NCBI RefSeq assembly: GCF_018448495.1
Contig: NZ_CP049902.1
Coordinates: forward strand, 3,038,001 to 3,102,000
Direction: 5' to 3'
DNA from: Psychrobacter sp. WY6
Lineage (GTDB): Bacteria > Pseudomonadota > Gammaproteobacteria > Pseudomonadales > Moraxellaceae
DNA length: 64,000 bases
Part shown: piece after piece, positions 1 through 64,000 of the stretch
Layout: each line of letters opens with the position of its first letter
Position numbering within the stretch: the stretch's first letter is position 1
Made by a program: the position numbers and the translations under genes
Notes under the pieces: model-generated
The model's input: the letters and a program-made list of their open reading frames with translations, nothing else
Told to the model about the DNA's origin: nothing
Database searches by the model: none

Positions 1-291
1 CGCTGACTCTGCGATCATAGAAGCAGAACCCGTCATAAATGCTGCTACCGTTTTGGCAATCGCAATGATAATGTTGGCTCCAACGGCAATTAATACCGTT
101 ACCAATGAAGCGGAATGTTGCTTGTCTTTATTAGTGGTCGACTTAGCAGAACCGTCTAATACAGAACGAGAATCACTATCAGAAGTGGTATCTTTAATGA
201 GCGTACCAGTGCCTCGAGCACGACTATTATGCGGCGCTGACTGATGAGAAACAGGAGTGTGTGACTCGGCTTCCGATGGTTTTAAGCTCAT
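1..291 (-). CDS. Cation diffusion facilitator family transporter, N-terminal part (cut by window edge)
   Basis: The reverse strand is open from ATG at 291 to the window edge (97 codons). The first ~65 residues are hydrophilic and rich in Ser, His and Asp. They are followed by a membrane segment and the run TGSASMIAESA, typical of the first transmembrane helices of CDF (cation efflux) proteins, where the phrase normally continues into 'HSLAD'. CDF proteins export divalent metals such as Zn, Fe or Co in exchange for protons across the inner membrane. The hydrophilic leader is longer than usual for the family. The family call is good; the metal cannot be told from this fragment. Confidence 0.75.
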   Translation of the reverse strand, partial: MSLKPSEAESHTPVSHQSAPHNSRARGTGTLIKDTTSDSDSRSVLDGSAKSTTNKDKQHSASLVTVLIAVGANIIIAIAKTVAAFMTGSASMIAESA

Positions 292-480
292 AATAATCTC
301 GATATAGGCTTTTTGAACGCAGATATATATATTTAACCAGATTAATAGACCGTATATTGAAAGCCGTTTAACTGACTATACAAGGTCTATTTTGTCTTAA
401 CGATCATGAAGATTAGCCAGCTCACCAATCATATCTCCTATATCACACTGGGTCGATGCGAGCTTCCAGACGCAGGTTTT

Positions 481-941
481 TTACGCTCCTAGTGCGGCAT
501 CAGCGCGGCATTGCTGCATGGGATTTTTGATATCAAGTGGCGGCGCAGGTGTGGGCTTGCCATTATCATCGATAGCGACCATCGTAAAATAGCAGCTGTT
601 GGTATGGCGTACAGTACGGGCTCGAACATCTTCTGCTTCGACGCGAATGCCGACCTCCATCGAAGTATTCCCCACATAGTTGACACTTGCCGCAAAGGTA
701 ACCAATTCGCCACATATATAGGCTCACGAAACATCACTTGGTCAACAGACAGCGTCACCACATAATTACCGCTATAGCGACTGGCGCAAGCGTAAGCGAC
801 TTGATCTAACATCTTAAGCAAATCACCACCATGCACATTGCCAATAAAATTTGCCATATCAGGCGTCATGAGTATCGACATATATAGCTCATGATTTAAC
901 GGGGCTTTTTTGGCAGTCGAGCTGGTATTGTATTGCGGCAT
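481..941 (-). CDS. Acyl-CoA thioesterase, hotdog fold (single frameshift)
   Basis: Two reverse-strand frames join into one ~153-residue hotdog thioesterase. The N-terminal part from ATG 941 carries 'NFIGNVHGGDLLKMLDQVAY', the classic YciA/acyl-CoA hydrolase signature, and ends in 'VMFREPIYV'. The second frame resumes with 'ELVTFAASVNYVGNTSMEVG' and ends at 481. The break lies near 705-715 and needs one added base; the span is 461 nt, one short of a multiple of three. An AAGGA site lies just upstream of ATG 941. Such enzymes hydrolyse acyl-CoA to free fatty acid and CoA in the cytoplasm. The break is more likely a sequence error than true decay. Confidence 0.82.
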
Positions 942-1067
942 AAAAATCCTTGAATGATTTAGGGCGTGTTGATAGTAAGTATCATTTATACAGCAGCGCA
1001 CAAGAGAGCACAAACGGCACTCTGTCATTGAATGGTCTAGGTTATGTAAATCTGAAGCTATTTAACT

Positions 1068-1480
1068 TTAGCTCAACCAATGAAAACGATAAGCAAGCCA
1101 AGCAACAATGGCGCTCACTGAACCTGTCAAGATACCGCCCCAAGCAAAATCAACCAACGCTGTATCTAGTGTAAAACCTTTGTACAACGCTAAACTGGTA
1201 AAGTCATAAGTACCGTAAGCCATCAGCCCTATTAGGCCACCAAGCAAGAATATATGACCAATCGAAGCGCGCCTGCTTTGATTTGTGGATATAAAATCAA
1301 GACACAGAGAGCCAGTAGATAAAACATATAGAACACGCCAGCAGCAATCATGTTTGGCTCATCGGCAAGCAGATGCCCGATACGCTTTTCATAAAATAAG
1401 CCAGTCATAGTCTTGAGCCAAACTGCGTCAATACCCAAAAATATAAGCACAGCAGCCAGATATATAAATACATAACCCAT
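1068..1480 (-). CDS. DUF2177 family membrane protein (single frameshift)
   Basis: A small protein of about 137 residues with four predicted membrane helices. The first frame, from ATG 1480 with an AAAGG site 8 nt upstream (a GTG at 1486 is the alternative), runs through 'FLGIDAVWLKTMTGLFYEKRIGH'. After a break near 1262-1268 the frame continues as 'IGHIFLLGGLIGLMAYGTYD', with the DUF2177 hallmark 'AYGTYDFTSLALYKGF', to TAA at 1068. One added base restores the full length. DUF2177 has no established function but often sits at the end of operons with a cyclopropane-synthase-like methyltransferase, as here. Confidence 0.82.
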
Positions 1481-1581
1481 AACCACATCCTTTTAATTAG
1501 CGTTTTTTAATCCCAGCTTGTTTCCATCATCGCTTGTTAAGTCAGTGCTTGTTAAGACACTACCTGTTGAAACGCAACTTA

Positions 1582-3068
1582 TTAAGACGCTATGTTTCGT
1601 TTGGAGGCGTCTTGACCATCACTGTTGGCATTACCGCTTTCATTAGAATTCATAATATCGTGAATCAGGCGGCTGCTTTGCTCATCGGTGAGAGTGTCAT
1701 GAGAAGACAAATCAGAGAAATGCATCACATCAATATTGTCAGGCTTCACTGCGGTCAACTGTACCACGCCGATGGTGCGCTCTAAAAACCCACCTTCACA
1801 GTAGCAAAAGTAAAAATCCCACAAGCGAATAAAGGCTTCATCATAACCCAGCCCCTTAATTTCTTCACGCTGTGCCATAAACGCCGCACGCCAATCGCGC
1901 AAGGTATGAGCATAGTCAAAACCGTAATCATGTAGCTGCTTGATGACCATGTCGGTTTGTTCAGCAAACTGATTGTTTAGCTCTTGATTAGACAGCAAAC
2001 AACCACCAGGAAAAATGTGCGTCTGGATAAAATCGACTGAATTAACATAATCTTGGTAGTGTTGATCGTTAAAAGTAATCGCTTGCAGCACCATCAGCCC
2101 TGTGGGTTTGAGCAAGCTATTACATTTGGCAAAAAACGTCGGTAAGTACTCGTGCCCAATGGCTTCAATCATTTCGATACTGACCAGCTTGTCATACTGC
2201 CCTGTCAGCTCACGATAGTCTTGCTTCAGCAGGGTAATTTTATCGGACAGCCCTGCCGCATCGACTCGGCGCTGCGCCTCATCATACTGGGCGTCAGAGA
2301 TGGTCGTCGTCGTTATGTGACAGCCATAATGTGTGGCGGCATAAATAGCAAACCACCCCACCCTGTGCCAATTTCTATCACATGATCATCAGGCGTCAAT
2401 TGTAATCGATGCAATGAGCGCCAGTTTATGCTGCTGCGCTGCGCTCAGTGATACATCAGGCGTACGATAGACTGCCGCTGAATACATCATCGTATCGTCC
2501 AAAAAACGCTGATACATATCATTGCCCAAATCATAATGCGCTAAAATATTGGACTTAGCACCAGACTGATCATTACTGCGCAGCCGATGCTTCGCTTTTT
2601 CAAAAGCCTTACTCACACCTGCAAAGCGATTTTCTAACTTATTCAACACCGCCAAGTTACGCGCTGCCAACCGAATCAGCCCGGTCAAATCGTCCGTATC
2701 CCACTCACCATTGATATAGCTGTCTGCTAGCGCAATAGAGCCGCCAAGCAACAGCTGCCGATAGACAGTAGGATCATGAATCATCAAGGTGACGTGTAGT
2801 GAATGGCGACCCACTGCCGAACTGCTCGCGACACTATCGGATACTTTACCAAAGCTGACGGTATTAGGTGCTTGCTCATCGAATGCTTCGACTATAGTCA
2901 GGCTACCAAACTGGATATGCGCTAATGCGCGGAAGATGAGTTTTCTTGCCAATTGATTCCCGCACTGACTGGCTGAAAAATGGCGCGCTCATTGACGACC
3001 TTACTCATCTGTGCGGTCAATTTTGCTAATGTCGAAACGGGTGCTCGGTCGGTTGGTCGTGCTGACAT
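1582..3068 (-). CDS. cfa: Cyclopropane-fatty-acyl-phospholipid synthase-like methyltransferase (three frameshifts)
   Basis: A SAM-dependent methyltransferase of the CFA/mycolic-acid cyclopropane synthase family, about 495 residues when repaired. It starts at ATG 3068 behind an AAGGATG site. The N-terminal domain contains 'LLGGSIALADSYINGEWDTDDLT' and 'HYDLGNDMYQRFLDDTMMYS'; the methyltransferase core has the SAM loop 'EIGTGWGG' and 'SIEMIEAIGHEYL'; the C-terminal part has 'DFIQTHIFPGG'. Breaks lie near 2950, 2405-2415 and 2355. In this operon context (SDR, FAD oxidoreductase, DUF1365) the enzyme may methylate or cyclopropanate membrane unsaturated fatty acids rather than act as the canonical stand-alone Cfa. 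The C-terminal ~45 residues are hydrophilic and not part of the usual core. Confidence 0.85.
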
Positions 3069-3151
3069 CGTATATTCATCCTTGTTTAAATGCTCTATGC
3101 TTAAGCGTTAAGCTGATAAATTTCTTTGGCTGATCGTTAGCCCTTCAACTA

Positions 3152-4124
3152 TCAAAGAATATCTTTTGGAGTCGGTGCTTTGTTCTGTTGGCTATCGGCC
3201 AGTTTTTCATCATAATGAATATAAGGCACTTTTTTAATCGCATAAAGCTTGAAAGCATGCCAATAAATACGGGTTACAGAGGTCATGTTCATTAGCGGAC
3301 TTTTTCGCAAACTGTTGCGAATCGTTGTGGCGGTCATTGGAACGCCAGCCATTTTTATACCCGTTTTTAATACCTCACCGCGCTCATCGCTGATATCGAT
3401 AGCAATACGAACTTGCAAGCAATTATCCGGCTGCTTTTTTACCTTAACCTGCCAACGATATAGCTGATCGATCGGGGTTAAAAGGTGAGACGTGAAAATC
3501 TTTATTATGACAAAATTCAGTATTCGCACCATTGAGTGTAAACCCATAATAATGGCGCTTATCCCATGGTGTAAGAGACTTCAGCCAATAAATGGGACGG
3601 TATCTGCTGCTCATCGAAACCTAAGTAAAAATTGACTGGACTAAAATATACCCGCATTGCGGCAAACGAGCATTCCAATAATATCGCCTGTTGGCGCACT
3701 ACCCGTTTGCTCAGTAAACGCTTGGTTTAAGCGATGATTAAGTGCTTGAACAGAATTTGAACGACAATTATCCTGCTTATCACTCATTGATAGATTACTT
3801 AGGCTATTTGACTTTTGTAAAGGTAGACCTTGTAAGTAATCATCAGGACAAAACTGCTGCAAGGCTTTTTCTTTGCTGAAAATAACGGCAATCCTTTGAC
3901 CAGCCGTCCTTTGAAAGCAACTTTTTTAAAAGCTTATTTTTGCTACTCATACCTGTACTTACTTCAGGAAGCTCCAGCCCTTTAGCCAATGCGCTGATAT
4001 TGATGCAATAACGGTATGGATACGCAAATTTATGTACACTTGGCAGTAACCGACTGTGCCAAGTCGTCCCATGGAACAACTGATGGGGTAACAGCTTATT
4101 AGGCGTGTCGGTTTCAATAGACAT
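3152..4124 (-). CDS. DUF1365 family protein (frameshifted)
   Basis: Three reverse-strand pieces make one DUF1365 protein. The N-terminal piece, from ATG 4124 with GAAGAG upstream, has 'LFHGTTWHSRLLPSVHKFAY', the usual DUF1365 opening. A central piece contains 'FCPDDYLQ'. The C-terminal piece has 'ATTIRNSLRKSPLMNMTSVT' and 'RIYWHAFKLYAIKKVPY', typical of the family end. Breaks lie near 3850-3900 and 3550-3640. A GTG at 4169 overlapping the upstream stop is an alternative start. The function is unproven; DUF1365 genes regularly travel with an FAD-dependent oxidoreductase and a CFA-like methyltransferase, and a role in the same lipid modification is inferred. Confidence 0.8.
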
Positions 4125-4165
4125 AGCATTCTCTTCAATAGTGTTCGTTGATCTCACGGCCAAAA

Positions 4166-5923
4166 TCACTGCACGTTATGACGACCGAATAAGCGACGCT
4201 TTCGCTTTGGTTCATCATTTTTAACAGTCGGTTGTAAACGTTCAATGTACTCAATCAGCTCCTGATTGGTGAACGCCGTGACAACCTCACGCTTATTAAG
4301 TATGCGCAATTTGGTATCTGCCTTTACTGGCAAGTCGTTATAACGAAACGGCGTATGTGCGCTCTCGGCATCAGGCAGATGAGTCGGATCAACCTCGTCC
4401 TTTATCGCAATATCATGACCGAGCGCCTGACAGACACGTAGACCACTACGTACGCCATCTTCATGAAAACCATTAAACCAATAGGCACCGCAAAAATGTG
4501 TGTGCATGTCGTTACCAGAGATACTCGACCATCTGCTTTGCGCCTCAATCATCGCTTTATCAAACACAGGATGGCTATAATCGATGCGCTTGATGACGTG
4601 CTTATCATCAACATTTTCATGAACGGTTTCTGGATTCAGCGTAACCAAATAATTGTGCTTTTTGGTCAGGCGTTGCAGAATATTCATGTTATAAGTCAGC
4701 ACTGGTTTTGCTGATGTTTGCGCTTTTTTAGTATGGTTTTCAGTAGCTGATTGTCCTGATTGTCGCGCAGTTTTATTTGCGAGATTCTCATCAATCAGAT
4801 AATTCCAGCTGGCCCATGCCAATGGCTTGTTCGGTAGGACACTGACATCGGTATGCAGTACGGCGGTATTTTCGGTAAAGCGAAAATGACTGAGTACCTC
4901 ATGTTCATCCTTACTGGCGTCTGTTAAAATTTTGAGTGCGGTGTCTGCATGACAAGCAAAGATAACTTCGTCAAATACCAATTTTTCGTTCAAGCTTTCG
5001 ATATTGTTATCAGTAATGCTTTTATTTTGAACCGTCAATAATACTTGCTCACTATCGCGAACCACAGACTGTACGGGACTGTTTACTCTCACCTTACCGC
5101 CCGCTTTGATGAAGCGTGGAATCAACTTATTGACGTACTGTTTTGAGCCACCTTTGATCGTAAACCACTGCGGACGATTAACCACATCGAGCAAGCCATG
5201 ATTGTCAAAGAACTGTGCAAAAAACACCAGTGGGAAGTCTTGTACTTCATGCAGACTGGTTGACCAAATGGCAGAAACCATTGGCAGCAGATAGTTGTCT
5301 ATAAACGCTTGCCATAGCTTTTTTGTGAGATAGCTGCCCAGCGTTTGCTCAGTAAAAATACTAACATCTTGCCCGTTAGCACGTGCCATTTCGTAGTCTT
5401 GGCGTAGCTGCTTGATATGTTTATTGAACTGTAAAATATCTTTGATAAATTGCCAAAACTTTGGATTGAAGGCATTCTTACGCTGCGATAATAAAGTATT
5501 GAGCGTGTGACCATTGTATTCAAAATGGCGCGCTGTATTCTTTACCGAAAAGCTCATGTCAGTCGATTGAAACGGCACTTGTAGCTCATGCAGTAGACGA
5601 AAAAAATTGGGATAAGTACGCTCATTGAAGACGATAAAGCCAGTATCTATGGCACTGTTTTCCACATTGCTGCTCTTTGCTTTTTTGCCGTCTTGTAGCG
5701 CCACATCGATGGTATTTACATGCCCGCCAATATAATCATTAGCCTCAAACACTATCACTTCATGTTGCGCCACCAGATAATGAGCGCAAGTCAATCCTGA
5801 TACACCTGAGCCAATGATAGCAATACGTTTTTTAGCTTGAGCGTTAGTCGTCTGTTTTGAGAGGCTGCTGGCTTCATGAGAGATTGTCTCTAGGTTCTTA
5901 CGTTTACGGTGGTTAAACAGCAT
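4166..5923 (-). CDS. FAD/NAD(P)-binding amine-oxidase-like protein
   Basis: An intact flavoprotein of about 585 residues. The N-terminal Rossmann motif 'IAIIGSGVSGLTCAHYL' (residues 34-50) and Glu60, which should bind the ribose of FAD, are present, followed by 'ANDYIGGHVNTIDV' and 'IDTGFIVFNERTYPNFFRLL'. This is the predicted NAD/FAD-binding protein found with DUF1365 and CFA-like genes. I chose ATG 5923 because AAGGA sits 8 nt upstream; ATG 5962 gives 13 more residues but has no clear ribosome site. The sequence carries a long charged insert around 4720-4760 (T/A/K/Q-rich). The stop overlaps the region where DUF1365 begins, so translation is probably coupled. Confidence 0.85.
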   Translation of the reverse strand: MLFNHRKRKNLETISHEASSLSKQTTNAQAKKRIAIIGSGVSGLTCAHYLVAQHEVIVFEANDYIGGHVNTIDVALQDGKKAKSSNVENSAIDTGFIVFNERTYPNFFRLLHELQVPFQSTDMSFSVKNTARHFEYNGHTLNTLLSQRKNAFNPKFWQFIKDILQFNKHIKQLRQDYEMARANGQDVSIFTEQTLGSYLTKKLWQAFIDNYLLPMVSAIWSTSLHEVQDFPLVFFAQFFDNHGLLDVVNRPQWFTIKGGSKQYVNKLIPRFIKAGGKVRVNSPVQSVVRDSEQVLLTVQNKSITDNNIESLNEKLVFDEVIFACHADTALKILTDASKDEHEVLSHFRFTENTAVLHTDVSVLPNKPLAWASWNYLIDENLANKTARQSGQSATENHTKKAQTSAKPVLTYNMNILQRLTKKHNYLVTLNPETVHENVDDKHVIKRIDYSHPVFDKAMIEAQSRWSSISGNDMHTHFCGAYWFNGFHEDGVRSGLRVCQALGHDIAIKDEVDPTHLPDAESAHTPFRYNDLPVKADTKLRILNKREVVTAFTNQELIEYIERLQPTVKNDEPKRKRRLFGRHNVQ

Positions 5924-5975
5924 TGATGCGTTCCTTTCCATATTTTTAATATTTTTTGCCATTTTTCAATATAAG

Positions 5976-6713
5976 CTATTTTTTATTAATTTTTTCACTG
6001 ACTTGCTGCCACACCAAATCTGGCAACGTACCCAATGCTTTTAGCGGTAAAGTGAGCTTTTTGGGAAATTCAATCACATCGTGACCACTCGCGATACCAT
6101 CACGAATAGCTTTGCTTGCCTGCGCTGTTGTTTGGATAAAGGGCATGGGAAAATCATTTTGCTTAGTCATTGGCGTCTCGACAAAACCAGGCACGACCAA
6201 GCTTACCGACACATCATGCGGTGCAAGGCTAATTTGCAAAGTTTTCATTAGGTAATGGATGGCAGCCTTTGAGCTTCCATAAGCTTCGGCACGAGCAAAT
6301 GGCACATAAGCAGATGCTGAACCAATGCCAACCAAGCGACCTTTTGAGGCGATTAGTTTTGGCAATATCCCTTCGATAGCATGTGACAACGTACCCATAT
6401 TTACCGACATCACTTTCATAAACGAGGCGCTATCGAAGTTTGGCATGTCCAAATATTCGCACATGCCAGCGCCACAAATCGCCAAATCAACCTCTTCAAT
6501 TTTTTCAAAAGCGTCGATAACTTTATCCCGATCCATGAGGTCTAAGTCAACCGTTTCTGCGCCTAGTGACTCAAGCTCAGCCAATGCGCTATCGTCTCGA
6601 CCAACGGCATAGACATGATGACCGTCTAGTAGATAGTCTTTTGCCAATTGATTGCCAATACCCGACGTCGCGCCAGTAATAAGTATATGTGATTTCTTAG
6701 TAGAGTCAGTCAT
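5976..6713 (-). CDS. Short-chain dehydrogenase/reductase, first gene of the lipid operon
   Basis: An intact classical SDR of 245 residues. The cofactor motif TGATSGIG is at residues 13-20. The active site has a Ser in 'GSASAY' (131-136) and the YxxxK pair Tyr145 and Lys149 ('YGSSK'). ATG 6713 is preceded by AAAGGACG, so I prefer it to an upstream start at 6761. The gene leads the minus-strand run of five genes (SDR, FAD oxidoreductase, DUF1365, CFA-like, DUF2177). It likely uses NAD(P)H on an acyl or lipid-derived carbonyl, but the substrate is not known. No frameshift is seen here. Confidence 0.88.
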   Translation of the reverse strand: MTDSTKKSHILITGATSGIGNQLAKDYLLDGHHVYAVGRDDSALAELESLGAETVDLDLMDRDKVIDAFEKIEEVDLAICGAGMCEYLDMPNFDSASFMKVMSVNMGTLSHAIEGILPKLIASKGRLVGIGSASAYVPFARAEAYGSSKAAIHYLMKTLQISLAPHDVSVSLVVPGFVETPMTKQNDFPMPFIQTTAQASKAIRDGIASGHDVIEFPKKLTLPLKALGTLPDLVWQQVSEKINKK

Positions 6714-6761
6714 CGTAAACGTCCTTTTATTTGTGCTGATAGTACAAAACTTACCATGCAT

Positions 6762-7254
6762 TCAGGTGTCAAACACTTGCGTATCATCTTTAGTCAGCTG
6801 ATGGCATTAACCCTTTTTCATTAAGGTATCATCCATTTTATTTATTAAATCTAAACAATCATAGCGCAAGGCTATCGATTTATTGTTGTGGTTTCGCAAT
6901 CAATGCGTCTCTAAATTGACTGAACCTGTCTACTCTCGCGCACTGGAAAAATTGCTCTTAGGTCTGTCGTTTTATGTTACTAGCCCTATAAGACAGCCTA
7001 ATTACGGCATGCTACAATACTAAAAATCAAAAATAGCTTTACATTAAAGGGCTGATTAGTCAGCGTATTTATCATGAAAATATCCAACCTGTTAAAAGCG
7101 CTTGTCTTTATTAACGGTTATTTATTTTCAAAAATCAACTTCCCTTGCGACAGTTTTTGAAGCTGCCTGATATCGTTTCCTAATGACATCTCAAACGTTA
7201 TACAATTAATGATAGTGCTTCACCAATCCCACTCCACTATAAAAAGGATCTCTC
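6762..7254 (+). other. Intergenic region between divergent operons
   Basis: About 490 bases without a credible gene separate the minus-strand lipid operon from the plus-strand aspartate aminotransferase. It must hold the two divergent promoters. I see no strong palindrome, RNA or repeat; an AAAAGGATC ribosome site lies directly before 7255. Confidence 0.5.
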
Positions 7255-8457
7255 ATGAGCGAATTGCACCTCTCTGACCGCGTCAACAACATCAAGCCAT
7301 CGCCTACGCTAGCGATTACCAATAAAGCCAAAGAGCTAAAAGCAGCTGGTAAAGACATAATCGGTCTGGGTGCGGGTGAACCTGATTTTGATACGCCAGA
7401 GCACATCAAAAAAGCAGCAATCGATGCCATTAATGACGGTTTTACCAAATACACCGCTGTCGATGGTACGCCAGAGCTCAAAAAAGCCATCATTGAGAAG
7501 TTCAAACGTGATAACAACATCAGCTATGAGCCCAATGAAATCCTAGTATCGGTCGGTGGTAAACAATCATTTTTTAACCTTGCGCAAGCCTTTATCAATC
7601 CAGGTGATGAAGTCATCATTCCGGCACCTTACTGGGTCAGCTATCCTGATATGGTCATCATTGCAGAAGGTGTGCCAGTCATCGTCAAATGCCCCGCTGA
7701 GCAAGATTTCAAAATCACCGCTGCGCAATTAGAAGACGCCATCACTGACAAAACTAAAATGCTGGTACTAAACAGCCCCTCTAACCCAACCGGTATGATT
7801 TACACGTTGGATGAGCTAACAGCCATCGCTGAAGTGCTGAAAAAGCACCCACAAGTTTATGTTGTGTCAGATGACATGTATGAGCACATCCGCTGGACGG
7901 GCGATAAGTTCTACAATATTTTGAATGCCGCACCTGAGCTAAAAGAGCGGGCGATCATTTTAAATGGCGTGTCAAAAGCATATGCGATGACTGGCTGGCG
8001 TATTGGTTACGCTGGTGGCCCTGCCAAGCTGATTGGGGCGATGAAAAAAGTACAATCACAGTCAACCTCATGCCCAACATCGATCAGCCAAGTGGCTGCC
8101 GAAGCCGCTATTAGTGGCGATCAAAGCGTGCTCACGCCGATGGTAGAAGCCTTTGAGAAGCGTTGTGATCTAGTCGTTGATGGTTTGAACGCGATTAAAG
8201 GTATTACCTGCCTGCGTCCTGATGGCGCTTTCTACGTATATCCTGACATCAAACCACTCATCAAAGCTGCTGGTCTGTCATCATGTACTGAATTTTCAGC
8301 ATGGTTGTTAGAGAAGGTTGGCGTAGCAGTGGTGCCTGGTGACGCCTTTGGTCTTGGTGGCTATATGCGCATCTCTTACGCGACTGATGAAGCAACGCTA
8401 AAAGATGCCTTATCACGTATCGAAAAAGCGGTGGCTGATCTAGACGTTGCTGAATAA
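7255..8457 (+). CDS. aspC: Aspartate aminotransferase (class I, PLP-dependent)
   Basis: An intact 400-residue fold-type I aminotransferase. It has 'GAGEPDFDTPEHIKKAA' near the N-terminus, 'NSPSNPTG' (173-180) with the substrate-side Asn177, Asp207 and Tyr209 in 'SDDMYEHI', the PLP Schiff-base lysine Lys241 in 'NGVSKAYAMTGWR', and the carboxylate-binding Arg249-type residue just after. These are hallmarks of subgroup Ib aspartate aminotransferases, which interconvert aspartate/2-oxoglutarate and oxaloacetate/glutamate in the cytoplasm. AAAAGGATC precedes the ATG and a strong terminator follows the stop, so the gene is probably monocistronic. Some relatives also accept prephenate; that cannot be excluded. 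Confidence 0.93.
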   Translation: MSELHLSDRVNNIKPSPTLAITNKAKELKAAGKDIIGLGAGEPDFDTPEHIKKAAIDAINDGFTKYTAVDGTPELKKAIIEKFKRDNNISYEPNEILVSVGGKQSFFNLAQAFINPGDEVIIPAPYWVSYPDMVIIAEGVPVIVKCPAEQDFKITAAQLEDAITDKTKMLVLNSPSNPTGMIYTLDELTAIAEVLKKHPQVYVVSDDMYEHIRWTGDKFYNILNAAPELKERAIILNGVSKAYAMTGWRIGYAGGPAKLIGAMKKVQSQSTSCPTSISQVAAEAAISGDQSVLTPMVEAFEKRCDLVVDGLNAIKGITCLRPDGAFYVYPDIKPLIKAAGLSSCTEFSAWLLEKVGVAVVPGDAFGLGGYMRISYATDEATLKDALSRIEKAVADLDVAE

Positions 8458-8522
8458 AGACTAAACAGCCACTGTCTTAAAACTATGCTTAGACATGTGC
8501 TTAAACATGTGCTTATAAACGA

Positions 8523-8556
8523 AGACGCCACCTATCCTCTATGTGGCGTCTTTCTT
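8523..8556 (+). terminator. Rho-independent terminator of aspartate aminotransferase gene
   Basis: A perfect 9-bp stem, AGACGCCAC paired with GTGGCGTCT, with an 11-nt loop is followed by a T-rich run (TTTCTTATTT). It lies 65 nt after the aminotransferase stop. Confidence 0.85.
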
Positions 8557-8654
8557 ATTTATCTCACAATTGCGAGTTTTTTTGGCAAAAAACCTCAAAA
8601 AAAGCCTTATCTCCTTATTAAAACAATTATCTTTGATAATTATGCAAAAAAGGC

Positions 8655-8682
8655 TTGACGTATTTTTTATTTTTGCTAGAAT
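8655..8682 (+). promoter_or_regulatory. Sigma-70-type promoter for tRNA-Asn
   Basis: TTGACG, a 16-nt AT-rich spacer and TAGAAT lie 73 nt upstream of the tRNA, immediately before a GC-rich CGCCCC start region that resembles a stable-RNA discriminator. Confidence 0.7.
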
Positions 8683-8754
8683 ACGCCCCACTTAGCAAGA
8701 ACTCGTTAGAGACTTCTAAGGCTCGTTGTAAGGTTTTAAACACTTGCAGCTTAT

Positions 8755-8830
8755 TCTCCAATAGCTCAGTTGGTAGAGCAACGGACTGTTAATCCGTGTG
8801 TCCCTGGTTCGAGCCCAGGTTGGAGAGCCA
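8755..8830 (+). tRNA. tRNA-Asn (GTT anticodon)
   Basis: A 76-nt cloverleaf with encoded CCA. The acceptor TCTCCAA pairs with TTGGAGA, the D-arm contains AGCTCAGTTGGTAGAGC, the anticodon loop is CTGTTAA with anticodon GTT, and the T-arm reads CCTGGTTCGAGCCCAGG. It is a single-gene transcript, with its own promoter upstream and a terminator downstream. Confidence 0.97.
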
Positions 8831-8883
8831 CATTTTAGTTGTAAATTTCTTGAATTATTTTTGATTCAATTATGGCATTTGCC

Positions 8884-8916
8884 AAAACCCTCATCTCTTT
8901 GATGAGGGTTTTTTTA
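8884..8916 (+). terminator. Rho-independent terminator of tRNA-Asn
   Basis: AAAACCCTCATC and GATGAGGGTTTT form a 12-bp stem with a 5-nt loop, followed by a T-run. It is placed ~55 nt after the tRNA. Confidence 0.9.
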
Positions 8917-9007
8917 TGGCTACTATTTTTATTGGCATGAAGAAATTTATATAAAACTCAGTAGAAAATAAGTAGCCAACGATATAACAATTATTACCTT
9001 GCTGTCC

Positions 9008-9057
9008 TAACAGTTTTTATTTCAGCACAACGTATGCAGCTGAAATAAAAACTGTTA
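9008..9057. repeat. Perfect 19-bp inverted repeat downstream of tssL
   Basis: TAACAGTTTTTATTTCAGC and its exact reverse complement flank a 12-nt loop. It lies 30 nt past the tssL stop. The stem is AT-rich and lacks a good T-run on either side, so it is an atypical terminator; a transcript-end stabiliser is possible. Confidence 0.7.
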
Positions 9058-9088
9058 AAGAAGTTAGCATTTAAAGTAAGGAAAATAA

Positions 9089-9901
9089 TTAAGGTAGAAA
9101 AATTGAGATATGGGCTTGCTCTTTGTTTTCTTGAATCACATTGTCGTATGCTGACAGCTGCTCATTCGAGAAACTATTGGTAAACTGCCACATGGTAGCA
9201 AATATCGCGGTCAACAACACTGCCATGACCGTGAGTATGACCCATAGTGGCGTTTCGCTCGTGAGCGTGTGCTTGATTTGGTCCGGTATCGCCCAAAATG
9301 GCGAAAACTCGTTCTTATTACCCCGTAGATGCTCAATTTCATCCCCTAAACGTGAGATAAGATAACGAATTTTCTCTGGCGCTTCTAAACGATACTTCCC
9401 TTGAAAGCCAAGTAGCATCGCATAGTGATAGACCTCCAGAGCAGGTAGACGCCTCTCTCCTTGCTCGCGTAGCCCATCTAAACGCTCAAAGAACTCATTA
9501 CCAGCAATTTGTGAGCCAAATAAATCCAACTGTAAAGGATTTAGCTCCCAAGCATCTTTGAGGGTTTGAAACTCTGGCTCTTGCGAGGTCATGATGGTCT
9601 CATCAATCAACGCACAATACGCATACTTGGCTTCATGGATATCTTCTGACAGAAATCCTTTTTTGCGCGCATTCATCTCGAATTTATCTAAGAAATCATA
9701 TATTTTTTGACGAAATTGTCGCGGCTCTGTACTGAAATAATGATTACGCAATAAAAACACCAAGTAAAAGCCGTCATACATGATGTCTACCAGCGACTGA
9801 CTACTGATACGCTTATCTAGACCCGTTGCTGAGACCTTTGAAGCCACCTCGCCTGAATCTAACAACGAAGGTGCAGAACCCATTGAATTATTCCCTGACA
9901 T
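9089..9901 (-). CDS. tssL: T6SS membrane protein TssL (DotU/IcmH family)
   Basis: An intact 270-residue protein of the DotU family. The cytoplasmic domain shows 'IMYDGFYLVFLLRN', 'AKYAYCALIDETIMTS' and 'LEVYHYAMLLGFQGKYR', all typical of TssL, followed by one C-terminal membrane helix (about residues 215-240). It has no peptidoglycan-binding extension; the separate OmpA-like protein at 20478 may do that job. TssL forms the inner-membrane part of the T6SS trans-envelope complex with TssM and TssJ. It is the last gene of the minus-strand tagX-tssJ-tssK-tssL operon. Confidence 0.93.
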   Translation of the reverse strand: MSGNNSMGSAPSLLDSGEVASKVSATGLDKRISSQSLVDIMYDGFYLVFLLRNHYFSTEPRQFRQKIYDFLDKFEMNARKKGFLSEDIHEAKYAYCALIDETIMTSQEPEFQTLKDAWELNPLQLDLFGSQIAGNEFFERLDGLREQGERRLPALEVYHYAMLLGFQGKYRLEAPEKIRYLISRLGDEIEHLRGNKNEFSPFWAIPDQIKHTLTSETPLWVILTVMAVLLTAIFATMWQFTNSFSNEQLSAYDNVIQENKEQAHISIFLP

Positions 9902-9996
9902 GATTATTCCTAATGCTTATTATTTCAAATACTATTGAGGGCGCGCCATATAGTGCATACTCATCTTGCAACCTCAGCATCTCTAGACACAAAGAA

Positions 9997-11339
9997 CTAC
10001 TGTACGATAGCCATCAGCTCTATTTTTAAATCATCAAAGCCATTTGGCACATAAATACAGATAGATTCAGATTTGAGCATTTCGTCATATAGCTCGCCTA
10101 CCGGTTCGATGGTGAAGTAGCTAAAACCTGGTCTCACTGGTATCGCACTGGGTACTTGGCTGACATGTGAAATAGAAGAGCCTGGCAGCGCTGACAACAC
10201 ACGTTTCTCTACTGAGTCAGGCGTCGCAATTTTAAATCGACGTGGTACGATGTCGATGAGCTCGTGCATCGGCAATGATGAGCTAACAGACAAATACAGC
10301 TGTGAGCCACGCGTGATCTTGTCACTACTTAGCTCGCCTGTATAATAAGATGGCTTATTTTGACGTAATGGAATCGAGATAAAGTTACTGGCAATGACGG
10401 TATTGAGTAGCTCACGAATAATCAAAATGATACTAACAAATGAGTCATTGGCATTATCGTGATGATAAGAAGGTAAGTCGCCCACCTTATATAATGAGCT
10501 AAAAGTAGCCAATTGGCTGGCGACATTTAATAATGCTTCATAAAGGCGTTCTGGATGTAGTTTGGCATTATTATATAGATGACTGAGCTGAGAGTATGCG
10601 GTATTTAGCGTATGCAATAGCCAAAAAGAGGCAATATCTGAGGAGCGAAACTCCAGTAAGTCATTGTTAGACTGACGATGATGGTCATACAGTGACGTAG
10701 ACTTGGTATTAATCATCGTCATCAAACGATATACGTGACCAATAAGCGCAGGGTTACTCGTAATATGCACACTTGGGACGATATAATCATCGACTTGATA
10801 GATGCCTTGAGTGGTACGCACGAGCTTGGCTACCAATAAGGATACGGTATCTTGGCTAGGCGCTTGCGCAGAATGGCTTAATTGCAAACTTGGCGACAGT
10901 TTAATCACGTCAATGACTGCTTCAGCCGCTTGGCCATATAGATCTTGTGCCTCAATAGCACCCCTTACATAGCGTGCTGGATTGTCACTACGATCCGTCT
11001 GTATATTGCTGCCGTCTAATCACTCTAACTCAAACTCAAAAATACGAAAACTTCATCGCCATTGTCTTGGGCATCTAAGGTAATGGCTTTCGGTAAGGTG
11101 TCGGTACGAGGCGCATGATATATCGTACCATCGGGCAATACCGCATAAATACTTTGAAAGCTTAGTAAATTGCTTTCCAAAAGTTGCTTGTCAATCTGAA
11201 CATCAGATACGCCATAAGCATAAGGATGCACCAGCATCATACTCAAAGCTCGTTGCGAGTCATGATAAGTGTCTTGAATCTGAAAATGTTGGGGTCGCAA
11301 AAACAACCCTTCTCCCCATAATACCCTGTGTTTACTCAA
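9997..11339 (-). CDS. tssK: T6SS baseplate protein TssK (frameshifted)
   Basis: The N-terminal frame starts at ATG 11339 with 'VLWGEGLFLRPQHFQIQD', the TssK signature. A break near 11030 shifts into the frame that reads 'DNPARYVRGAIEAQDLYG' and then runs through 'SDIASFWLLHTLNTAY' to the stop at 9997. The repaired length is about 447 residues, normal for TssK. TssK links the baseplate to the TssJLM membrane complex. The gene begins 9 nt after the tssJ stop, so the operon is tight. Most likely only one base is missing from the sequence. Confidence 0.9.
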
Positions 11340-11348
11340 GACAATCTC

Positions 11349-12025
11349 CTAAGAACAGCTGACTAGTGGCTGCTGATAATATTTAAGTTTGGTGGTAAAT
11401 GTAGGTGGTGCAACACCCTCAGTAATGCTGACATCGCATCCACCAATATTGATCGCCAGTGGCGTATCAAAATTGAGACTGGCAAGTGGGATAAGAAACT
11501 GTGAACGTTTTTTGGTATATCTCAGCCCCACTTTAATAGCGATAAAGCGCGCGTCTTGTGGAATGTTTACAGTCAGACTGCTCTCACGATTTGGGATAAT
11601 ACTGATCTCTTTGGCAGCCAGTACTTCAATATCCGTAAACTGGCTCTCCTCCTCCAAAATGCGATATAGGCAGTACTTGCTGTGCCTACTTTGGTACGCC
11701 CTGCATTGGCATTAGTGGTGGGTTTGATATTTAGAGTAATCTGCTGACGCTTCAGTTTTTCTTGCAATGCTTGCTGCTCAGCACTCATGGTCGCCAGCTG
11801 CTGTTGCTGTAGTTCTAGCTGTACTTTTAAACTTTGCAAATCGGTACTATTTTTGCCATTATCAACGATATGGCTCATGGCATCTATAGTAGGAGGCTCG
11901 CCTGCTAATGCCGATACCTTGTCATTTGACTTGCTCAACTTATCAGTGCTGCATCCGGCGATCGTACCACTTAGCAAGCAAGTAGCAGCGATTAATGATA
12001 CTGGCAATGTCATACATTTATTCAT
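11349..12025 (-). CDS. tssJ: T6SS outer-membrane lipoprotein TssJ (frameshifted)
   Basis: The N-terminal frame (ATG 12025) has a lipoprotein signal ending in 'LLSGTIAGC', then a ~50-residue Gln/Leu-rich coiled-coil stretch, then 'ITLNIKPTTNANAGRTKVGTA'. After a break near 11660 the frame continues as 'EEESQFTDIEVLAAKEISII' and 'NIPQDARFIAIKVGLRY', matching TssJ/VasD beta-sandwich proteins. One base is missing (677 nt span). TssJ anchors TssM to the outer membrane. The coiled coil between lipobox and beta domain is an unusual addition. Acinetobacter T6SS loci are described as lacking TssJ, so its presence here is notable. Confidence 0.8.
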
Positions 12026-12056
12026 ACTTTCAGTTTACCTTAGCTTTTTATTATCA

Positions 12057-13104
12057 TTATTGACTGGTCAAAATCTCAGCCATTTCTGGGCGACCGAGCA
12101 CGCCTTTTTTGCGCAGCTCGACATGCCCAAGATCCATCATACGCCAATCACCACCCCACACAAGTCCGGCAGATTTGGCTACTTTACCATATAATTTATA
12201 GCCCCGCATTGCCCAAGGATCCTTTTCGCTTATGACAATTTTACCATTTCTGATAAAGGCGCTATCGCCCGCCAAACCAAACTGATGATAGCTCTTGTAT
12301 GATCCTGCCTTCGTTACATGAGTCCCTTTTTTCAATAGTCTTGCTTGCCTTGCAGGGCTACGATAGCCTTCTAACAGCACCATGTCATAGCCATATTGGT
12401 CACTCATTACTTTATACACAGTCAACAGCCGTTGAACAAAATCTGAGTTCATTTTTTGCCAATTACGGTCAGCATTCTTAATATTGATATGACCGTTGTT
12501 TAGATGTGTAGCCAACATGTCACCTGAATAGCCAGTGCTATTATCTTGCGTGTTTAAGTCAGACAAATCAGGCTCAGGGAGCATGAGCGGTCTATCAGTC
12601 TGAGGTATATTTGTCTGATTATCCGGCCAATACCCTTCCTCTGTCTTGTCAGCTTGATAGCTTGCAACCTCAGCTTCTAGTTCAGCAAACAGCTCCTCTG
12701 GCGGAGGCGACGGTGGACGCAGACGCTCTCCTATGAGTAGTTGACTGATTTGCAAATTTGTCGTGCTAGCCACGGTATCATTGGCATGATAAACCTCCAG
12801 AGAATGATTGGTAATCAGGGCATAACACAATCCAACCGTTGCCATGACAATCAAAAAACAATGCCGATATCACTGGAATACGAGAAACATCTATATCTGA
12901 AATAAAACGAATAAACTGCTTGATACGATAATGAAATACCTTCTTTGGTGTCTTTATTGATGGACGCTTGAATTTTAGGCTAGGCAATCGATGAAAAAAC
13001 ACCATTACTTTATCTAATAGTCGCCCACATAGCTGCCGATCAAAAAGTATGACCATCATGAGGATAGAGAGCAATGTAAAGACCGATACAGTCAAGTAAA
13101 TCAT
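12057..13104 (-). CDS. TagX-like M15-family peptidoglycan peptidase of the T6SS operon (frameshifted)
   Basis: The N-terminal frame (ATG 13104) has a membrane helix and a basic stretch, then a second hydrophobic helix. A run of six T near 12855 interrupts the frame; removing one T (or adding two) continues into 'LIVMATVGLCYALITNHSLE'. The C-terminal domain is an M15 (VanY/endolysin-like) zinc peptidase with 'MVLLEGYRSPARQARLL', the SxHxxGxAxD motif as 'SYHQFGLAGD', and a final 'GHVEL' histidine. In Acinetobacter, TagX is an L,D-endopeptidase needed to assemble the T6SS through peptidoglycan; the position before tssJ-tssK-tssL supports the same role here. It is anchored in the inner membrane with its catalytic domain in the periplasm. 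Confidence 0.8.
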
Positions 13105-13519
13105 AAGCAAGAGTCATAGACAGTTGAGACGATAAAAACAAATATAATAAACAGGCGTTGATAATTACGATTTCGTCAGTATTATATAGACAAATCATCC
13201 CCTTTTAAAATAAAGCTAACTTAATTGCACTAATTTTTATTTATTCCTATCCATTAGCTTATCTACAGACAACTTAAAAATACTATTTCATTATAAAAAT
13301 TTACTTAATAATGCTTAAAACCCTCACTGGTTATCGATTTTATAGTTTAACAACGTTTTCAAAGTGATTCCTATCATTACAACCGAATTATAAAAAAGAC
13401 AAATAAAGTTAACTAGCATAGTAAAAATAAGCTTATAGATATCACAAAATCTGGATCATAAAGCTTGTCTACATGGTAATAATCATAATAACAACCCAAC
13501 AAATAGGGAGTTTAAATAA
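13105..13519 (+). promoter_or_regulatory. AT-rich divergent promoter region between the two T6SS operons
   Basis: About 415 bases without a gene lie between tagX (minus) and the plus-strand T6SS operon. The region is very AT-rich. Both operons must start here. I see no clear operator palindrome. Confidence 0.5.
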
Positions 13520-13780
13520 GTGGGCGCAAAAAAAATACTGTCATACGGCCGATCTGTTTTAGTCATGATTTTGGTGTTGTATCTCATTTTGGTCTGGATG
13601 TACTTTAAAGACAATGCGCGACAGCTGACCTCATCTGGCTTATTACTATGGTTTGTTACCATCCCTTTATTGTTTCTTGGCTCTATCATGGCGCTCTTAT
13701 GGTGGCAAAAAAAACTGGATAAACAAACAACCGATTCACCAGAGATACTTGATAGAACAACAGATAAAACAGACGCTTAA
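13520..13780 (+). CDS. Small membrane protein, first gene of plus-strand T6SS operon
   Basis: An 86-codon frame from GTG 13520 (GGGAGT lies upstream at 13506-13511) to TAA 13778. It has two membrane helices (about residues 10-28 and 42-62) and a charged tail. I do not recognise a family. The following frame at 13781 is in the same phase and appears coding immediately after the TAA, so this could be the N-terminal part of one longer two-helix protein interrupted by a stop. Its position directly before tssM suggests a role in the T6SS membrane complex, but no function can be assigned. Confidence 0.55.
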   Translation: MGAKKILSYGRSVLVMILVLYLILVWMYFKDNARQLTSSGLLLWFVTIPLLFLGSIMALLWWQKKLDKQTTDSPEILDRTTDKTDA

Positions 13781-13849
13781 CCGCCCAATACTTATCAGTT
13801 ATTTATCTATAGCCGTGTCTGCCTACCAGAAGGAGACTGTTGGTCTGAA

Positions 13850-15289
13850 GTGGTGGACAATGAGGCAGACCTAACCGTATTGAGCGAGGATTTGACAGAT
13901 ATTGATGGTATGCCAATGTTGGTCAAACCGATTGCAAGACTCCCTGATGCCGCCGCCCTACCATATCCTAATATATCTGATGCCTATTCAGCAGATTCAG
14001 AGTTTGACGACAGCTATTTAGATTCGAACAGTGATTTAGACAGTAGTTTAGACAGCCATCTCGATGATGAGAGATTTACTGAACGTAAAGCCGCGTTAAA
14101 TGATACTACCTTGCGTTTACAGGCATTAATTTATGAGCAGCTAGTCTTGAGCGAGGAGATGCTGTCTAGCCTTGCCGAATACTTTTACCAACATCACCAA
14201 CAAGATACGACTCAGTCCAACGCAGCCATTCATATTCATCCCGAATGGCAGCAACATTATTTGGTGAGTGCCAACGAAGTAAGTAGTGAAAATAACAGCC
14301 GTAAAGAGAACGGTGATGACAAAATGACAGCAGCCTCTGCTGGTCATTTAACCAATCTTCCTATCTATCTATGCTTACCTGCCAGCGCCGATTCAGCATT
14401 TTTAATCGCGACCATAAAAGAACAGTTAGCAACTTACGGTATTCCTGATACACGGCTTGCTATTACGACCATCATAACTGACAGCACTGATGTCGCAAAC
14501 ACCGTAGCAAATAATGGCGCTAACAATATCGCCATTGCCACACCTACAGAATTCATCAATAGACATCTACTGCCTTTATCTAAATCAACTGCGCCTGATC
14601 TTTGCTTAATTATCATTGCAGATTCACAGATAAGTGAAGAATGGTTAGACACTCATTTGTATGCTGAGCAAATGACCAATGTCGTTCCAACTGAGGCGGG
14701 TGCGCTGTTGCTATTCTCGAATCAAGCGGCTCAAGAGCTACTCAATATTGACGCCAGTACCCGTATTTTATTAACGGAGATAGCTACAACTCATCGCACT
14801 GAGCTTTTGAGTGATAATCGTCGCTATTTGAATCATTTAACGACTATCAAAAATCTATTAATAGACAATATGCTTTCACTGTCACCGACCGATACGACCA
14901 CGCTAAAAACCACTGATAAACAGATAGTAAAGCCCGCAAAAAAATCGTCTGACATCAACAGCAAAGAAAAATACAAGACTAATGTTGCTATAACAGACAT
15001 GACCATTACCGCCATGTCTGACATTAATCCATTAAAGCAGCCCTATGACTTATCAACGTATATGAGCTTTCTTGAAGCATTTATAGCACAAGGCGCTCTA
15101 GTAAATGAGCATCATTTAGGGCATTATATGCCATTGAATAATTGGTTGAAGCCATTCATCAGCTTATCACTCTTCATTGACTTAGCCAAAGAAGACCAAC
15201 AAGAGTCAGACAGATCATTTTTAATTACTCAACATAAGCACTGCAATATACTTTGGTTGCTAGACTCTTCTCAAACATCTGAGTCGTAG
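13850..15289 (+). CDS. Unknown T6SS-operon protein upstream of tssM
   Basis: A 479-codon frame from GTG 13850. The same frame is open back to 13781 and reads like protein ('QLFIYSRVCLPEGDCWSEVV'), so the true start is uncertain. The N-terminal third is acidic and Ser/Asp-rich with SDLDSS-type runs; the middle has 'LPIYLCLPASADSAFLIATI' and 'DLCLIIIADSQISEEWLDTH', followed by 'VPTEAGALLLFSNQAA'. By eye the middle vaguely recalls the C-terminal half of beta-ketoacyl-synthase-like (thiolase-fold) proteins, without a catalytic Cys I can point to. That resemblance is weak. The location between a small membrane protein and tssM marks it as an accessory T6SS component. Confidence 0.6.
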   Translation: MVDNEADLTVLSEDLTDIDGMPMLVKPIARLPDAAALPYPNISDAYSADSEFDDSYLDSNSDLDSSLDSHLDDERFTERKAALNDTTLRLQALIYEQLVLSEEMLSSLAEYFYQHHQQDTTQSNAAIHIHPEWQQHYLVSANEVSSENNSRKENGDDKMTAASAGHLTNLPIYLCLPASADSAFLIATIKEQLATYGIPDTRLAITTIITDSTDVANTVANNGANNIAIATPTEFINRHLLPLSKSTAPDLCLIIIADSQISEEWLDTHLYAEQMTNVVPTEAGALLLFSNQAAQELLNIDASTRILLTEIATTHRTELLSDNRRYLNHLTTIKNLLIDNMLSLSPTDTTTLKTTDKQIVKPAKKSSDINSKEKYKTNVAITDMTITAMSDINPLKQPYDLSTYMSFLEAFIAQGALVNEHHLGHYMPLNNWLKPFISLSLFIDLAKEDQQESDRSFLITQHKHCNILWLLDSSQTSES

Positions 15290-15355
15290 TTTTAATGGTG
15301 TTTTGTCGTGGTAAATACTCGTTTTATTATCTTAAGTTCACACTAGGTAGCACGC

Positions 15356-18300
15356 ATGTTTTCAAGGTTTTTTCATCTTATCTATAACCCAAGAGTATTA
15401 TTGGCGCTGGGGCTCATAGTCGCTCTAGTCTTACTTTATGATTATGTGACTATTAAAACCTTTGTCATAATCATTGGCGTTCTAATCACATGTACGGTGC
15501 TGGGGGCGCTTGGCTATTACCTGTGGAAAAAACGTAAGCTTGCCTCAGATGAGCTGGCAAACTTAGTGGAGGATAATGGCAACGAGAGACAAGGTGACAA
15601 TAGCCCTCATGTGGCCAAAGATGAAAACGCTCAAGAAGTGCAAGCGCTACGTCAGCAAATGCAAGATGCCATTAAAACCATTCGCAAATCAAAGATAGGC
15701 GATCAAACAGGCAAAGCGGCGTTATATGAGCTGCCGTGGTATATGGTCATTGGTAATCCAGCGGCAGGCAAAAGCTCTGCAGTGCTACACTCTGGCTTAA
15801 AATTCCCCTTTATGGAGCAAGGTAACAAGCTATCCGTTAAAGGCGTCGGCGGTACACGTAACTGCGATTGGTTTTTTTCGACTGAAGGTATTTTGCTCGA
15901 CACTGCAGGACGTTACTCCGTTTATGAAGAAGATCGCTCAGAATGGTTGTCATTTTTAAGCCTACTCAAAAAGAATCGACCTAAAGCACCGATCAATGGC
16001 ATCATCATCGCGGTCAGTATCGCCGAACTCACCAAAAATGACCCAAACTATGCGTTGGATTTGGCCAAGAATCTGCGCAGCCGTGTGCAAGACTTAACTG
16101 AACAGCTAGAAGTTTATGCGCCTGTCTATGTGGTCTTTACTAAAATGGATTTGATTTCAGGCTTCCGTGACTTCTTTAATGACTATGAGCAAGAAGAGCG
16201 CAGCCAAGTATGGGGCGCGACCATCCCCTACCCTGAAGACCCAGAAAATATCAATATTACGGACATATTCGAAGAGCATTTTGGCGTATTGGTCAATGGT
16301 CTAAAAGATTTGAGCACAACTAAGCTATCCTTGCGTCATCAGCGCACGGTATCTCCCAGTCTAATGACTTTCCCAATGGAATTTCAGTCATTACGTCCCA
16401 TGATACGGACACTGATGCATGCGTTGTTTGAGGACAACCCTTTCCAATTTAAGCCCATATTGCGTGGCTTTTACTTTACCAGCGCCTTGCAGGACGGGCA
16501 AGTTAGCAGCCAAATGACGTTGCAAATGGTGCAAAATTACGATTTGCACCCACCTGCGATACCGCTCAATGCGCAGCAAGAAGCCGCAGACAAGCCCTAT
16601 TTTTTACAAGATCTATTTTCTAAAGTCATTTTAAAAGACAAGCATTTGGTCAAGCAGCATAAAAACCGACACAAGCGCAGTCATCGTGCGCTTGCGACGC
16701 TAGCTGCTGTCGTGACTTTGTGTGCGGCTGTCGGTCTGTGGACATGGTCTTATGCCATAAACAGCTCACTGAGCGTGTCGTGGCTGACTTACAGCAAGTC
16801 GCAGCGCTACAAAAAAATTCTAATGGTGACTTACAATCGCAGCTTGAGTCGCTCAATATTCTACAAAGTCGAATCGAGCAGCTTGAAGGCTATGAAGACG
16901 ACAAGCCGCTGTCTTTGAGTTTTGGCCTCTATCAAGGCGATAAGCTTAAGCAAAAATTGCTAGCAGAATATTACAACGGCATCAGCATCATCGTCTTAGC
17001 GCCAACCAAACAAAATATCGAAACGTTTTTAACCGAAGTAAATACCAATGCCGATCAATTAGAAGTCCGTACAGAAGACTCAAGCACTGATGACACCTCT
17101 GATGCTGCCGTTAATGATGCTTATATCCAGTCGGACCCCACAGACGTTGAAGATGCTTATAATGCGCTCAAGGCTTATCTCATGCTTGGCAATCATGACA
17201 ATTTAGAGGCCAGTCATTTGAGTGATCAGATGACCCGTTTTTGGCGCAACTGGCTCGAAGCCAATCGCGCTGACATGCCGCGTGACAAGATGATTCGCCA
17301 AGCTGAGCGTATCTTGAGTTTTACCTTGGCTCATGTCGACGACCCGCCTTTCCATTGATCCAAAATGACTTAGGGCTGATAGACAAAACCCGTAGCAATT
17401 TATCCAATGTTAGCAAAGGCCAACCTGCTCGTGAGCGGGTTTACTCTGAGATTAAAATGCGCGCATCTGCCCGCTTCCCATCGGTCACGGTTGCGCAGAT
17501 TACGCAAAACAATGCTAATGAAGCACTGCTTGGTAGCTATGTCATTTCAGGCACTTTTACTAAAGAGGCATGGGAGGCTTTCGTCAGTGATGAGATTGAT
17601 AAAGCTGCCACCACAAGAGTGGTCGCCGATGATTGGGTGTTGGCCACCAGCAGCCAAGATGACCTTACCTTGACGGGTAGCCCTGAACAGATACGACAAT
17701 ATCTGGTCAATCGCTATAAGCAAGAATATATCAGTGAATGGAAACGTTTTTTATCTCAAGTGTATGTTCGGGATAGCACAGGCTTCGATGATCATGCAGT
17801 CTTATTAAATCAGCTGTCCAATGCCACAGAGTCACCGTTAAAAACCCTGTTTGAGACAGTAGATCGCCAAACTCAATGGGACAATAAAGCGGCCAATCAA
17901 GCAGCTGGCAATGGTGGCGAATCTCGTCGCTCATTTGTCAATTGGTTTAAGCAAACCATCCTGCGTCAAAGCCCTGCTGAGCTGCGGCAAGCAGAAGCTG
18001 CGATGAATAATGGTGGCAGCTCTAGTAACGCCGCGCCTGTAGCACAAGCAAGCTCAGGTGTGATTGCTCAAGAATTCTCCTCTATACATGCGCTAGTAAC
18101 GCCAAGAGAAGAAAATCAGGATCTGTCATTATTAGACAGCTATTTAGTCAGTTTAGGCGATATCAGAACCCGCTTTAACAATATCGCTCGTAGTGACGAC
18201 ATCGGCCCTGATGCTTTGTTGTTTGCCTCACAAACCCTCAGTCCCGAAGGCTCAGAGTTAACCAAATCTCTACAGATATTAGATGAGCAGATCCTAAGTC

Positions 18301-19394
18301 AAGCCAACTCTGAAATAAAACAACTGGTTCGTCCGTTGTTGAGTGAGCCACTGACTCGTTCATTTAACATGCTGCTGACGCCCACTAAGGCTGAGATTAA
18401 TAAAGTTTGGAAAGCGCAGGTCTATAAGCCTTTCCTCGATAATTTAGGCAGTAAGTATCCCTTTACCGCCAATGCAAACTTAGAAGCGACGCCTGCAGAG
18501 ATCGGTCAATTCTTCGGCGAAGATGGCTATGTGGCGCGATTCGTCAACGAAACGTTATCGCCCTTTATCATTCGCCGCGGCGATCAAATCTCCAGTAAAA
18601 TCTGGAATGGTGCAGGTCTGGGTCTCAACCCGCAGTTTGTCGCTGATTTTGGCCGTTACTTTACCAATTATATGGGCAGCAATAGCACAGGCGCTGCTGG
18701 TGCGAATAATACTGGTGGCGCTGCCAATCAAACCACTTTTCAAATTATGCCATTACCCGTCAGCGGTTTGACTGAATATACCATTGTAGTCGATGGTCAA
18801 CAGTTGCGTTATCGCATGGGTACTCAAGCGTGGACAACGTTTGTATGGCCAAATCCAAGTAGCCAACCTGGTGCCAGTATTCGAGCCAAGGACTATGATG
18901 GCAGAGACTTTACTGTCTTTGAAGAAGCAGGCAGCTTTGGGGTAGAAAGGCTCATTAACAGTGCACGCCGTACTGAACTTGGCAATGATATCTTTGAGAT
19001 GGCATGGTCTGGTGACGGTATCACTATCTCTGTACGCTTTAGAATCATCAGCGGCAGCGGCAGTAGTACCACTACCGGTCAAGGTCGCTCTACCAATCCC
19101 TTTACTGGCATGAAACTACCAGAGGAGATTATTGCCCTTGGTGTCACACGTACAGCAAGGCCAATTTCTGATGATAATGCTGTTGATGGCGATACTCCCA
19201 ATGCAGGTTCTGGCACCAATCAGCCAGTACCGACTGGCCAAAATACAAGCAATGTCACGCCGCCTGCCCGCGTATCTACTGTAGTCCCTAATACCAATAG
19301 TGAAAATAGTCCACCAGTACAGCCGCCTACTGATACCACGACGGCTACTGATGATCGTTCAGCCGTGACTGAACAGCAGGAGCAAACGCCATGA
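15356..19394 (+). CDS. tssM: T6SS inner-membrane protein TssM (IcmF family; two frameshifts)
   Basis: About 1346 residues when two missing bases are restored (near 16745-16770 and 17345-17355). ATG 15356 follows AGGTAGCACGC. Two N-terminal membrane helices (about 13-29 and 35-56) precede a cytoplasmic GTPase-like domain with Walker A 'GNPAAGKSS' (133-141), 'GVGGTRNCDWFF' and 'LLDTAGRYSVYEEDRSEW'. A third helix (near 16700) leads into the large periplasmic part, which contains 'ARFPSVTVAQITQNN' and 'YVISGTFTKEAW'. A Gly/Asn-rich patch at about 18660-18730 and a Pro/Thr-rich C-terminal tail are low-complexity additions. TssM spans the periplasm to contact TssJ. It overlaps tagF by ATGA. Confidence 0.92.
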
Positions 19395-20367
19395 CTCCAG
19401 ACTCCTTGCCTTTAGTATATTTTGGAAAATTGCCTGCTCGCGGGGACTTTGTACGGGCGCGCGTTCATATCTCTGAGACCAATGCCATTGATGAATGGGT
19501 CAGCGAAGCGCTAGCCGTGTCGGAAAGTGTATTTAGCGGAATTCCGATAGACAATGTCAGTAATCATGACTTTGCCTTTTTAAATTTCAGTCATATCGAT
19601 ACTAGAGCTAATGAGATTATCACCGGTGTTTTGATCCCTAGTCACGATAGTAGCTATAGAAATTATCCATTGATAGGTTTTGGCGTGCTTCATCTCGATA
19701 AACCGAAAAACTGGATGAACTATCTGCCCGTCAAGTCATCAGCGCTTTGGAATGACACTTATGAAGTTTTAAGTATGGCTAAATCCAAAACTGACAATAG
19801 CGATCTTATGGAGCACCTCAACCATAGCCAACTCAGCATCGATAATAATGCCAGTACTTACTACTATGATTTATCAATACCACTACGTTGCATGATATAG
19901 CGATCTTAATGAACATCGATAAAGCGCAACTGATACAGCAAATCATTGCCACTGGCCTGTTATTTTACCGACCTTTACTAAGGGTTTCCATGGCTTAAAT
20001 AAAGCCATCTGCTGGTCACTTACTCTGATAGAGAAAACTCGATACACATGGCCACTTTTTGGCACGATCTCATCAATGGTTTTATCAGCCACACCAGCTC
20101 TACTTGAATACCTACTTATATCGTGTCGCTAATTGCTATCGCCTGCTCATGAGTTTTACTAAACCAGATGGACGTATACTCAAGCAAATATCAGAAAGTG
20201 AAAAAAACTATCCTGAAGATTGGGTGGTCATCGCTCATAGCGACTGGACTCAAGGCTATATCGATGAAGACATTGGGTTGACCCGTTTCAATAAAGTATT
20301 GTTACAAGACAATTTATATCTGTATGATACTAGGCAATTGTTTAAAAAAACTTTTTTAGCACAATAA
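19391..20367 (+). CDS. tagF: T6SS-associated protein TagF (ImpM family; frameshifted)
   Basis: The start ATG overlaps the tssM stop (ATGA at 19391). The N-terminal half has 'VYFGKLPARGDFVR', the TagF/ImpM signature, and 'HIDTRANEIITGVLIPSHDS'. Several frame breaks occur between 19880 and 20060, after which the C-terminal half reads 'HQWFYQPHQLYLNTYLYRV' and ends 'LYDTRQLFKKTFLAQ'. TagF proteins are post-translational repressors of T6SS firing in the threonine-phosphorylation pathway. No ppkA or pppA is in the window, so TagF may act alone here, as it does in some relatives. Confidence 0.82.
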
Positions 20368-20477
20368 ATAATAGCTCACGATAACTGCTGATTCGTAACA
20401 GCTGATAGTAGCCACCATGCATCATACCCCTGCAATTAGTCACTGCTCAACAATAGACAGATTAAAAAGGTACTTGA

Positions 20478-21314
20478 ATGAAAGTCCTCTCTAGAATAAC
20501 AAAATCCAAGCGAACAAATCACACGAAAAACCTGCTATTAGCCGCCGCTATTACCCTGCCTATGAGCGCCGTTGTATTTGCAGAACATAACGACACTCAT
20601 GTGACAAATAATTCACAAAATGTGCCAGTGGTCATCAAAGGTGTGGTCGCTACCAGTTCAGACAAACAGCAACTGCTCGACAAACTAAAAGCACAGTATC
20701 CTGATAAACCTGTCAGAGATGAAATCGAAGTACGTTCGAACATCAGTATACCAACCAACTGGCAACAGATAGCCACGACTATCATTGATAGCGACATCTC
20801 TAACATTCGTCAGGGGCGTATCGACATTCATGGGACGACCATTAGCTTACATGGCAAGGTAAGCAGCCTTGAGCAAAAGCAAGCCATTCAAAACCGTATT
20901 CACTCGCGCCTAACTGATCTCTATCAATTAGAAAACCAGCTGGTCGTGGTAGAAGGTGAACAACGCCTCATAGACGAGACTTTAGGCAACCGTATCGTCG
21001 AGTTCGAGTCTGGTAGCACCAATCTAACGCCGATGGGTCTTGGTATCTTAGACGATATGGCAGGGGTGTTACAGCGGGTCGGTGATAAGCCTGTTCTTAT
21101 CACCGGTCATACCGATAATGTCGGCAATTCTACTGCCAATCTTGCCCTATCAAATAAGCGTGCAGAAGCCGTCAAACAATACTTGATCGGTCGAAATATA
21201 AATGCGACTCGTCTCAGTACTACTGGTAAAGGAGACTCAGACCCTATCGCTAGTAACGACAACGAAGAAGGTCGCACTCGCAATCGCCGTATCGAATTTA
21301 CCCTTAATGAATAA
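20478..21314 (+). CDS. OmpA-family peptidoglycan-binding protein of the T6SS operon
   Basis: An intact 278-residue exported protein. A signal peptide (KNLLLAAAITLPMSAVVFA) is followed by a BON-like region ('RIDIHGTTISLHGKVSSLEQ') and a C-terminal OmpA domain with 'LITGHTDNVGNSTANLALSN', 'RAEAVKQYL' and 'RTRNRRIEF', the residues that hold diaminopimelate. An AAAAAGG site lies 10 nt upstream of ATG 20478. Within a T6SS operon such a protein probably anchors the membrane complex to peptidoglycan (TagL/TagN-like role), which would complement the TssL at 9089 that lacks its own peptidoglycan domain. The role is inferred from domain and neighbours. Confidence 0.85.
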   Translation: MKVLSRITKSKRTNHTKNLLLAAAITLPMSAVVFAEHNDTHVTNNSQNVPVVIKGVVATSSDKQQLLDKLKAQYPDKPVRDEIEVRSNISIPTNWQQIATTIIDSDISNIRQGRIDIHGTTISLHGKVSSLEQKQAIQNRIHSRLTDLYQLENQLVVVEGEQRLIDETLGNRIVEFESGSTNLTPMGLGILDDMAGVLQRVGDKPVLITGHTDNVGNSTANLALSNKRAEAVKQYLIGRNINATRLSTTGKGDSDPIASNDNEEGRTRNRRIEFTLNE

Positions 21315-21486
21315 CATCGCTATGTAGAACGTATGACGATAATGGTCACTAAGCAATGACGGTTAAGTGCTGATAGCTGGTTTGATAATGCTGAAAAACA
21401 TGCTGTCATTGCTACTAGAGATATCGATGCTACAAAAAACACCAATGCTAAAAGAGAGCCACTGCTAAAAAAATAGGGACATAACT

Positions 21487-24300
21487 ATGCTACGCTTGAC
21501 CAATACCGTGCTGCCTATGCACCCTGATCGGCTCTATGCCAGTGAAGGCAGCACTCAAGCGCCCTATCCGAGCGCTCGCCAAGACATCAATGCTCATGGT
21601 GCGTGGCAAGATAAGCTCATGCATAGCGCTGATGAAGCCGATATCATTGCTCAACTAAACCCCAATGGTAATCGCCAACACCAGCAGCACGGTATCGACA
21701 CTTATGTGCTACACGTTTATATCCATGAGCGGCATCACCCTCCTTTTACGCCATTAACCAATCTCATCGGTAGCCCTCTGACCTTGAGCTTTGATATTCC
21801 AAGTGGCCTAAGCTTTCGTCATCTTATATAACGGCTGTGCATCAGCTAGATCATGATGGCAGCTACGGCTATTATCGCCTGCTCGCCCAGCCCATCACTT
21901 ATCGTCTGCATCAGCATATACGCGGTCACATTGATACTCATTTGACTGTACAAGCGATGGTAGCAGAGCGCACGGCTACGCTGGATATAGAAATCATCGA
22001 TGACAGCAACAATGGTGAAGATGCTAACTGGTCACCAGCACGCATGACCCAGTGGCAAATAAGCGACTGGACACATATTTGCGAGCGGCTTGCGCGTCAA
22101 GGACTCACAGCCTATCTGCGCCATGAGCAAACGAATGAGCACAGTCCACCAAAGCTCATTATTACCACCGCAGATCCAAGTGATAGCGATGGAATCAGCC
22201 TAAATATTGGCGGGCTGCGCTACCAGCAAGTGTTACATGACCGTGTCCATGCACCTGTATTGGCATTGAGTGAGCAGGTCATCACCCAACCAAATTCAGT
22301 AACGATGCAGCGTTTTAATAGCAGCAGTGTTGCACACCCAACGCAGTCCGCTGACGTTGCGATGAGCAGTAACTCTGATGAAGTAAGCCATTCGAATAAC
22401 CACACTCTCACATTAGACACACCAGCTGCTTTTGCGCCAGTAACAGATACTGAAACCATAGACGCAGCAACCATCGTGGCAAACAGTCATCAAAATCGAT
22501 ATAGCATCTATCATGCCATAGCCCATGCTACGGATTTGAGTGTTGCTGATACTTTTATGCTTGTCGATCACAGTGCGCTCAATCAGCACTACCGTGCTAC
22601 TCATATCATTCATTTGGCACGCAATAGTCTGGCGCATGTCACAGGGCTGACCCAAAGCACACGCCACCAACAGCGTCATGCGTCGACATTAGCATCTGGC
22701 ATTCATTTAACTCAGCTGTGCCTCATTACCGCTGATACCCCATGGGTCGGTCACCTATATAGCAGACATGCCCTACCGCCGATGACAGGTATCACCGAAG
22801 CGCAAAGCGATATCGATAGCCGTAACCATATGACGCCCACGCGCAGCTATTTACTGGATAGTCCAGCTCAGCCTATCAACCGATTGGAGGCGCAAGCTGG
22901 CGCGAACTACGGCACACACTTCACCCATAGAGCGGATGACCAAACCCTCATGCAATCTATCGGCGATAGCGAGCATCTAATTAACACTGGCAGTTTATTG
23001 TCATCGACTCGCCCTAGCCTATTTGCCACGGACAATGAACAAGCGATTGAAAGCGGTTATCGCAACACAGGCAACGGCCTGTCTGAATGGGTGACTGACC
23101 ACCGTACAGAAAAAGCTTACTCTCAGATAAAAATAGACAGTGCTGGGATATCTGCCAGTCTAAAGATGGGGGTCATCAATCCATCAGACACCGCCAAACG
23201 CGAAGGCATCAATGCGACTACTAACGCTCAAATCAATATAAAATCAGGCGAAGCCCTCGTCCTTTCTACTCAACCGCAAACTCATACGCAATCTGGACAG
23301 CATAACTACCAGCAGCACACCCCGACTCTCACCCAAACTGGTCTTGGCGGTCAGCACTTAGCCGAACGTTTAACACAATTGGCGACAGGGCTTGGACGTC
23401 ATATCAATGACCACAAAGCGATTAAGACGCAACTTGAAACTATCGCAGAGGAACAGCAAACCAAAACTCATCAAACAATGCCATTCGCGCTGATCGATAG
23501 CGCAGCAGACATAAGCTATGTGAGCGACGATACCATTATTCATAGAAGTATGGGTGAGATGATTAGTACTACGCAGCAAGATATGAGTATTAGTAGTGGC
23601 GATAGTCAATCAAGTCAGTAGCGAGTCTCTAAATATCATAGCCGATGGTCAATTTAGCATGACCAATGCCAAAGAGAATATCACCCTCTCCGCTCATACA
23701 GGAAAACTGGAAGCCACGGCTAAGCAGGATATAAACATCGCCTCCTCGACTAAAGAGGTTGAGATAGTGGCAACGAATAAAATTACACTGACCGCTGGTG
23801 GTGCAAGTATCACTTTGGATGGCGCAAATATTACGATAGCCGCAAAGCAGTTTACGGAGAAAGCTGGTAAGCATAGTAAGGCTGGTGGGGGGATGGATGG
23901 GTTGGGATTGGCGGGGCTGCCCAGCTTGATAGCTGGTGCGATGTTTAAAGCGCAATTTAAGTTCGCTGACGATGATGATATCGCCTACACCAATACACCA
24001 TATATTGCTATTAATGAGAATACAAAAGAAACATTCGAGGGTGTAACTGATGCTGAGGGAAATACTGAGACGTTCTACAGCTCTGATTCTGATGAGATTA
24101 AGGTTCATTTGAAATTAGATAACTATACTGCTCAGTTTAGGTTTGCTGACGATGATGATATTCCTTATAGCTCTACCGATTATATTGCACAAGCTTCAGT
24201 TACGGGTGAAGTGTTTGAAGGTACTACTGATATTGATGGTTATACTGAGGTTATGAATACATCGATTGAACAAGAAATCAAAGTCCACTTGAAAATATAA
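21487..24300 (+). CDS. vgrG: Divergent VgrG spike protein with duplicated C-terminal repeats (two frameshifts)
   Basis: Three frames join to ~938 residues (breaks near 21825 and 23590-23620). The N-terminal gp27-like part has 'YVLHVYIHERHHPPFTPLTN' and, after the first break, 'AVHQLDHDGSYGYYRLLAQP'. The OB-fold region is reduced and divergent but recognisable in 'AQAGANYGTHFTHRADD' through 'INTGSLLS'. The next part has the usual 'AERLTQLATGLGRHINDHKA' helix and a DUF2345 beta-prism ('KLEATAKQDINIASS', 'ITLTAGGASITLDGANITI'). The C-terminus carries two 60-residue repeats (23950-24297). VgrG tips the T6SS tube and carries effectors. The effector candidate starts 20 nt after the stop. Confidence 0.85.
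23950..24297 (+). repeat. Two tandem 60-codon repeats in the VgrG C-terminus
   Basis: Both units begin 'AQF(K/R)FADDDDI' and share 'FEG(V/T)TD' and a 'DxxGxTE' turn, ending 'EIKVHLK'. Unit 1 is 23950-24129 and unit 2 is 24130-24297, exactly 180 nt apart. The pattern recalls the small transthyretin-like beta domains at the C-terminus of some VgrGs, which act as effector adaptors. Confidence 0.85.
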
Positions 24301-24319
24301 TTTTAATAAGGGAGCCGTT

Positions 24320-24958
24320 ATGCCTGATCCAGATTATGATCCATTTGCAGTTTTGAGACGACCTGAAAGAACCTCTAGTACTACGACCACTCGAAACTCG
24401 GCAACTTCGAATACCCAAATTTCGCGTGTTAAAAGAAAATTGACATTGACTCTGGACGGAACTCCTAATGGTAATCATGCTTATACTTGGGACTATCCAG
24501 ATGGAAGTTTTGAAAATCATTATAAAACTCCGCTTTATACTCTAAGAATATCTAATGGTAAACATACTAGAGCGTTTCAAGTAATAAGGTTCGGTCCAAG
24601 ATATGTAAGAAGTGAGGGTTACTCAGTTGCTGGACTAGCAGATCACCAAACACATTCTTTGACATGGTATCCAGAATATATGCTTCACAGTACAGACTCA
24701 GCAGAAAATGGTGCATGGATAGTATATGGAAACTTCCTTATTCATGATGGGCCTAATACAAATGATCCAAATAGAGCTGATAGCATGATAGGCACTGCGG
24801 GTTGTTTGGAAGTCTTTGGGCATGATGGATTCTCTAGCTTTAATAAAGCCCTACGCGAATTAGGTGGTGTCACATCAAACAAAGATGTTGATGCAAAAAT
24901 AATATACCTGAAGGCAGTGCGTCCCATAATCAGAGGAAGGACATTAGTCCTTCCTTAG
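24320..24958 (+). CDS. Candidate T6SS effector with YkuD-like His...[ST]xGC motif
   Basis: An intact 212-residue protein starting 20 nt after vgrG, behind AAGGGAG. Residues 1-35 are a Thr/Ser/Arg-rich flexible leader; residues 40-90 have beta strands ('LTLTLDGTPNGNHAYTWDYP'). The C-terminal part contains 'NFLIHDGP' (His142) and, 20 residues later, 'IGTAGCLEVFG' (Cys162). A His followed by [ST]-x-G-C is the catalytic arrangement of L,D-transpeptidase/YkuD-fold enzymes and of related effector domains (DUF2778/Tlde1 type, DUF5675). I infer an enzyme acting on peptidoglycan peptides in the target's periplasm. There is no signal peptide, as expected for VgrG-delivered cargo. The next gene is a lipoprotein, fitting a periplasmic immunity partner. 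Family membership could not be verified. Confidence 0.6.
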   Translation: MPDPDYDPFAVLRRPERTSSTTTTRNSATSNTQISRVKRKLTLTLDGTPNGNHAYTWDYPDGSFENHYKTPLYTLRISNGKHTRAFQVIRFGPRYVRSEGYSVAGLADHQTHSLTWYPEYMLHSTDSAENGAWIVYGNFLIHDGPNTNDPNRADSMIGTAGCLEVFGHDGFSSFNKALRELGGVTSNKDVDAKIIYLKAVRPIIRGRTLVLP

Positions 24959-25008
24959 TATGCTTAGTTACAAAAATAATGGTGTATTACAAAATCAAGA
25001 GGTTCCAT

Positions 25009-25572
25009 ATGAAAAATTTTATTCTGTTTCTATTTTTTGTACCTTTAGGATGCTCAATAGAAAGCAGTGCTATTGAAGACGTGCCTGATATCGCAAAAAG
25101 CGAAACTACTTTTATTGAGTCGAGTATTGAAAATAATTGTACTGGTGAACCTTTATTATCAATGTATGAAGAATTTGTCAAATTAGGTATTAAAGAAACA
25201 AATTTATTAACTAGTAAAGCTAATATAACTTTTACTAAAAGTAGTACACCTAAATCAAGGATAGAGCACAACCTAACTTCAGATTTTGGATCTAATTTTT
25301 TAAAAGATGCCTGCGCAATAGATGGAACAGTTATTAGTATCAAAGATTTAAGAGAAGGTTATCTTGGTGCTTATCAAGTTACATACAACTCAGAGGAAAG
25401 CGCACTTTTAGCTGCTGACATTATAAGGAATACAAACTCAACACAACTCAAGGTTTTTAAAGTTGCCACTGTCTTCAATTGGAGATTAATCAAAAACACT
25501 ATTCTAATCAACTACAATAGCCCAGCTACGACTGTATACTATGAACACAATGTGAATGAGTTATCTAAATAG
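25009..25572 (+). CDS. Lipoprotein, candidate immunity protein for the preceding effector
   Basis: A 187-residue protein starting at ATG 25009 (AGAGG 8 nt upstream; an ATG at 24979 is less likely). It has a lipoprotein signal ending in 'LFFVPLGCSIES'. The mature part has no family I recognise. It is AT-rich, with Lys/Asn/Ser-rich sequence unlike the T6SS core genes. It lies 50 nt after the effector candidate on the same strand with no terminator between them. Periplasmic lipoproteins are the usual antidotes for peptidoglycan-targeting T6SS effectors, so an immunity role is inferred from position and localisation only. Confidence 0.6.
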   Translation: MKNFILFLFFVPLGCSIESSAIEDVPDIAKSETTFIESSIENNCTGEPLLSMYEEFVKLGIKETNLLTSKANITFTKSSTPKSRIEHNLTSDFGSNFLKDACAIDGTVISIKDLREGYLGAYQVTYNSEESALLAADIIRNTNSTQLKVFKVATVFNWRLIKNTILINYNSPATTVYYEHNVNELSK

Positions 25573-25590
25573 TTGGTTATGGTGATTTTG

Positions 25591-25949
25591 TAGTGGTCAA
25601 CTAATTTTAGACACCTACTAAAAGGTTTTTATTAAAGTGAACCGCCCCGAATATATCGGAGAGCGATATACTTGAGTCAGGCAGCAATGCCTGACAGGGT
25701 TAAATTGTCATAATACCGCTTTTCAAACTCAAAAGGCGACATATAACCAATCGTGCTATGTAAACGTGTTTTGTTGAACCAATCGACCCACTCTAAAGTA
25801 GTCAGTTCAACATCATTCACGCCTTGCCACTGCTGTTTTAAATAATCAACCACTTCCGTTTTATAGAGCCCGTTAACCGTTTCGGCCAACGCATTATCGT
25901 ATGAATCGCCTGTTGTGCCAACAGATGCAATGACGCCAGAATCAGCCAT
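25591..25949 (-). pseudogene. IS3-family transposase remnant (3' part of orfB)
   Basis: The reverse strand encodes only the C-terminal ~90 residues of an IS3-family OrfB ('MADSGVIASVGTTGDSYDNA', 'LAETVNGLYKTEVV', 'WFNKTRLHSTIGYMSPFEFE'), including the region of the last catalytic Glu. The upstream part and orfA are gone. An IS-end-like stretch TGGTCAACTAATTTTAGACACC lies at 25594-25615. GAACCGCCCCGA occurs at both 25639 and 25950, suggesting that a deletion between repeats removed most of the element. Confidence 0.75.
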
Positions 25950-26225
25950 GAACCGCCCCGAGATTGTAGGAGACTTAATAAACTTTCTAGCACAATCTCA
26001 GATTGAAACATTTGATTTTACTGCTTTAAGAGAAAGTCTATATTACACCAAAAAGACAAGAACTGTAGAACAGATTGAGCTATGGGTAGTGTGGAAGCAA
26101 TTGAGAGAAGAATGGTTCAAGACGATGCTACTAAAGCACGTATAGAACTTGAGTCTGACGGCTATTCTAAGCATCGAGATGAAATCAATTTCTTTAAAGC
26201 TATTGAGGATGGATGCATACCATGA
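25948..26225 (+). pseudogene. Fragment of an unknown gene coupled to a downstream lipoprotein
   Basis: Plus-strand coding sequence appears directly after the IS remnant: 'VGDLINFLAQSQIETFDFTA' up to about 26075, then a frame change into 'GSVEAIERRMVQDDATKARI' and 'SDGYSKHRDEINFFKAIEDG' ending at TGA 26223. The TGA overlaps the ATG of the next gene (ATGA at 26222), a coupling common in effector/immunity pairs. The N-terminus is missing, probably removed with the IS3 event. I do not recognise the family; a lost effector C-terminus is a guess based on the layout. Confidence 0.45.
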
Positions 26226-26741
26226 ACTATATTAAATTCTTATCAATTTTATTATTTACAATGCTAAGTTTTTCCTGTTCACAATTTACAGGTGCGAGTG
26301 AACACGCTATTGCGTTAGACCGTGCAGTTGAAACTATGAATGCTGCTGTAGACTTGTGTAGTGACCAAGAAGATTCAAGGGAACTACCGAGTTTAGAAGA
26401 CCTGGAAATTATGAGCAGATTTTCTAATAAAACAATTAATTCATACATAATACATCGTAGTGATATTAACTACCAAATTTGTCTTATACAAAATGGTGCT
26501 ACACCAAAGGATTATTTGTCTGCAGTAGCTTTCAATAAAAATATAGACTACGCCACACGCAAGGAAGCTGAAAACATTTTCAAAAACATTTTACCTAACT
26601 TATATAGACAACATCAATTACATTAATAATCTACCAGAAGTAGAAAGAGAAGAACTACAAAGAATTGATTACTTACAGAGTATTTTTAACTTAGGTGATA
26701 CGTATGATTCCTTGAGAAAATACAAAAAAAATGAGCCTTAA
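26222..26741 (+). CDS. Lipoprotein, possible orphan immunity protein (frameshift near the 3' end)
   Basis: ATG 26222 overlaps the preceding stop. The signal ends in the lipobox 'TMLSFSCSQ'. The first frame would stop at 26626, but a frame change near 26605-26620 continues as 'IDNINYINNLPEVEREELQR' and 'NLGDTYDSLRKYKKNEP' to TAA 26739, which reads as genuine protein. The total is about 173 residues. No family is recognised. The gene is AT-rich like the other cargo-region genes. Coupling to the preceding fragment suggests it is the surviving partner of a decayed module. Confidence 0.5.
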
Positions 26742-26814
26742 CAGACCTCTTGCACAAGCAGCAGAGAAATTTAATGTTCTCATGCAAAAAGATCCCAGTG
26801 TATACAAGTTATAA
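26731..26814 (+). CDS. 27-codon open frame overlapping the lipoprotein gene end
   Basis: ATG 26731 to TAA 26812 encodes 'MSLNRPLAQAAEKFNVLMQK' plus seven residues. It overlaps the end of the preceding lipoprotein gene and stops just before the IS630 left end, so it could be the first codons of a gene cut by the element. Too short to classify. Confidence 0.25.
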   Translation: MSLNRPLAQAAEKFNVLMQKDPSVYKL

Positions 26815-26841
26815 AAGGTTTATATGAACACAATGAAACTA

Positions 26842-27732
26842 TAGTCAGTCCAAAATAGAAAAGGTACAATGCTTTTAAACCAAGCAAAGAGAAATATAAA
26901 AGATGACCTACTCAGCAGATTTTCGAGCACAAGTTATCAAAAACATTGAGCAAAAAGACATGAGCATCCGTCAGGCCTGTATTTTTTATAATATCAGCAA
27001 GAGTACACTACAGCGCTGGCTTATAGACCCAAGCATCCAAACGACCAGAGTCAAAACGCCAAGCAGTATACCCAATGAAGCTCTTCTACAAGACGTTAAT
27101 CAATACCCAGATGACTATCTATATGAGCGAGCTCGTCGTTTAAACTGTAGTAAATCAGGTATTGGCTATGCCTTAAAAAGATTAAATATCAGCCAAAAAA
27201 AAGACCTTAGCACATCCAAAAGCGTGTTCAATAAAAAGAGCGGTATATAAGATAAGCTTGATCATTTAAGCAGCAAGGCTATCCCATTGTCTATATGGAT
27301 GAGAGTGGCTTTGAGGCTGAAACTATTCGTATGGCTATGCACCGATAGGTAAACCTTGTATTGATAGCTACAATTGGCAAGCTAAAAAACGTACCAATGT
27401 CATCGGTGCTCTGTATGAAAAGATGCTTTTTGCGCTTGATTACTTTGAGAAAAACATCAATGGCGATATATTCTATGACTGGTGCAAACACGCTCATTCC
27501 AAGCCTTAAAACTAAATGCGTAATCGTCATGGATAATGCCAGCTTTCATAAACGAGTGAAAAGTCTTCTGAATAGGCATGGTCACAGGCTTTTCTACCAT
27601 CCTATAGTCCTGACTTAAATCCTATTGAAAGAAATGGGCACAAGCTAAGTTTCTACGACAAGGTTGGATGGAGAATAATCTACCTAAACTATTTCATAAT
27701 ATGGGTTGTACTTCTTTTATTTGGATTGACTA
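26842..27732 (+). mobile_element. IS630-family insertion sequence, degenerate
   Basis: The element is 891 bp. Its ends are inverted: TAGTCAGTCCAAAATA on the left and, reversed, TAGTCAATCCAAATAA on the right, each flanked by TA (26840-26841, 27733-27734), the dinucleotide target of IS630/Tc1 elements. Inside lies a broken transposase. The insertion separates the lipoprotein at 27726 from its own upstream region. Confidence 0.85.
26903..27732 (+). pseudogene. IS630-family transposase, multiply frameshifted
   Basis: The N-terminal helix-turn-helix part runs from ATG 26903 ('YSADFRAQVIKNIEQKDMSI', 'ACIFYNISKSTLQRWL'). After breaks near 27230 and 27330 the DDE core follows: 'YMDESGFEAET', 'CVIVMDNASFHKRVKS' and, after further breaks, 'YSPDLNPIEKKWAQAKF'. 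The three acidic motifs are present but lie in different frames, so as read the enzyme is inactive. At least four frame changes are required, more than in neighbouring genes. Confidence 0.8.
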
Positions 27733-28415
27733 TAGCACTTACTCTAGTGATTACTGCCTTACTTACTGCTTGTGATGCCACCTCTTCAGATTCACTTACT
27801 CTAGATTCAGGTAAAGCACTCAAATCTACTGTGCAACTGGATGAAAAGAACAGCGCTGAGAGCGTATCATCCTCTGATATGGAACCCCAAACTCAAGAGG
27901 ATTTCAATACAAAAGACTGGGCTCCGCTTATTACGATAACACCAGCAAAGCAAGCCCGTGAACCATTTTTCCTACCTGACGAAAATGTAAAAGAAACTAA
28001 AAACTTATTCCACAAAGATTGGAATTTAAACCAAATAAATAGTAAACAATTTAACGAAACGGCATATGGCTTTTTTGTTGTCATTCAATATGATGATGGC
28101 ACTATCTTAGATTATTCATTGGATAAAGTTAATAACGAATATTTTGTGAAGAGGTTTACTTTAGCTGGGAAATATCAACCACATGAACCCTTTAATAACA
28201 TCCATAAAGATGTAGTATATAAAATATTAGAGATAAGCGGAGCAGATGACCCTGAATTATTTTTCCAAGAGCTCATCAGCAGCCCTAAGATCACTAAATA
28301 CAAAGGCTGCATTGTGCAACAAAAACAATCAAAATATGCGATGGTGGATTTGACATCATGTGAGTTTGATAACAGAACAGATTTGTCTTTATATAACCCT
28401 GAATCTAAACCTTAG
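27726..28415 (+). CDS. Lipoprotein with 5' end replaced by an IS630 terminus
   Basis: The frame reads from a TTG inside the IS630 right end (27726) into a lipoprotein signal, 'LTLVITALLTACDATSS', and continues 229 codons. The original start codon and promoter appear to have been lost to the insertion; the TTG now available has no convincing ribosome site. The mature protein contains 'YGFFVVIQYDDGTILDYSLD', which suggests a small beta-rich periplasmic domain. No family is recognised. Neighbours suggest an immunity-type lipoprotein; it may be silent. Confidence 0.5.
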   Translation: MTIALTLVITALLTACDATSSDSLTLDSGKALKSTVQLDEKNSAESVSSSDMEPQTQEDFNTKDWAPLITITPAKQAREPFFLPDENVKETKNLFHKDWNLNQINSKQFNETAYGFFVVIQYDDGTILDYSLDKVNNEYFVKRFTLAGKYQPHEPFNNIHKDVVYKILEISGADDPELFFQELISSPKITKYKGCIVQQKQSKYAMVDLTSCEFDNRTDLSLYNPESKP

Positions 28416-28445
28416 AATAAGGCAAATTATATCAAAATAACTACG

Positions 28446-28481
28446 CCAGTCATGTGGCAGTTTGAAGGTGAACAAGGGTAA
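28446..28481 (+). pseudogene. Remnant matching the end of the downstream immunity-like gene
   Basis: Eleven codons and a stop read 'PVMWQFEGEQG', closely matching the C-terminal 'EVIWQFEGKKG' of the lipoprotein at 28516-29718. This is the tail of a former paralogous copy; the rest is gone. Confidence 0.55.
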
Positions 28482-28515
28482 GGCTATAAAATCCCATTAT
28501 TCAAGCAACTAAGGC

Positions 28516-29718
28516 ATGTTTGGTATTATGTTTAAACAAATTTTCATTACTCTGATTTGCTTTAGCTTCCTTTTTTTAGCTACTGCCTGCCAAGCAGAAA
28601 AAGAGGTTATTATGCCTGATAAACCTTTAGAAATTGCCTTAAACATGACTGCTAAAGATTTATACGATGCCAACCCTGAGTATAAAGCTTTCCAAGAAGC
28701 AGATGCTCAGCCTATGGGAGTTACCTTTCAGGGTTATGACTTTCCAACAAACAACATGGGGAAAGTAATTTTCCATTATTCTGACGGTAGTTTCAATATT
28801 GACCAAGTTGTCACTATTTTAGCTATGGATAAGGTAACTAGCGAGCAGAGAGGGTTGAATAAAATTACAGTTGATTTTTTCTTCGATAAGACAGACAACG
28901 GTATATCAGACGCAGATGCTTATCAAAAAATGATGTTTTTCTTTAAAGAACTACAAGATAAAGGTTGGACGTATGCGCATTCAAATAGCGCTCCTAGGTT
29001 GACTGCCAAAGACAGTTTTACATTTGCAACGACAGATGAAGGTTCAGAACTATATCTTGATTACAGTTACCCACTTACTTTTAAAGAGTGGATGCAACTT
29101 AATGATCTACAGCTATGGCGATTAATATATGGCACAGAAATCTATATGAACATTAGAATAAATAGGCAAAGTGACCCTGAAACAGGCAACCGTCATTACC
29201 TGATTAGCTTAGATATTTTCGATGAGTTAGAGTTAATAAGACAAATCATTCCTAATAACTATGATGAATCTTTGACCAAAGAATATAGTAAGCTTTATGG
29301 CGGATTACCTGAAGCTAGACTTTTTTTCGAGACTAAAGCCATTAAAATGGGATTAAAGATTCAGCAAAATCAACCTGATTATACGCTACCACTCGTACTT
29401 AAAGAGACAGGTATTGACACCAGCAAGTTTGTCTCTATCGACCCCTATAAAATCACTTACAAAGAGTTTATGAAGCGTTCTGAGTCAGGCGAAGACATGA
29501 CGCCCTATTACGAGAACCAGCCTACCGCTAAACCTGAAATCACCAGTCAAGCTCGAGGCCATTGCCTAGCCGAACAACCCTGCCCTAAATCAGGCTACTG
29601 GTTCACTTTAGCCAAAGCAGACAGTCGTGCCTACTTTAAGCAAGACGACACCATGCCAGACTATCCAAACAACAACTGGGGTGAAGTGATTTGGCAGTTT
29701 GAGGGTAAGAAAGGTTAG
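28516..29718 (+). CDS. Lipoprotein resembling T6SS immunity proteins
   Basis: An intact 400-residue protein; ATG 28528 is a plausible alternative start. The signal ends 'LATACQAE' (lipobox). The mature part is mostly alpha/beta without a named domain that I can place. The C-terminal 60 residues carry 'CPKSGYWFTLAKADSRAYFK' and end 'NNNWGEVIWQFEGKKG', a Cys-paired, Trp-rich module that I associate with periplasmic immunity proteins near vgrG genes (from memory, unverified). Its terminator follows at 29735. No effector sits beside it; the nearest upstream pieces are remnants. Confidence 0.6.
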   Translation: MFGIMFKQIFITLICFSFLFLATACQAEKEVIMPDKPLEIALNMTAKDLYDANPEYKAFQEADAQPMGVTFQGYDFPTNNMGKVIFHYSDGSFNIDQVVTILAMDKVTSEQRGLNKITVDFFFDKTDNGISDADAYQKMMFFFKELQDKGWTYAHSNSAPRLTAKDSFTFATTDEGSELYLDYSYPLTFKEWMQLNDLQLWRLIYGTEIYMNIRINRQSDPETGNRHYLISLDIFDELELIRQIIPNNYDESLTKEYSKLYGGLPEARLFFETKAIKMGLKIQQNQPDYTLPLVLKETGIDTSKFVSIDPYKITYKEFMKRSESGEDMTPYYENQPTAKPEITSQARGHCLAEQPCPKSGYWFTLAKADSRAYFKQDDTMPDYPNNNWGEVIWQFEGKKG

Positions 29719-29734
29719 TTTGTTATTATTTTAC

Positions 29735-29760
29735 TTAAACCACCTTTGTGTGGTTTTTTA
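29735..29760 (+). terminator. Rho-independent terminator after the immunity-like lipoprotein
   Basis: AAACCAC pairs with GTGGTTT (29737-29743 with 29750-29756), followed by TTTT. Confidence 0.75.
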
Positions 29761-29765
29761 TATTT

Positions 29766-29912
29766 ATGACTCTCAACTCAAGCTCGAGCTCCAATAACAA
29801 ACAGGACAACTACCAGTATCATCCTGCTACTTTGATGCAACTAGGGCTTGATAGAGAATTAAACGACCACAGGGCAATTAATAAGGCATTATTAAACAGT
29901 AATAATAAATAG
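29766..29912 (+). pseudogene. 48-codon vgrG-tail-like fragment
   Basis: ATG 29766 to TAG 29910 encodes a short protein whose middle, 'QDNYQYHPATLMQLGLDREL' then 'NDHRAINKALL', parallels the VgrG segment 'QHNYQQHTPTLTQ' and 'GLGRHINDHKAIKTQL' at 23300-23440. The surrounding Ser/Asn runs are low complexity. It most likely marks the former end of a second vgrG or a recombination scar, rather than a functional small protein. Confidence 0.5.
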
Positions 29913-29985
29913 CAAGCCAACACCTACCAACAAATATCATTGACACTGATTAATATGTACAAATAAACATCTAAAGGATAGAAAA

Positions 29986-30696
29986 ATGAGTCACTTTATT
30001 ATTGATGAAGGATTTGATTACTTTTTAGAAAAGTTTGGTCAACCTGACTGGCAACAGCCTGTTGAACAAGCTACCTTGGAATATTATCGTGGCAAGTTGC
30101 CTGACAAACTTCTTTTCTATTGGGAGAAAATGGGCTTCTGCCGCTTTAAACAAGGTCTATTTTGGATGGTCAATCCTGCTGACTATGAAGATGAGCTCGT
30201 GCTTTGGCTAGGTGAAGACATTTTAAAACAAGACAATTATGTGATTGCTCGTAGTGGCTTTGGCAAGTTATACGTTTGGGGTGAAAAAATGGGTCATGCC
30301 TATACAATTACTCCAACTCTTGGTTGGGTTTATCAAGAAAAAGGGGAAGCGAAAGATATTGCAAAAGGCCTAGCAGATAGAAAAATTGAATTATTTTTTG
30401 CTTTTAAAGAGACAAAATATGTTGATATGGTTGATAACAATAGCAAACCCTTATTCAATCGCTGCGTGAAAAAATTTGGAGCACTTGAATACGATGAAAT
30501 GTTTGGCTTCGTTCCTGCCCTTGCCATAAGTGACAACGCGTCTATCAAAAATGTCGATAAAATGAATATCTTTGTGCATCTTAGTCTCTTACCTGACTTG
30601 ATTGAAATCCAATACATCGACTTTAAGAAATTAGGACAAATGGCATTCGGTGTTGAAGATTCATCAAATCTACCTGATTTAGATGACTTAGTATAA
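29986..30696 (+). CDS. GAD-like/DUF1851 domain protein, probable T6SS immunity protein
   Basis: An intact 236-residue cytoplasmic protein behind AAAGGATAG. The N-terminal GAD-like domain shows 'EYYRGKLPDKLLFYWEKMGF' and 'KQGLFWMVNPADYED'; the C-terminal DUF1851 domain has 'ELFFAFKETKYVDMVD', 'LFNRCVKKFGALEYDEMFGF' and 'ALAISDNASIKN'. This two-domain arrangement is that of the Tdi1-type immunity proteins that neutralise T6SS DNase effectors of the Tde class. No signal peptide is present, consistent with a cytoplasmic target. No cognate effector is found in the window, so it appears to be an orphan antidote. A terminator follows at 30707. Confidence 0.78.
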   Translation: MSHFIIDEGFDYFLEKFGQPDWQQPVEQATLEYYRGKLPDKLLFYWEKMGFCRFKQGLFWMVNPADYEDELVLWLGEDILKQDNYVIARSGFGKLYVWGEKMGHAYTITPTLGWVYQEKGEAKDIAKGLADRKIELFFAFKETKYVDMVDNNSKPLFNRCVKKFGALEYDEMFGFVPALAISDNASIKNVDKMNIFVHLSLLPDLIEIQYIDFKKLGQMAFGVEDSSNLPDLDDLV

Positions 30697-30706
30697 TTAA
30701 TTATTT

Positions 30707-30728
30707 AAGCCACCTTCGGGTGGTTTAA
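30707..30728 (+). terminator. Hairpin terminator after the GAD-like/DUF1851 gene
   Basis: AAGCCACC pairs with GGTGGTTT around a TTCG loop. The T-run is short. Confidence 0.65.
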
Positions 30729-30801
30729 ACACAGATACACTATCCTAGCAAATCTTATTCATATCAATGGCGTACCTAGGAGACTCAACCTTTTAAGGCT
30801 T

Positions 30802-30867
30802 ATGGTAGACAAAGGTGGCGACGTGAATATTGATGCAGGCACTAGCGAAATTTTAGAAAAAATATAG
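30802..30867 (+). pseudogene. Short ankyrin-like gene tail
   Basis: The frame ending at TAG 30865 reads 'LLRLMVDKGGDVNIDAG', similar to the end of an ankyrin repeat ('LLxxGADVN'). Only ~22 codons have an ATG; coding character extends a little upstream (from ~30755). Probably the 3' scrap of a lost gene. Confidence 0.3.
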
Positions 30868-30945
30868 AGCAGAAGAAGCAGTACCTTAATAAATATAAGA
30901 CACTGCTTTTTATCTAAAATACCTCCATTCTTAAGCACTCGTTAT

Positions 30946-31677
30946 TTAACTATTATGCTTGGCTATCCAGTTTTGCATTTGCTCAATTTCAGGCTGCTGC
31001 GCGTCAATTACTTGTTGTGCCAATTGACGCATTTCTTCATTTTTGCCATACTTTAGCTGTATCTTTGCCATATCTACTGCGCCAATATGATGCGGCAACA
31101 TACCGCGAGCAAATGCCATATCTGGGTTAGGGTCAGCGATACCTGCCATCATTTCACTATGCATCGTATCCATACCTTTAGCATAAGCTGTCTGCATGGC
31201 TTCAGTATCAGACGTTGGCTCAGCAGCATCAGGATGGTTGGCAAGCCAGTTCTGCATTTGCTCAATTTCAGCTTTCTGAGCGTCAATAATCTCTTGTGCC
31301 AACTGACGCATTTCTGCATCTGTACCATACTTTAGCTGAATCTCTGCCATATCAACAGCACCCATATGATGACCGAGCATTCCTTGAGCAAAGGCAGCAT
31401 CGGGATCGTTGTATGCCATGCCTGCCATCATCTCATCATGCATCTTAGTCATAGAGTCATTATACTCTCCATGCATGCCCGTCATCGCATCGCCTGACAT
31501 ATCACCTGCATGAGCATCCATCGCGCTAGTGTCTGTTGTAGCATTATTAACAGGAGCCGCCTCGTCTTTGACAGTAGCCTCTGTTACATCATTCGTCGGC
31601 TGACAAGCGCTAAGCAGCATCATGGCACTGACACTAACTGCAAGCATGGCAAGACGTGAGTTTCTTATCATTTTCAT
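30946..31677 (-). CDS. DUF305 lipoprotein with two tandem DUF305 domains
   Basis: An intact 243-residue lipoprotein; ATG 31677 is preceded by AAGGATC. The signal ends 'MMLLSACQPT'. Two DUF305 units follow a His/Met/Asp-rich linker: 'AFAQGMLGHHMGAVDMAEIQ' and 'AFARGMLPHHIGAVDMAKIQ', each with 'EMRQLAQ' and 'IEQMQNW'. The paired His and Met residues are the proposed copper ligands in DUF305 proteins such as cyanobacterial CopM. It sits in a block with another DUF305 gene, a DUF411 gene and a two-component system. It likely binds copper (or silver) in the periplasm. Confidence 0.88.
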   Translation of the reverse strand: MKMIRNSRLAMLAVSVSAMMLLSACQPTNDVTEATVKDEAAPVNNATTDTSAMDAHAGDMSGDAMTGMHGEYNDSMTKMHDEMMAGMAYNDPDAAFAQGMLGHHMGAVDMAEIQLKYGTDAEMRQLAQEIIDAQKAEIEQMQNWLANHPDAAEPTSDTEAMQTAYAKGMDTMHSEMMAGIADPNPDMAFARGMLPHHIGAVDMAKIQLKYGKNEEMRQLAQQVIDAQQPEIEQMQNWIAKHNS

Positions 31678-31802
31678 GGTAGATCCTTAATTACGATCGT
31701 TTGGTAGTTATGGTTCATATAAAAACTGGCAAATCAGCTAAGATCCACCAGTTGGAAAAATCATTTAATTTATGTACTAAGAGGAGTGTGTTTTAAGGCT
31801 AT

Positions 31803-32272
31803 TTATTCTAATGCTTCGATCAGTGCCTGCATCTCTTGGATTTCACGTTTTTGTGCTTCGATGATGTCGTCAGCAAGCTGCTGTACTCTAGGGTCTTCTA
31901 TATCGGCTCTTGAGCTGGTTAAGATCGCAATTGAATGATGCGGTATCATAGCCTGCATCCAATCCACTTGATCGACGGTTGCTTGAGATCTGACGCCCCA
32001 GATACCCACGGCAAACATCAGCACACTAAGACCATAAATCATTAAGTTGACCTTAGTTTTCTTGTACATATTGCTCATAAAGGCGAGCATAATTACTCCA
32101 TCGCTGCTGCGCCCATATATAGCGCCATATAGGCTCTGGTCTCACTAAAATAAATATGATCCCACTCATAAGTATTGAAGTACATCATGATATACATCAC
32201 CACGGTAGACGTCAGAATCATGAGGGTGAACTTTACATAAGGGTTCATCTGTTTTTGCTCTGTATGATTCAT
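31803..32272 (-). CDS. Membrane-anchored DUF305 protein (single frameshift)
   Basis: ATG 32272 is preceded by GGAG. The first frame reads 'VKFTLMILTSTVVMYIIMYF' and 'WDHIYFSETRAYMALYMGAA', two membrane segments. After one missing base near 32090 it continues as 'VIMLAFMSNMYKKTKVNLMI' and a DUF305 unit with 'WMQAMIPHHSIAILTSSRAD' and 'DIIEAQKREIQEMQALIEAL'. The total is ~156 residues, the standard architecture of this DUF305 subfamily. Its conserved 'MIPHH' Met/His pair may bind copper on the periplasmic side. Confidence 0.82.
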
Positions 32273-32349
32273 CAGTCAGTCTCCATCAATGCTGCTATCA
32301 GTACTACAATGAGTAGCTGAAATTTAAAAAATCTATCTAAAGTATTGGC

Positions 32350-32958
32350 TTATAGTTGCTGCTCTGCGGACTCAATCTCAGCGTATACTTGGTTTGTACC
32401 ATCTTTATTGATTTGCATAATTTGGTATGGCATAAACTTATCTTGATATTCCATACCAGGGCTTCCGACGGGCATACCCGGTACCGACAAACCAATGGCT
32501 TGCTTTGGTGGGTTTTGCAAAAACTCAGCCACATACTTAGCAGGAACATGACCTTCGATGACATAACCATCACTGGTAACGGCGGTATGGCAAGAACGCA
32601 TCTCAGCAGGTACACCGTAACGCTCTTTAAATAATGACAAGTCTGCAACATCATGGGCAGTAGTCGTTAACCCATTATCTTCTGCGTGCCCTATCCATTC
32701 TTTACAACAGCCACAATTGGCATCTTTATAGACAGTGGCTGACACGTTCTTGAGCAGGTCTGGGTTGTTGGCTGGTGTCTCTGTCACTGTTTGCCTACTC
32801 TGTATAGCGTTTGCCTCACCACTGCTGGCGTTAGCGGCATTGGCAGTAGAGGGGCTGGCATTAGAAGCATTGCTGTCAGATTGCCCACATGCTGATAATA
32901 TGGCAGCAGTTAATAAGACCGCTGACCCTCGAACAAACTTAACGGTAAAAGGCATCAT
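32350..32958 (-). CDS. DUF411 metal-binding lipoprotein
   Basis: An intact 202-residue protein. The signal ends 'TAAILSACGQ' (lipobox), followed by an Ala/Ser/Asn-rich linker. The DUF411 domain has 'VYKDANCGCCKEWIGH', 'MRSCHTAVTSDGYVIEGHVP' and 'IGLSVPGMPVGSPGME'. The Cys-Gly-Cys-Cys cluster, Cys/His pair and Met-rich loop are typical of copper-handling DUF411 proteins, which occur with copper-resistance genes. The operator palindrome at 33043 lies 85 nt upstream of its start, shared with the divergent regulator gene. Confidence 0.88.
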   Translation of the reverse strand: MMPFTVKFVRGSAVLLTAAILSACGQSDSNASNASPSTANAANASSGEANAIQSRQTVTETPANNPDLLKNVSATVYKDANCGCCKEWIGHAEDNGLTTTAHDVADLSLFKERYGVPAEMRSCHTAVTSDGYVIEGHVPAKYVAEFLQNPPKQAIGLSVPGMPVGSPGMEYQDKFMPYQIMQINKDGTNQVYAEIESAEQQL

Positions 32959-33042
32959 AGAGGCTTCTCATGGTGTTGAATATTAAAATTAGGATGTATT
33001 GAAGCCAAACTAGCATAACCACTCTGACAGTCAGATGACGCC

Positions 33043-33064
33043 AAGATGACAATTTTGTCATCTT
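33043..33064. promoter_or_regulatory. Copper-box-like 22-bp palindrome
   Basis: AAGATGACAATTTTGTCATCTT is a perfect palindrome that fits the CusR/PcoR operator pattern ATGACAA-NN-TTGTCAT. It sits between the divergent DUF411 gene and the response regulator, so it can control both directions. Confidence 0.8.
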
Positions 33065-33164
33065 CTAGACTGAGCATAGGTTTATTACCAGTATTCCTCT
33101 ATGATTGATAACAATAGAGACATTTTATATTGATCTCATCCTAAATAATTGGCGCGAGTATGCT

Positions 33165-33932
33165 ATGAAAGTATTGTTAGTCGAAGATGAGTTATCACTT
33201 GGCGACTACATTAAAAAAGGTTTAAGCGAGGCAGGTTTTATCGTTGAGCATAAAACCACAGGTTTAGATGGGTATCATGCTCTGATGACTGAGGACTTCA
33301 CTGTCGTGGTGATGGATGTGATGCTGCCTGATGTCAGTGGTTTTGAGCTGGTCAGTAATTATCGCGCTGCTGGTAACACCACCCCTGTATTATTTTTGAC
33401 CGCAAAAGATGACCTTAGCGACCGCATAAAAGGCTTTGAGATTGGCGGTGACGATTATCTCACTAAACCTTTTGCCTTCGCTGAGCTGTTGGTCAGAATC
33501 AAAAGCTTACTACGCCGTGCCAATCAAGCAGATTACGCCAGCACAGTGCTTCAAATAGCTGATTTAAAACTGGATATCGCCAAACGTAGTGTGCATCGAG
33601 ATAAAGGTTCTATCAAATTGACGGCCAAAGAATTTGCGCTATTGCAGTTTTTACTTGAGCATCAAGGCGAAGTATTGCCCCGCTCTGTCATCGCTTCACA
33701 AGTATGGGATATGAATTTTGATAGCGATACCAATGTGATTGATGTGGCGATAAGACGCTTACGAAGTAAAATCGACGATGGCTTTGAAAATAAGCTCATT
33801 CATACCGTACGCGGTATGGGCTATAAACTAGAAGCGGACAATAGCGCCGTTACAGTCAATAATGAAACTAGCATTGATATGAGTAATGAGGCTAATACGG
33901 TTTCTAAACTCAATCATGTTGAAGTAAAATAG
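33165..33932 (+). CDS. OmpR-family response regulator, copper-responsive type
   Basis: About 255 residues from ATG 33165 ('MKVLLVEDE'). The receiver has the phospho-acceptor Asp51 ('VVMDVMLPD'), Thr79 and Lys101 ('DYLTKPF'). The C-terminal winged helix has 'LTAKEFALLQFLLEHQGEVL' and 'NVIDVAIRRLRSKIDDGF', followed by a ~35-residue polar tail beyond the usual end. It pairs with the kinase at 33934. The upstream palindrome and DUF411/DUF305 neighbours support a CusR/CopR-type role in sensing copper. The function is inferred from operator and context. Confidence 0.88.
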   Translation: MKVLLVEDELSLGDYIKKGLSEAGFIVEHKTTGLDGYHALMTEDFTVVVMDVMLPDVSGFELVSNYRAAGNTTPVLFLTAKDDLSDRIKGFEIGGDDYLTKPFAFAELLVRIKSLLRRANQADYASTVLQIADLKLDIAKRSVHRDKGSIKLTAKEFALLQFLLEHQGEVLPRSVIASQVWDMNFDSDTNVIDVAIRRLRSKIDDGFENKLIHTVRGMGYKLEADNSAVTVNNETSIDMSNEANTVSKLNHVEVK

Positions 33933-33933
33933 C

Positions 33934-35415
33934 ATGACATATAAATCGGAGCATCGACGCTTGTCATTACTGTGGCGCACTACCCTAGTATTAACGGTAT
34001 GTGTGCTGATATCTCAAGCTTTTTTGTACATATGGATACAGCGTTCGGTTAATGATCATTTTGAACAAATGGACTCAGAGATCCTGACTCATGCTGCGTT
34101 TAATTTACGACAGTATATGACAGAGGTGACATCGGATGATCAGCGCTCTGACAACCTTTCCGACCCTGCTCATCTCGCTAATACAGCATCATCCGTGATA
34201 GATATTTTTCGACCAGATTATGAAGTCAAAACAATTATCACTGACCATAATGGACAAGTCATTAATAGTCAGCCAAAGGATTTTATTGATAAACTCAATG
34301 ACTCCCAATTGGTCGAAAAACTATGGCAGCAGCACCGCGATCAACCCTTTGACTTGCAGCTTAATCATCGTCATTATCGCGCGCTGGTCATTGAGCACTC
34401 TAATCGCTTGGCATTAATCGCGCTACCGATTGATGTGCATCATCAATACCTTGCCCAGTTTAACCACCATCTTATCCTGATACTTATTGCAATCACTTTT
34501 ATCTTGGTATCAGTGGCGGCTTTTAGCGTCTATCTAGGATTCGCCCCCTTAGCGACCATCAGTCAAAAAATGGCACGTATCAACGCCGAGCAGTTAGACG
34601 ATAGAATTATCGTCTCTGAAATGCCAAGCGAGCTGCGACCATTGGCTGACGCTTATAATGCCATGATGGATAAACTCGAACACAACTTTGCCTCATTATC
34701 ACAGTTTTCAGATGACATTGCTCACGAACTGCGCACACCACTGGCAACGTTGAGCACCCAAACTCAAGTGATGCTCAGTAAACCTAGAGACCATCAAGAA
34801 TATGTCGAGCAGCTACATCATCAACACGCCACGCTCAAGCAACTATCCCTGCTAATTAACAATATGCTATTGCTGGCAAAAACTCAAAAAGGTCTCTACG
34901 ACTCACAACGTCATCTTGTCGATACCGATTCACTGATAATTAAGCTCATCGATTATTTTGAACTGATAGCCGAAGAGCGCGGTATCTCTTTTGAGAAAAA
35001 AGGGGCATTTGATGTGGTATTAGGGGATGAGAGCTTGTTACAAAGGCTGTTTGCCAACTTGATATCTAATGCGATTTACTACGCCGCCAGCGACAGTATC
35101 ATTACTATTACTGCCGTTTCTAAGACTGCTAGCCTCATAAAACATAACGCTCACGCCCTTAGAGAAACGGCTCAGCAGCCATCACTAAACATCACCATCA
35201 CTAATCGCTTGCAGACGCCTCTAACTCAAGCGGAAGCAGATAGACTGTTTGAACGCTTTTATCGTCATCACAAATCCAATAATCAGCATTCGGGCACAGG
35301 GCTGGGATTGGCCATCGTACAAGCGATCGTCAATGCCCATAACGGCAAAGTCAGTATTACCATTAAGGATGGGTACTACTTTCAAGTTAACGTACAGTTA
35401 TTAAAAGAATCATAG
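33934..35415 (+). CDS. Sensor histidine kinase, partner of the copper-type response regulator
   Basis: An intact 493-residue kinase. Helix 1 (about 15-32) and helix 2 (about 180-200) bracket a periplasmic sensor region, followed by HAMP ('GFAPLATISQKMARINAEQL') and the H-box 'FSDDIAHELRTPL' with His264. The ATPase part has the N-box 'LFANLISNAIYYA' and the G-box 'GTGLGLAIVQAIVNAHNG'. It starts one base after the regulator stop, so the pair is co-translated. It is of the heavy-metal sensor (CusS/CopS) type, judging by HAMP-HisKA order and neighbours. Confidence 0.88.
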   Translation: MTYKSEHRRLSLLWRTTLVLTVCVLISQAFLYIWIQRSVNDHFEQMDSEILTHAAFNLRQYMTEVTSDDQRSDNLSDPAHLANTASSVIDIFRPDYEVKTIITDHNGQVINSQPKDFIDKLNDSQLVEKLWQQHRDQPFDLQLNHRHYRALVIEHSNRLALIALPIDVHHQYLAQFNHHLILILIAITFILVSVAAFSVYLGFAPLATISQKMARINAEQLDDRIIVSEMPSELRPLADAYNAMMDKLEHNFASLSQFSDDIAHELRTPLATLSTQTQVMLSKPRDHQEYVEQLHHQHATLKQLSLLINNMLLLAKTQKGLYDSQRHLVDTDSLIIKLIDYFELIAEERGISFEKKGAFDVVLGDESLLQRLFANLISNAIYYAASDSIITITAVSKTASLIKHNAHALRETAQQPSLNITITNRLQTPLTQAEADRLFERFYRHHKSNNQHSGTGLGLAIVQAIVNAHNGKVSITIKDGYYFQVNVQLLKES

Positions 35416-35616
35416 GGCGGGTTTAATCGAGAATGGTCACTTTTTGGTCACCGAGTAGGTGGTCAGCAAGCGGGTGGTCATCGATTTTCAAAAGGTAGAA
35501 TGTATGCAACCAAACTTATAGAGAATACATTATTGAAGATAGACTATTCCCTAAGAGTTGATAAAGAAAAATAGTCAACCTTTATAGATAAAGGCTGTAA
35601 GAGGAATTTTAAACAC
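35416..35616 (+). other. Intergenic region after the kinase gene
   Basis: About 200 bases with no gene. GGTCA-containing words repeat (GGTCACTTTTTGGTCACC near 35435 and GGTGGTCA twice nearby), with no clear function. Confidence 0.3.
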
Positions 35617-35648
35617 AAAAAAACCCCAAACAAAGTTATGTTTGAGGC
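35617..35648 (-). terminator. Terminator of the tRNA-Val/tRNA-Asp transcript
   Basis: On the minus strand CCTCAAAC pairs with GTTTGGGG (35640-35647 with 35624-35631), followed by seven T. It is placed ~40 nt after tRNA-Asp. Confidence 0.75.
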
Positions 35649-35689
35649 GAAACTTGCTTAAACCCAAAGGTCTAAATTCGTTTTAAATA

Positions 35690-35766
35690 TGGCGCAGCGG
35701 ACGGGACTCGAACCCGCGACCCCCGGCGTGACAGGCCGGTATTCTAACCAACTGAACTACCGCTGC
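35690..35766 (-). tRNA. tRNA-Asp (GTC anticodon)
   Basis: A 77-nt tRNA with encoded CCA. The acceptor GCAGCGG pairs with CCGCTGC, the D-loop is AGTTCAGTTGGTTAGAATA, the anticodon loop is CTGTCAC (GTC) and the T-arm reads CGCGGGTTCGAGTCCCG. It is the second gene of a two-tRNA transcript with tRNA-Val. Confidence 0.96.
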
Positions 35767-35817
35767 TTAGGTCGTCTTAGCATCTTCTCTTATTACAGAG
35801 ACACTCGCTAAAAAGAG

Positions 35818-35893
35818 TGGTGGGTGATGACGGATTCGAACCGCCGACATTCTGCGTGTAAGGCAGACGCTCTACCAACTGAGCTAATCACCC
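35818..35893 (-). tRNA. tRNA-Val (TAC anticodon)
   Basis: A 76-nt tRNA with encoded CCA. The acceptor GGGTGAT pairs with ATCACCC, the D-arm contains TAGCTCAGTTGGTAGAGC, the anticodon loop is CTTACAC (TAC) and the T-arm reads GGCGGTTCGAATCCGTC. It lies 51 nt upstream of tRNA-Asp on the same strand. Confidence 0.97.
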
Positions 35894-36193
35894 TGAGAAG
35901 CGTTAAAAAATTGCACTGCAATTTTAACTTCGCAAGTTAAAATTCCTTAAAGGGAATTTTATAGAAAGTTCAATCTTTAAAGTTGTCACGCTTTAAGTCA
36001 GTAAAAATTCTAACAACATTGAACTTAATTAAGTCCCCTTGCTGTGGGTGTATATATAGATTTACACATAGCTGTCAAACAGTATTTTCAGTTTTTTAAC
36101 GTATTTTATAGGTTTTTATTTATTAATCTGACAAGCCTATGTTTTCATTGGATTTATATTTTATAAAAAACCAATAAATTTTCAAGCATGACC
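35894..36193 (-). other. AT-rich intergenic region upstream of tRNA-Val
   Basis: About 300 bases without a gene. It holds a short inverted repeat, AAAATTCC...GGAATTTT, at 35939-35960 and must contain the tRNA promoter and the end of the glutathione peroxidase transcript. Nothing else is visible. Confidence 0.4.
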
Positions 36194-36679
36194 CTATTTA
36201 CTGGCTAATGCTTGTTCGATATCCATTTTTATGGCATCTGGTTTGGTGGTTGGCGCATAGCGGTCAATGACCTGTCCATCTTTACCAATTAAAAACTTAG
36301 TAAAATTCCATTTGATACCATCTGTCAATACACCACCCTTTTGCTCTTTGAGCCAATCAAAAATAGGATGAGCATCTTTGCCATTGACATCAACCTTCGC
36401 CATCATTGGAAAACTGACACCATAGTTCTTTTGACAAAATGCGCCAATCTCATCATTACTCTCTGGATCTTGCCCGCCAAATTGATTACAAAGGAAACCA
36501 ATAACGACCAATCCTTGATCTTTATATTGTTGATACAGCGCCTCTAGGCCTTCAAATTGCGGCGTAAACCCACATTTGCTGGCGGTATTGACGATTAATA
36601 ACACCTTACCTTGATAATCAGAGAACGCTTGTGCAGTACCGTCCATGCGCTCAGCAGTAAAATCGTAAATCGTGCTCAT
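36194..36679 (-). CDS. Glutathione peroxidase family protein
   Basis: An intact 161-residue thioredoxin-fold peroxidase; the second ATG (36679) is preferred because AAGGA lies 7 nt upstream. The peroxidatic Cys36 is in 'VNTASKCGFTPQ', with the usual Gln in 'GFLCNQFGGQDP' and Trp/Asn in 'IKWNFTKFLIGKDG'. There is no selenocysteine, so this is the Cys-type (BtuE-like) enzyme that reduces lipid or organic hydroperoxides, often with thioredoxin. It stands beside msrB, another oxidative-damage enzyme. Confidence 0.92.
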   Translation of the reverse strand: MSTIYDFTAERMDGTAQAFSDYQGKVLLIVNTASKCGFTPQFEGLEALYQQYKDQGLVVIGFLCNQFGGQDPESNDEIGAFCQKNYGVSFPMMAKVDVNGKDAHPIFDWLKEQKGGVLTDGIKWNFTKFLIGKDGQVIDRYAPTTKPDAIKMDIEQALASK

Positions 36680-36840
36680 CATTTGTCCTTAAATCGATTA
36701 AGTTATTATTTTGATATTCTTTTAAACCGTGCTCATTTTTCAATAACAGTGAAAACATTAATAATGCTAATAACTGGCAAGGCAGCATCTCGCGCTTCCC
36801 TGCCATGACTCTAAAATACTCTAAGCAATTTTTTTAACAA

Positions 36841-37266
36841 TTACTTTTCAGATTTATCTAGATCAATAGACACAGAATTGATGCAATAGCGCATGCCTGT
36901 CGTCTCGCTTGGGCCGTCAGGGAAGACATGACCTAAATGTGCGCCGCAGTTACTACAGGTCACTTCTGTCCGCGTCATGCCAAGCGAATTATCTACATGC
37001 TCCTCTATAGCGCTGTTATCAACTCCTTGGTCAAAACTTGGCCAACCACAGCTGGCATCAAATTTATTGCTTGAGTCAAATAAGCTCGCACCGCAGCCTT
37101 TGCAGCGATAAATACCGTCGTCAGTCGCATCGTTATAGATGCCCGTAAATGGGCGTTCTGTACCCTTTTCACGCATCACGTGATATTCATCAGCACTCAA
37201 ACGCTCTTTCCAATCAGCTTCTGTTAATTGGCTGATTTCTTCTTGGCTAAGTTGATTGTCTTGCAT
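36841..37266 (-). CDS. msrB: Peptide-methionine (R)-S-oxide reductase MsrB
   Basis: An intact 141-residue MsrB. Zinc ligands Cys55, Cys58 ('CKGCG') and Cys104, Cys107 ('CSNCG') are present, and the catalytic Cys128 is in '[10 protein letters not shown]'. 'CGWPSF' and 'LGHVFPDGP' are further family motifs. It reduces methionine-R-sulfoxide in proteins using thioredoxin, in the cytoplasm. It is probably transcribed alone: 160 bases separate it from the peroxidase downstream. Confidence 0.95.
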
Positions 37267-37577
37267 AATGTATCCTTAATTTGGGTATGTATTATCTCAT
37301 CCATTAGCATTAGCTTTTATCTGCTATTAACTAACACTTTATCGCCATATTTTTAAAAACGATGGGCCTTATCTATTGTTTATCTATTCAATATTCAAGG
37401 CATACATTACAAGAAAACTATCATAAACAAGTGATGGCGTAAGGTATTGAAAAAGCTATGATAAAAAAATACAGCAAATTTTCTTAACATATCAATGAAT
37501 ACAGATTTAGCCATGATAATAACTCTCTGAAAGAAGTTTGATATCTAGTAGCGCAGAAAGGAGGCAACGATAATACC

Positions 37578-37666
37578 ACCAATGCAAGTTATTCTTGCAT
37601 TGGTAAATACATCTTCCTTAAAAACAGCTTGCATTGATACTGATAATGCAATAATATCTTGCATTA
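37578..37666. promoter_or_regulatory. Cluster of TTGCATT palindromic boxes upstream of the HTH-AlaA gene
   Basis: ACCAATGCAAG and CTTGCATTGGT form a perfect 11-bp inverted repeat at 37578-37604 (5-nt loop). A second dyad, TTGCATT...AATGCAA, lies at 37629-37651, and a further CTTGCATTA begins at 37659. The repeated word within 100 bases of a gene with an N-terminal DNA-binding domain suggests autoregulatory operators. Confidence 0.65.
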
Positions 37667-37731
37667 AGGCTTAATTAAAACAAATGCCTGCTTTCCTTCT
37701 CTCTATTACCAACTACTGAATAAAGGCTTGA

Positions 37732-39380
37732 ATGATTATGGCTGATGACAAAATAAAAGCACACAAGCCGAAAGACTGGTACAGCTACGTCGTGATAAAG
37801 GGCTGACTGCTGAGCAATTAGCGCAAGCCATGACCGCAGCAGGCGCAAAAGTCAGTCGCGGTGCTATCTCGAATTGGGAGCGTGGCACCAATGGCATTGT
37901 GTCATCTAAACTACCAACGCTAGCACACATTTTAGGCTGCAGCGAAGGCTATCTGTTACGCGGTGAACTAAAAAACGACAGTGATAATAATAAAGAGGTA
38001 AGTGAAAGCACTCATTCTCATAACAAAAATAGTCAAAACATGTCATTTGCTCAAACTGACAAGATACATGACTCCCAAATTAATCAAACAGCTACAACTC
38101 CTACTATAGATACAAACTCACAAAATAACCCTATGAGTGGTCACCCTATGAACACAATAAAAAAATCGGATAAATTACAAAATGTTTGCTACGACATTCG
38201 CGGCCCGCTATTGCAAACAGCCAATAAGATGGAAGCAGAAGGCAAACGTATATTAAAGCTGAACGTCGGTAACCCAGCCCCCTTTGGTTTAGAAGCCCCG
38301 CATGAGATTTTGCGCGATGTGGCGATGAACCTACCAGACGCGACCGGTTATTCCGACTCGCAAGGGATTTTTTCAGCGCGTAAAGCTGTCCTACAGTACT
38401 ATCAATCAAAGGGGTTGCTATCGGCAGTTGATGTCCGTGATGTCTATTTGGGCAACGGAGTTTCTGAGCTGATTGTAATGACCATGCAGGCTTTGATGAA
38501 TGATGGTGACGAAGTGCTTATCCCAATGCCAGACTACCCGCTTTGGACGGCAGCGGCGAACCTAGCTGGCGGCACAGCGGTACATTATCGCTGTAATGAA
38601 GACGACAATTGGCATCCTGATATCGAAGACATTAAATCTAAAATCACCTCTAAAACCAAGGGTATCGTGGTGATTAATCCTAATAATCCAACGGGTTCAC
38701 TTTATAGTGATGAATTACTGAAACAAATTATTGAGGTCGCTAAAGCGCATGATTTAATCATCATGGCCGATGAAATTTATGATCGTATTCTTTATGATGA
38801 TATGGTACACACCCCAATGAGCACCTTGACTGATGATGTGCTGGTACTCTCATACAATGGATTATCAAAATCGCATCGTATCGCGGGATTCCGCGCAGGT
38901 TGGATGATGGTATCTGGCAAAAAGCACCATGCCACTGACTTTATCGAAGGCTTGGACATGTTAGCGTCTATGCGCTTGTGTTCCAACGTCCAAGGTCAAT
39001 ACGCTATTCAAACCGCGATGGGCGGCTATCAAAGCATGAAAGAGCTCACGTCAGAGCGTGGGCGCTTATATAAGCAGCGTGAAATGGCCGTGTCACGACT
39101 TAATGCGATCAAAGGTATCTCTTGTACCATGCCACAAGGCGCGTTTTATTGCTTTCCAAAGATGGATCCTGATATTTACCCTATCGAAGATGATATGGCA
39201 TTTATGATGGATTTGCTTGTTGAAGAAAATGTCTTAATGGTGCAAGGAACAGGCTTTAACTGGGATAAGCCCGATCATTTCCGCTTGGTGTTTTTGCCAA
39301 ACTTACATGATTTAGAAGACGCCATGGACCGCTTAGATCGCTTCTTTGCCAAAAAGCGCAAACAATTTGGTACCGAATAA
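37732..39380 (+). CDS. XRE-type HTH fused to alanine aminotransferase AlaA (single frameshift)
   Basis: About 549 residues after one base is restored near 37768. ATG 37732 follows AAAGG. Residues ~10-75 form an XRE helix-turn-helix: 'AERLVQLRRDKGLTAEQLAQ', 'AGAKVSRGAISNWERGTNGI', 'LPTLAHILGCSEGYLLRGEL'. A ~75-residue polar Asn/Ser/Thr-rich linker follows. The C-terminal ~410 residues are AlaA-like: 'YDIRGPLLQTANKMEAEGKR', 'KLNVGNPAPFGLEAP', 'YLGNGVSELIVMTMQAL', 'INPNNPTGSLY', the PLP lysine in 'NGLSKSHRIAGFRAGW', and 'SMRLCSNVQGQYAIQTA'. E. coli AlaA transfers amino groups between glutamate and pyruvate and has no DNA-binding domain. An upstream operator cluster suggests autoregulation linked to alanine metabolism. 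Confidence 0.88.
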
Positions 39381-39444
39381 ACCTTAACTTGACATAAAAA
39401 AAACGCTTATCGTGAACTGACCCCCAAATGTTGGACGGTTTAGT

Positions 39445-40310
39445 TTATAACAAGGACTGAGTTCTGTATTGCACAGGACTCAGTCCTTTTAATTTAAGTT
39501 GAATACGCTCATGATTATAATAATGTATATACTCATGAATCTGTTGTTCTAACTGCTCAATAGTCTTCGGTTTCTCAATATAAATCGTCTCGCACTTCAG
39601 CGTACCGAAGAACCCCTCTATCAGTGCATTATCTAAGCAGTTGCCTTTTCTGCTCATACTTTGCTTAATTCCATGCTGTTTAAGCGTCGTGCTAAACGGT
39701 TTCATTTGATAATGCCACCCTTGATCTGAATGCAGCATTAATCTCTTACCACGGCACGCCTTTGTCTTATCTAAAGCACTAGCTAGCATCTTACCAACTA
39801 AGTCATAAGTGGGTCTCTTTGAGAGCGTATAGCTGATGATCTCATTGTTATAACAATCGAGTATGGGTGATAAATACAGCTTATGATCACCCACCTTAAA
39901 CTCAGTAATATCGGTGAGCCAGCGTGTGTTCGGTTTATCTGCAGTAAACTGGCGCTTTAAATAGTTCTTTGCAATCTTACCTTGTTGTCCTTTATAAGAG
40001 CGGTACTTCTGACGTCTTATCTTGGCGCTAAGCTTCATGTTACGCATCAGCTTAGCGATGAGCTTGTGGTTGTAATGACTACCTAACTGCTTTAGAGCCT
40101 CAGTGATTCTGCGATAGCCATACCTGCCTTTGTGCTGATGATACAGCTTAGCAATACGCTGTTTTAATTCAGTGTATTTGTCATCACGCTCAAGTCTTGC
40201 TCTATGATAGTAAAAGACACTTTTGGGCATACCAGCGGCTTTAAGTAAGTCAGATAAACAGCAGCGCTCTCTTAGTCCTTCGATGAGCCTTGCTTTTTCA
40301 AAGCTTGTTT
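39445..40310 (-). CDS. IS3-family transposase OrfB
   Basis: The integrase-core half of an IS3 transposase. 'GRYGYRRITEALKQLG' precedes the DDE core 'WLTDITEFKVGD', 'LMLHSDQGWHYQM' and 'NALIEGFFGTLKCE'. The first in-frame ATG is at 40230, but coding continues upstream ('ARLIEGLRERCCLSDLLKAA') into the overlap with orfA, so it is normally made as an OrfAB fusion by -1 frameshifting at the A-run near 40300. No damage is seen in this half. Confidence 0.9.
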
Positions 40311-40791
40311 CTTCTTCTGTTTGAGCAAGGCATCTAGCTTTTTTAGGTAGGCGTTCTCCGCACGTAGATACTCATTCTCACGCTTAAGCTCTGCTAAGCT
40401 CTTTCATCATCTGGCTTGTCTGTGATAAATGGTTTGCTCATGGCGGTTCTACCTTTAGGTTTAGATACGAGTCCAGACATACCCTGTAGTCGATAAGCTT
40501 TGTGCCAATGACTAATGAGCGCCGGTGAGCTGATGTTAAACTTCAGTGCCACCTCAGATTGACTTAAATCTTCTTTAAGCATGGTCGTAATCACGTGATG
40601 TTTAAACTCACTGCTGTATTTGGCCTTACTTGTCTTGGCTTAATGGCATTTATGCCACCGCTTTGGTATTGCTTAACCCATTTGAGTACAAACTCTGGAT
40701 TGACGTTAAACTTCTTAGCGGTGGCGTGACTACTATGGCCTTGCCGATAGTATGCGATGACTTGCATCTTAAAGTCTAGATCGTAACGCAT
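40272..40791 (-). CDS. IS3-family transposase OrfA (frameshifted)
   Basis: The N-terminal frame (ATG 40791) has 'DFKMQVIAYYRQGHSSHATA' and a first helix-turn-helix. After a break near 40600 a second helix-turn-helix follows ('LSQSEVALKFNISSPALISH'). After another break near 40395 the leucine-zipper-like tail reads 'AELKRENEYLRAENAYLKKL' and ends at 40272. The two-HTH-plus-zipper layout is that of IS150-group OrfA. The two breaks make it non-functional as read, unless they are sequence errors. Confidence 0.8.
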
Positions 40792-40927
40792 AAAAATACC
40801 CCATAAGTTGTGTCCAACTTATGGGGTTCAGTTCATCGGCATGATGCTGATAAGCGTTTTTTATTTGAAACGTGCTTATAAATAAGGTTAAATAAGATTT
40901 AAGCAAAAACCTTAATAAGCGTACGTG

Positions 40928-42532
40928 TTAAAAAATATTGACCAAAATAATATAACTGATTGCAGACATTGCCGCTGCTGCAGGAAGAGTAATGATCCAT
41001 GCCAAACCGATAGGTTTCATCAACGCCCAATTGGTGTCTCTATTGACGATACCGATACCCAGTACTGCACCGACCAAGGTATGCGTGCTTGATACGGGCA
41101 GACCCATGGTTGACGCGCCCATTACCACTGCAGCCGCAGCCAATTCAGCTGAAAAACCAGAAGCGGGATGCATTTTTGCCAAGTTGGTACCAACCGTTTG
41201 AATAACTTCTTTACCAATGAACCAAAGACCAACGATAAGCGCAACACCAAAAGTCAGCATAACCGCAGGTGGTACAGCGGCTTCAGTCGCAATGCTATTG
41301 GTACGGATAACATCCATAATAGCGGCAAAAGGACCGACTGCATTGGCAATATCGTTTGAGCCGTGGCTAAAGGCAAAAGCAGAGGCGGTAAAGACTTGCA
41401 TCCAGCTAAACATAATAAACGTCGCTTTGGTCAAATCCTCTTTATGTTTACCGCGGATACTCTTGGTATAGATAAAGGTCGCAAGCCACACCAGCGCCGC
41501 GATCATACCCATGATTAAAAAGCCTTGCAGCGTCGTCATGCCATTATTGACATTCTTTAAACCCTTAAAGATGACCAAAGAGGCCATGACCGCGCCGCCT
41601 GCTGCCGCAATGATAGGAACCCATTGCTTCAACGCTTTTAGCGTATCAAGGTTGCTGCGTTCATTTTCAATTTCATAAAGCTGTTTATAGTAGTCAGTCT
41701 CTAAATCTTCAACATCGCAATCATCATCTTTATAGATTTCTTGATCACGTAACATCGCTGACGTATAGGCCAGCTGTTCTGATTCTGTTAAACCGTCCAA
41801 AAATTCTTTGTGGTTTTGTTTTAAGGTTTTTTTGTCGCCTTTCAAAGTCGCAATGTGCGCCTCTGTTCTATCATTATATTCAATGATGTTTTTCTTAATC
41901 TGTCCATATAATACATAGGACAAAACGCCGCCCAATAGCGGTGATAATACCCAAGAAATCGCGATGGTGCCAATCGTACTCCAATTCACCGTTGATAATG
42001 CCATTTCAGTACCACCTAACGTGATACCTAATACAACAGAGCTACCAACAACGCCGCCAATAATGGCGTGCGTGGTCGAAACGGGCAGACCTTTTTTAGT
42101 GGCAAATAACAGCCAAAATGCGGCAGCGATGAGCGCTGACAGCATGACATAAATGAATTGGTTGGGCGTTACCGAAAGGCCATCTAAATCGACAATGCCG
42201 CTTCGAATGGTATCGGTGACTTCACCACCTGCCAGTACGGCTCCGGATACTTCAAATATCGCTGCGATACCCAGTGCCTGCGGGATAGTCAACGTCCCTG
42301 CACCTACTGAGGTACCAAAGGAGTTGGCGACATCGTTACCACCAATATTGAATGCCATAAAGACACCAAAAGCAGTGGCCACAATAAATAGCGTCGTCTG
42401 TTGACGCATCGTGTAATCTAGACCCCACCACAAAAAGTAGGCGGTCATCGCAATCAGTAAAATGGCAAAAAGATTTATTCTCATAGAACCGACTGATTTG
42501 GCTGGCTCTGTAGAACTGTTGCTAATACCCAT
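40928..42532 (-). CDS. Inorganic phosphate transporter, Pit family
   Basis: An intact 534-residue membrane protein. The two inverted Pit signatures are present: 'FMAFNIGGNDVANSFGTSVG' near the N-terminus and 'AFSHGSNDIANAVGPFAAIM' in the second half, with 'GLPVSTTHAIIGGVVGSS' and 'GLPVSSTHTLVGAVLGIG'. A ~120-residue hydrophilic loop (41640-41900) separates the halves. Pit carriers take up phosphate as a neutral metal-phosphate complex with protons. The polyphosphate enzyme at 43169 on the same strand suggests a phosphate theme, though they are not in one operon. Confidence 0.92.
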   Translation of the reverse strand: MGISNSSTEPAKSVGSMRINLFAILLIAMTAYFLWWGLDYTMRQQTTLFIVATAFGVFMAFNIGGNDVANSFGTSVGAGTLTIPQALGIAAIFEVSGAVLAGGEVTDTIRSGIVDLDGLSVTPNQFIYVMLSALIAAAFWLLFATKKGLPVSTTHAIIGGVVGSSVVLGITLGGTEMALSTVNWSTIGTIAISWVLSPLLGGVLSYVLYGQIKKNIIEYNDRTEAHIATLKGDKKTLKQNHKEFLDGLTESEQLAYTSAMLRDQEIYKDDDCDVEDLETDYYKQLYEIENERSNLDTLKALKQWVPIIAAAGGAVMASLVIFKGLKNVNNGMTTLQGFLIMGMIAALVWLATFIYTKSIRGKHKEDLTKATFIMFSWMQVFTASAFAFSHGSNDIANAVGPFAAIMDVIRTNSIATEAAVPPAVMLTFGVALIVGLWFIGKEVIQTVGTNLAKMHPASGFSAELAAAAVVMGASTMGLPVSSTHTLVGAVLGIGIVNRDTNWALMKPIGLAWIITLPAAAAMSAISYIILVNIF

Positions 42533-42911
42533 ACGTTGATACGTCCTGCGTAAGCTGATTGAAATTATAGGCGGTTGATGACATTGCGCGGCTATTAATA
42601 ATGCTCGTGATAACTTCTGACATTAATATAACGTATATGAAACGCGCAATATGCTTGCTAAAAACGGTTTTCTTACTGCTATCTTGGTGCTCTACCCTAA
42701 CGCTTATCTTTTATTTACTCGTATTTTATTTTACGTAAAGGCAGTAAATAAGGTAAAACACATCACTCAATATGTCACAAAGCCGCAAGGAATATTGCCA
42801 AATCGTCTGATTACAGCAGCTTGCGGCTTAGATATGTCGTAGTAATAATTTTGGTTCTAATAACTGCTATTGTAAGAACCTTTGCCAAATTTATTAACCA
42901 GAGTGATTAAA

Positions 42912-43097
42912 ATGTCTGTGTCAAAGGGTAAAACACTCTACTCACTCAGTGAGTTTCGTGCACAGCAGGAGCTATTACGCGCCTATTATATTAAATATAA
43001 GCGCATAATGCATGATGATATTGCAAGATTTGTAACTGCCAGCATATGTGTTAGAAAACATCCTGCTGTAACGCAGCATTATACTCTCTTTCCCTGA
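42912..43097 (+). CDS. Small hypothetical open frame
   Basis: A 61-codon frame from ATG 42912 in the 630-base gap between the Pit and PAP genes. It is Tyr/Arg-rich ('FRAQQELLRAYYIKYKRIMH') and has no recognised domain or convincing ribosome site. It may be spurious; the rest of the gap (42533-42911, 43098-43168) shows nothing. Confidence 0.25.
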   Translation: MSVSKGKTLYSLSEFRAQQELLRAYYIKYKRIMHDDIARFVTASICVRKHPAVTQHYTLFP

Positions 43098-43168
43098 ATT
43101 TATTTAACGTTAAATATATAATTATGGCGCTTTGTAACCAGCTACCTAATTGAATGACCAATCGCATA

Positions 43169-44808
43169 TCAGCTGCCACACACCGCTGATAGTTGCTTAA
43201 TCGCATGATCTAAAACATCCAAACGTGCTTGACGCTTCTCATTGGTCGCGATGACGCACCACGGTGCGTGCTCTGTATCGGTACGTGCCAGCATATCCGC
43301 CGCAGACTGCACATAATCCGACCATTTATCACGGTTACGCCAGTCATCATCCGTCAGCTTAAACTGCTTGTGCGGTGTCTTTTGACGTGCCTCAAAACGT
43401 TTAAGCTGTTCTTTTTATCGATAGCCAACCAGTATTTGATAACGATTGTCCCCGCCGCGGCTAAATCCGCCTCAAAGCGATTGATTTCATCGTAAGCACG
43501 CTGCCATTCTTCATCCGTGGCAAAACCCTCAATGCGCTCAACCAAAACGCGCCCATACCAAGTCCGATCAAAAATGGCAATACGGCTAATACGGTCGGTT
43601 TGCTCGTTCGGAAGTTTGGTCCAAAAACGCCATAGATAGGGATGTTGCAGCTCATACAGCATTGGCGCACTGATATTATAAATTTGATACTCGCGTGGGT
43701 CGAGAGGCGCAACCAATCTTTTAATCGCGCCACCTTTGCCAGCAGCGTCCATTCCTTCAAAGGCAAAAACGATATGACGCCCTTTGCGCGCACGCAGCAA
43801 CTGTGCAAGGCGAACTTGTTTTTCTACCAACGCATCACGGTAGTCCGACTTGTCAATCTCTGCCTCATCGATATCTTTTAAACATTTAGGAATTTTTACA
43901 GGTTCAAACTTTGCTGATTTGAGTGCTTGCTGAGCTTGCTTCTTAGCCTTTGATTTATCAGAGGTTTGTACTTTATTGATTTTACTACTTATTAGCGCGG
44001 TTTGCATCGCTTGTAGCACTTCATGGCAAAAATGGTCAGCCGCATCTGATTTGTCATCACCATCAATGATGATCCAATCATCTTGCTGGCGTAGCAGAAC
44101 GGTAGCCACTTGATTAAAGGTTTCGATAACTTTTTTACTATTCCAGTCAATTTGGTATAAAAACTGCGGATCGGCTTCATCGTCATTCAGTCGCGCTTGC
44201 AACGTTTCGATATCGACATGGAACCAGCATTTAAGCAGTCGGGTTTGATTGGCAGCTAGGTCTTGTTCGAATGCTTGTAGCTTAATAAGCTGCTGCTGTA
44301 AATAGGCTTGCCATTGCGCAATCGGCAACGTCTTGTCGTTGTCTGACGTTGCCATACGCATGACGTTATAAAGCAAGTCAGCATACCAGTTGCCAAAATA
44401 AACCATCACATCGCCATGACGGGGTAATGCCTTGGTATGTGCTTGCCAAATCGGCTGATACGCTAAGGGACAATCACCAACGGTTGCCTCAACTTTAAGT
44501 AGTCGAGGATCTACCCATTGTCGCAATTGCTTGACAGCAGTGCCCTTGCCTGCCTGCTCCATACCATTGACCAATACCAATAACCCTGTTGGTTTATTGA
44601 GGGTTGGTGGCGTCTGTTGCCGCGTTGCTCGTAGAGCATATTGGGCCGTGACCAGTGCCAATCTCAGTGCATCTTTGTCCATAGAAAACTGGCTCAGGGG
44701 ATTGGGAGTTAAGCGCTCACAGACAATTTTCTCACTAAATTGTGCACTTAGCGCTTGTGGTGCGGTGGGTTCAGCCGTCTTATTATTTTTGCTCATAACT
44801 GTCATCAT
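43169..44808 (-). CDS. Polyphosphate:AMP phosphotransferase, two PPK2 domains (single frameshift)
   Basis: About 546 residues when repaired. The first PPK2-like domain has Walker A 'NGMEQAGKGTAVKQL' and 'VMVYFGNWYADLLYNV'. The second has 'AFEGMDAAGKGGAIKRL', 'LWRFWTKLPNEQTDRISR' and 'FDRTWYGRVLVERIEGF'. A break near 43405 (one missing base after 'AIDKK') shifts into 'QLKRFEARQKTPHKQFKL' and 'APWCVIATNEKRQARLDVLD', ending at 43169. The tandem arrangement is that of Acinetobacter PAP, which uses polyphosphate to convert AMP to ADP. The start codon could be M1 or M5. Confidence 0.88.
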
Positions 44809-45048
44809 CCTATGATTGAAAGCATATTAGCGTCATCATAGCATTGCAGCAATTCGGTAAATAACGCTGCTATGTAACAGTTTGACATTTGTATTCTGCT
44901 TTATTTTCTTTTAAGGTGAACACAATCTCAGACACATGCTGTAATCACGCTCTATAAATACAAAAACCAAAAGTATAAAACATGGTTTATCCTGAGCTTT
45001 TTTTCGCAACCTTTTAACTCTCTTTACTTTTATGCAGGTTTACTAACC

Positions 45049-45757
45049 ATGGCCTCTTTAGCCGATTTACAACAACATTTGAACCGTTTTTGGGCACTGC
45101 CTTATCATGAAGATTTGGCATTAAACGATAAACTTAGCGAGGTGCAAGCTTGGCAACGAGATCGTATTCAAAACTCACAAAGACTTGTTTGAGCAACCTC
45201 AAAATCAGTTGATGGCAGATTATTTTTTGACACAATTGTATGGCGGCGATGAGTTTAAATTGTTGGCCAAACAGTTAGAACGCATTGTACCCAAGGCACA
45301 AAAAGTCGAGCGTTTTGCGCCAGCAGCGGCTTTAGAAACCGGCAGCATGGCGATACAAGCCGCTATCTTAGCGATAGAGCTGGATTTACATTTAGCAGAA
45401 TGGCTATTGGCTCAAGATTTAGCCGTTAACGAAGACAACATGCTGAACGCCTATCGTGCGGTCAATGAAGCCGACACCAGACGTATCCAAATCGGTCATT
45501 TAAAAGAGGTGTGCTATCGTACCGATAAATATATAAACTCTTTTATGTTGCAAAAAGCCTTTGCCTTGGCTAAAGGCACCGCCTACCGTTACAACTATCA
45601 ACCCTTATATGAATTTATTAATGCTGGATTTATCGCGATGCGTCCGTTAGACAGTGTCAGTGGTTTCATTGAACCATTTTGTGAGCGTGAGCTTGAGATT
45701 ATTGACCGTGTTCATGAGACGGATAATGGCGGTAAGCCAATGACGTTTGGTGTATGA
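45049..45757 (+). CDS. FFLEELY-motif protein (frameshifted)
   Basis: About 236 residues. ATG 45049 opens 'ASLADLQQHLNRFWALPYHE'; after a frame change near 45175 it continues 'HKDLFEQPQNQLMADYFLTQ' with the signature 'YFLTQLYGGDEF' and 'AFALAKGTAYRYNYQPLYEF'. This is the conserved helical protein named for its FFLEELY-like motif, found near ubiquinone or respiratory genes in Moraxellaceae and relatives; its function is not established. It lies 80 bases before ubiE on the same strand. Confidence 0.75.
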
Positions 45758-45838
45758 TAGACGTATCATTTGCTTGGTTAGCTACTATTTTATACCTTGC
45801 AAACCAATAATCATAAAAGTGAATAACAGGATAATGCT

Positions 45839-46971
45839 ATGACCGATAACACCCATAATAACAACGCGCATCTCAATCAAAACCTACCATCAATGGTCAC
45901 CTGCAAGATAAATTGGTCAGAGATAGCATCACCCACAATCAAAACATCACGGCACAAGTGCAAGCACGTCAAAACTATGAAACTAATACCACGCTTAATA
46001 CGGGTATTGATGCTGGCGTAGAAACAGTAAGAAAAATGACTTTACACAAGTCCAAGACCTACCAACGGGAACGCCACAAGGCCAACAAACCACTATGCCA
46101 AACCATACTACCAGTAACAACGCCAATAGCAACACTGTAGATAATGCATCTGCACAAACACAAACCGCCAAACAAACGCTTTTAACCAGCGTGATGACAT
46201 CAATAATCCGCATACACCTGATGTTGATGGTAATGAAGAAACGCATTTTGGCTACAAGACCGTCAATAAGGCTGAAAAACAAGCGCGCGTGGCGGACGTA
46301 TTTACCTCAGTCGCCAAAAATATGACATCATGAACGACTTAATGTCCTTCGGTATTCATCGCTTATGGAAGCGTTATGCGATTAGCTTGTCAGGCGTGCG
46401 TGCGGGTCAACATGTGCTTGATATCGCTGGTGGTACGGGTGATTTGGCCAAAGTCTTTAGCCGTGAAGTCGGCAGAAACGGTCATGTGGTGTTATCAGAT
46501 ATCAATGCCGCCATGCTCGAAGTCGGTCGTGAACGCTTAATCAATGCTGGCTGCAACAACGTCGATTTTGTACTTGCCAATGCAGAAACACTCGCGCCAT
46601 TTGATGACAATAGCTTTGACCTAATCACTATTAGCTTTGGTCTGCGTAATGTCACAGACCAAGACGCAGCGCTCAAATCGATGTACCGTGTGCTGAAGCC
46701 AGGTGGTCGTTTATTAATTTTAGAATTCTCAAAACCTGTATTTGAGCCATTGTCTAAAGCCTATGATTTATACTCATTTACTGCCTTACCTCTTATGGGC
46801 AAGCTGATTGTCAATGATTCTGAGAGTTATCAATACTTGGCCGAATCGATTCGTATGCATCCTGATCAACAGACGCTGAAACAGATGATGCAGCAAGCGG
46901 GCTTTGAAAATTGTGATTATCATAACTTGACGGCTGGTATTGTCGCTGTCCATCGCGGCTTTAAAGCGTAA
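45839..46971 (+). CDS. ubiE: UbiE methyltransferase with long low-complexity N-terminal extension (frameshifted)
   Basis: The C-terminal ~215 residues are canonical UbiE: '[18 protein letters not shown]' (after a missing base in an A-run near 46320), SAM motif '[15 protein letters not shown]', '[20 protein letters not shown]', and '[20 protein letters not shown]'. UbiE C-methylates the demethylated quinone precursors in ubiquinone and menaquinone synthesis. The start is taken at ATG 45839, giving a ~160-residue Asn/Gln/Thr-rich extension spread over several frames ('[20 protein letters not shown]', '[17 protein letters not shown]') before the family start '[19 protein letters not shown]'. Usual UbiE is ~250 residues. 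An internal start nearer 46240 cannot be excluded. First of ubiE-ubiJ-ubiB. Confidence 0.85.
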
Positions 46972-47082
46972 GATTAAGTTAAAAACCATCGTAATAGACA
47001 TGCCATCACGTAAAGTGGTGGCAACTGACCTTTATAAATGATGCGCTCTTTTAAGGCGCTCAACTGACTATGCGAGAGCCTT

Positions 47083-47784
47083 ATGCTGACTGTTCTACTT
47101 TTGGCGGGTGCCGAAAAGCTGATTAACCTTGCTATTGCTAGTGATGAGATTACCAAATCAGGATTGGCACCGCTTGCTGGCAAAGTGTTGCGACTCAATA
47201 TGGCAATGCCTGAAATTCGTTTGGATATTTTATTCACTCATGAGCGTTTACGTTTTGAGCCGGTGACAACCGAGAGTGTGTTTGAGCAAAGGGGCGCGAT
47301 GAACGAGCACCAACAAGCCAGTATGGAGCGCGCACGGATTGGTCATAGTCGTCCAGACTGTACCATTACTGTAGATAACCCAGCGCAACTGCTGAATCTG
47401 ATGCGTGCCGAAGGCAATTTACCTATCGCGGGTGATTATAAGGTGCTCATGCAGCTCAAACAACTGGTCGCAGGTTTCGACCCAGATGTCGCAGGACAGC
47501 TTGAGCCATTTATTGGTAAGCCGATGGCCAGTCAGTTACATCTACTTATATCACAGCTAAAAGGTAGCTGGCGTCATAGTGCTAAACGCGCTTTTGACGA
47601 TGTCAGCGACTGGGCTAATGAGGTGGCAGGTAATAGTGCTCCTGATCCTACCGAGGCAGCAGAAGTAAACGATCTTAAGCAGCAACTGTTAAAGCTGCGG
47701 GCTGATGTCGAACGTGAAGAGGCCAAACTTGCTGCTATCAAAGATGAACAGGCACGTTTTCTCAATAACTCATTTCATCAATAA
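47083..47784 (+). CDS. ubiJ: Ubiquinone biosynthesis accessory factor UbiJ
   Basis: An intact 233-residue protein with an N-terminal SCP2-like lipid-binding domain ('RPDCTITVDNPAQLLNLMRA', 'VLMQLKQLVAGFDPDVAGQL') and a C-terminal coiled coil ('LKQQLLKLRADVEREEAKLA'). UbiJ binds ubiquinone intermediates in the cytoplasmic Ubi complex with UbiK. It is identified by position between ubiE and ubiB and by this architecture; overall sequence conservation in the family is low. Confidence 0.85.
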   Translation: MLTVLLLAGAEKLINLAIASDEITKSGLAPLAGKVLRLNMAMPEIRLDILFTHERLRFEPVTTESVFEQRGAMNEHQQASMERARIGHSRPDCTITVDNPAQLLNLMRAEGNLPIAGDYKVLMQLKQLVAGFDPDVAGQLEPFIGKPMASQLHLLISQLKGSWRHSAKRAFDDVSDWANEVAGNSAPDPTEAAEVNDLKQQLLKLRADVEREEAKLAAIKDEQARFLNNSFHQ

Positions 47785-47921
47785 ATGTTGTCGTCGATGA
47801 TCGCTAAATCCTACTATCGACAGCACTTTTTAGAGATAAGTGCAATTTATGGACAAGCACAGTTTATAAATAAGTGCAGTGCCCACCCTATTTTCGACTT
47901 TTTTTAGAGTACCCATACCTC

Positions 47922-49582
47922 ATGCTATTATCTCATCGCGCCCGTTTACTTGAGCTTTGGCGTATCGCCGCAACTTATCGCATCGATACTCATCTTTCTA
48001 TCGAAGACGCGCCACAGCTGCAACCTTTGGCGCGTTTGATTCGCCTACATCCAGCGGCGTGGGGTAAAAAACACCAACCCAATGCGATTAAATATGCGCT
48101 TGAAGACATGGGCACACTGTTTTTAAAGCTCGGACAACTGCTGTCAACGCGTCGCGATTTAGTGCCGCCTGAGATTATCGAGCAATTGGTTCAGCTACAA
48201 GACAAAGTCAAACCTTTCAATTCTGATGTGGCCATTACCCAAATCCAAGACCCTAAACACGGTCTTGGTCAATCGATTGGCACACTGTTCGCACGCTTTG
48301 ATGTCAAACCTCTAGCGGCGGCTTCTATTGCCCAAGTACATACTGCTGCGCTGCATGATGGTCGTGAAGTGGTGGTAAAAGTGGTGCGTCCTGATATTCG
48401 TACCACCATCATTGCTGATTTTGAGCTACTACGTGAGCTGGCCAATTGGGCATCAGCGCGTATTGAAGCGGCACGTGCCATCCATATCGTCGATATTGTC
48501 GAAGACTATCGCCAAGTGATGTTAAACGAGTTGGATTTGACCTTAGAGGCAGACAATACCACTCAGATGCGCAACAACTTCTTGGGTTCCGCATTGATGT
48601 ATGTACCAGAAGTCTATGATTCTGCCAAAATGTGATGGTCATGGAGCGTATCCAAGGCGTTCCTATCTCGCAAGTTGCAGTGTTTGATAAGCTAGGTTAT
48701 GACCGAGCAGCACTAGCAGAAAAAGGCTTAACGATATTTTTTACCCAAGTATTCCGCGATAACTTTTTTCATGCTGATATGCATCCGGGCAATGTCTTTG
48801 TAGAGACACCACCGGTTAAAACCCTCTCCGCAGATATGGCAGCGATTGATTTGGGTCATGAGCCACGCTATATCGGGCTTGATTGTGCCATCATGGGTAC
48901 ATTATCGAAAGACGATCAGCTCATCGTCGCGCGGATGCTCTTGGCGGTGATGAATAATAACTTTACGGCGATGGTGGATATTGTTAGCCGAGCGGGCTGG
49001 ATACCACCAAGTACAGACAAGCATGCGCTCATGCGTGATATGAAACGCACTGTCGGTCCAATGCTACAAAAATCCATTAATGATATCGACTTTGCTGGTG
49101 TCTTGATGCAGATTTTAGATATCGCGCGCCGCCATCATATGAGTATTCCGCCACAGTTAATGCTGCTACTCAAAACTTTGGTACATGTCGAAGGATTGGG
49201 GCGCGACTTGTATCCTGACCTTGATATCTGGTCACTTGCCAAGCCGATTTTAAGCAGTTGGATTAAAGAGCAGCTCGATCCGATGCGTAATTTACAACAT
49301 TTACGCCAGCAGTTACCAGAGATTTTATTATCGACGACTGATATTCCAAAGCTACTGGATCAAGGCTTACAAAGCCTTGCCTCACAAGGATCACGCCAAG
49401 ACAGTCAACTGCGAGAAATACAACAAATTCGTGCGGATATGCTTAATGATCGCCGCCGAGATTGGCTAGCACTGTCAGGTTTTGCCATTTTCATCGCCAT
49501 TGCAACACAGGTTGTTGGCTGGCTCTCGCCTATCTTTTATATATTGGCTATTTTGGTTGTCGTTTGGCGTATTTTAGCCTAA
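47922..49582 (+). CDS. ubiB: UbiB, ABC1/ADCK-family protein for ubiquinone biosynthesis (single frameshift)
   Basis: About 553 residues after restoring one base near 48628. ATG 47922 starts 'LLSHRARLLELWRIAATYRI'. The kinase-like core has the KxGQ motif 'FLKLGQLLSTRRDLVPPEI', the Ala-rich loop 'AAASIAQVHTA', 'VVVKVVRPDI', and after the break 'MVMERIQGVPISQVAVFD' and 'DNFFHADMHPGNVF'. Two C-terminal membrane helices end the protein ('LALSGFAIFIAIATQVVGWL'). It is an atypical ATPase on the inner membrane required for ubiquinone synthesis. A 17-residue earlier start is possible but has no ribosome site. Confidence 0.92.
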
Positions 49583-49645
49583 CGCTCTGTTATTTTTAAA
49601 AAATAAGTATTGGTTAATAGCCATTACTATCTAATTTTTATTCAA

Positions 49646-49708
49646 TAAGCTCTCACTCACTTTCATTGCTTTTAGTGACATTTAAAGTGAGTGAGAGCTT
49701 AGTTTTTA
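49646..49708 (+). terminator. Long-stem terminator after ubiB
   Basis: TAAGCTCTCACTCACTTT and its exact complement (49646-49663, 49684-49701) form an 18-bp stem with a 20-nt loop, followed by GTTTTTA. Confidence 0.75.
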
Positions 49709-49764
49709 CATTGCCTCATTTCTCATTGTGTCGTTAAAAAAGACGCCCTGTATAGGAGTCACCC

Positions 49765-51179
49765 ATGTCTACCGCTAAAATATCAATTGCTAAAAAAGAC
49801 CACAGCGAGGCTATTGCTGCATTACAAACCCGTTTCGGTAAACAACTTACTACCAATATAACGGTACGTGAGCAGCATGGGCATACGATGACGTGGCTTG
49901 CCAATCAGCCACCAGATGCCGTCTTGACAGTACAAGATAAGCACGAGGTAGCAGCTGCGGTGGAGATTTGCAATCAGTATCAAATGCCAGTGATTGCATT
50001 TGGTATTGGCTCATCCTTAGAAGGTCAATTAAATGCTCCATATGGTGGATTATGCATCGATATGCATGCGATGGATGCAATATTGCAGGTACATAATGAA
50101 GATCTGACAGTGACCGTACAACCAGGCGTCACACGTGAGCAGCTCAATCACTACTTACGTGATACTGGACTATTTTTTCCAATAGATCCGGGTGCTAATG
50201 CCAGTATCGGCGGTATGGTCGCCACTCGTGCCTCAGGCACCAATGCGGTACGTTATGGCACGATGAAAGATGTGGTACTCGCGCTTGAGATAGTCACCGC
50301 TAGTGGAGAGATTGTCCGCACTGGTACCCGTGCCAAAAAATCTGCCGCGGGTTATGACTTGACGAGATTAATGATCGGCTCAGAAGGGACACTTGGTATT
50401 GTTACTGAGGTGACGCTTAAACTATTCGGCATCAGCGAGTGTATAGGTAGCGGTATTTGCCATTTCCCAACGATTGAAGATGCCTGTCAGGCAGTAATGC
50501 TGACCATTCAAATGTGCTTGCCGATTGCGCGCATTGAGCTACTTGATGCCATGCAAATTAAAGCGTGTAATCAATATGCCAATCTTGATCTGGATGAGAC
50601 GCCTACGCTATTTGTAGAGTTCCATGGCACAGATGCCAGCGTCTCTGAACAAGCTCAAATGTTTACGGATATTATCGAAGAATTCGGCGGTCGTGACTTC
50701 GCTTGGGATACCAATGAAGCCGAGCGCAAGCGTCTGTGGCAAGCACGGCATAACGCTTATCATGCCAGCTCTGCTCTACGTCCTGAAGCCAGCGCCTTAT
50801 CGACGGATGCTTGTGTGCCCATTTCACGCTTAGCAGAATGTGTCAGTGAGACAGCAAAAGACATCGAAGCGTCAGGTATGATTGGACCTATCGTCGGTCA
50901 CGTCGGCGATGGTAATTTTCATGTTTTGTTATTGGTCGATACCGATAACCCTGAAGAAGTTGCTACCGCTGACGGCATTATCAGCCGCTTAGCTACCCGC
51001 GCTATTGAAATGGATGGCACTTGTACAGGTGAGCATGGCATCGGGCAAGGCAAACAAAATATATGCAGCAAGAGCACGGTAACGCCTTAGTGCTGATGCA
51101 AGCGATTAAATCAGCTCTTGACCCTAATAATATCTTAAATCCGGGTAAAATATGGCCTGAACCTTTACCCGCTGTTTAA
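49765..51179 (+). CDS. FAD-binding D-lactate dehydrogenase/glycolate oxidase-type enzyme (single frameshift)
   Basis: About 471 residues after one missing base near 51058. ATG 49765 follows TAGGAG. The FAD domain (PCMH type) has 'VIAFGIGSSLEGQLNAPYGG' and 'IDPGANASIGGMVATRASGT'; the C-terminal domain has 'GHVGDGNFHVLLLVDTD' and 'CTGEHGIGQGKQ', and after the break 'LVLMQAIKSALDPNNILNPG'. The layout matches mitochondrial-type LDHD and GlcD. It oxidises a D-2-hydroxyacid, most likely D-lactate, and passes electrons to a cytochrome or quinone. The single-gene setting (no GlcE/F) favours D-lactate dehydrogenase. Confidence 0.88.
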
Positions 51180-51207
51180 CTGTCGAATGGTGCTTATAAG
51201 AGATCAA

Positions 51208-51267
51208 AGCCTAAAAAATGCCCCTACGTTTAACTAGAGTATTAAACGTAGGGGCATTTTTTAGGCT
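51208..51267. terminator. Bidirectional terminator between D-lactate dehydrogenase gene and ruvB
   Basis: A perfect 26-bp inverted repeat (51208-51233, 51242-51267) with an 8-nt loop. The core GCCCCTACGTTTAA stem is flanked by A- and T-runs on both sides, serving both converging genes. Confidence 0.92.
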
Positions 51268-51271
51268 AATT

Positions 51272-52267
51272 TCATAACATCTGGTCAATCGCCATCTGGG
51301 TCAGTACGCGTCCACGTGCGGTACGCAATACATAGCCTTGCTGAATAAGATATGGCTCAATCACATCCTCAAGCGTACCGCGATCTTCAGCCATTGCTGC
51401 TGCTACCGCTTCAACGCCAGCTGGACCGCCATCAAAGCGTTCGTGCAATATCTCAATATAACGTCTGTCCAAATGATCAAGACCACGTCTATCAACTGCC
51501 AGCATATCGAGCGCACTGCCAGCAATCGCGCCATTGATACTACCGTCGCCTCTCACTTCAGCATAATCACGTACACGGCGTAATAAACGATTGGCAATCC
51601 TTGGCGTACCACGCGCGCGACGAGCAATCTCCACCGCGCCATCTTCACTCATCGGTACACGCATCAAACGGGCGGCACGACTCACAATCGTGGTCAAATC
51701 AGCAATATTATAAAATTCGAGCCGCTGCACAATGCCGAAACGATCACGCAGTGGTGAGGTCAATAATCCTGCTCGCGTGGTTGCCGCGACTAAGGTAAAC
51801 GGCGGTAAATCCAGCTTGATAGAGCGTGCCGCAGGTCCTTCACCAATCATAATATCCAGCTGAAAATCTTCCATGGCGGGGTACAGTATCTCTTCAATAA
51901 CGGAACTCAATCGATGAATTTCATCGATAAATAGCACATCACCCTCTTCTAGATTGGTCAACATGGCTGCCAAATCACCGGGGCGCTCAAGCACAGGCCC
52001 TGAGGTTGAACGTAAATTACCACCCATTTCACGAGCAATAATATTGGCAAGCGTCGTTTTTCCAAGACCAGGCGGACCAAAAATCAAAGTATGATCTAAT
52101 GCCTCACCCCGACCACGCGCTGCGCCAATAAACACTTCCATCTGCTCACGTACCACTGGCTGACCAATGTATTCAGCCAATAATGCCGGTCGAATATTAG
52201 AATCAGGCGCATCGCCTGCCCCTTCGAATGGATTAATCAAACGATCTTGCATCATAGGTTTTATCAT
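51272..52267 (-). CDS. ruvB: Holliday junction branch migration ATPase RuvB
   Basis: An intact 331-residue AAA+ protein. '[20 protein letters not shown]' holds Walker A (64-71), '[20 protein letters not shown]' Walker B, '[19 protein letters not shown]' sensor 1 and the arginine finger, and '[20 protein letters not shown]' sensor 2. The C-terminal winged helix ends '[19 protein letters not shown]'. RuvB drives branch migration with RuvA. Four to five residues may precede the true start (ATG 52255 or 52252). ruvA lies upstream on the same strand, 190 bases away and separated by a hairpin. Confidence 0.96.
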
Positions 52268-52383
52268 TATATTAAATCATTATTTTTAAAGAATAGGTAG
52301 TAAATAGCATAACCAAACGCTACGTATAAGTCATGCAAAACATCATAAAGCAGCTACCAAATAAAGCACAGCCTAAAACGAAA

Positions 52384-52408
52384 ATAAGCGACAATGAATG
52401 TCGCTTAT
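52384..52408 (-). terminator. Hairpin downstream of ruvA
   Basis: ATAAGCGACA and TGTCGCTTAT form a 10-bp stem with a 5-nt loop; on the minus strand it is followed by TTTTCGTTTT. It may reduce read-through from ruvA into ruvB. Confidence 0.7.
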
Positions 52409-52455
52409 CTATTTAAGAGTTATTGATACTTATTGATGGTAGTGAGCTGAATGAA

Positions 52456-53074
52456 TCAAAATCCTGACAACTGTTGCAATGTGGCTTTTAGTAAACCTTG
52501 CGTATCGGCAAAGGTATTACCATTACTCTTAGCGGCTTTAATCGCTTGCTGTGCCTCTCTTTCTTTATAGCCCAAGCTAATCAACGCGCCTTCTACCTCA
52601 GCGATGATGCTGCCCTCGTGAGACACCTCAGCAGGTTGCATGGCAAACTCTAAATGACTGCTATCGACTTCGATATTTTTCAGCTTATCTTTTAGCTCAA
52701 TCAATAAGCGCTGTGCTGTCTTTTTACCAATACCAGGGATACGGGTCAATGCTGTCTCTGACTCTTGCTCGACATGCATTTTGAGCTCAGCTGCTGACAT
52801 CGCAGATAGCATAGCCAATGCCATTTTTGCCCCAACGCCATTGATTTTAATCAGCTGACGAAAGACATCACGCTCTTTACGATCAATAAAGCCAAACAAC
52901 AGCTGCATCTTCACGAACATGAAAATGCGTCCAAATACTCGCTTGCTCATTGAGACGCAACTGGCAAAATGACGGTAGCGGCAGCTCTATATCGTAGCCG
53001 ACACCAGAGGTAGTCATGACACATGCAGTCGGTGCCATCAAATACTGCACTTGACCACTAATCAATCCAATCAT
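52456..53074 (-). CDS. ruvA: Holliday junction DNA-binding protein RuvA (frameshifted)
   Basis: About 206 residues. The first frame (ATG 53074) gives the OB-fold domain, 'MIGLISGQVQYLMAPTACVM' and 'GVGYDIELPLPSF', to 'IWTHFHVREDAA'. After a break near 52895 it continues 'QLLFGFIDRKERDVFRQLIK' with the helix-hairpin-helix motifs 'INGVGAKMALAMLS' and 'IPGIGKKTAQRLLIELKDKL', and the RuvB-binding C-terminal domain 'EGALISLGYKEREAQQAIKA'. An intact ruvA is expected in a living strain with ruvB, so the break is probably a sequence error. Confidence 0.93.
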
Positions 53075-53168
53075 AATCCACTACCTTTATTAGAGCTGAT
53101 ATAAAAAATGAACTGAGCTGCTATTTAATGATAAATGCTATTAAATAAGCATATCTTGTTGGCAACGC

Positions 53169-54206
53169 TTATTTATAAAAATTGACCATACCTTCAAGGC
53201 TAATTGGGCGAATTTTATGTGCCTGACCCGCAGAACCAAAGGCTTCGAAACGATTGGTACAGATATCTGACATTGCAACCATAGAGGCTTTGAAGTATTT
53301 ACGCGGATCAAATTCACTCGGGTTTTCTGCAAGGAATTTACGAATAGCGCCCGTTGATGCCAAACGTAAATCGGTATCGATATTTACTTTACGCACACCA
53401 TGCTTAATCGCTTCAACGATTTGCTCAACCGGTACACCATAAGTCTCACCAATGTTGCCACCATTTTCATTGATAACTTTTAGCCACTCTTGCGGCACTG
53501 ATGACGAGCCATGCATGACCAAATGAGTGTTAGGAATACGGGCATGAATCTCTTTTACACGCTCAATCGATAAGATGTCGCCTGTCGGTGGACGGGTGAA
53601 TTTATAAGCACCATGACTGGTACCGATAGCAATGGCTAACGCATCGACGTTGGTGTCTTTAACGAACTGTTCTGCTTCATCAGCACTGGTTAATAGCTGC
53701 TCGTGATCCAATACGCCTTCTGCGCCAGAGCCGTCTTCTTCACCAGCCATACCGGTCTCAAGGCTACCTAAGCAACCAATTTCACCTTCTACAGAGACGC
53801 CGCACGCGTGTGCCATCTTGACAACTTCGCGAGTCACGCTGGCATTGTAATCATAATCCATTGGCGTTTTACCATCTTCACCGAGCGAGCCGTCCATCAT
53901 CACTGATGAAAAGCCAAGCTGAATTGAGCGTTGGCAAATCGCTGGTGACATACCGTGATCTTGATGCATAACGACTGGAATATGTGGCCACTCTTCGATA
54001 GCAGCAATAATCAGATGACGCAAAAATGCAGAGCCTGCATAACTGCGTGCACCGGCACTAGCCTGTACGATAACAGGAGAATCACAGGCGTCGGCTGCCA
54101 TCATGATTGCACGCATCTGCTCTAAATTATTAACATTGTAAGCAGGGACACCGTAGTTATTTTCGGCGGCATGATCTAGAAGTTGACGTAACGATATTAA
54201 AGCCAT
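53169..54206 (-). CDS. fba: Fructose-bisphosphate aldolase, class II
   Basis: An intact 345-residue metal-dependent aldolase. '[20 protein letters not shown]' carries the catalytic Asp83 and a zinc-binding His84; '[15 protein letters not shown]' and 'TSHGAYKF' are further active-site stretches, 'HGSSSVP' provides the next His ligand, and '[13 protein letters not shown]' the phosphate loop. It splits fructose-1,6-bisphosphate in glycolysis and makes it in gluconeogenesis. pgk, also glycolytic, lies 1.2 kb upstream on the same strand, separated by an Ala-rich lipoprotein gene. Confidence 0.96.
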
Positions 54207-54523
54207 AAGACGCTCTCTGATTAAATTTTGAATATGATATTAAGAAATATTCTTAAAAATACGATGTTGCAACAATTGCCCTAAAACCCTAGCCTGATAA
54301 TAGTCAGACCAGCAAAAAACCAGTGTTTTTTGATCGTAATTATTACGCCGTGATTATAGCAAAAATTGCCAGTGCTTCGTAGCGGTTAACCGACTATTTC
54401 TTTCTTTGCTTGATTCACAAAACAGAATGATAGCGAGTTTCATAAAACAATTTGATAAGTTCCATATGATATGCAGCTAATTGAAAAAACGGATAAACCT
54501 TGTGCACCATATTTTTGACTGAC
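54207..54523 (-). other. Intergenic region upstream of the aldolase gene
   Basis: About 315 bases without a gene; AT-rich, presumably carrying the aldolase promoter. No further element is evident before the repeat at 54524. Confidence 0.4.
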
Positions 54524-54586
54524 TAAGGCCTGCCCTCAATTAAATCAATGGATATTTAAATGCGCTAAAAATGAGGACACACCCTA
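54524..54586. repeat. Short copy of a dispersed GTGTCCTCA-ended repeat
   Basis: A 63-bp copy with inverted ends TAAGGCCTGCCCTCA and TGAGGACACACCCTA. Its internal ATCAATGGA stretch matches the copy at 58027. One of four family members in the last 10 kb. Confidence 0.65.
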
Positions 54587-54611
54587 ACCTCTAGATTATG
54601 ATTTTAAATAC

Positions 54612-54642
54612 AAAAAAGCCTTGGTTATCACCAAAGCTTTTT
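54612..54642 (-). terminator. Terminator of the Ala-rich lipoprotein gene
   Basis: AAAAAAGCCTTGGT and ACCAAAGCTTTTT form a hairpin with one bulged base and T-run on the minus strand, ~120 nt past the lipoprotein stop. Confidence 0.65.
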
Positions 54643-54759
54643 AAATATTTGAGGGCTTATACAGCAATCAATATCTGCAACCAACAGCTTAATAAGCTAT
54701 TCATCAATCGATAAATTAGTAGCTCAATGGCTTAGGTTCAGTTGCTTATGTATTGATGA

Positions 54760-55146
54760 TTAATACTGTTGTTCTGCTTCTACTGCGTTTTCACTGGCTT
54801 TATTCTCAACAGCAGATGCGCCATCGGCAACCACTTCAGCAGTTTTGGCAACGGCTTCATTTGCGCCTACCACAACTGCTTCACCAGTGTTTTTTAGTGC
54901 ATCTGTAGCAGCAACACCGGCAGTTTCAGCGCCTTCGGCAACTTCAGTACCAGCATCTTTTGCAGCAACTTCAGCTTCAGCAGCAGCGGCTTCTGTTTCA
55001 GCAGCGGCAGTATCAGCGTTAGCAGCAACATCATCACCAGCAGACTCAACAGCAGCTTCGGCGTTCTCTTCTGTTTGTTGGCTACATGCAGTGATTGCAA
55101 AAGTACCAGCAAGTACGCTAGCAAGTAATAAATGGCGTTTTAACAT
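54760..55146 (-). CDS. Ala/Glu-rich helical lipoprotein
   Basis: A 128-residue lipoprotein from ATG 55146 (GAGGGA upstream). The signal ends 'AGTFAITACSQQ'. The mature part is almost wholly Ala, Glu, Asp, Val and Thr ('AAVESAGDDVAANADTAAAE', 'AKTAEVVADGASAVENKASE'), predicted as one long helix or coiled coil. It resembles small abundant outer-membrane or stress lipoproteins (Lpp/OprI-like or LEA-like), but no specific family is claimed. It has its own terminator. Confidence 0.8.
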   Translation of the reverse strand: MLKRHLLLASVLAGTFAITACSQQTEENAEAAVESAGDDVAANADTAAAETEAAAAEAEVAAKDAGTEVAEGAETAGVAATDALKNTGEAVVVGANEAVAKTAEVVADGASAVENKASENAVEAEQQY

Positions 55147-55405
55147 AATAAATCCCTCATAAATAAAGCATGTCAAATACATGATTTGCGCTATTTTATA
55201 GAGTGCAAATTAGACATGCAATCATAATTTTCAGTATAGAAACAAATAATTACTACTTAATAATAATGAGTGGCCACTGACTCTTATTTCTCTTAAAACA
55301 ATAACATAAGAATAGTAGCCAAAATATTATTGATACAGCGTACATGAGATGATGAGGCTAAATTGTACGGCTAATGTTACTCATCTGCTAAATATCGTTA
55401 AAGCG

Positions 55406-56620
55406 TTACGCATCAACCTGTAGAGCAGCAACCGCAGGCAATACCTTGCCTTCTACAAACTCTAAAAATGCGCCACCACCTGTTGACATGTAGCTAACGC
55501 CATCTGCCACTTGATATTTATCAATTGCAGCAAGCGTATCACCACCACCAGCGATCGAAAATCCTTCGCTGTTTTTAACGGCATTTGCTATGATTTGTGT
55601 GCCCTGACCAAAAGCATCGACTTCAAAAACACCAACTGGACCATTCCATAAAATGGTTTTTGCGTTGATAATAGCATCCGCTAATTGCTTAGCACTTTCT
55701 GGAGCGATGTCCAATATCATGTCATTTTCGCCAATCGCATCGACAGATTTGATGGTCGCAGTGGCTTGTTGTAATGAGCCTGTGAAGTCAGCAAAATCAA
55801 TCTCATTTTTATCAGCAACGACAACATATTCAGGTAATAAAATCTCAGTCTTAGTCATAATGTCACGAGCTGTCTCAACCAAGTCCGCTTCATAAAGTGA
55901 TGCACCAACGCTATGACCTTGCGCGGCTAGGAATGTATTTGCAATACCGCCACCAACGATAATCTGCGAGCATAATTCAGACAAACTGTGCAGCACTTCT
56001 AGCTTTGTCGATACTTTTGAACCACCAACGATTGCCAACATTGGCTGTGCTGGGGTCTCAAGTGCCAAGCTTAACGCATCAAGCTCAGCCGCCAATAAAG
56101 GTCCTGCACAAGCTGTTTTTCCTGCTCGATGCATAGCTTGGGTAACGCCTTCTGTTGAGGCCTGTGCGCGATGTGCGGTGCCAAATGCATCCATCACGAA
56201 TACATCGCATAAATCAGCGTATTTCTGTGCTAAATCCGCATCGTTTTTCTTTTCGCCCTGATTAAAGCGCACGTTTTCTAATAGCACGACCTCGCCTGCT
56301 TTAATTGCCACGCCTTCAGTAAGGTAGTCATTGTTTAAGCTAACGGGCTTTGATAACTCCGTGGCTAATTTATCGCTTAAATACTCAGCAACTGGTGCTA
56401 GCGAATATATCGACTCAGGACTGCCTTCAGTTGGACGACCTAAGTGTGAGCAAACAATAACGGCCGCGCCTTTTTCTAACGCCATCTTAATCGTAGGCAA
56501 ACTGGCTTGCAGGCGTGCATCACTGGCGACTTTACCGTTTTTAATAGGCACATTGAGATCTTCACGAATCAACACCACTTTATCCGTTAAGCTCAGCTCA
56601 CTCATACGCAAAAAATTCAT
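55406..56620 (-). CDS. pgk: Phosphoglycerate kinase
   Basis: An intact 404-residue enzyme. AGGAGCAGGTA precedes ATG 56620. The N-terminal half has '[20 protein letters not shown]' and '[17 protein letters not shown]'; the hinge has '[17 protein letters not shown]'; '[20 protein letters not shown]' and '[19 protein letters not shown]' plus '[13 protein letters not shown]' form the nucleotide site. It transfers phosphate between 1,3-bisphosphoglycerate and ADP in the cytoplasm. No defect is seen. Confidence 0.97.
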
Positions 56621-56806
56621 TACCTGCTCCTATGCATCATCTCTTGTTAATCTATCGGTTGGCTTTTTACTCATTACTGAAAATATTTATCAAATCGGCT
56701 GCTCTTGTCCATGGCTGTATAAAAGCAACCAAGCAAGAATTTGAGGCGGTGTATTCTAGCAGTTTTCTAGCAAGTGCTCATAAAGAACGCACTATTAAAT
56801 TTTACT

Positions 56807-56870
56807 CGGGCGTGTCCTCATTTTGAAAATGGGGATAAAAATAAGACAAATGGCTAAATTTTAATAAAAA
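56807..56870 (+). repeat. Solo end of the dispersed GTGTCCTCA repeat family
   Basis: CGGGCGTGTCCTCATTTTGA with the following AAAATGGGGATAAAAAT and GGCTAAATTTTA matches the ends of the 58027 and 60342 copies. No opposite end is visible here. Confidence 0.55.
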
Positions 56871-56972
56871 TCAGTAACATTTCGTGGTGGCACTTAGTAA
56901 GGCTGTTTAAGATGCTATTAGTACTGATAATAAATAATACCTACAATAAAAATAACCCATTAGGAGAACCCA

Positions 56973-57302
56973 ATGAGTATCGACCTTCAAGCTGCCAAAC
57001 AAGACCTACTGACACTTAAAGAAGAATATGAGACTCGTATCGATAAAATCGAAGATCATATCCAAAACCCGCAAGACGACCTCAATGAGCATTGGGAAGA
57101 CCAAGCCATCTCTTATCGTCAAAACGACATGCGTACAAATTTGATGGTTGAAGCCCGTCAAAGTTTGATCTATGTCGAAAATGCACTAAGCCGTATTGAA
57201 AACGGGACTTATGGTAAATGTGAAGTCTGCGGTGAGCAAATTGAAGAACAGCGCTTACAAGCACTGCCTTACGCTACCCTATGTATGGAACATGCTGAAT
57301 AA
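56973..57302 (+). CDS. DksA/TraR-family zinc-finger protein
   Basis: An intact 109-residue protein; TAGGAGAAC precedes ATG 56973. An N-terminal coiled coil ('QDLLTLKEEYETRIDKIEDH') leads to the C4-type finger 'YGKCEVCGEQIEEQRLQALP' and 'ATLCMEHA'; a fourth Cys is replaced by the His-rich end. It is of the short DksA-like group (YbiI/TraR type), which bind in the RNA polymerase secondary channel. It differs from the house-keeping DksA (~150 residues), so it is likely a paralogue. Confidence 0.88.
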   Translation: MSIDLQAAKQDLLTLKEEYETRIDKIEDHIQNPQDDLNEHWEDQAISYRQNDMRTNLMVEARQSLIYVENALSRIENGTYGKCEVCGEQIEEQRLQALPYATLCMEHAE

Positions 57303-57350
57303 CGACCCATTTTACTCTACGACAGCCATTCCAAATCAAAGTTCTAGTGA

Positions 57351-58016
57351 TCAAGTAGGCATTTTCCATTGAGAGAATGCCTGCTGCCATTGTTGACAGC
57401 GCGCAGCGATTTGATCCACAGGCAAATCCATAATATCCCCAACGACCGCCACGTAAGTAATCGGCAAACCTGCCAGCTCGGTGACATTTTCTGCCGTCAA
57501 GCCACCGATGACACATATCGCTATATTTTGCTGACAGCCATCTATGAGCTGCTGGCGCGAGATAATATTGGCGTTAGGTTTGTATTTGAGGTAAAATCGC
57601 ACCCATAGCGGCATAGCTTACGCCCTCATTTTTGCTTCTTCAACCAATTCCACATTGCCATGACAAGTGCGTCCGATCACTTGGTTTGGTTGGAGTTCGT
57701 GCTTAGCATCAGTGACTTCGCCATCTTGTTGACCCAAATGCACACCAACGCCGAGCTTGGCAGCCAATTTAATATTGTCATTGATGACGACTGGTACGTT
57801 GTACGCTTTCGCCAACTCAACTATTTGTCTAGCCTCTTCGTATAGACGAGACTCACCATCAGGTAGCGCCAGTATCTGCTTGCGACGAATTTGTAATAGC
57901 GCGATGAATCCTGTTGCTAGTGCTGCTTCTAATTTGCGATACAGCAGCGCAAACTCATCGTCATTGGTCAGTAAATATAATTTTGGCGCTGATATAACAG
58001 TCGGTGTTTGGGTCAT
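57351..58016 (-). CDS. thiE: Thiamine-phosphate synthase ThiE (frameshifted)
   Basis: About 220 residues. The N-terminal frame (ATG 58016) has 'APKLYLLTNDDEFALLYRKL', 'ALLQIRRKQILALPDGESRL', 'VPVVINDNIKLAAKLGVGVH' and 'LGQQDGEVTDA', the usual ThiE TIM-barrel features. Two breaks between 57560 and 57620 lead through 'VSYAAMGAILP' to 'PNANIISRQQLIDGCQ' and 'AICVIGGLTAENVTELAGL'. It joins the hydroxymethylpyrimidine and thiazole moieties of thiamine. Other thi genes are not in the window. Confidence 0.88.
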
Positions 58017-58026
58017 ATTATTTTCC

Positions 58027-58119
58027 TAGAGTGTGTCCTCATTTTAAAAATGGAGATAAAAATGAGATAATTTTTTAGCCCATGTAGAAGTCCATTGATT
58101 AAATTAAAGACACACCTTA
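58027..58119. repeat. Copy of the dispersed GTGTCCTCA repeat family
   Basis: A ~92-bp copy in the thiE upstream region, from TAGAGTGTGTCCTCA to the partial inverse GACACACCTTA. Its internal CATGTAGAAGTCCAT, read backwards, matches ATGGACATCTACATGG of the 60342 copy. Confidence 0.65.
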
Positions 58120-58132
58120 AATTCAACACAAT

Positions 58133-58165
58133 AAAAAGGCTGTTATATCGAATAACAGCCTTTTT
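58133..58165 (-). terminator. Terminator of the penicillin-binding endopeptidase gene
   Basis: AAAAAGGCTGTTAT and ATAACAGCCTTTTT form a 14-bp perfect stem with a 5-nt loop and T-runs on both sides. It lies 22 nt after the stop at 58187. Confidence 0.9.
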
Positions 58166-58186
58166 ATAAATGCTAAAACAGTAAAG

Positions 58187-59275
58187 TTATACCGTGCGGC
58201 GTGTCGCTAGACTGTTTAGAATATTTTTGGCATCACCCCAACGTGTGGCTGAGCTGTTCGCTCCTAAGATGACAATAATTGCTGGGCGGTTATTCACACG
58301 CGTTTCCATGACCACACAACGACCAGCTTCATTGATAAAACCTGTTTTTGAGATACCAATTGGATAATCACCGGCACGAACCAAGCTACTGGTGTTATTG
58401 GCTTTATAAGTACGGTTACCACTTGAGTAGTTAGAAACATAAAAGTCATAGCTCTTGGTAGTCGAGAAACGACGAATCACGTCATAGTTACCCGCCGCGC
58501 GAACCATTTTAACCAAGTCATTTGATGAAGCGACGTTGCGCTTATCAAGACCCGTTGGATCACCAAAGAAAGCCGTGGTCATACCCAGATCTTGAGCTTT
58601 ACGATTCATGGCACGTATAAAGGCAGTATAGCCACCTGGATAATTACGCGCTAAACTCTTTGCTGCTGGATTTTCTGATTTCATCAGTGCCATCAGCAAC
58701 ATCTCAGCACGATTCAAACGATCGCCTGATTTAAGGTTAGAGCTGGCACGCTTAGGGCCGACGAAATCTTCTGGATCGAGTGTGAGTTCTTCACGCATAT
58801 CGAGACCAGCATCCAATACGACCATAGCCGTCATCACTTTAGAGATACTGGCCATTGGGCGCGCAATGTCAGCATCTTTTTCATAAATAGATTCGCCCGT
58901 TTCAGCATCGATGACCGCGACACTACGCGAATCAGTGCTGATCGGTATCATGTTACTGCTACCAAATGAGCCACGATACGTTGTATTGTAGCTATTACTG
59001 CTATTGTAACTGTTATTACTACTACCGAAGCTATTGGCGTTGGTGATACTGGTCGTACCATTGCCACTATCAACTTTCTTGATAGCTGAGCCTTTGGATT
59101 TGTACATGATATTGCGTGCTTCAGACAAACTATCGGCACCGCCCCAACTCATGCGAGCACTAGAGCTAGTGTCGGCGCTACCATTAATAGTAAGTGCCGC
59201 TTGTGCAACACTGCCCAAACTCAATGAAATCATAGCAGCGATTAATTGCTGTTTGGTTAATGGTAGTTGCTTCAT
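58187..59275 (-). CDS. Serine-type D-Ala-D-Ala endopeptidase/carboxypeptidase (peptidase S11, PbpG-like)
   Basis: An intact 362-residue protein; GGAGGCATA precedes ATG 59275. A signal peptide (to about residue 27, 'GSVAQA') is followed by a ~90-residue Ser/Asn/Tyr-rich linker with no known domain. The S11 domain has the catalytic 'MASISKVMTAM' (Ser143, Lys146), the 'KSEN' triad Ser200-Asn202, and 'ISKTGFINEAG' for the KTG box. S11 enzymes of this type (PbpG/DacD) trim or cut peptidoglycan cross-links in the periplasm. The Ser/Asn linker is unusual. No C-terminal amphipathic helix or second domain is evident. Confidence 0.9.
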   Translation of the reverse strand: MKQLPLTKQQLIAAMISLSLGSVAQAALTINGSADTSSSARMSWGGADSLSEARNIMYKSKGSAIKKVDSGNGTTSITNANSFGSSNNSYNSSNSYNTTYRGSFGSSNMIPISTDSRSVAVIDAETGESIYEKDADIARPMASISKVMTAMVVLDAGLDMREELTLDPEDFVGPKRASSNLKSGDRLNRAEMLLMALMKSENPAAKSLARNYPGGYTAFIRAMNRKAQDLGMTTAFFGDPTGLDKRNVASSNDLVKMVRAAGNYDVIRRFSTTKSYDFYVSNYSSGNRTYKANNTSSLVRAGDYPIGISKTGFINEAGRCVVMETRVNNRPAIIVILGANSSATRWGDAKNILNSLATRRTV

Positions 59276-59700
59276 TATGCCTCCTGCTGTCACGATGCTG
59301 TTAATTAGAGAATCAGTTACATACTAACCAATAGCAACAACGTACGTAGCGTTTATGAATGGGTTTATAAGTACTCGTATAGAGTTTTTGTATTTTTAGT
59401 GTATCATGGTTTGCATTTAAGTTTAATGTATCAAGCTGATTTAATAATTTATTTTGGTGTAATTCAAATTTTACTACAACCACTTTATATTACAGAAACA
59501 TTGACTCACATTTCAGCAATATACCTTAACTTTGAACACTGCAATTATTCGTTTTTTGTTATATTAAACAATGGTATTTATCTAAAAGATTAGCAATATT
59601 TTATTTTTTCAAAAACTAAAAAACGACTCTAATGATTTTATTTTTTGTCATTTAGCGTCAATAAAAGCCTTCATTCTGACAAACAACAAAGAGTATCGTT
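59276..59700 (+). other. AT-rich intergenic region upstream of the GacA-like gene
   Basis: About 425 bases separate two divergent genes. The region is strongly AT-rich. A 65-codon frame at 59399 looks non-coding. The promoters for both genes must lie here; no palindrome is obvious. Confidence 0.4.
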
Positions 59701-60336
59701 ATGATTAAAGTACTGGTAGTAGATGATCATGATTTGGTGAGAATGGGTATTAGCCGCATGTTGTCAGATAGTATCGATATCGAAGTAATCGGCGAAGCGG
59801 ACAGCGGTGACATGGCCATCAAATTGGCCAAACAATTGCGCCCTGATGTGGTTTTGCTTGATGTCAATATGCCTAATATTGGTGGCCTTGAAGCAACCAA
59901 ACGCTTAATTCAGCTGGATATGGGTATCAAAATATTGGCCGTCAGTAGTATGTCAGCGCAGCCGTATCCTTCGATGCTTATTAAAGCGGGGGTCAATGGC
60001 TATATTACGAAGGGCACGCCGCTCGATGAGATGATTCGCGCTGTCAAAAAAATCTATCAGGGTGGTCGTTATTTTAGCCAAGATGTCGCTGAGCAACTGG
60101 CTGATGTTTTGCTGTCAGATAATGCCAACTCACCTTTTGACTTACTGAGTGATCGCGAAAAACAGGTGGCAATGATGGTCGTTAACTGTCAAAGCCCGCA
60201 GCAAATCGCTGACCAACTATTTGTGAGTGTCAAAACCATCAACACTTACCGCTATCGTATTTATGAAAAAGTTGGGGTTGATAGCGATGTGAAGTTAACA
60301 CATTTGGCCATTCGTCATGGTCTAATTCAGCCATAA
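59701..60336 (+). CDS. gacA: GacA/UvrY-like LuxR-family response regulator
   Basis: An intact 211-residue regulator. The receiver has Asp54 in 'VLLDVNMPNIGGLEA' with 'VVDDHDLVRMGISRML' at the N-terminus. The C-terminal HTH reads 'FDLLSDREKQVAMMVVNCQS' and 'LFVSVKTINTYRYRIYEKVG', very close to the GacA/UvrY/SirA group, which responds to a GacS/BarA kinase and drives small RNAs that sequester CsrA. No gacS is in the window; in gammaproteobacteria it is usually encoded elsewhere. The next element is a repeat, then pilS. Confidence 0.88.
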   Translation: MIKVLVVDDHDLVRMGISRMLSDSIDIEVIGEADSGDMAIKLAKQLRPDVVLLDVNMPNIGGLEATKRLIQLDMGIKILAVSSMSAQPYPSMLIKAGVNGYITKGTPLDEMIRAVKKIYQGGRYFSQDVAEQLADVLLSDNANSPFDLLSDREKQVAMMVVNCQSPQQIADQLFVSVKTINTYRYRIYEKVGVDSDVKLTHLAIRHGLIQP

Positions 60337-60341
60337 CTCAT

Positions 60342-60503
60342 TAGGGCGTGTCCTCAGTTCAACTGATGGACATCTACATGGTCTGAAAATGGCTAAATTT
60401 TATCAAGTATCGTCAAATATCCTGATATTAATGGCGATATCTTCCTTGTTTGATTGTAATTTATCTCATTTTATCTCTATTTTTAAAATGAGGACACGCC
60501 CTA
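60342..60503. mobile_element. 162-bp MITE-like element between gacA-like gene and pilS
   Basis: Perfect 15-bp terminal inverted repeats TAGGGCGTGTCCTCA and TGAGGACACGCCCTA, each bounded by TA, enclose 132 bp without a gene. The internal ATGGACATCTACATGG and GGCTAAATTTTA match the shorter copies nearby. TA ends fit mobilisation by an IS630/Tc1-type transposase, but no parent element with these ends is in the window. Confidence 0.75.
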
Positions 60504-60531
60504 GCAACTGTTCCCTTATTGCGGTCAATCT

Positions 60532-62331
60532 ATGAAGCCTGCTACTAATATCGTCTCTACTGTTACTCACTATTTGCATCGTGATGACACGCTATCTCCA
60601 CCTCAATTGCGCAGGTTAGGGCTTATTTATAGCAGTTACCGCTTTGCTGTTAGTCTGTTTTCTCTACTGATGGTATATATCACCGCTCACTCTGACAACA
60701 GCCTCTCTCTACCAAGCTTTTTACAACAAACAACCCTTAGCTTTTATTTCCTGCTTAGCCTTATTTTACTTGGCTTGTTTTATGTCGTTAATCAGCAAAT
60801 GCGGCGACAGTTGGCCTTTGGTTTAGTATTAGACGTCATTATATTAAGCTTGTTGTTATATACAGCGGGTGCGCCTGATTTACAGTTGACCATGTTGTAT
60901 ATGGTGGTCGTCGCAGCGAGTTTTATGTTGCTACACGGCTCGCAAGCCTTAATTATTACCCTACTCGCTATTATTTTTGTCATTTATCAGCAATTTTTTT
61001 ATGCCATTGCCAATAGCATGAGCTTAGCAAATTTAGGGGACGCATTGCTCATGTCAGCCAGCTTTTTGGCGGTTGGTGGTTTGAGCTGGTCCATCTCACA
61101 GCGTTTGGTACAACTTGAAAAAGTAGCAGCGAGTCACGCTAAAGAAGTTGAACGATTAAACGTCATCAACCAAGAAGTCATCACGCAAATGGTTAATGGT
61201 GTCATCGTCATCGATAAACAGCATATCGTTTTAGCAAACCTTGCCGCTTACCAATTACTCAGCCTTTCGCCCACCCCTTCCGCATCATTGTACAGCACCT
61301 CTATTGATACAAAAGATACTCGAAACAATACTCGCAGTGCACTCTTATCTAACTTTCAGCAGCAGCTTGGTCAACAACATACGCAGCTATTTAAAGCCTG
61401 TTTGTCAGTAGCGGCAGGCCAATCACGCACCTTTATTTATGATTTGCCTGCAGTCGCAAACGCTTCCATATTCGGTAAACTGCGCGTACAAATCATTCCA
61501 TTGAAAGATGACAGTAAATTGATAATGTTAGAGGACTTACGCCGCGAGCAAGCCAGTGCCCAACAATTGAAGCTGGCTTCTTTAGGGCAATTAACGGCGA
61601 GCATCGCCCATGAAATAAGGAATCCTTTGGCAGCGATATCACAAGCCAGCCAATTATTAATGGAGGATGTTATAGAAGCCAATCTAGAAGTCGATACAGC
61701 AGATAATACGATAACGCCGCCTATCTCAAATGACGATATGGCAGCGAATCATGAGCTTTATCAAATAATATTTTCACAAACAAAACGTGTGAATCGTATT
61801 ATCGAAGATGTACTAAAACTGTCTCGCCAGCAAACCGCAAACCAGCAAGCGATTATACTGACAGACTGGATGCCAACATTTTTAGAGAACTACTTTCAAG
61901 GACACGATGTTTTTCTACACGTAAAAACACAACCGACCATATCATTCGACACACATCAACTAGAGCAAGTCTTAATCAATTTAATTAACAATGGCTTGCG
62001 CTACAGTAGCTACGCCCACCCTCATGCCTATGTGGAAATCGAGATTTATTGTGCGGATAACGATGTTATAATTGATATCTTGGATGCTGGTCGCGGGGTT
62101 AGCACCAAAGACTTAGAACATTTGTTCAATCCATTTTTTACGACAGATCAAGCAGGGACAGGCTTGGGACTGTATCTATCACAAGCTTTTTGTGAGGCCA
62201 ACCAAACTCGTTTGCTTTATATTCCTGAACATGAGAAAACCTGTTTTCGCTTGATAGCACCTGCTATTAGTGCTGATACTCATGTAAAAAAACTGAACAT
62301 AATGTTAATACCACTATTTTATAAATATTAA
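60532..62331 (+). CDS. pilS: Sensor histidine kinase PilS
   Basis: An intact 599-residue kinase with six N-terminal membrane helices (about residues 30-190), the topology of PilS, followed by a PAS-like region ('EVITQMVNGVIVIDKQHIVL') and a His-kinase core: H-box 'LTASIAHEIRNPLAAISQAS', N-box 'VLINLINNGLRYS' and G-box 'AGTGLGLYLSQAFCEAN'. PilS senses major pilin level and phosphorylates PilR to adjust type IV pilin expression. pilR follows after 93 bases. Confidence 0.9.
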   Translation: MKPATNIVSTVTHYLHRDDTLSPPQLRRLGLIYSSYRFAVSLFSLLMVYITAHSDNSLSLPSFLQQTTLSFYFLLSLILLGLFYVVNQQMRRQLAFGLVLDVIILSLLLYTAGAPDLQLTMLYMVVVAASFMLLHGSQALIITLLAIIFVIYQQFFYAIANSMSLANLGDALLMSASFLAVGGLSWSISQRLVQLEKVAASHAKEVERLNVINQEVITQMVNGVIVIDKQHIVLANLAAYQLLSLSPTPSASLYSTSIDTKDTRNNTRSALLSNFQQQLGQQHTQLFKACLSVAAGQSRTFIYDLPAVANASIFGKLRVQIIPLKDDSKLIMLEDLRREQASAQQLKLASLGQLTASIAHEIRNPLAAISQASQLLMEDVIEANLEVDTADNTITPPISNDDMAANHELYQIIFSQTKRVNRIIEDVLKLSRQQTANQQAIILTDWMPTFLENYFQGHDVFLHVKTQPTISFDTHQLEQVLINLINNGLRYSSYAHPHAYVEIEIYCADNDVIIDILDAGRGVSTKDLEHLFNPFFTTDQAGTGLGLYLSQAFCEANQTRLLYIPEHEKTCFRLIAPAISADTHVKKLNIMLIPLFYKY

Positions 62332-62424
62332 CGTTACCAAGTATTAACATTACATAGAATACTTTGCCATTAAGGCCTCTTGGTTTTTACCATTTTATAG
62401 CTATTGAATACGATGAGATGATGT

Positions 62425-64000
62425 ATGACAACAACCGCGCTAGTCGTTGATGACGAAGTGGATCTGTGCCGATTGATGCAAATTACTTTGACCAAAATGG
62501 GCATTAAAAGTGATGTAGCATATACTCTGTCGCAAGCAAGATCATACTGGCAAGACAATGATTACGATTTTTGCCTGACTGATTTAAAGCTGCCTGATGG
62601 GTCAGGACTAGAGTTGGTAAAAGAAATCAGTAATAGCTCTAGTACGCCCATTGCCGTGATTACTGCTCACGGCAGTATGGATCTCGCCATTGAAGCATTG
62701 AAGCATTGAAGCTTGGTGCTTTTGACTTTGTGAATAAACCTCTTGAGTTACCGCGCCTACGTCAACTGGTGGAAAATGCTTTAAAAGTTATTCATCAAGA
62801 CAATGAAGCAAAAGCCACAGCCGAATGCTCACCTGAACAAAAACTGCTGGACAGTAGACTCATTGGTGATTCTGCAGTGATGCACCCACTGAAAAACACT
62901 ATTTTAAAATTGGCACGCTCACAAGCACCTGTATTTTTGTCAGGCGCTTCGGGTACTGGTAAAGAAGTGGTTGCCCGATTGATTCATGATTTAAGCCCAC
63001 GCCGTGATGGTAGCTTTGTGCCAGTAAACTGTGGAGCAATACCATCAGAGCTGATGGAATCAGAGTTTTTTGGTCATAAAAAAGGTAGTTTTACAGGGGC
63101 TGTCGCTGACAAGCAAGGGCTGTTTCAGCAGGCCAATGGCGGCACGTTATTTTTAGACGAGGTAGCAGACTTGCCTTTGGCCATGCAGGTAAAACTACTG
63201 CGTGCCATTCAAGAGAAAACGGTGAGAGCCATTGGTGATACCAAAGAGGTTCCTGTAGATATTCGTATCTTGTCCGCCACCCACAAAAATTTAAACCAAC
63301 TGGTACAGGATGGGGCATTTCGACAAGATTTATACTACCGTATCAATGTGATTGAATTAAAACTGCCAACGCTCAATGCGCGTCGTGATGACATTCCTGT
63401 ATTAGCAAAGCACTTTTTAGCATTAATTGCTGATGAATGGCAGTTAGAGAACCCTCCAACACTTACCATCGAGGCTTGTGAGCGTTTGCAAGATCATAAC
63501 TTTGCGGGCAATGTCCGTGAACTACGTAACGTCCTTGAACGTGCCGTCACCCTAGCAGAGACGCCGTACATTGACATCAGCCATTTGGGTTTGCCTGATA
63601 TTGATATGACTCATCACCGTGCAGCCTCTCAAGATCAGAGTGAGCCAGCAGTTATTGATAAAACTCAACATTCTGAACGTCAAAAAACAACCAAATGGTC
63701 GCTCAATCGATAGAAAATAGAGAAAAAGTCATTCAATCTATGGATGAGACTATAGCGCCACAGGTCAAGCAAGTGACGACCAACTTGCACCCTTATCGTA
63801 CTAACGCTCAGCACTACCCTTCTATGATACAGCGTTCAGAAAGTCATCATGCAGAAAGCCCAAACCATACAGCCCGTCACAATCACGAAGAATCTGTCAC
63901 TCATCGATCTATTCTGCAAGAAAGTGATGAAAAAGCAATTCTAAGCAAATTAAAGGATGGTCAGTTACCCTCTCAAGGGTTGGAACACTACCTACAAGAA
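62425..64000 (+). CDS. pilR: PilR sigma-54 response regulator, frameshifted, cut by window edge
   Basis: The receiver (ATG 62425) has 'ALVVDDEVDLCRLMQITL', Asp near 'FCLTDLKLPDGSGLELV' and 'PIAVITAHGSMDLAIEALK'. Three tandem copies of ATTGAAGC (62689-62712) shift the frame; two copies would read 'IEALKLGAFDFVNKPLEL'. The AAA+ domain then runs in frame: 'GASGTGKEVVARLIHDLS', the sigma-54 loop 'GHKKGSFTGAVADKQG', and 'NGGTLFLDEVADLPLAMQVK'. A second break near 63690 (one base in an A-run) continues as 'MVAQSIENREKVIQSMDETI' and 'LKDGQLPSQGLEHYLQE', typical of the PilR linker before its Fis-type HTH, which lies beyond the edge. It activates pilA transcription. Confidence 0.88.
62689..62712 (+). 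repeat. Triple 8-bp tandem repeat ATTGAAGC within pilR
   Basis: Three perfect consecutive copies. An 8-bp unit changes the frame at each gain or loss; the two-copy state restores PilR. Confidence 0.9.

Follow-up and report, generated by a model that had tools for sequence, protein, structure and literature searches.

A putative self-controlled promoter for a helix-turn-helix alanine aminotransferase fusion in Psychrobacter, and its domain and operator counterparts in the family

Introduction

Some metabolic enzymes carry a DNA-binding domain of their own, and these trigger enzymes of the PutA type act, in the accessible part of the source, on very few targets, the gene for the enzyme itself among them (PMC8249747). 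PutA, a proline dehydrogenase which represses putA and putP, would share with the protein described here both the union of an enzyme with a DNA-binding domain and the targeting of its own gene, and, as far as that part of the source reaches, it is by analogy the nearest model for the presumed autoregulation (PMC8249747). Our protein (HTH-AlaA) is unlike PutA in that the enzyme resembles the aminotransferase AlaA and the DNA-binding domain is of the XRE type, in that its own promoter is the only site found, and in that its relatives bear other domains and other operators.

A second comparison is offered by the MocR/GabR regulators, which in the available portion of the report have an N-terminal DNA-binding domain on a class I aminotransferase fold and recognize multi-box operators (PMC5320631), a general plan that HTH-AlaA seems to share. 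The MocR proteins combine a GntR-type domain with an aminotransferase-like sensor, whereas HTH-AlaA joins an XRE-type domain to an almost true AlaA (4cvq); membership of the MocR/GabR group was considered and rejected, as no GntR-type domain was found with Pfam at the N-terminus.

A third relative is StbA of plasmid R388, which, in the portion of the report at hand, binds direct repeats of 9 bp, arranged in sets of five with 2 nt between repeats, that is, with an 11-bp period (PMC3098194). Fusions of two groups within the family (g9 and g15) resemble it in their domain (7pc1) and in direct repeats at the same period, and differ from it in the repeated word, AGCAA instead of TTGCATCAT, and in the fusion of the domain to an aminotransferase. 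The TTGCAT that the R388 word shares with our stretch of DNA was set aside as a coincidence, the domain encoded here matching XRE models and not StbA.

The N-terminal 125 residues of HTH-AlaA match the phage-type XRE repressors DicA (3.5e-08) and RstR (3.2e-05), in both cases under the curated cut-offs (33.3 vs 101 and 24.2 vs 80). To our knowledge, neither of these repressors has an enzyme domain. No description of AlaA joined to a domain that binds DNA was found in the open-licence literature, as represented by titles and abstract openings and among the matches listed; the class of trigger enzymes is known, and the AlaA version, together with an exchange of domains and operators within one family, did not appear in that literature and may perhaps be new.

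The gene and its protein

The window, by which we mean the whole stretch of 64,000 nucleotides that was analysed, contains the features collected in Table 1. Within a single frame the HTH_19 and HTH_3 models (31.4 vs a cut-off of 30.2, and 25.6 vs 23) and Aminotran_1_2 all exceed their gathering scores, so that one protein unites a metabolic enzyme and a DNA-binding domain. With E values up to 0.001 the N-terminus matches HTH_19, HTH_3 and HTH_31 only, and the PADLOC RmrA matches are restricted to residues 3-121. The nearest solved structure is E. coli AlaA (4cvq, E 6.9e-168), followed by 1xi9 (4.5e-84), and the NPNNPTG and DEIYD motifs, the SKS lysine and the C-terminal RLVFLP arginine, which we take to be the motifs of the PLP site and active site, are all in place. 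The NCBIfam equivalog cut-off for alanine aminotransferase was not reached among the best 25 of 82 families, the top model being NF006230 (342.5 vs 534 bits). A match to the protein is found in 100 of the 100 genomes of the genus, its own included.

Table 1. Features of the intergenic region and its flanking genes (window coordinates)
Feature	Position	Strand	Remarks
Divergent neighbour, SelR domain (msrB)	36841-37266	-	borders the 471-bp intergenic stretch
Distal dyad	37581-37601, inside 37578-37604		perfect 11-bp arms 37578-37588 / 37594-37604, 5-bp centre
Distal dyad core TGCAAGTTATTCTTGCA	37583-37599		in the genus mostly TGCAAG-N5-CTTGCA, spacer variable
Middle half site TTGCATT	37629-37635	+	likely -35 box: TTGCAT at 37629-37634
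Proximal dyad AATGCAATAATATCTTGCATT	37645-37665		core 37647-37663, 16/17 positions invariant in 97/97 aligned genus upstream regions
Likely -10 box TAATAT	37652-37657	+	in the spacer of the proximal dyad; presumed, not listed by the generic promoter scan
Probable transcription start	37664-37666	+	presumed, about 7 nt past the -10 box
Likely ribosome-binding site AAAGG	37722-37726	+	from sequence; similar AAAGG before the start codon in many relatives
XRE-HTH / AlaA-like aminotransferase fusion gene	37738-39380	+	open frame from 37749; start codon out of frame in the assembly
XRE-type helix-turn-helix domain	37770-37967	+	Pfam HTH_19 1.8e-07, HTH_3 1.3e-05, both above gathering score
Class I/II aminotransferase domain	38250-39329	+	Pfam Aminotran_1_2 1.2e-59

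The start of the gene had been placed at 37732 in the sequence-only reading that first pointed to this region. That ATG exists, and L004-L016 keep it together with the one at 37738; in more distant relatives, such as L017 and L022, only the latter is kept, and for this reason ATG 37738 is the likely start codon. It is out of frame in the assembly because, compared with the nearest relative (L004), the run of A at 37750-37753 lacks one base. The assembly has a completeness of 85.6% and consists of two contigs, and our guess is that the break in the frame is an assembly error, a real mutation being the alternative. Just downstream, on the opposite strand, there are IS3-like transposase genes at 39445-40791 (rve, with HTH_21 in the larger one).

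Repeated words and conserved dyads

Five copies of the word TTGCATT or its complement AATGCAA stand upstream of the gene, at 37581(-), 37595(+), 37629(+), 37645(-) and 37659(+), and the perfect 11-bp inverted repeat, the second dyad and the further half site that the sequence-only reading had built from this one word are all borne out by the sequence. The two dyads have the common form AATGCAA-N7-TTGCATT, with 64 bp from centre to centre. Just upstream of them lie three direct repeats similar to GCCATGATAATA (37455-37466, 37510-37521 and 37564-37575), spaced by 55 and 54 bp. Across the whole window the 7-mer TTGCATT occurs 10 times, against a shuffle mean of 28.6, and 5 of these 10 copies fall within 85 bp; in the 471-bp intergenic stretch its 5 copies compare with a mean of 0.34 and a maximum of 4 in 5000 shuffles. 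Mere repetition by chance in AT-rich intergenic DNA would draw some strength from the fact that in 73 of 1000 shuffles of the same stretch one 7-mer or another is present at least five times, so that the word count alone is only a moderate surprise; it is refuted by the conservation of the dyads throughout the genus, by the preferred gap of 7 and by the invariant core of the proximal dyad, and we give it practically no credence.

This conservation was followed in 100 Psychrobacter upstream regions, 99 of them distinct and three shorter than 250 bp, from species whose relatedness makes these counts, like those given below for the family, non-independent. Over the final 300 bp ahead of the HTH codons the exact dyad TGCAA-N7-TTGCA occurs twice in 81 regions, once in 18 and in 1 not at all, and if one mismatch is allowed 96 of the 100 have at least two dyads, while at least one exact dyad appears in 0.18% of dinucleotide shuffles. 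The gap of 7 accounts for 180 matches, each of the other gaps from 0 to 23 for 0 to 3, and the gap of 24 for 27. The proximal 17-mer core TGCAATAATATCTTGCA is present in 98 of the 100 regions, the exceptions being L031 and L095; one further region lacks sufficient flank, and in the 97 that have it the single position of the core that does vary is T in 95%, the flanks being far less conserved. The region with no dyad is L031, whose 200 bp would have covered the position of the proximal one; it lies at the contig end of G051, and there an unrelated sequence replaces the operator, by insertion or through misassembly. In four others (L081, L082, L083 and L097) an intact proximal dyad is found some 240-300 bp before the HTH codons, compared with the usual distance of about 110.

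The hexamer in the spacer of the proximal dyad is TAATAT in 93 of 98 regions and TAAAAT in 5, and 17 bp upstream of it the genus keeps TTG in 96 of 98 and the full TTGCA in 77 of 98. As 17 bp is the spacing of a -35/-10 pair, we take the operator and the promoter to be one and the same piece of DNA. Compared with the sigma-70 consensus the pair is weak; a generic promoter scan did not contain it, and listed TTAAAA-18-GATAAT at 37618-37647, with a number of sites not above that of shuffles. The pair formed by the half site and TAATAT is preferred to the scanned one because of its conservation. Homologous upstream regions retain the motif, and copies of the full dyad, as will be seen, are not scattered across the genome; the proposal of the sequence-only reading that these repeats are an operator is well supported.

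Proposed autoregulation

We infer that the dyads and the half site constitute the operator-promoter of the downstream gene, and that HTH-AlaA would bind there and repress its own promoter, a reading which the sequences compared here lead us to hold with a probability of roughly three in four. The sequence-only reading had not recognized that the downstream gene probably encodes the regulator. Aminotransferases of this class generally dimerize through the enzyme part, and inverted repeats are typical binding sites of XRE dimers. The fusion protein would therefore dimerize via its enzymatic moiety and bring two HTH domains into contact with TGCAA-N7-TTGCA; with the -10 box inside the proximal dyad and the -35 box in the half site, the bound protein could shut out RNA polymerase, the distal dyad would add occupancy, and the substrate or the state of the PLP might tune the repression. 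This would be a negative autoregulation of a single gene by the enzyme it encodes, that is, a trigger enzyme.

The sign of the effect is a guess, made because the proximal dyad overlies the -10 box. The same protein at the same site could instead activate its promoter, or set its level rather than shut it off, as might be supposed from the position of the distal dyad, on the upstream side of the -35 box and so at a place open to activators, and from promoter boxes that are poor in comparison with the consensus. Yet the best conserved of the dyads is the one around the -10 box, which the protein and the polymerase should not be able to occupy together, and we consider activation unlikely.

The distance between the dyads was also taken, in the sequence-only reading, as a sign of cooperative binding or looping, a suggestion that is not supported here. 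Over 97 regions of the genus it ranges from 44 to 92 bp, with 21 distinct values (64 bp in 34 regions), and no phasing with the 10.5-bp helical repeat was found in them (R=0.155, p about 0.60); of the periods tried (5.25, 9.5, 10, 10.5 and 11) only 9.5 gave a p of 0.03, uncorrected for five trials, on which we base no claim.

Nor did the idea of an operator code with other targets find support in the scan of the genome. In its 3.49 Mb the exact AATGCAA-N7-TTGCATT is found only in these two places, with 0 for the pattern read backward, and since the exact 21-mer has no other copy no wider regulon is indicated. The shorter TGCAA-N7-TTGCA occurs at 9 places, 2 of them at the aminotransferase gene, against 1 for the control pattern. 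The longest open frames over the other 7 sites are of 543, 399, 276, 261, 141, 104 and 44 codons (L103, L111, L104, L108, L107, L105 and L106, respectively), which puts 6 of the 7 inside frames of 104 to 543 codons; one or two of the sites may be intergenic. In the genomes of the genus WTGCAA-N7-TTGCAW appears 1 to 7 times (control, 0 to 6), mostly with two or fewer at the aminotransferase gene among the matches listed.

Domain and operator pairs in the family

The protein has a match at E up to 0.001, in some cases a weak one, in 148 of the 149 genomes of the family, and in the order (194 genomes) the matches from outside the family align, among those listed, only from query residue 88, behind the HTH. 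The N-terminus and the upstream region were read for 76 genes, which come from 75 genomes among the 108 of the family outside the genus. A script classified 69 of these genes, 22 with an XRE-type domain, 19 with a StbA-like one, 5 with a third type (g13), 4 with a fourth (g11) and 19 with no extra domain; the seven rows it left unclassified are L132, L134, L146, L147, L248, L256 and L281, of which L248 is unreadable and six are XRE by eye, one of them with the dyad.

Each of three types of operator follows one type of domain. Within the last 250 bp TGCAA-N7-TTGCA is found in 97 of the 100 genus regions, in 15 of the 22 other XRE fusions and in 0 of the 47 genes with another domain or none; AGCAA-N6-AGCAA in 17 of the 19 StbA-like fusions and 0 of 150 others; and ATAGG-N6-CCTAT in all 5 of the g13 fusions and 0 of 164 others. 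Genes without a fused domain have none of the three (0/19). The most frequent spacing of AGCAA in the StbA-like promoters is 11 bp (17 pairs), and words of the form G[TCA][AG]AGCA, present in two to four copies in 19 of the 19 genes with this domain, are absent from six domain-less genes of g15 and occur singly in three genes of other groups. A Fisher test gives p 3e-10, a value that covers the 69 classified rows only, ignores kinship and carries no weight as proof.

The StbA-like domain of g9 and g15 matches StbA of plasmid R388 (7pc1, E 8.2e-05), without reaching the NCBIfam StbA_2 cut-off (24.7 vs 100 bits), and for the StbA-like, g13 and g11 domains Pfam gives no match above cut-off. The model of the g13 domain has four helices, with pLDDT 86-91 over residues 1-60, and its fold search places HTH proteins on top (HigA, HipB and 1pra, the last presumably the 434 repressor), all with E above 1. 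In the g11 genes (L285, L286, L258 and L259) the enzyme is preceded by a domain of a fourth kind, whose model consists of strands followed by helices (mean pLDDT 64.5); no noteworthy fold match was found for it, and no operator that could be named in its promoters.

The principal result against a simple rule of one domain and one operator is the existence of XRE groups without the dyad: the exact form is missing from g7 (0/6), g8 (0/1), g14 (0/1) and g16 (0/1), and from 3 of the 19 genes of g10, so that with the six rows read by eye 16 of the 28 XRE fusions outside the genus possess it; one g7 gene has a dyad with one mismatch. These same XRE fusions of g7, g8, g14 and g16 could be adduced in favour of another regulator, acting in trans, as the owner of the site, the HTH of the aminotransferase then serving elsewhere or nowhere. 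A foreign regulator would nevertheless have to be reconciled with an exact dyad which in this genome stands at this gene only, and with three operator types that track three domain types; on the sequences compared we judge it decidedly improbable, and retain the reading in which the fusion protein is the one that would bind.

A tree of the aminotransferase domain was built from 41 rows (43 were tried, and G112 and G114 were dropped, the motif not having been found in them). In it the XRE rows form one group with weak support (41/77), and G13 and G11 carry a star. To account for the StbA-like label 4 changes are required, of which well-supported branches force 2 or more, and for the domain-less rows 5, of which 3 or more are forced; g13 is a supported clade among domain-less rows. 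The natural reading of these sequences would be that the StbA-like domain has been lost within g15. Our guess is that g15 corresponds to Acinetobacter and g10 to Moraxella.

In related bacteria the DNA-binding domain seems to have been exchanged for others, and each of these appears together with a docking site that suits it. We incline, with some reserve, to the broader view that within one family AlaA has captured at least three DNA-binding domains (XRE, StbA-like and a third, HTH-like one, perhaps also a fourth), each with a matching operator in its own promoter, that loss of the domain would have been accompanied by loss of the operator, and that autoregulation would be the selected trait, AlaA metering itself. 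Enzymes that regulate their own genes have so far been individual cases; in this family a single enzyme has seemingly come under the control of its own product on several occasions, each time through a different domain, so that the pairing of domain and operator can be read directly from genomes. The family would offer a small and manageable system in which to ask how feedback on the synthesis of an enzyme arises, how operator and binding domain evolve together, and why an alanine aminotransferase in particular would need such control, and the XRE and StbA-like domains gain clear candidates for native operators.

Outer arms of the distal dyad

The distal dyad extends beyond its inner words into outer arms that vary in a compensated manner. 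In 14 close relatives, which give 11 distinct rows, the inner words are fixed, while the outer arm changes on both sides: two-sided changes are seen in 5 of 13 pairs, and two-sided cells number 14, compared with 1 that is one-sided. Of 143 cells 16 are unpaired, 8 of these at the outermost pair. The count of two-sided cells was reached by 0 of 500 shuffles, and further pair types are not above shuffles. Over 96 regions the outward pairing of the distal dyad is 2.24, compared with 1.09 for swapped partners, and that of the proximal dyad 1.73, compared with 1.68.

Such covariation in close relatives might be that of RNA hairpins, in which case the dyads would be a leader attenuator or a minus-strand terminator rather than a site for a protein, and in fact a terminator-like stem of the minus strand is scored at the distal dyad and its flanks (1 vs 0.4 in shuffles). 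Several features oppose this: the likely transcription start would be downstream of both dyads; the run of T is interrupted (TATTATCGTT); the proximal dyad has no excess of pairing; and the inner words remain constant while the outer arms change, with the ratio of one-sided to two-sided cells just given. We find a role as RNA very improbable, and continue to regard the dyads as sites for a protein. Template switching at a near-palindrome, or the extrusion of a cruciform, demands that both sides of the arms change, and direct reading by a protein does not; the compensatory arms suggest, as a side lead, that one or the other process may have acted on the palindrome. When the distal dyads of L003-L016 are compared, the pairing in L012 extends 12 bp past TGCAA/TTGCA.
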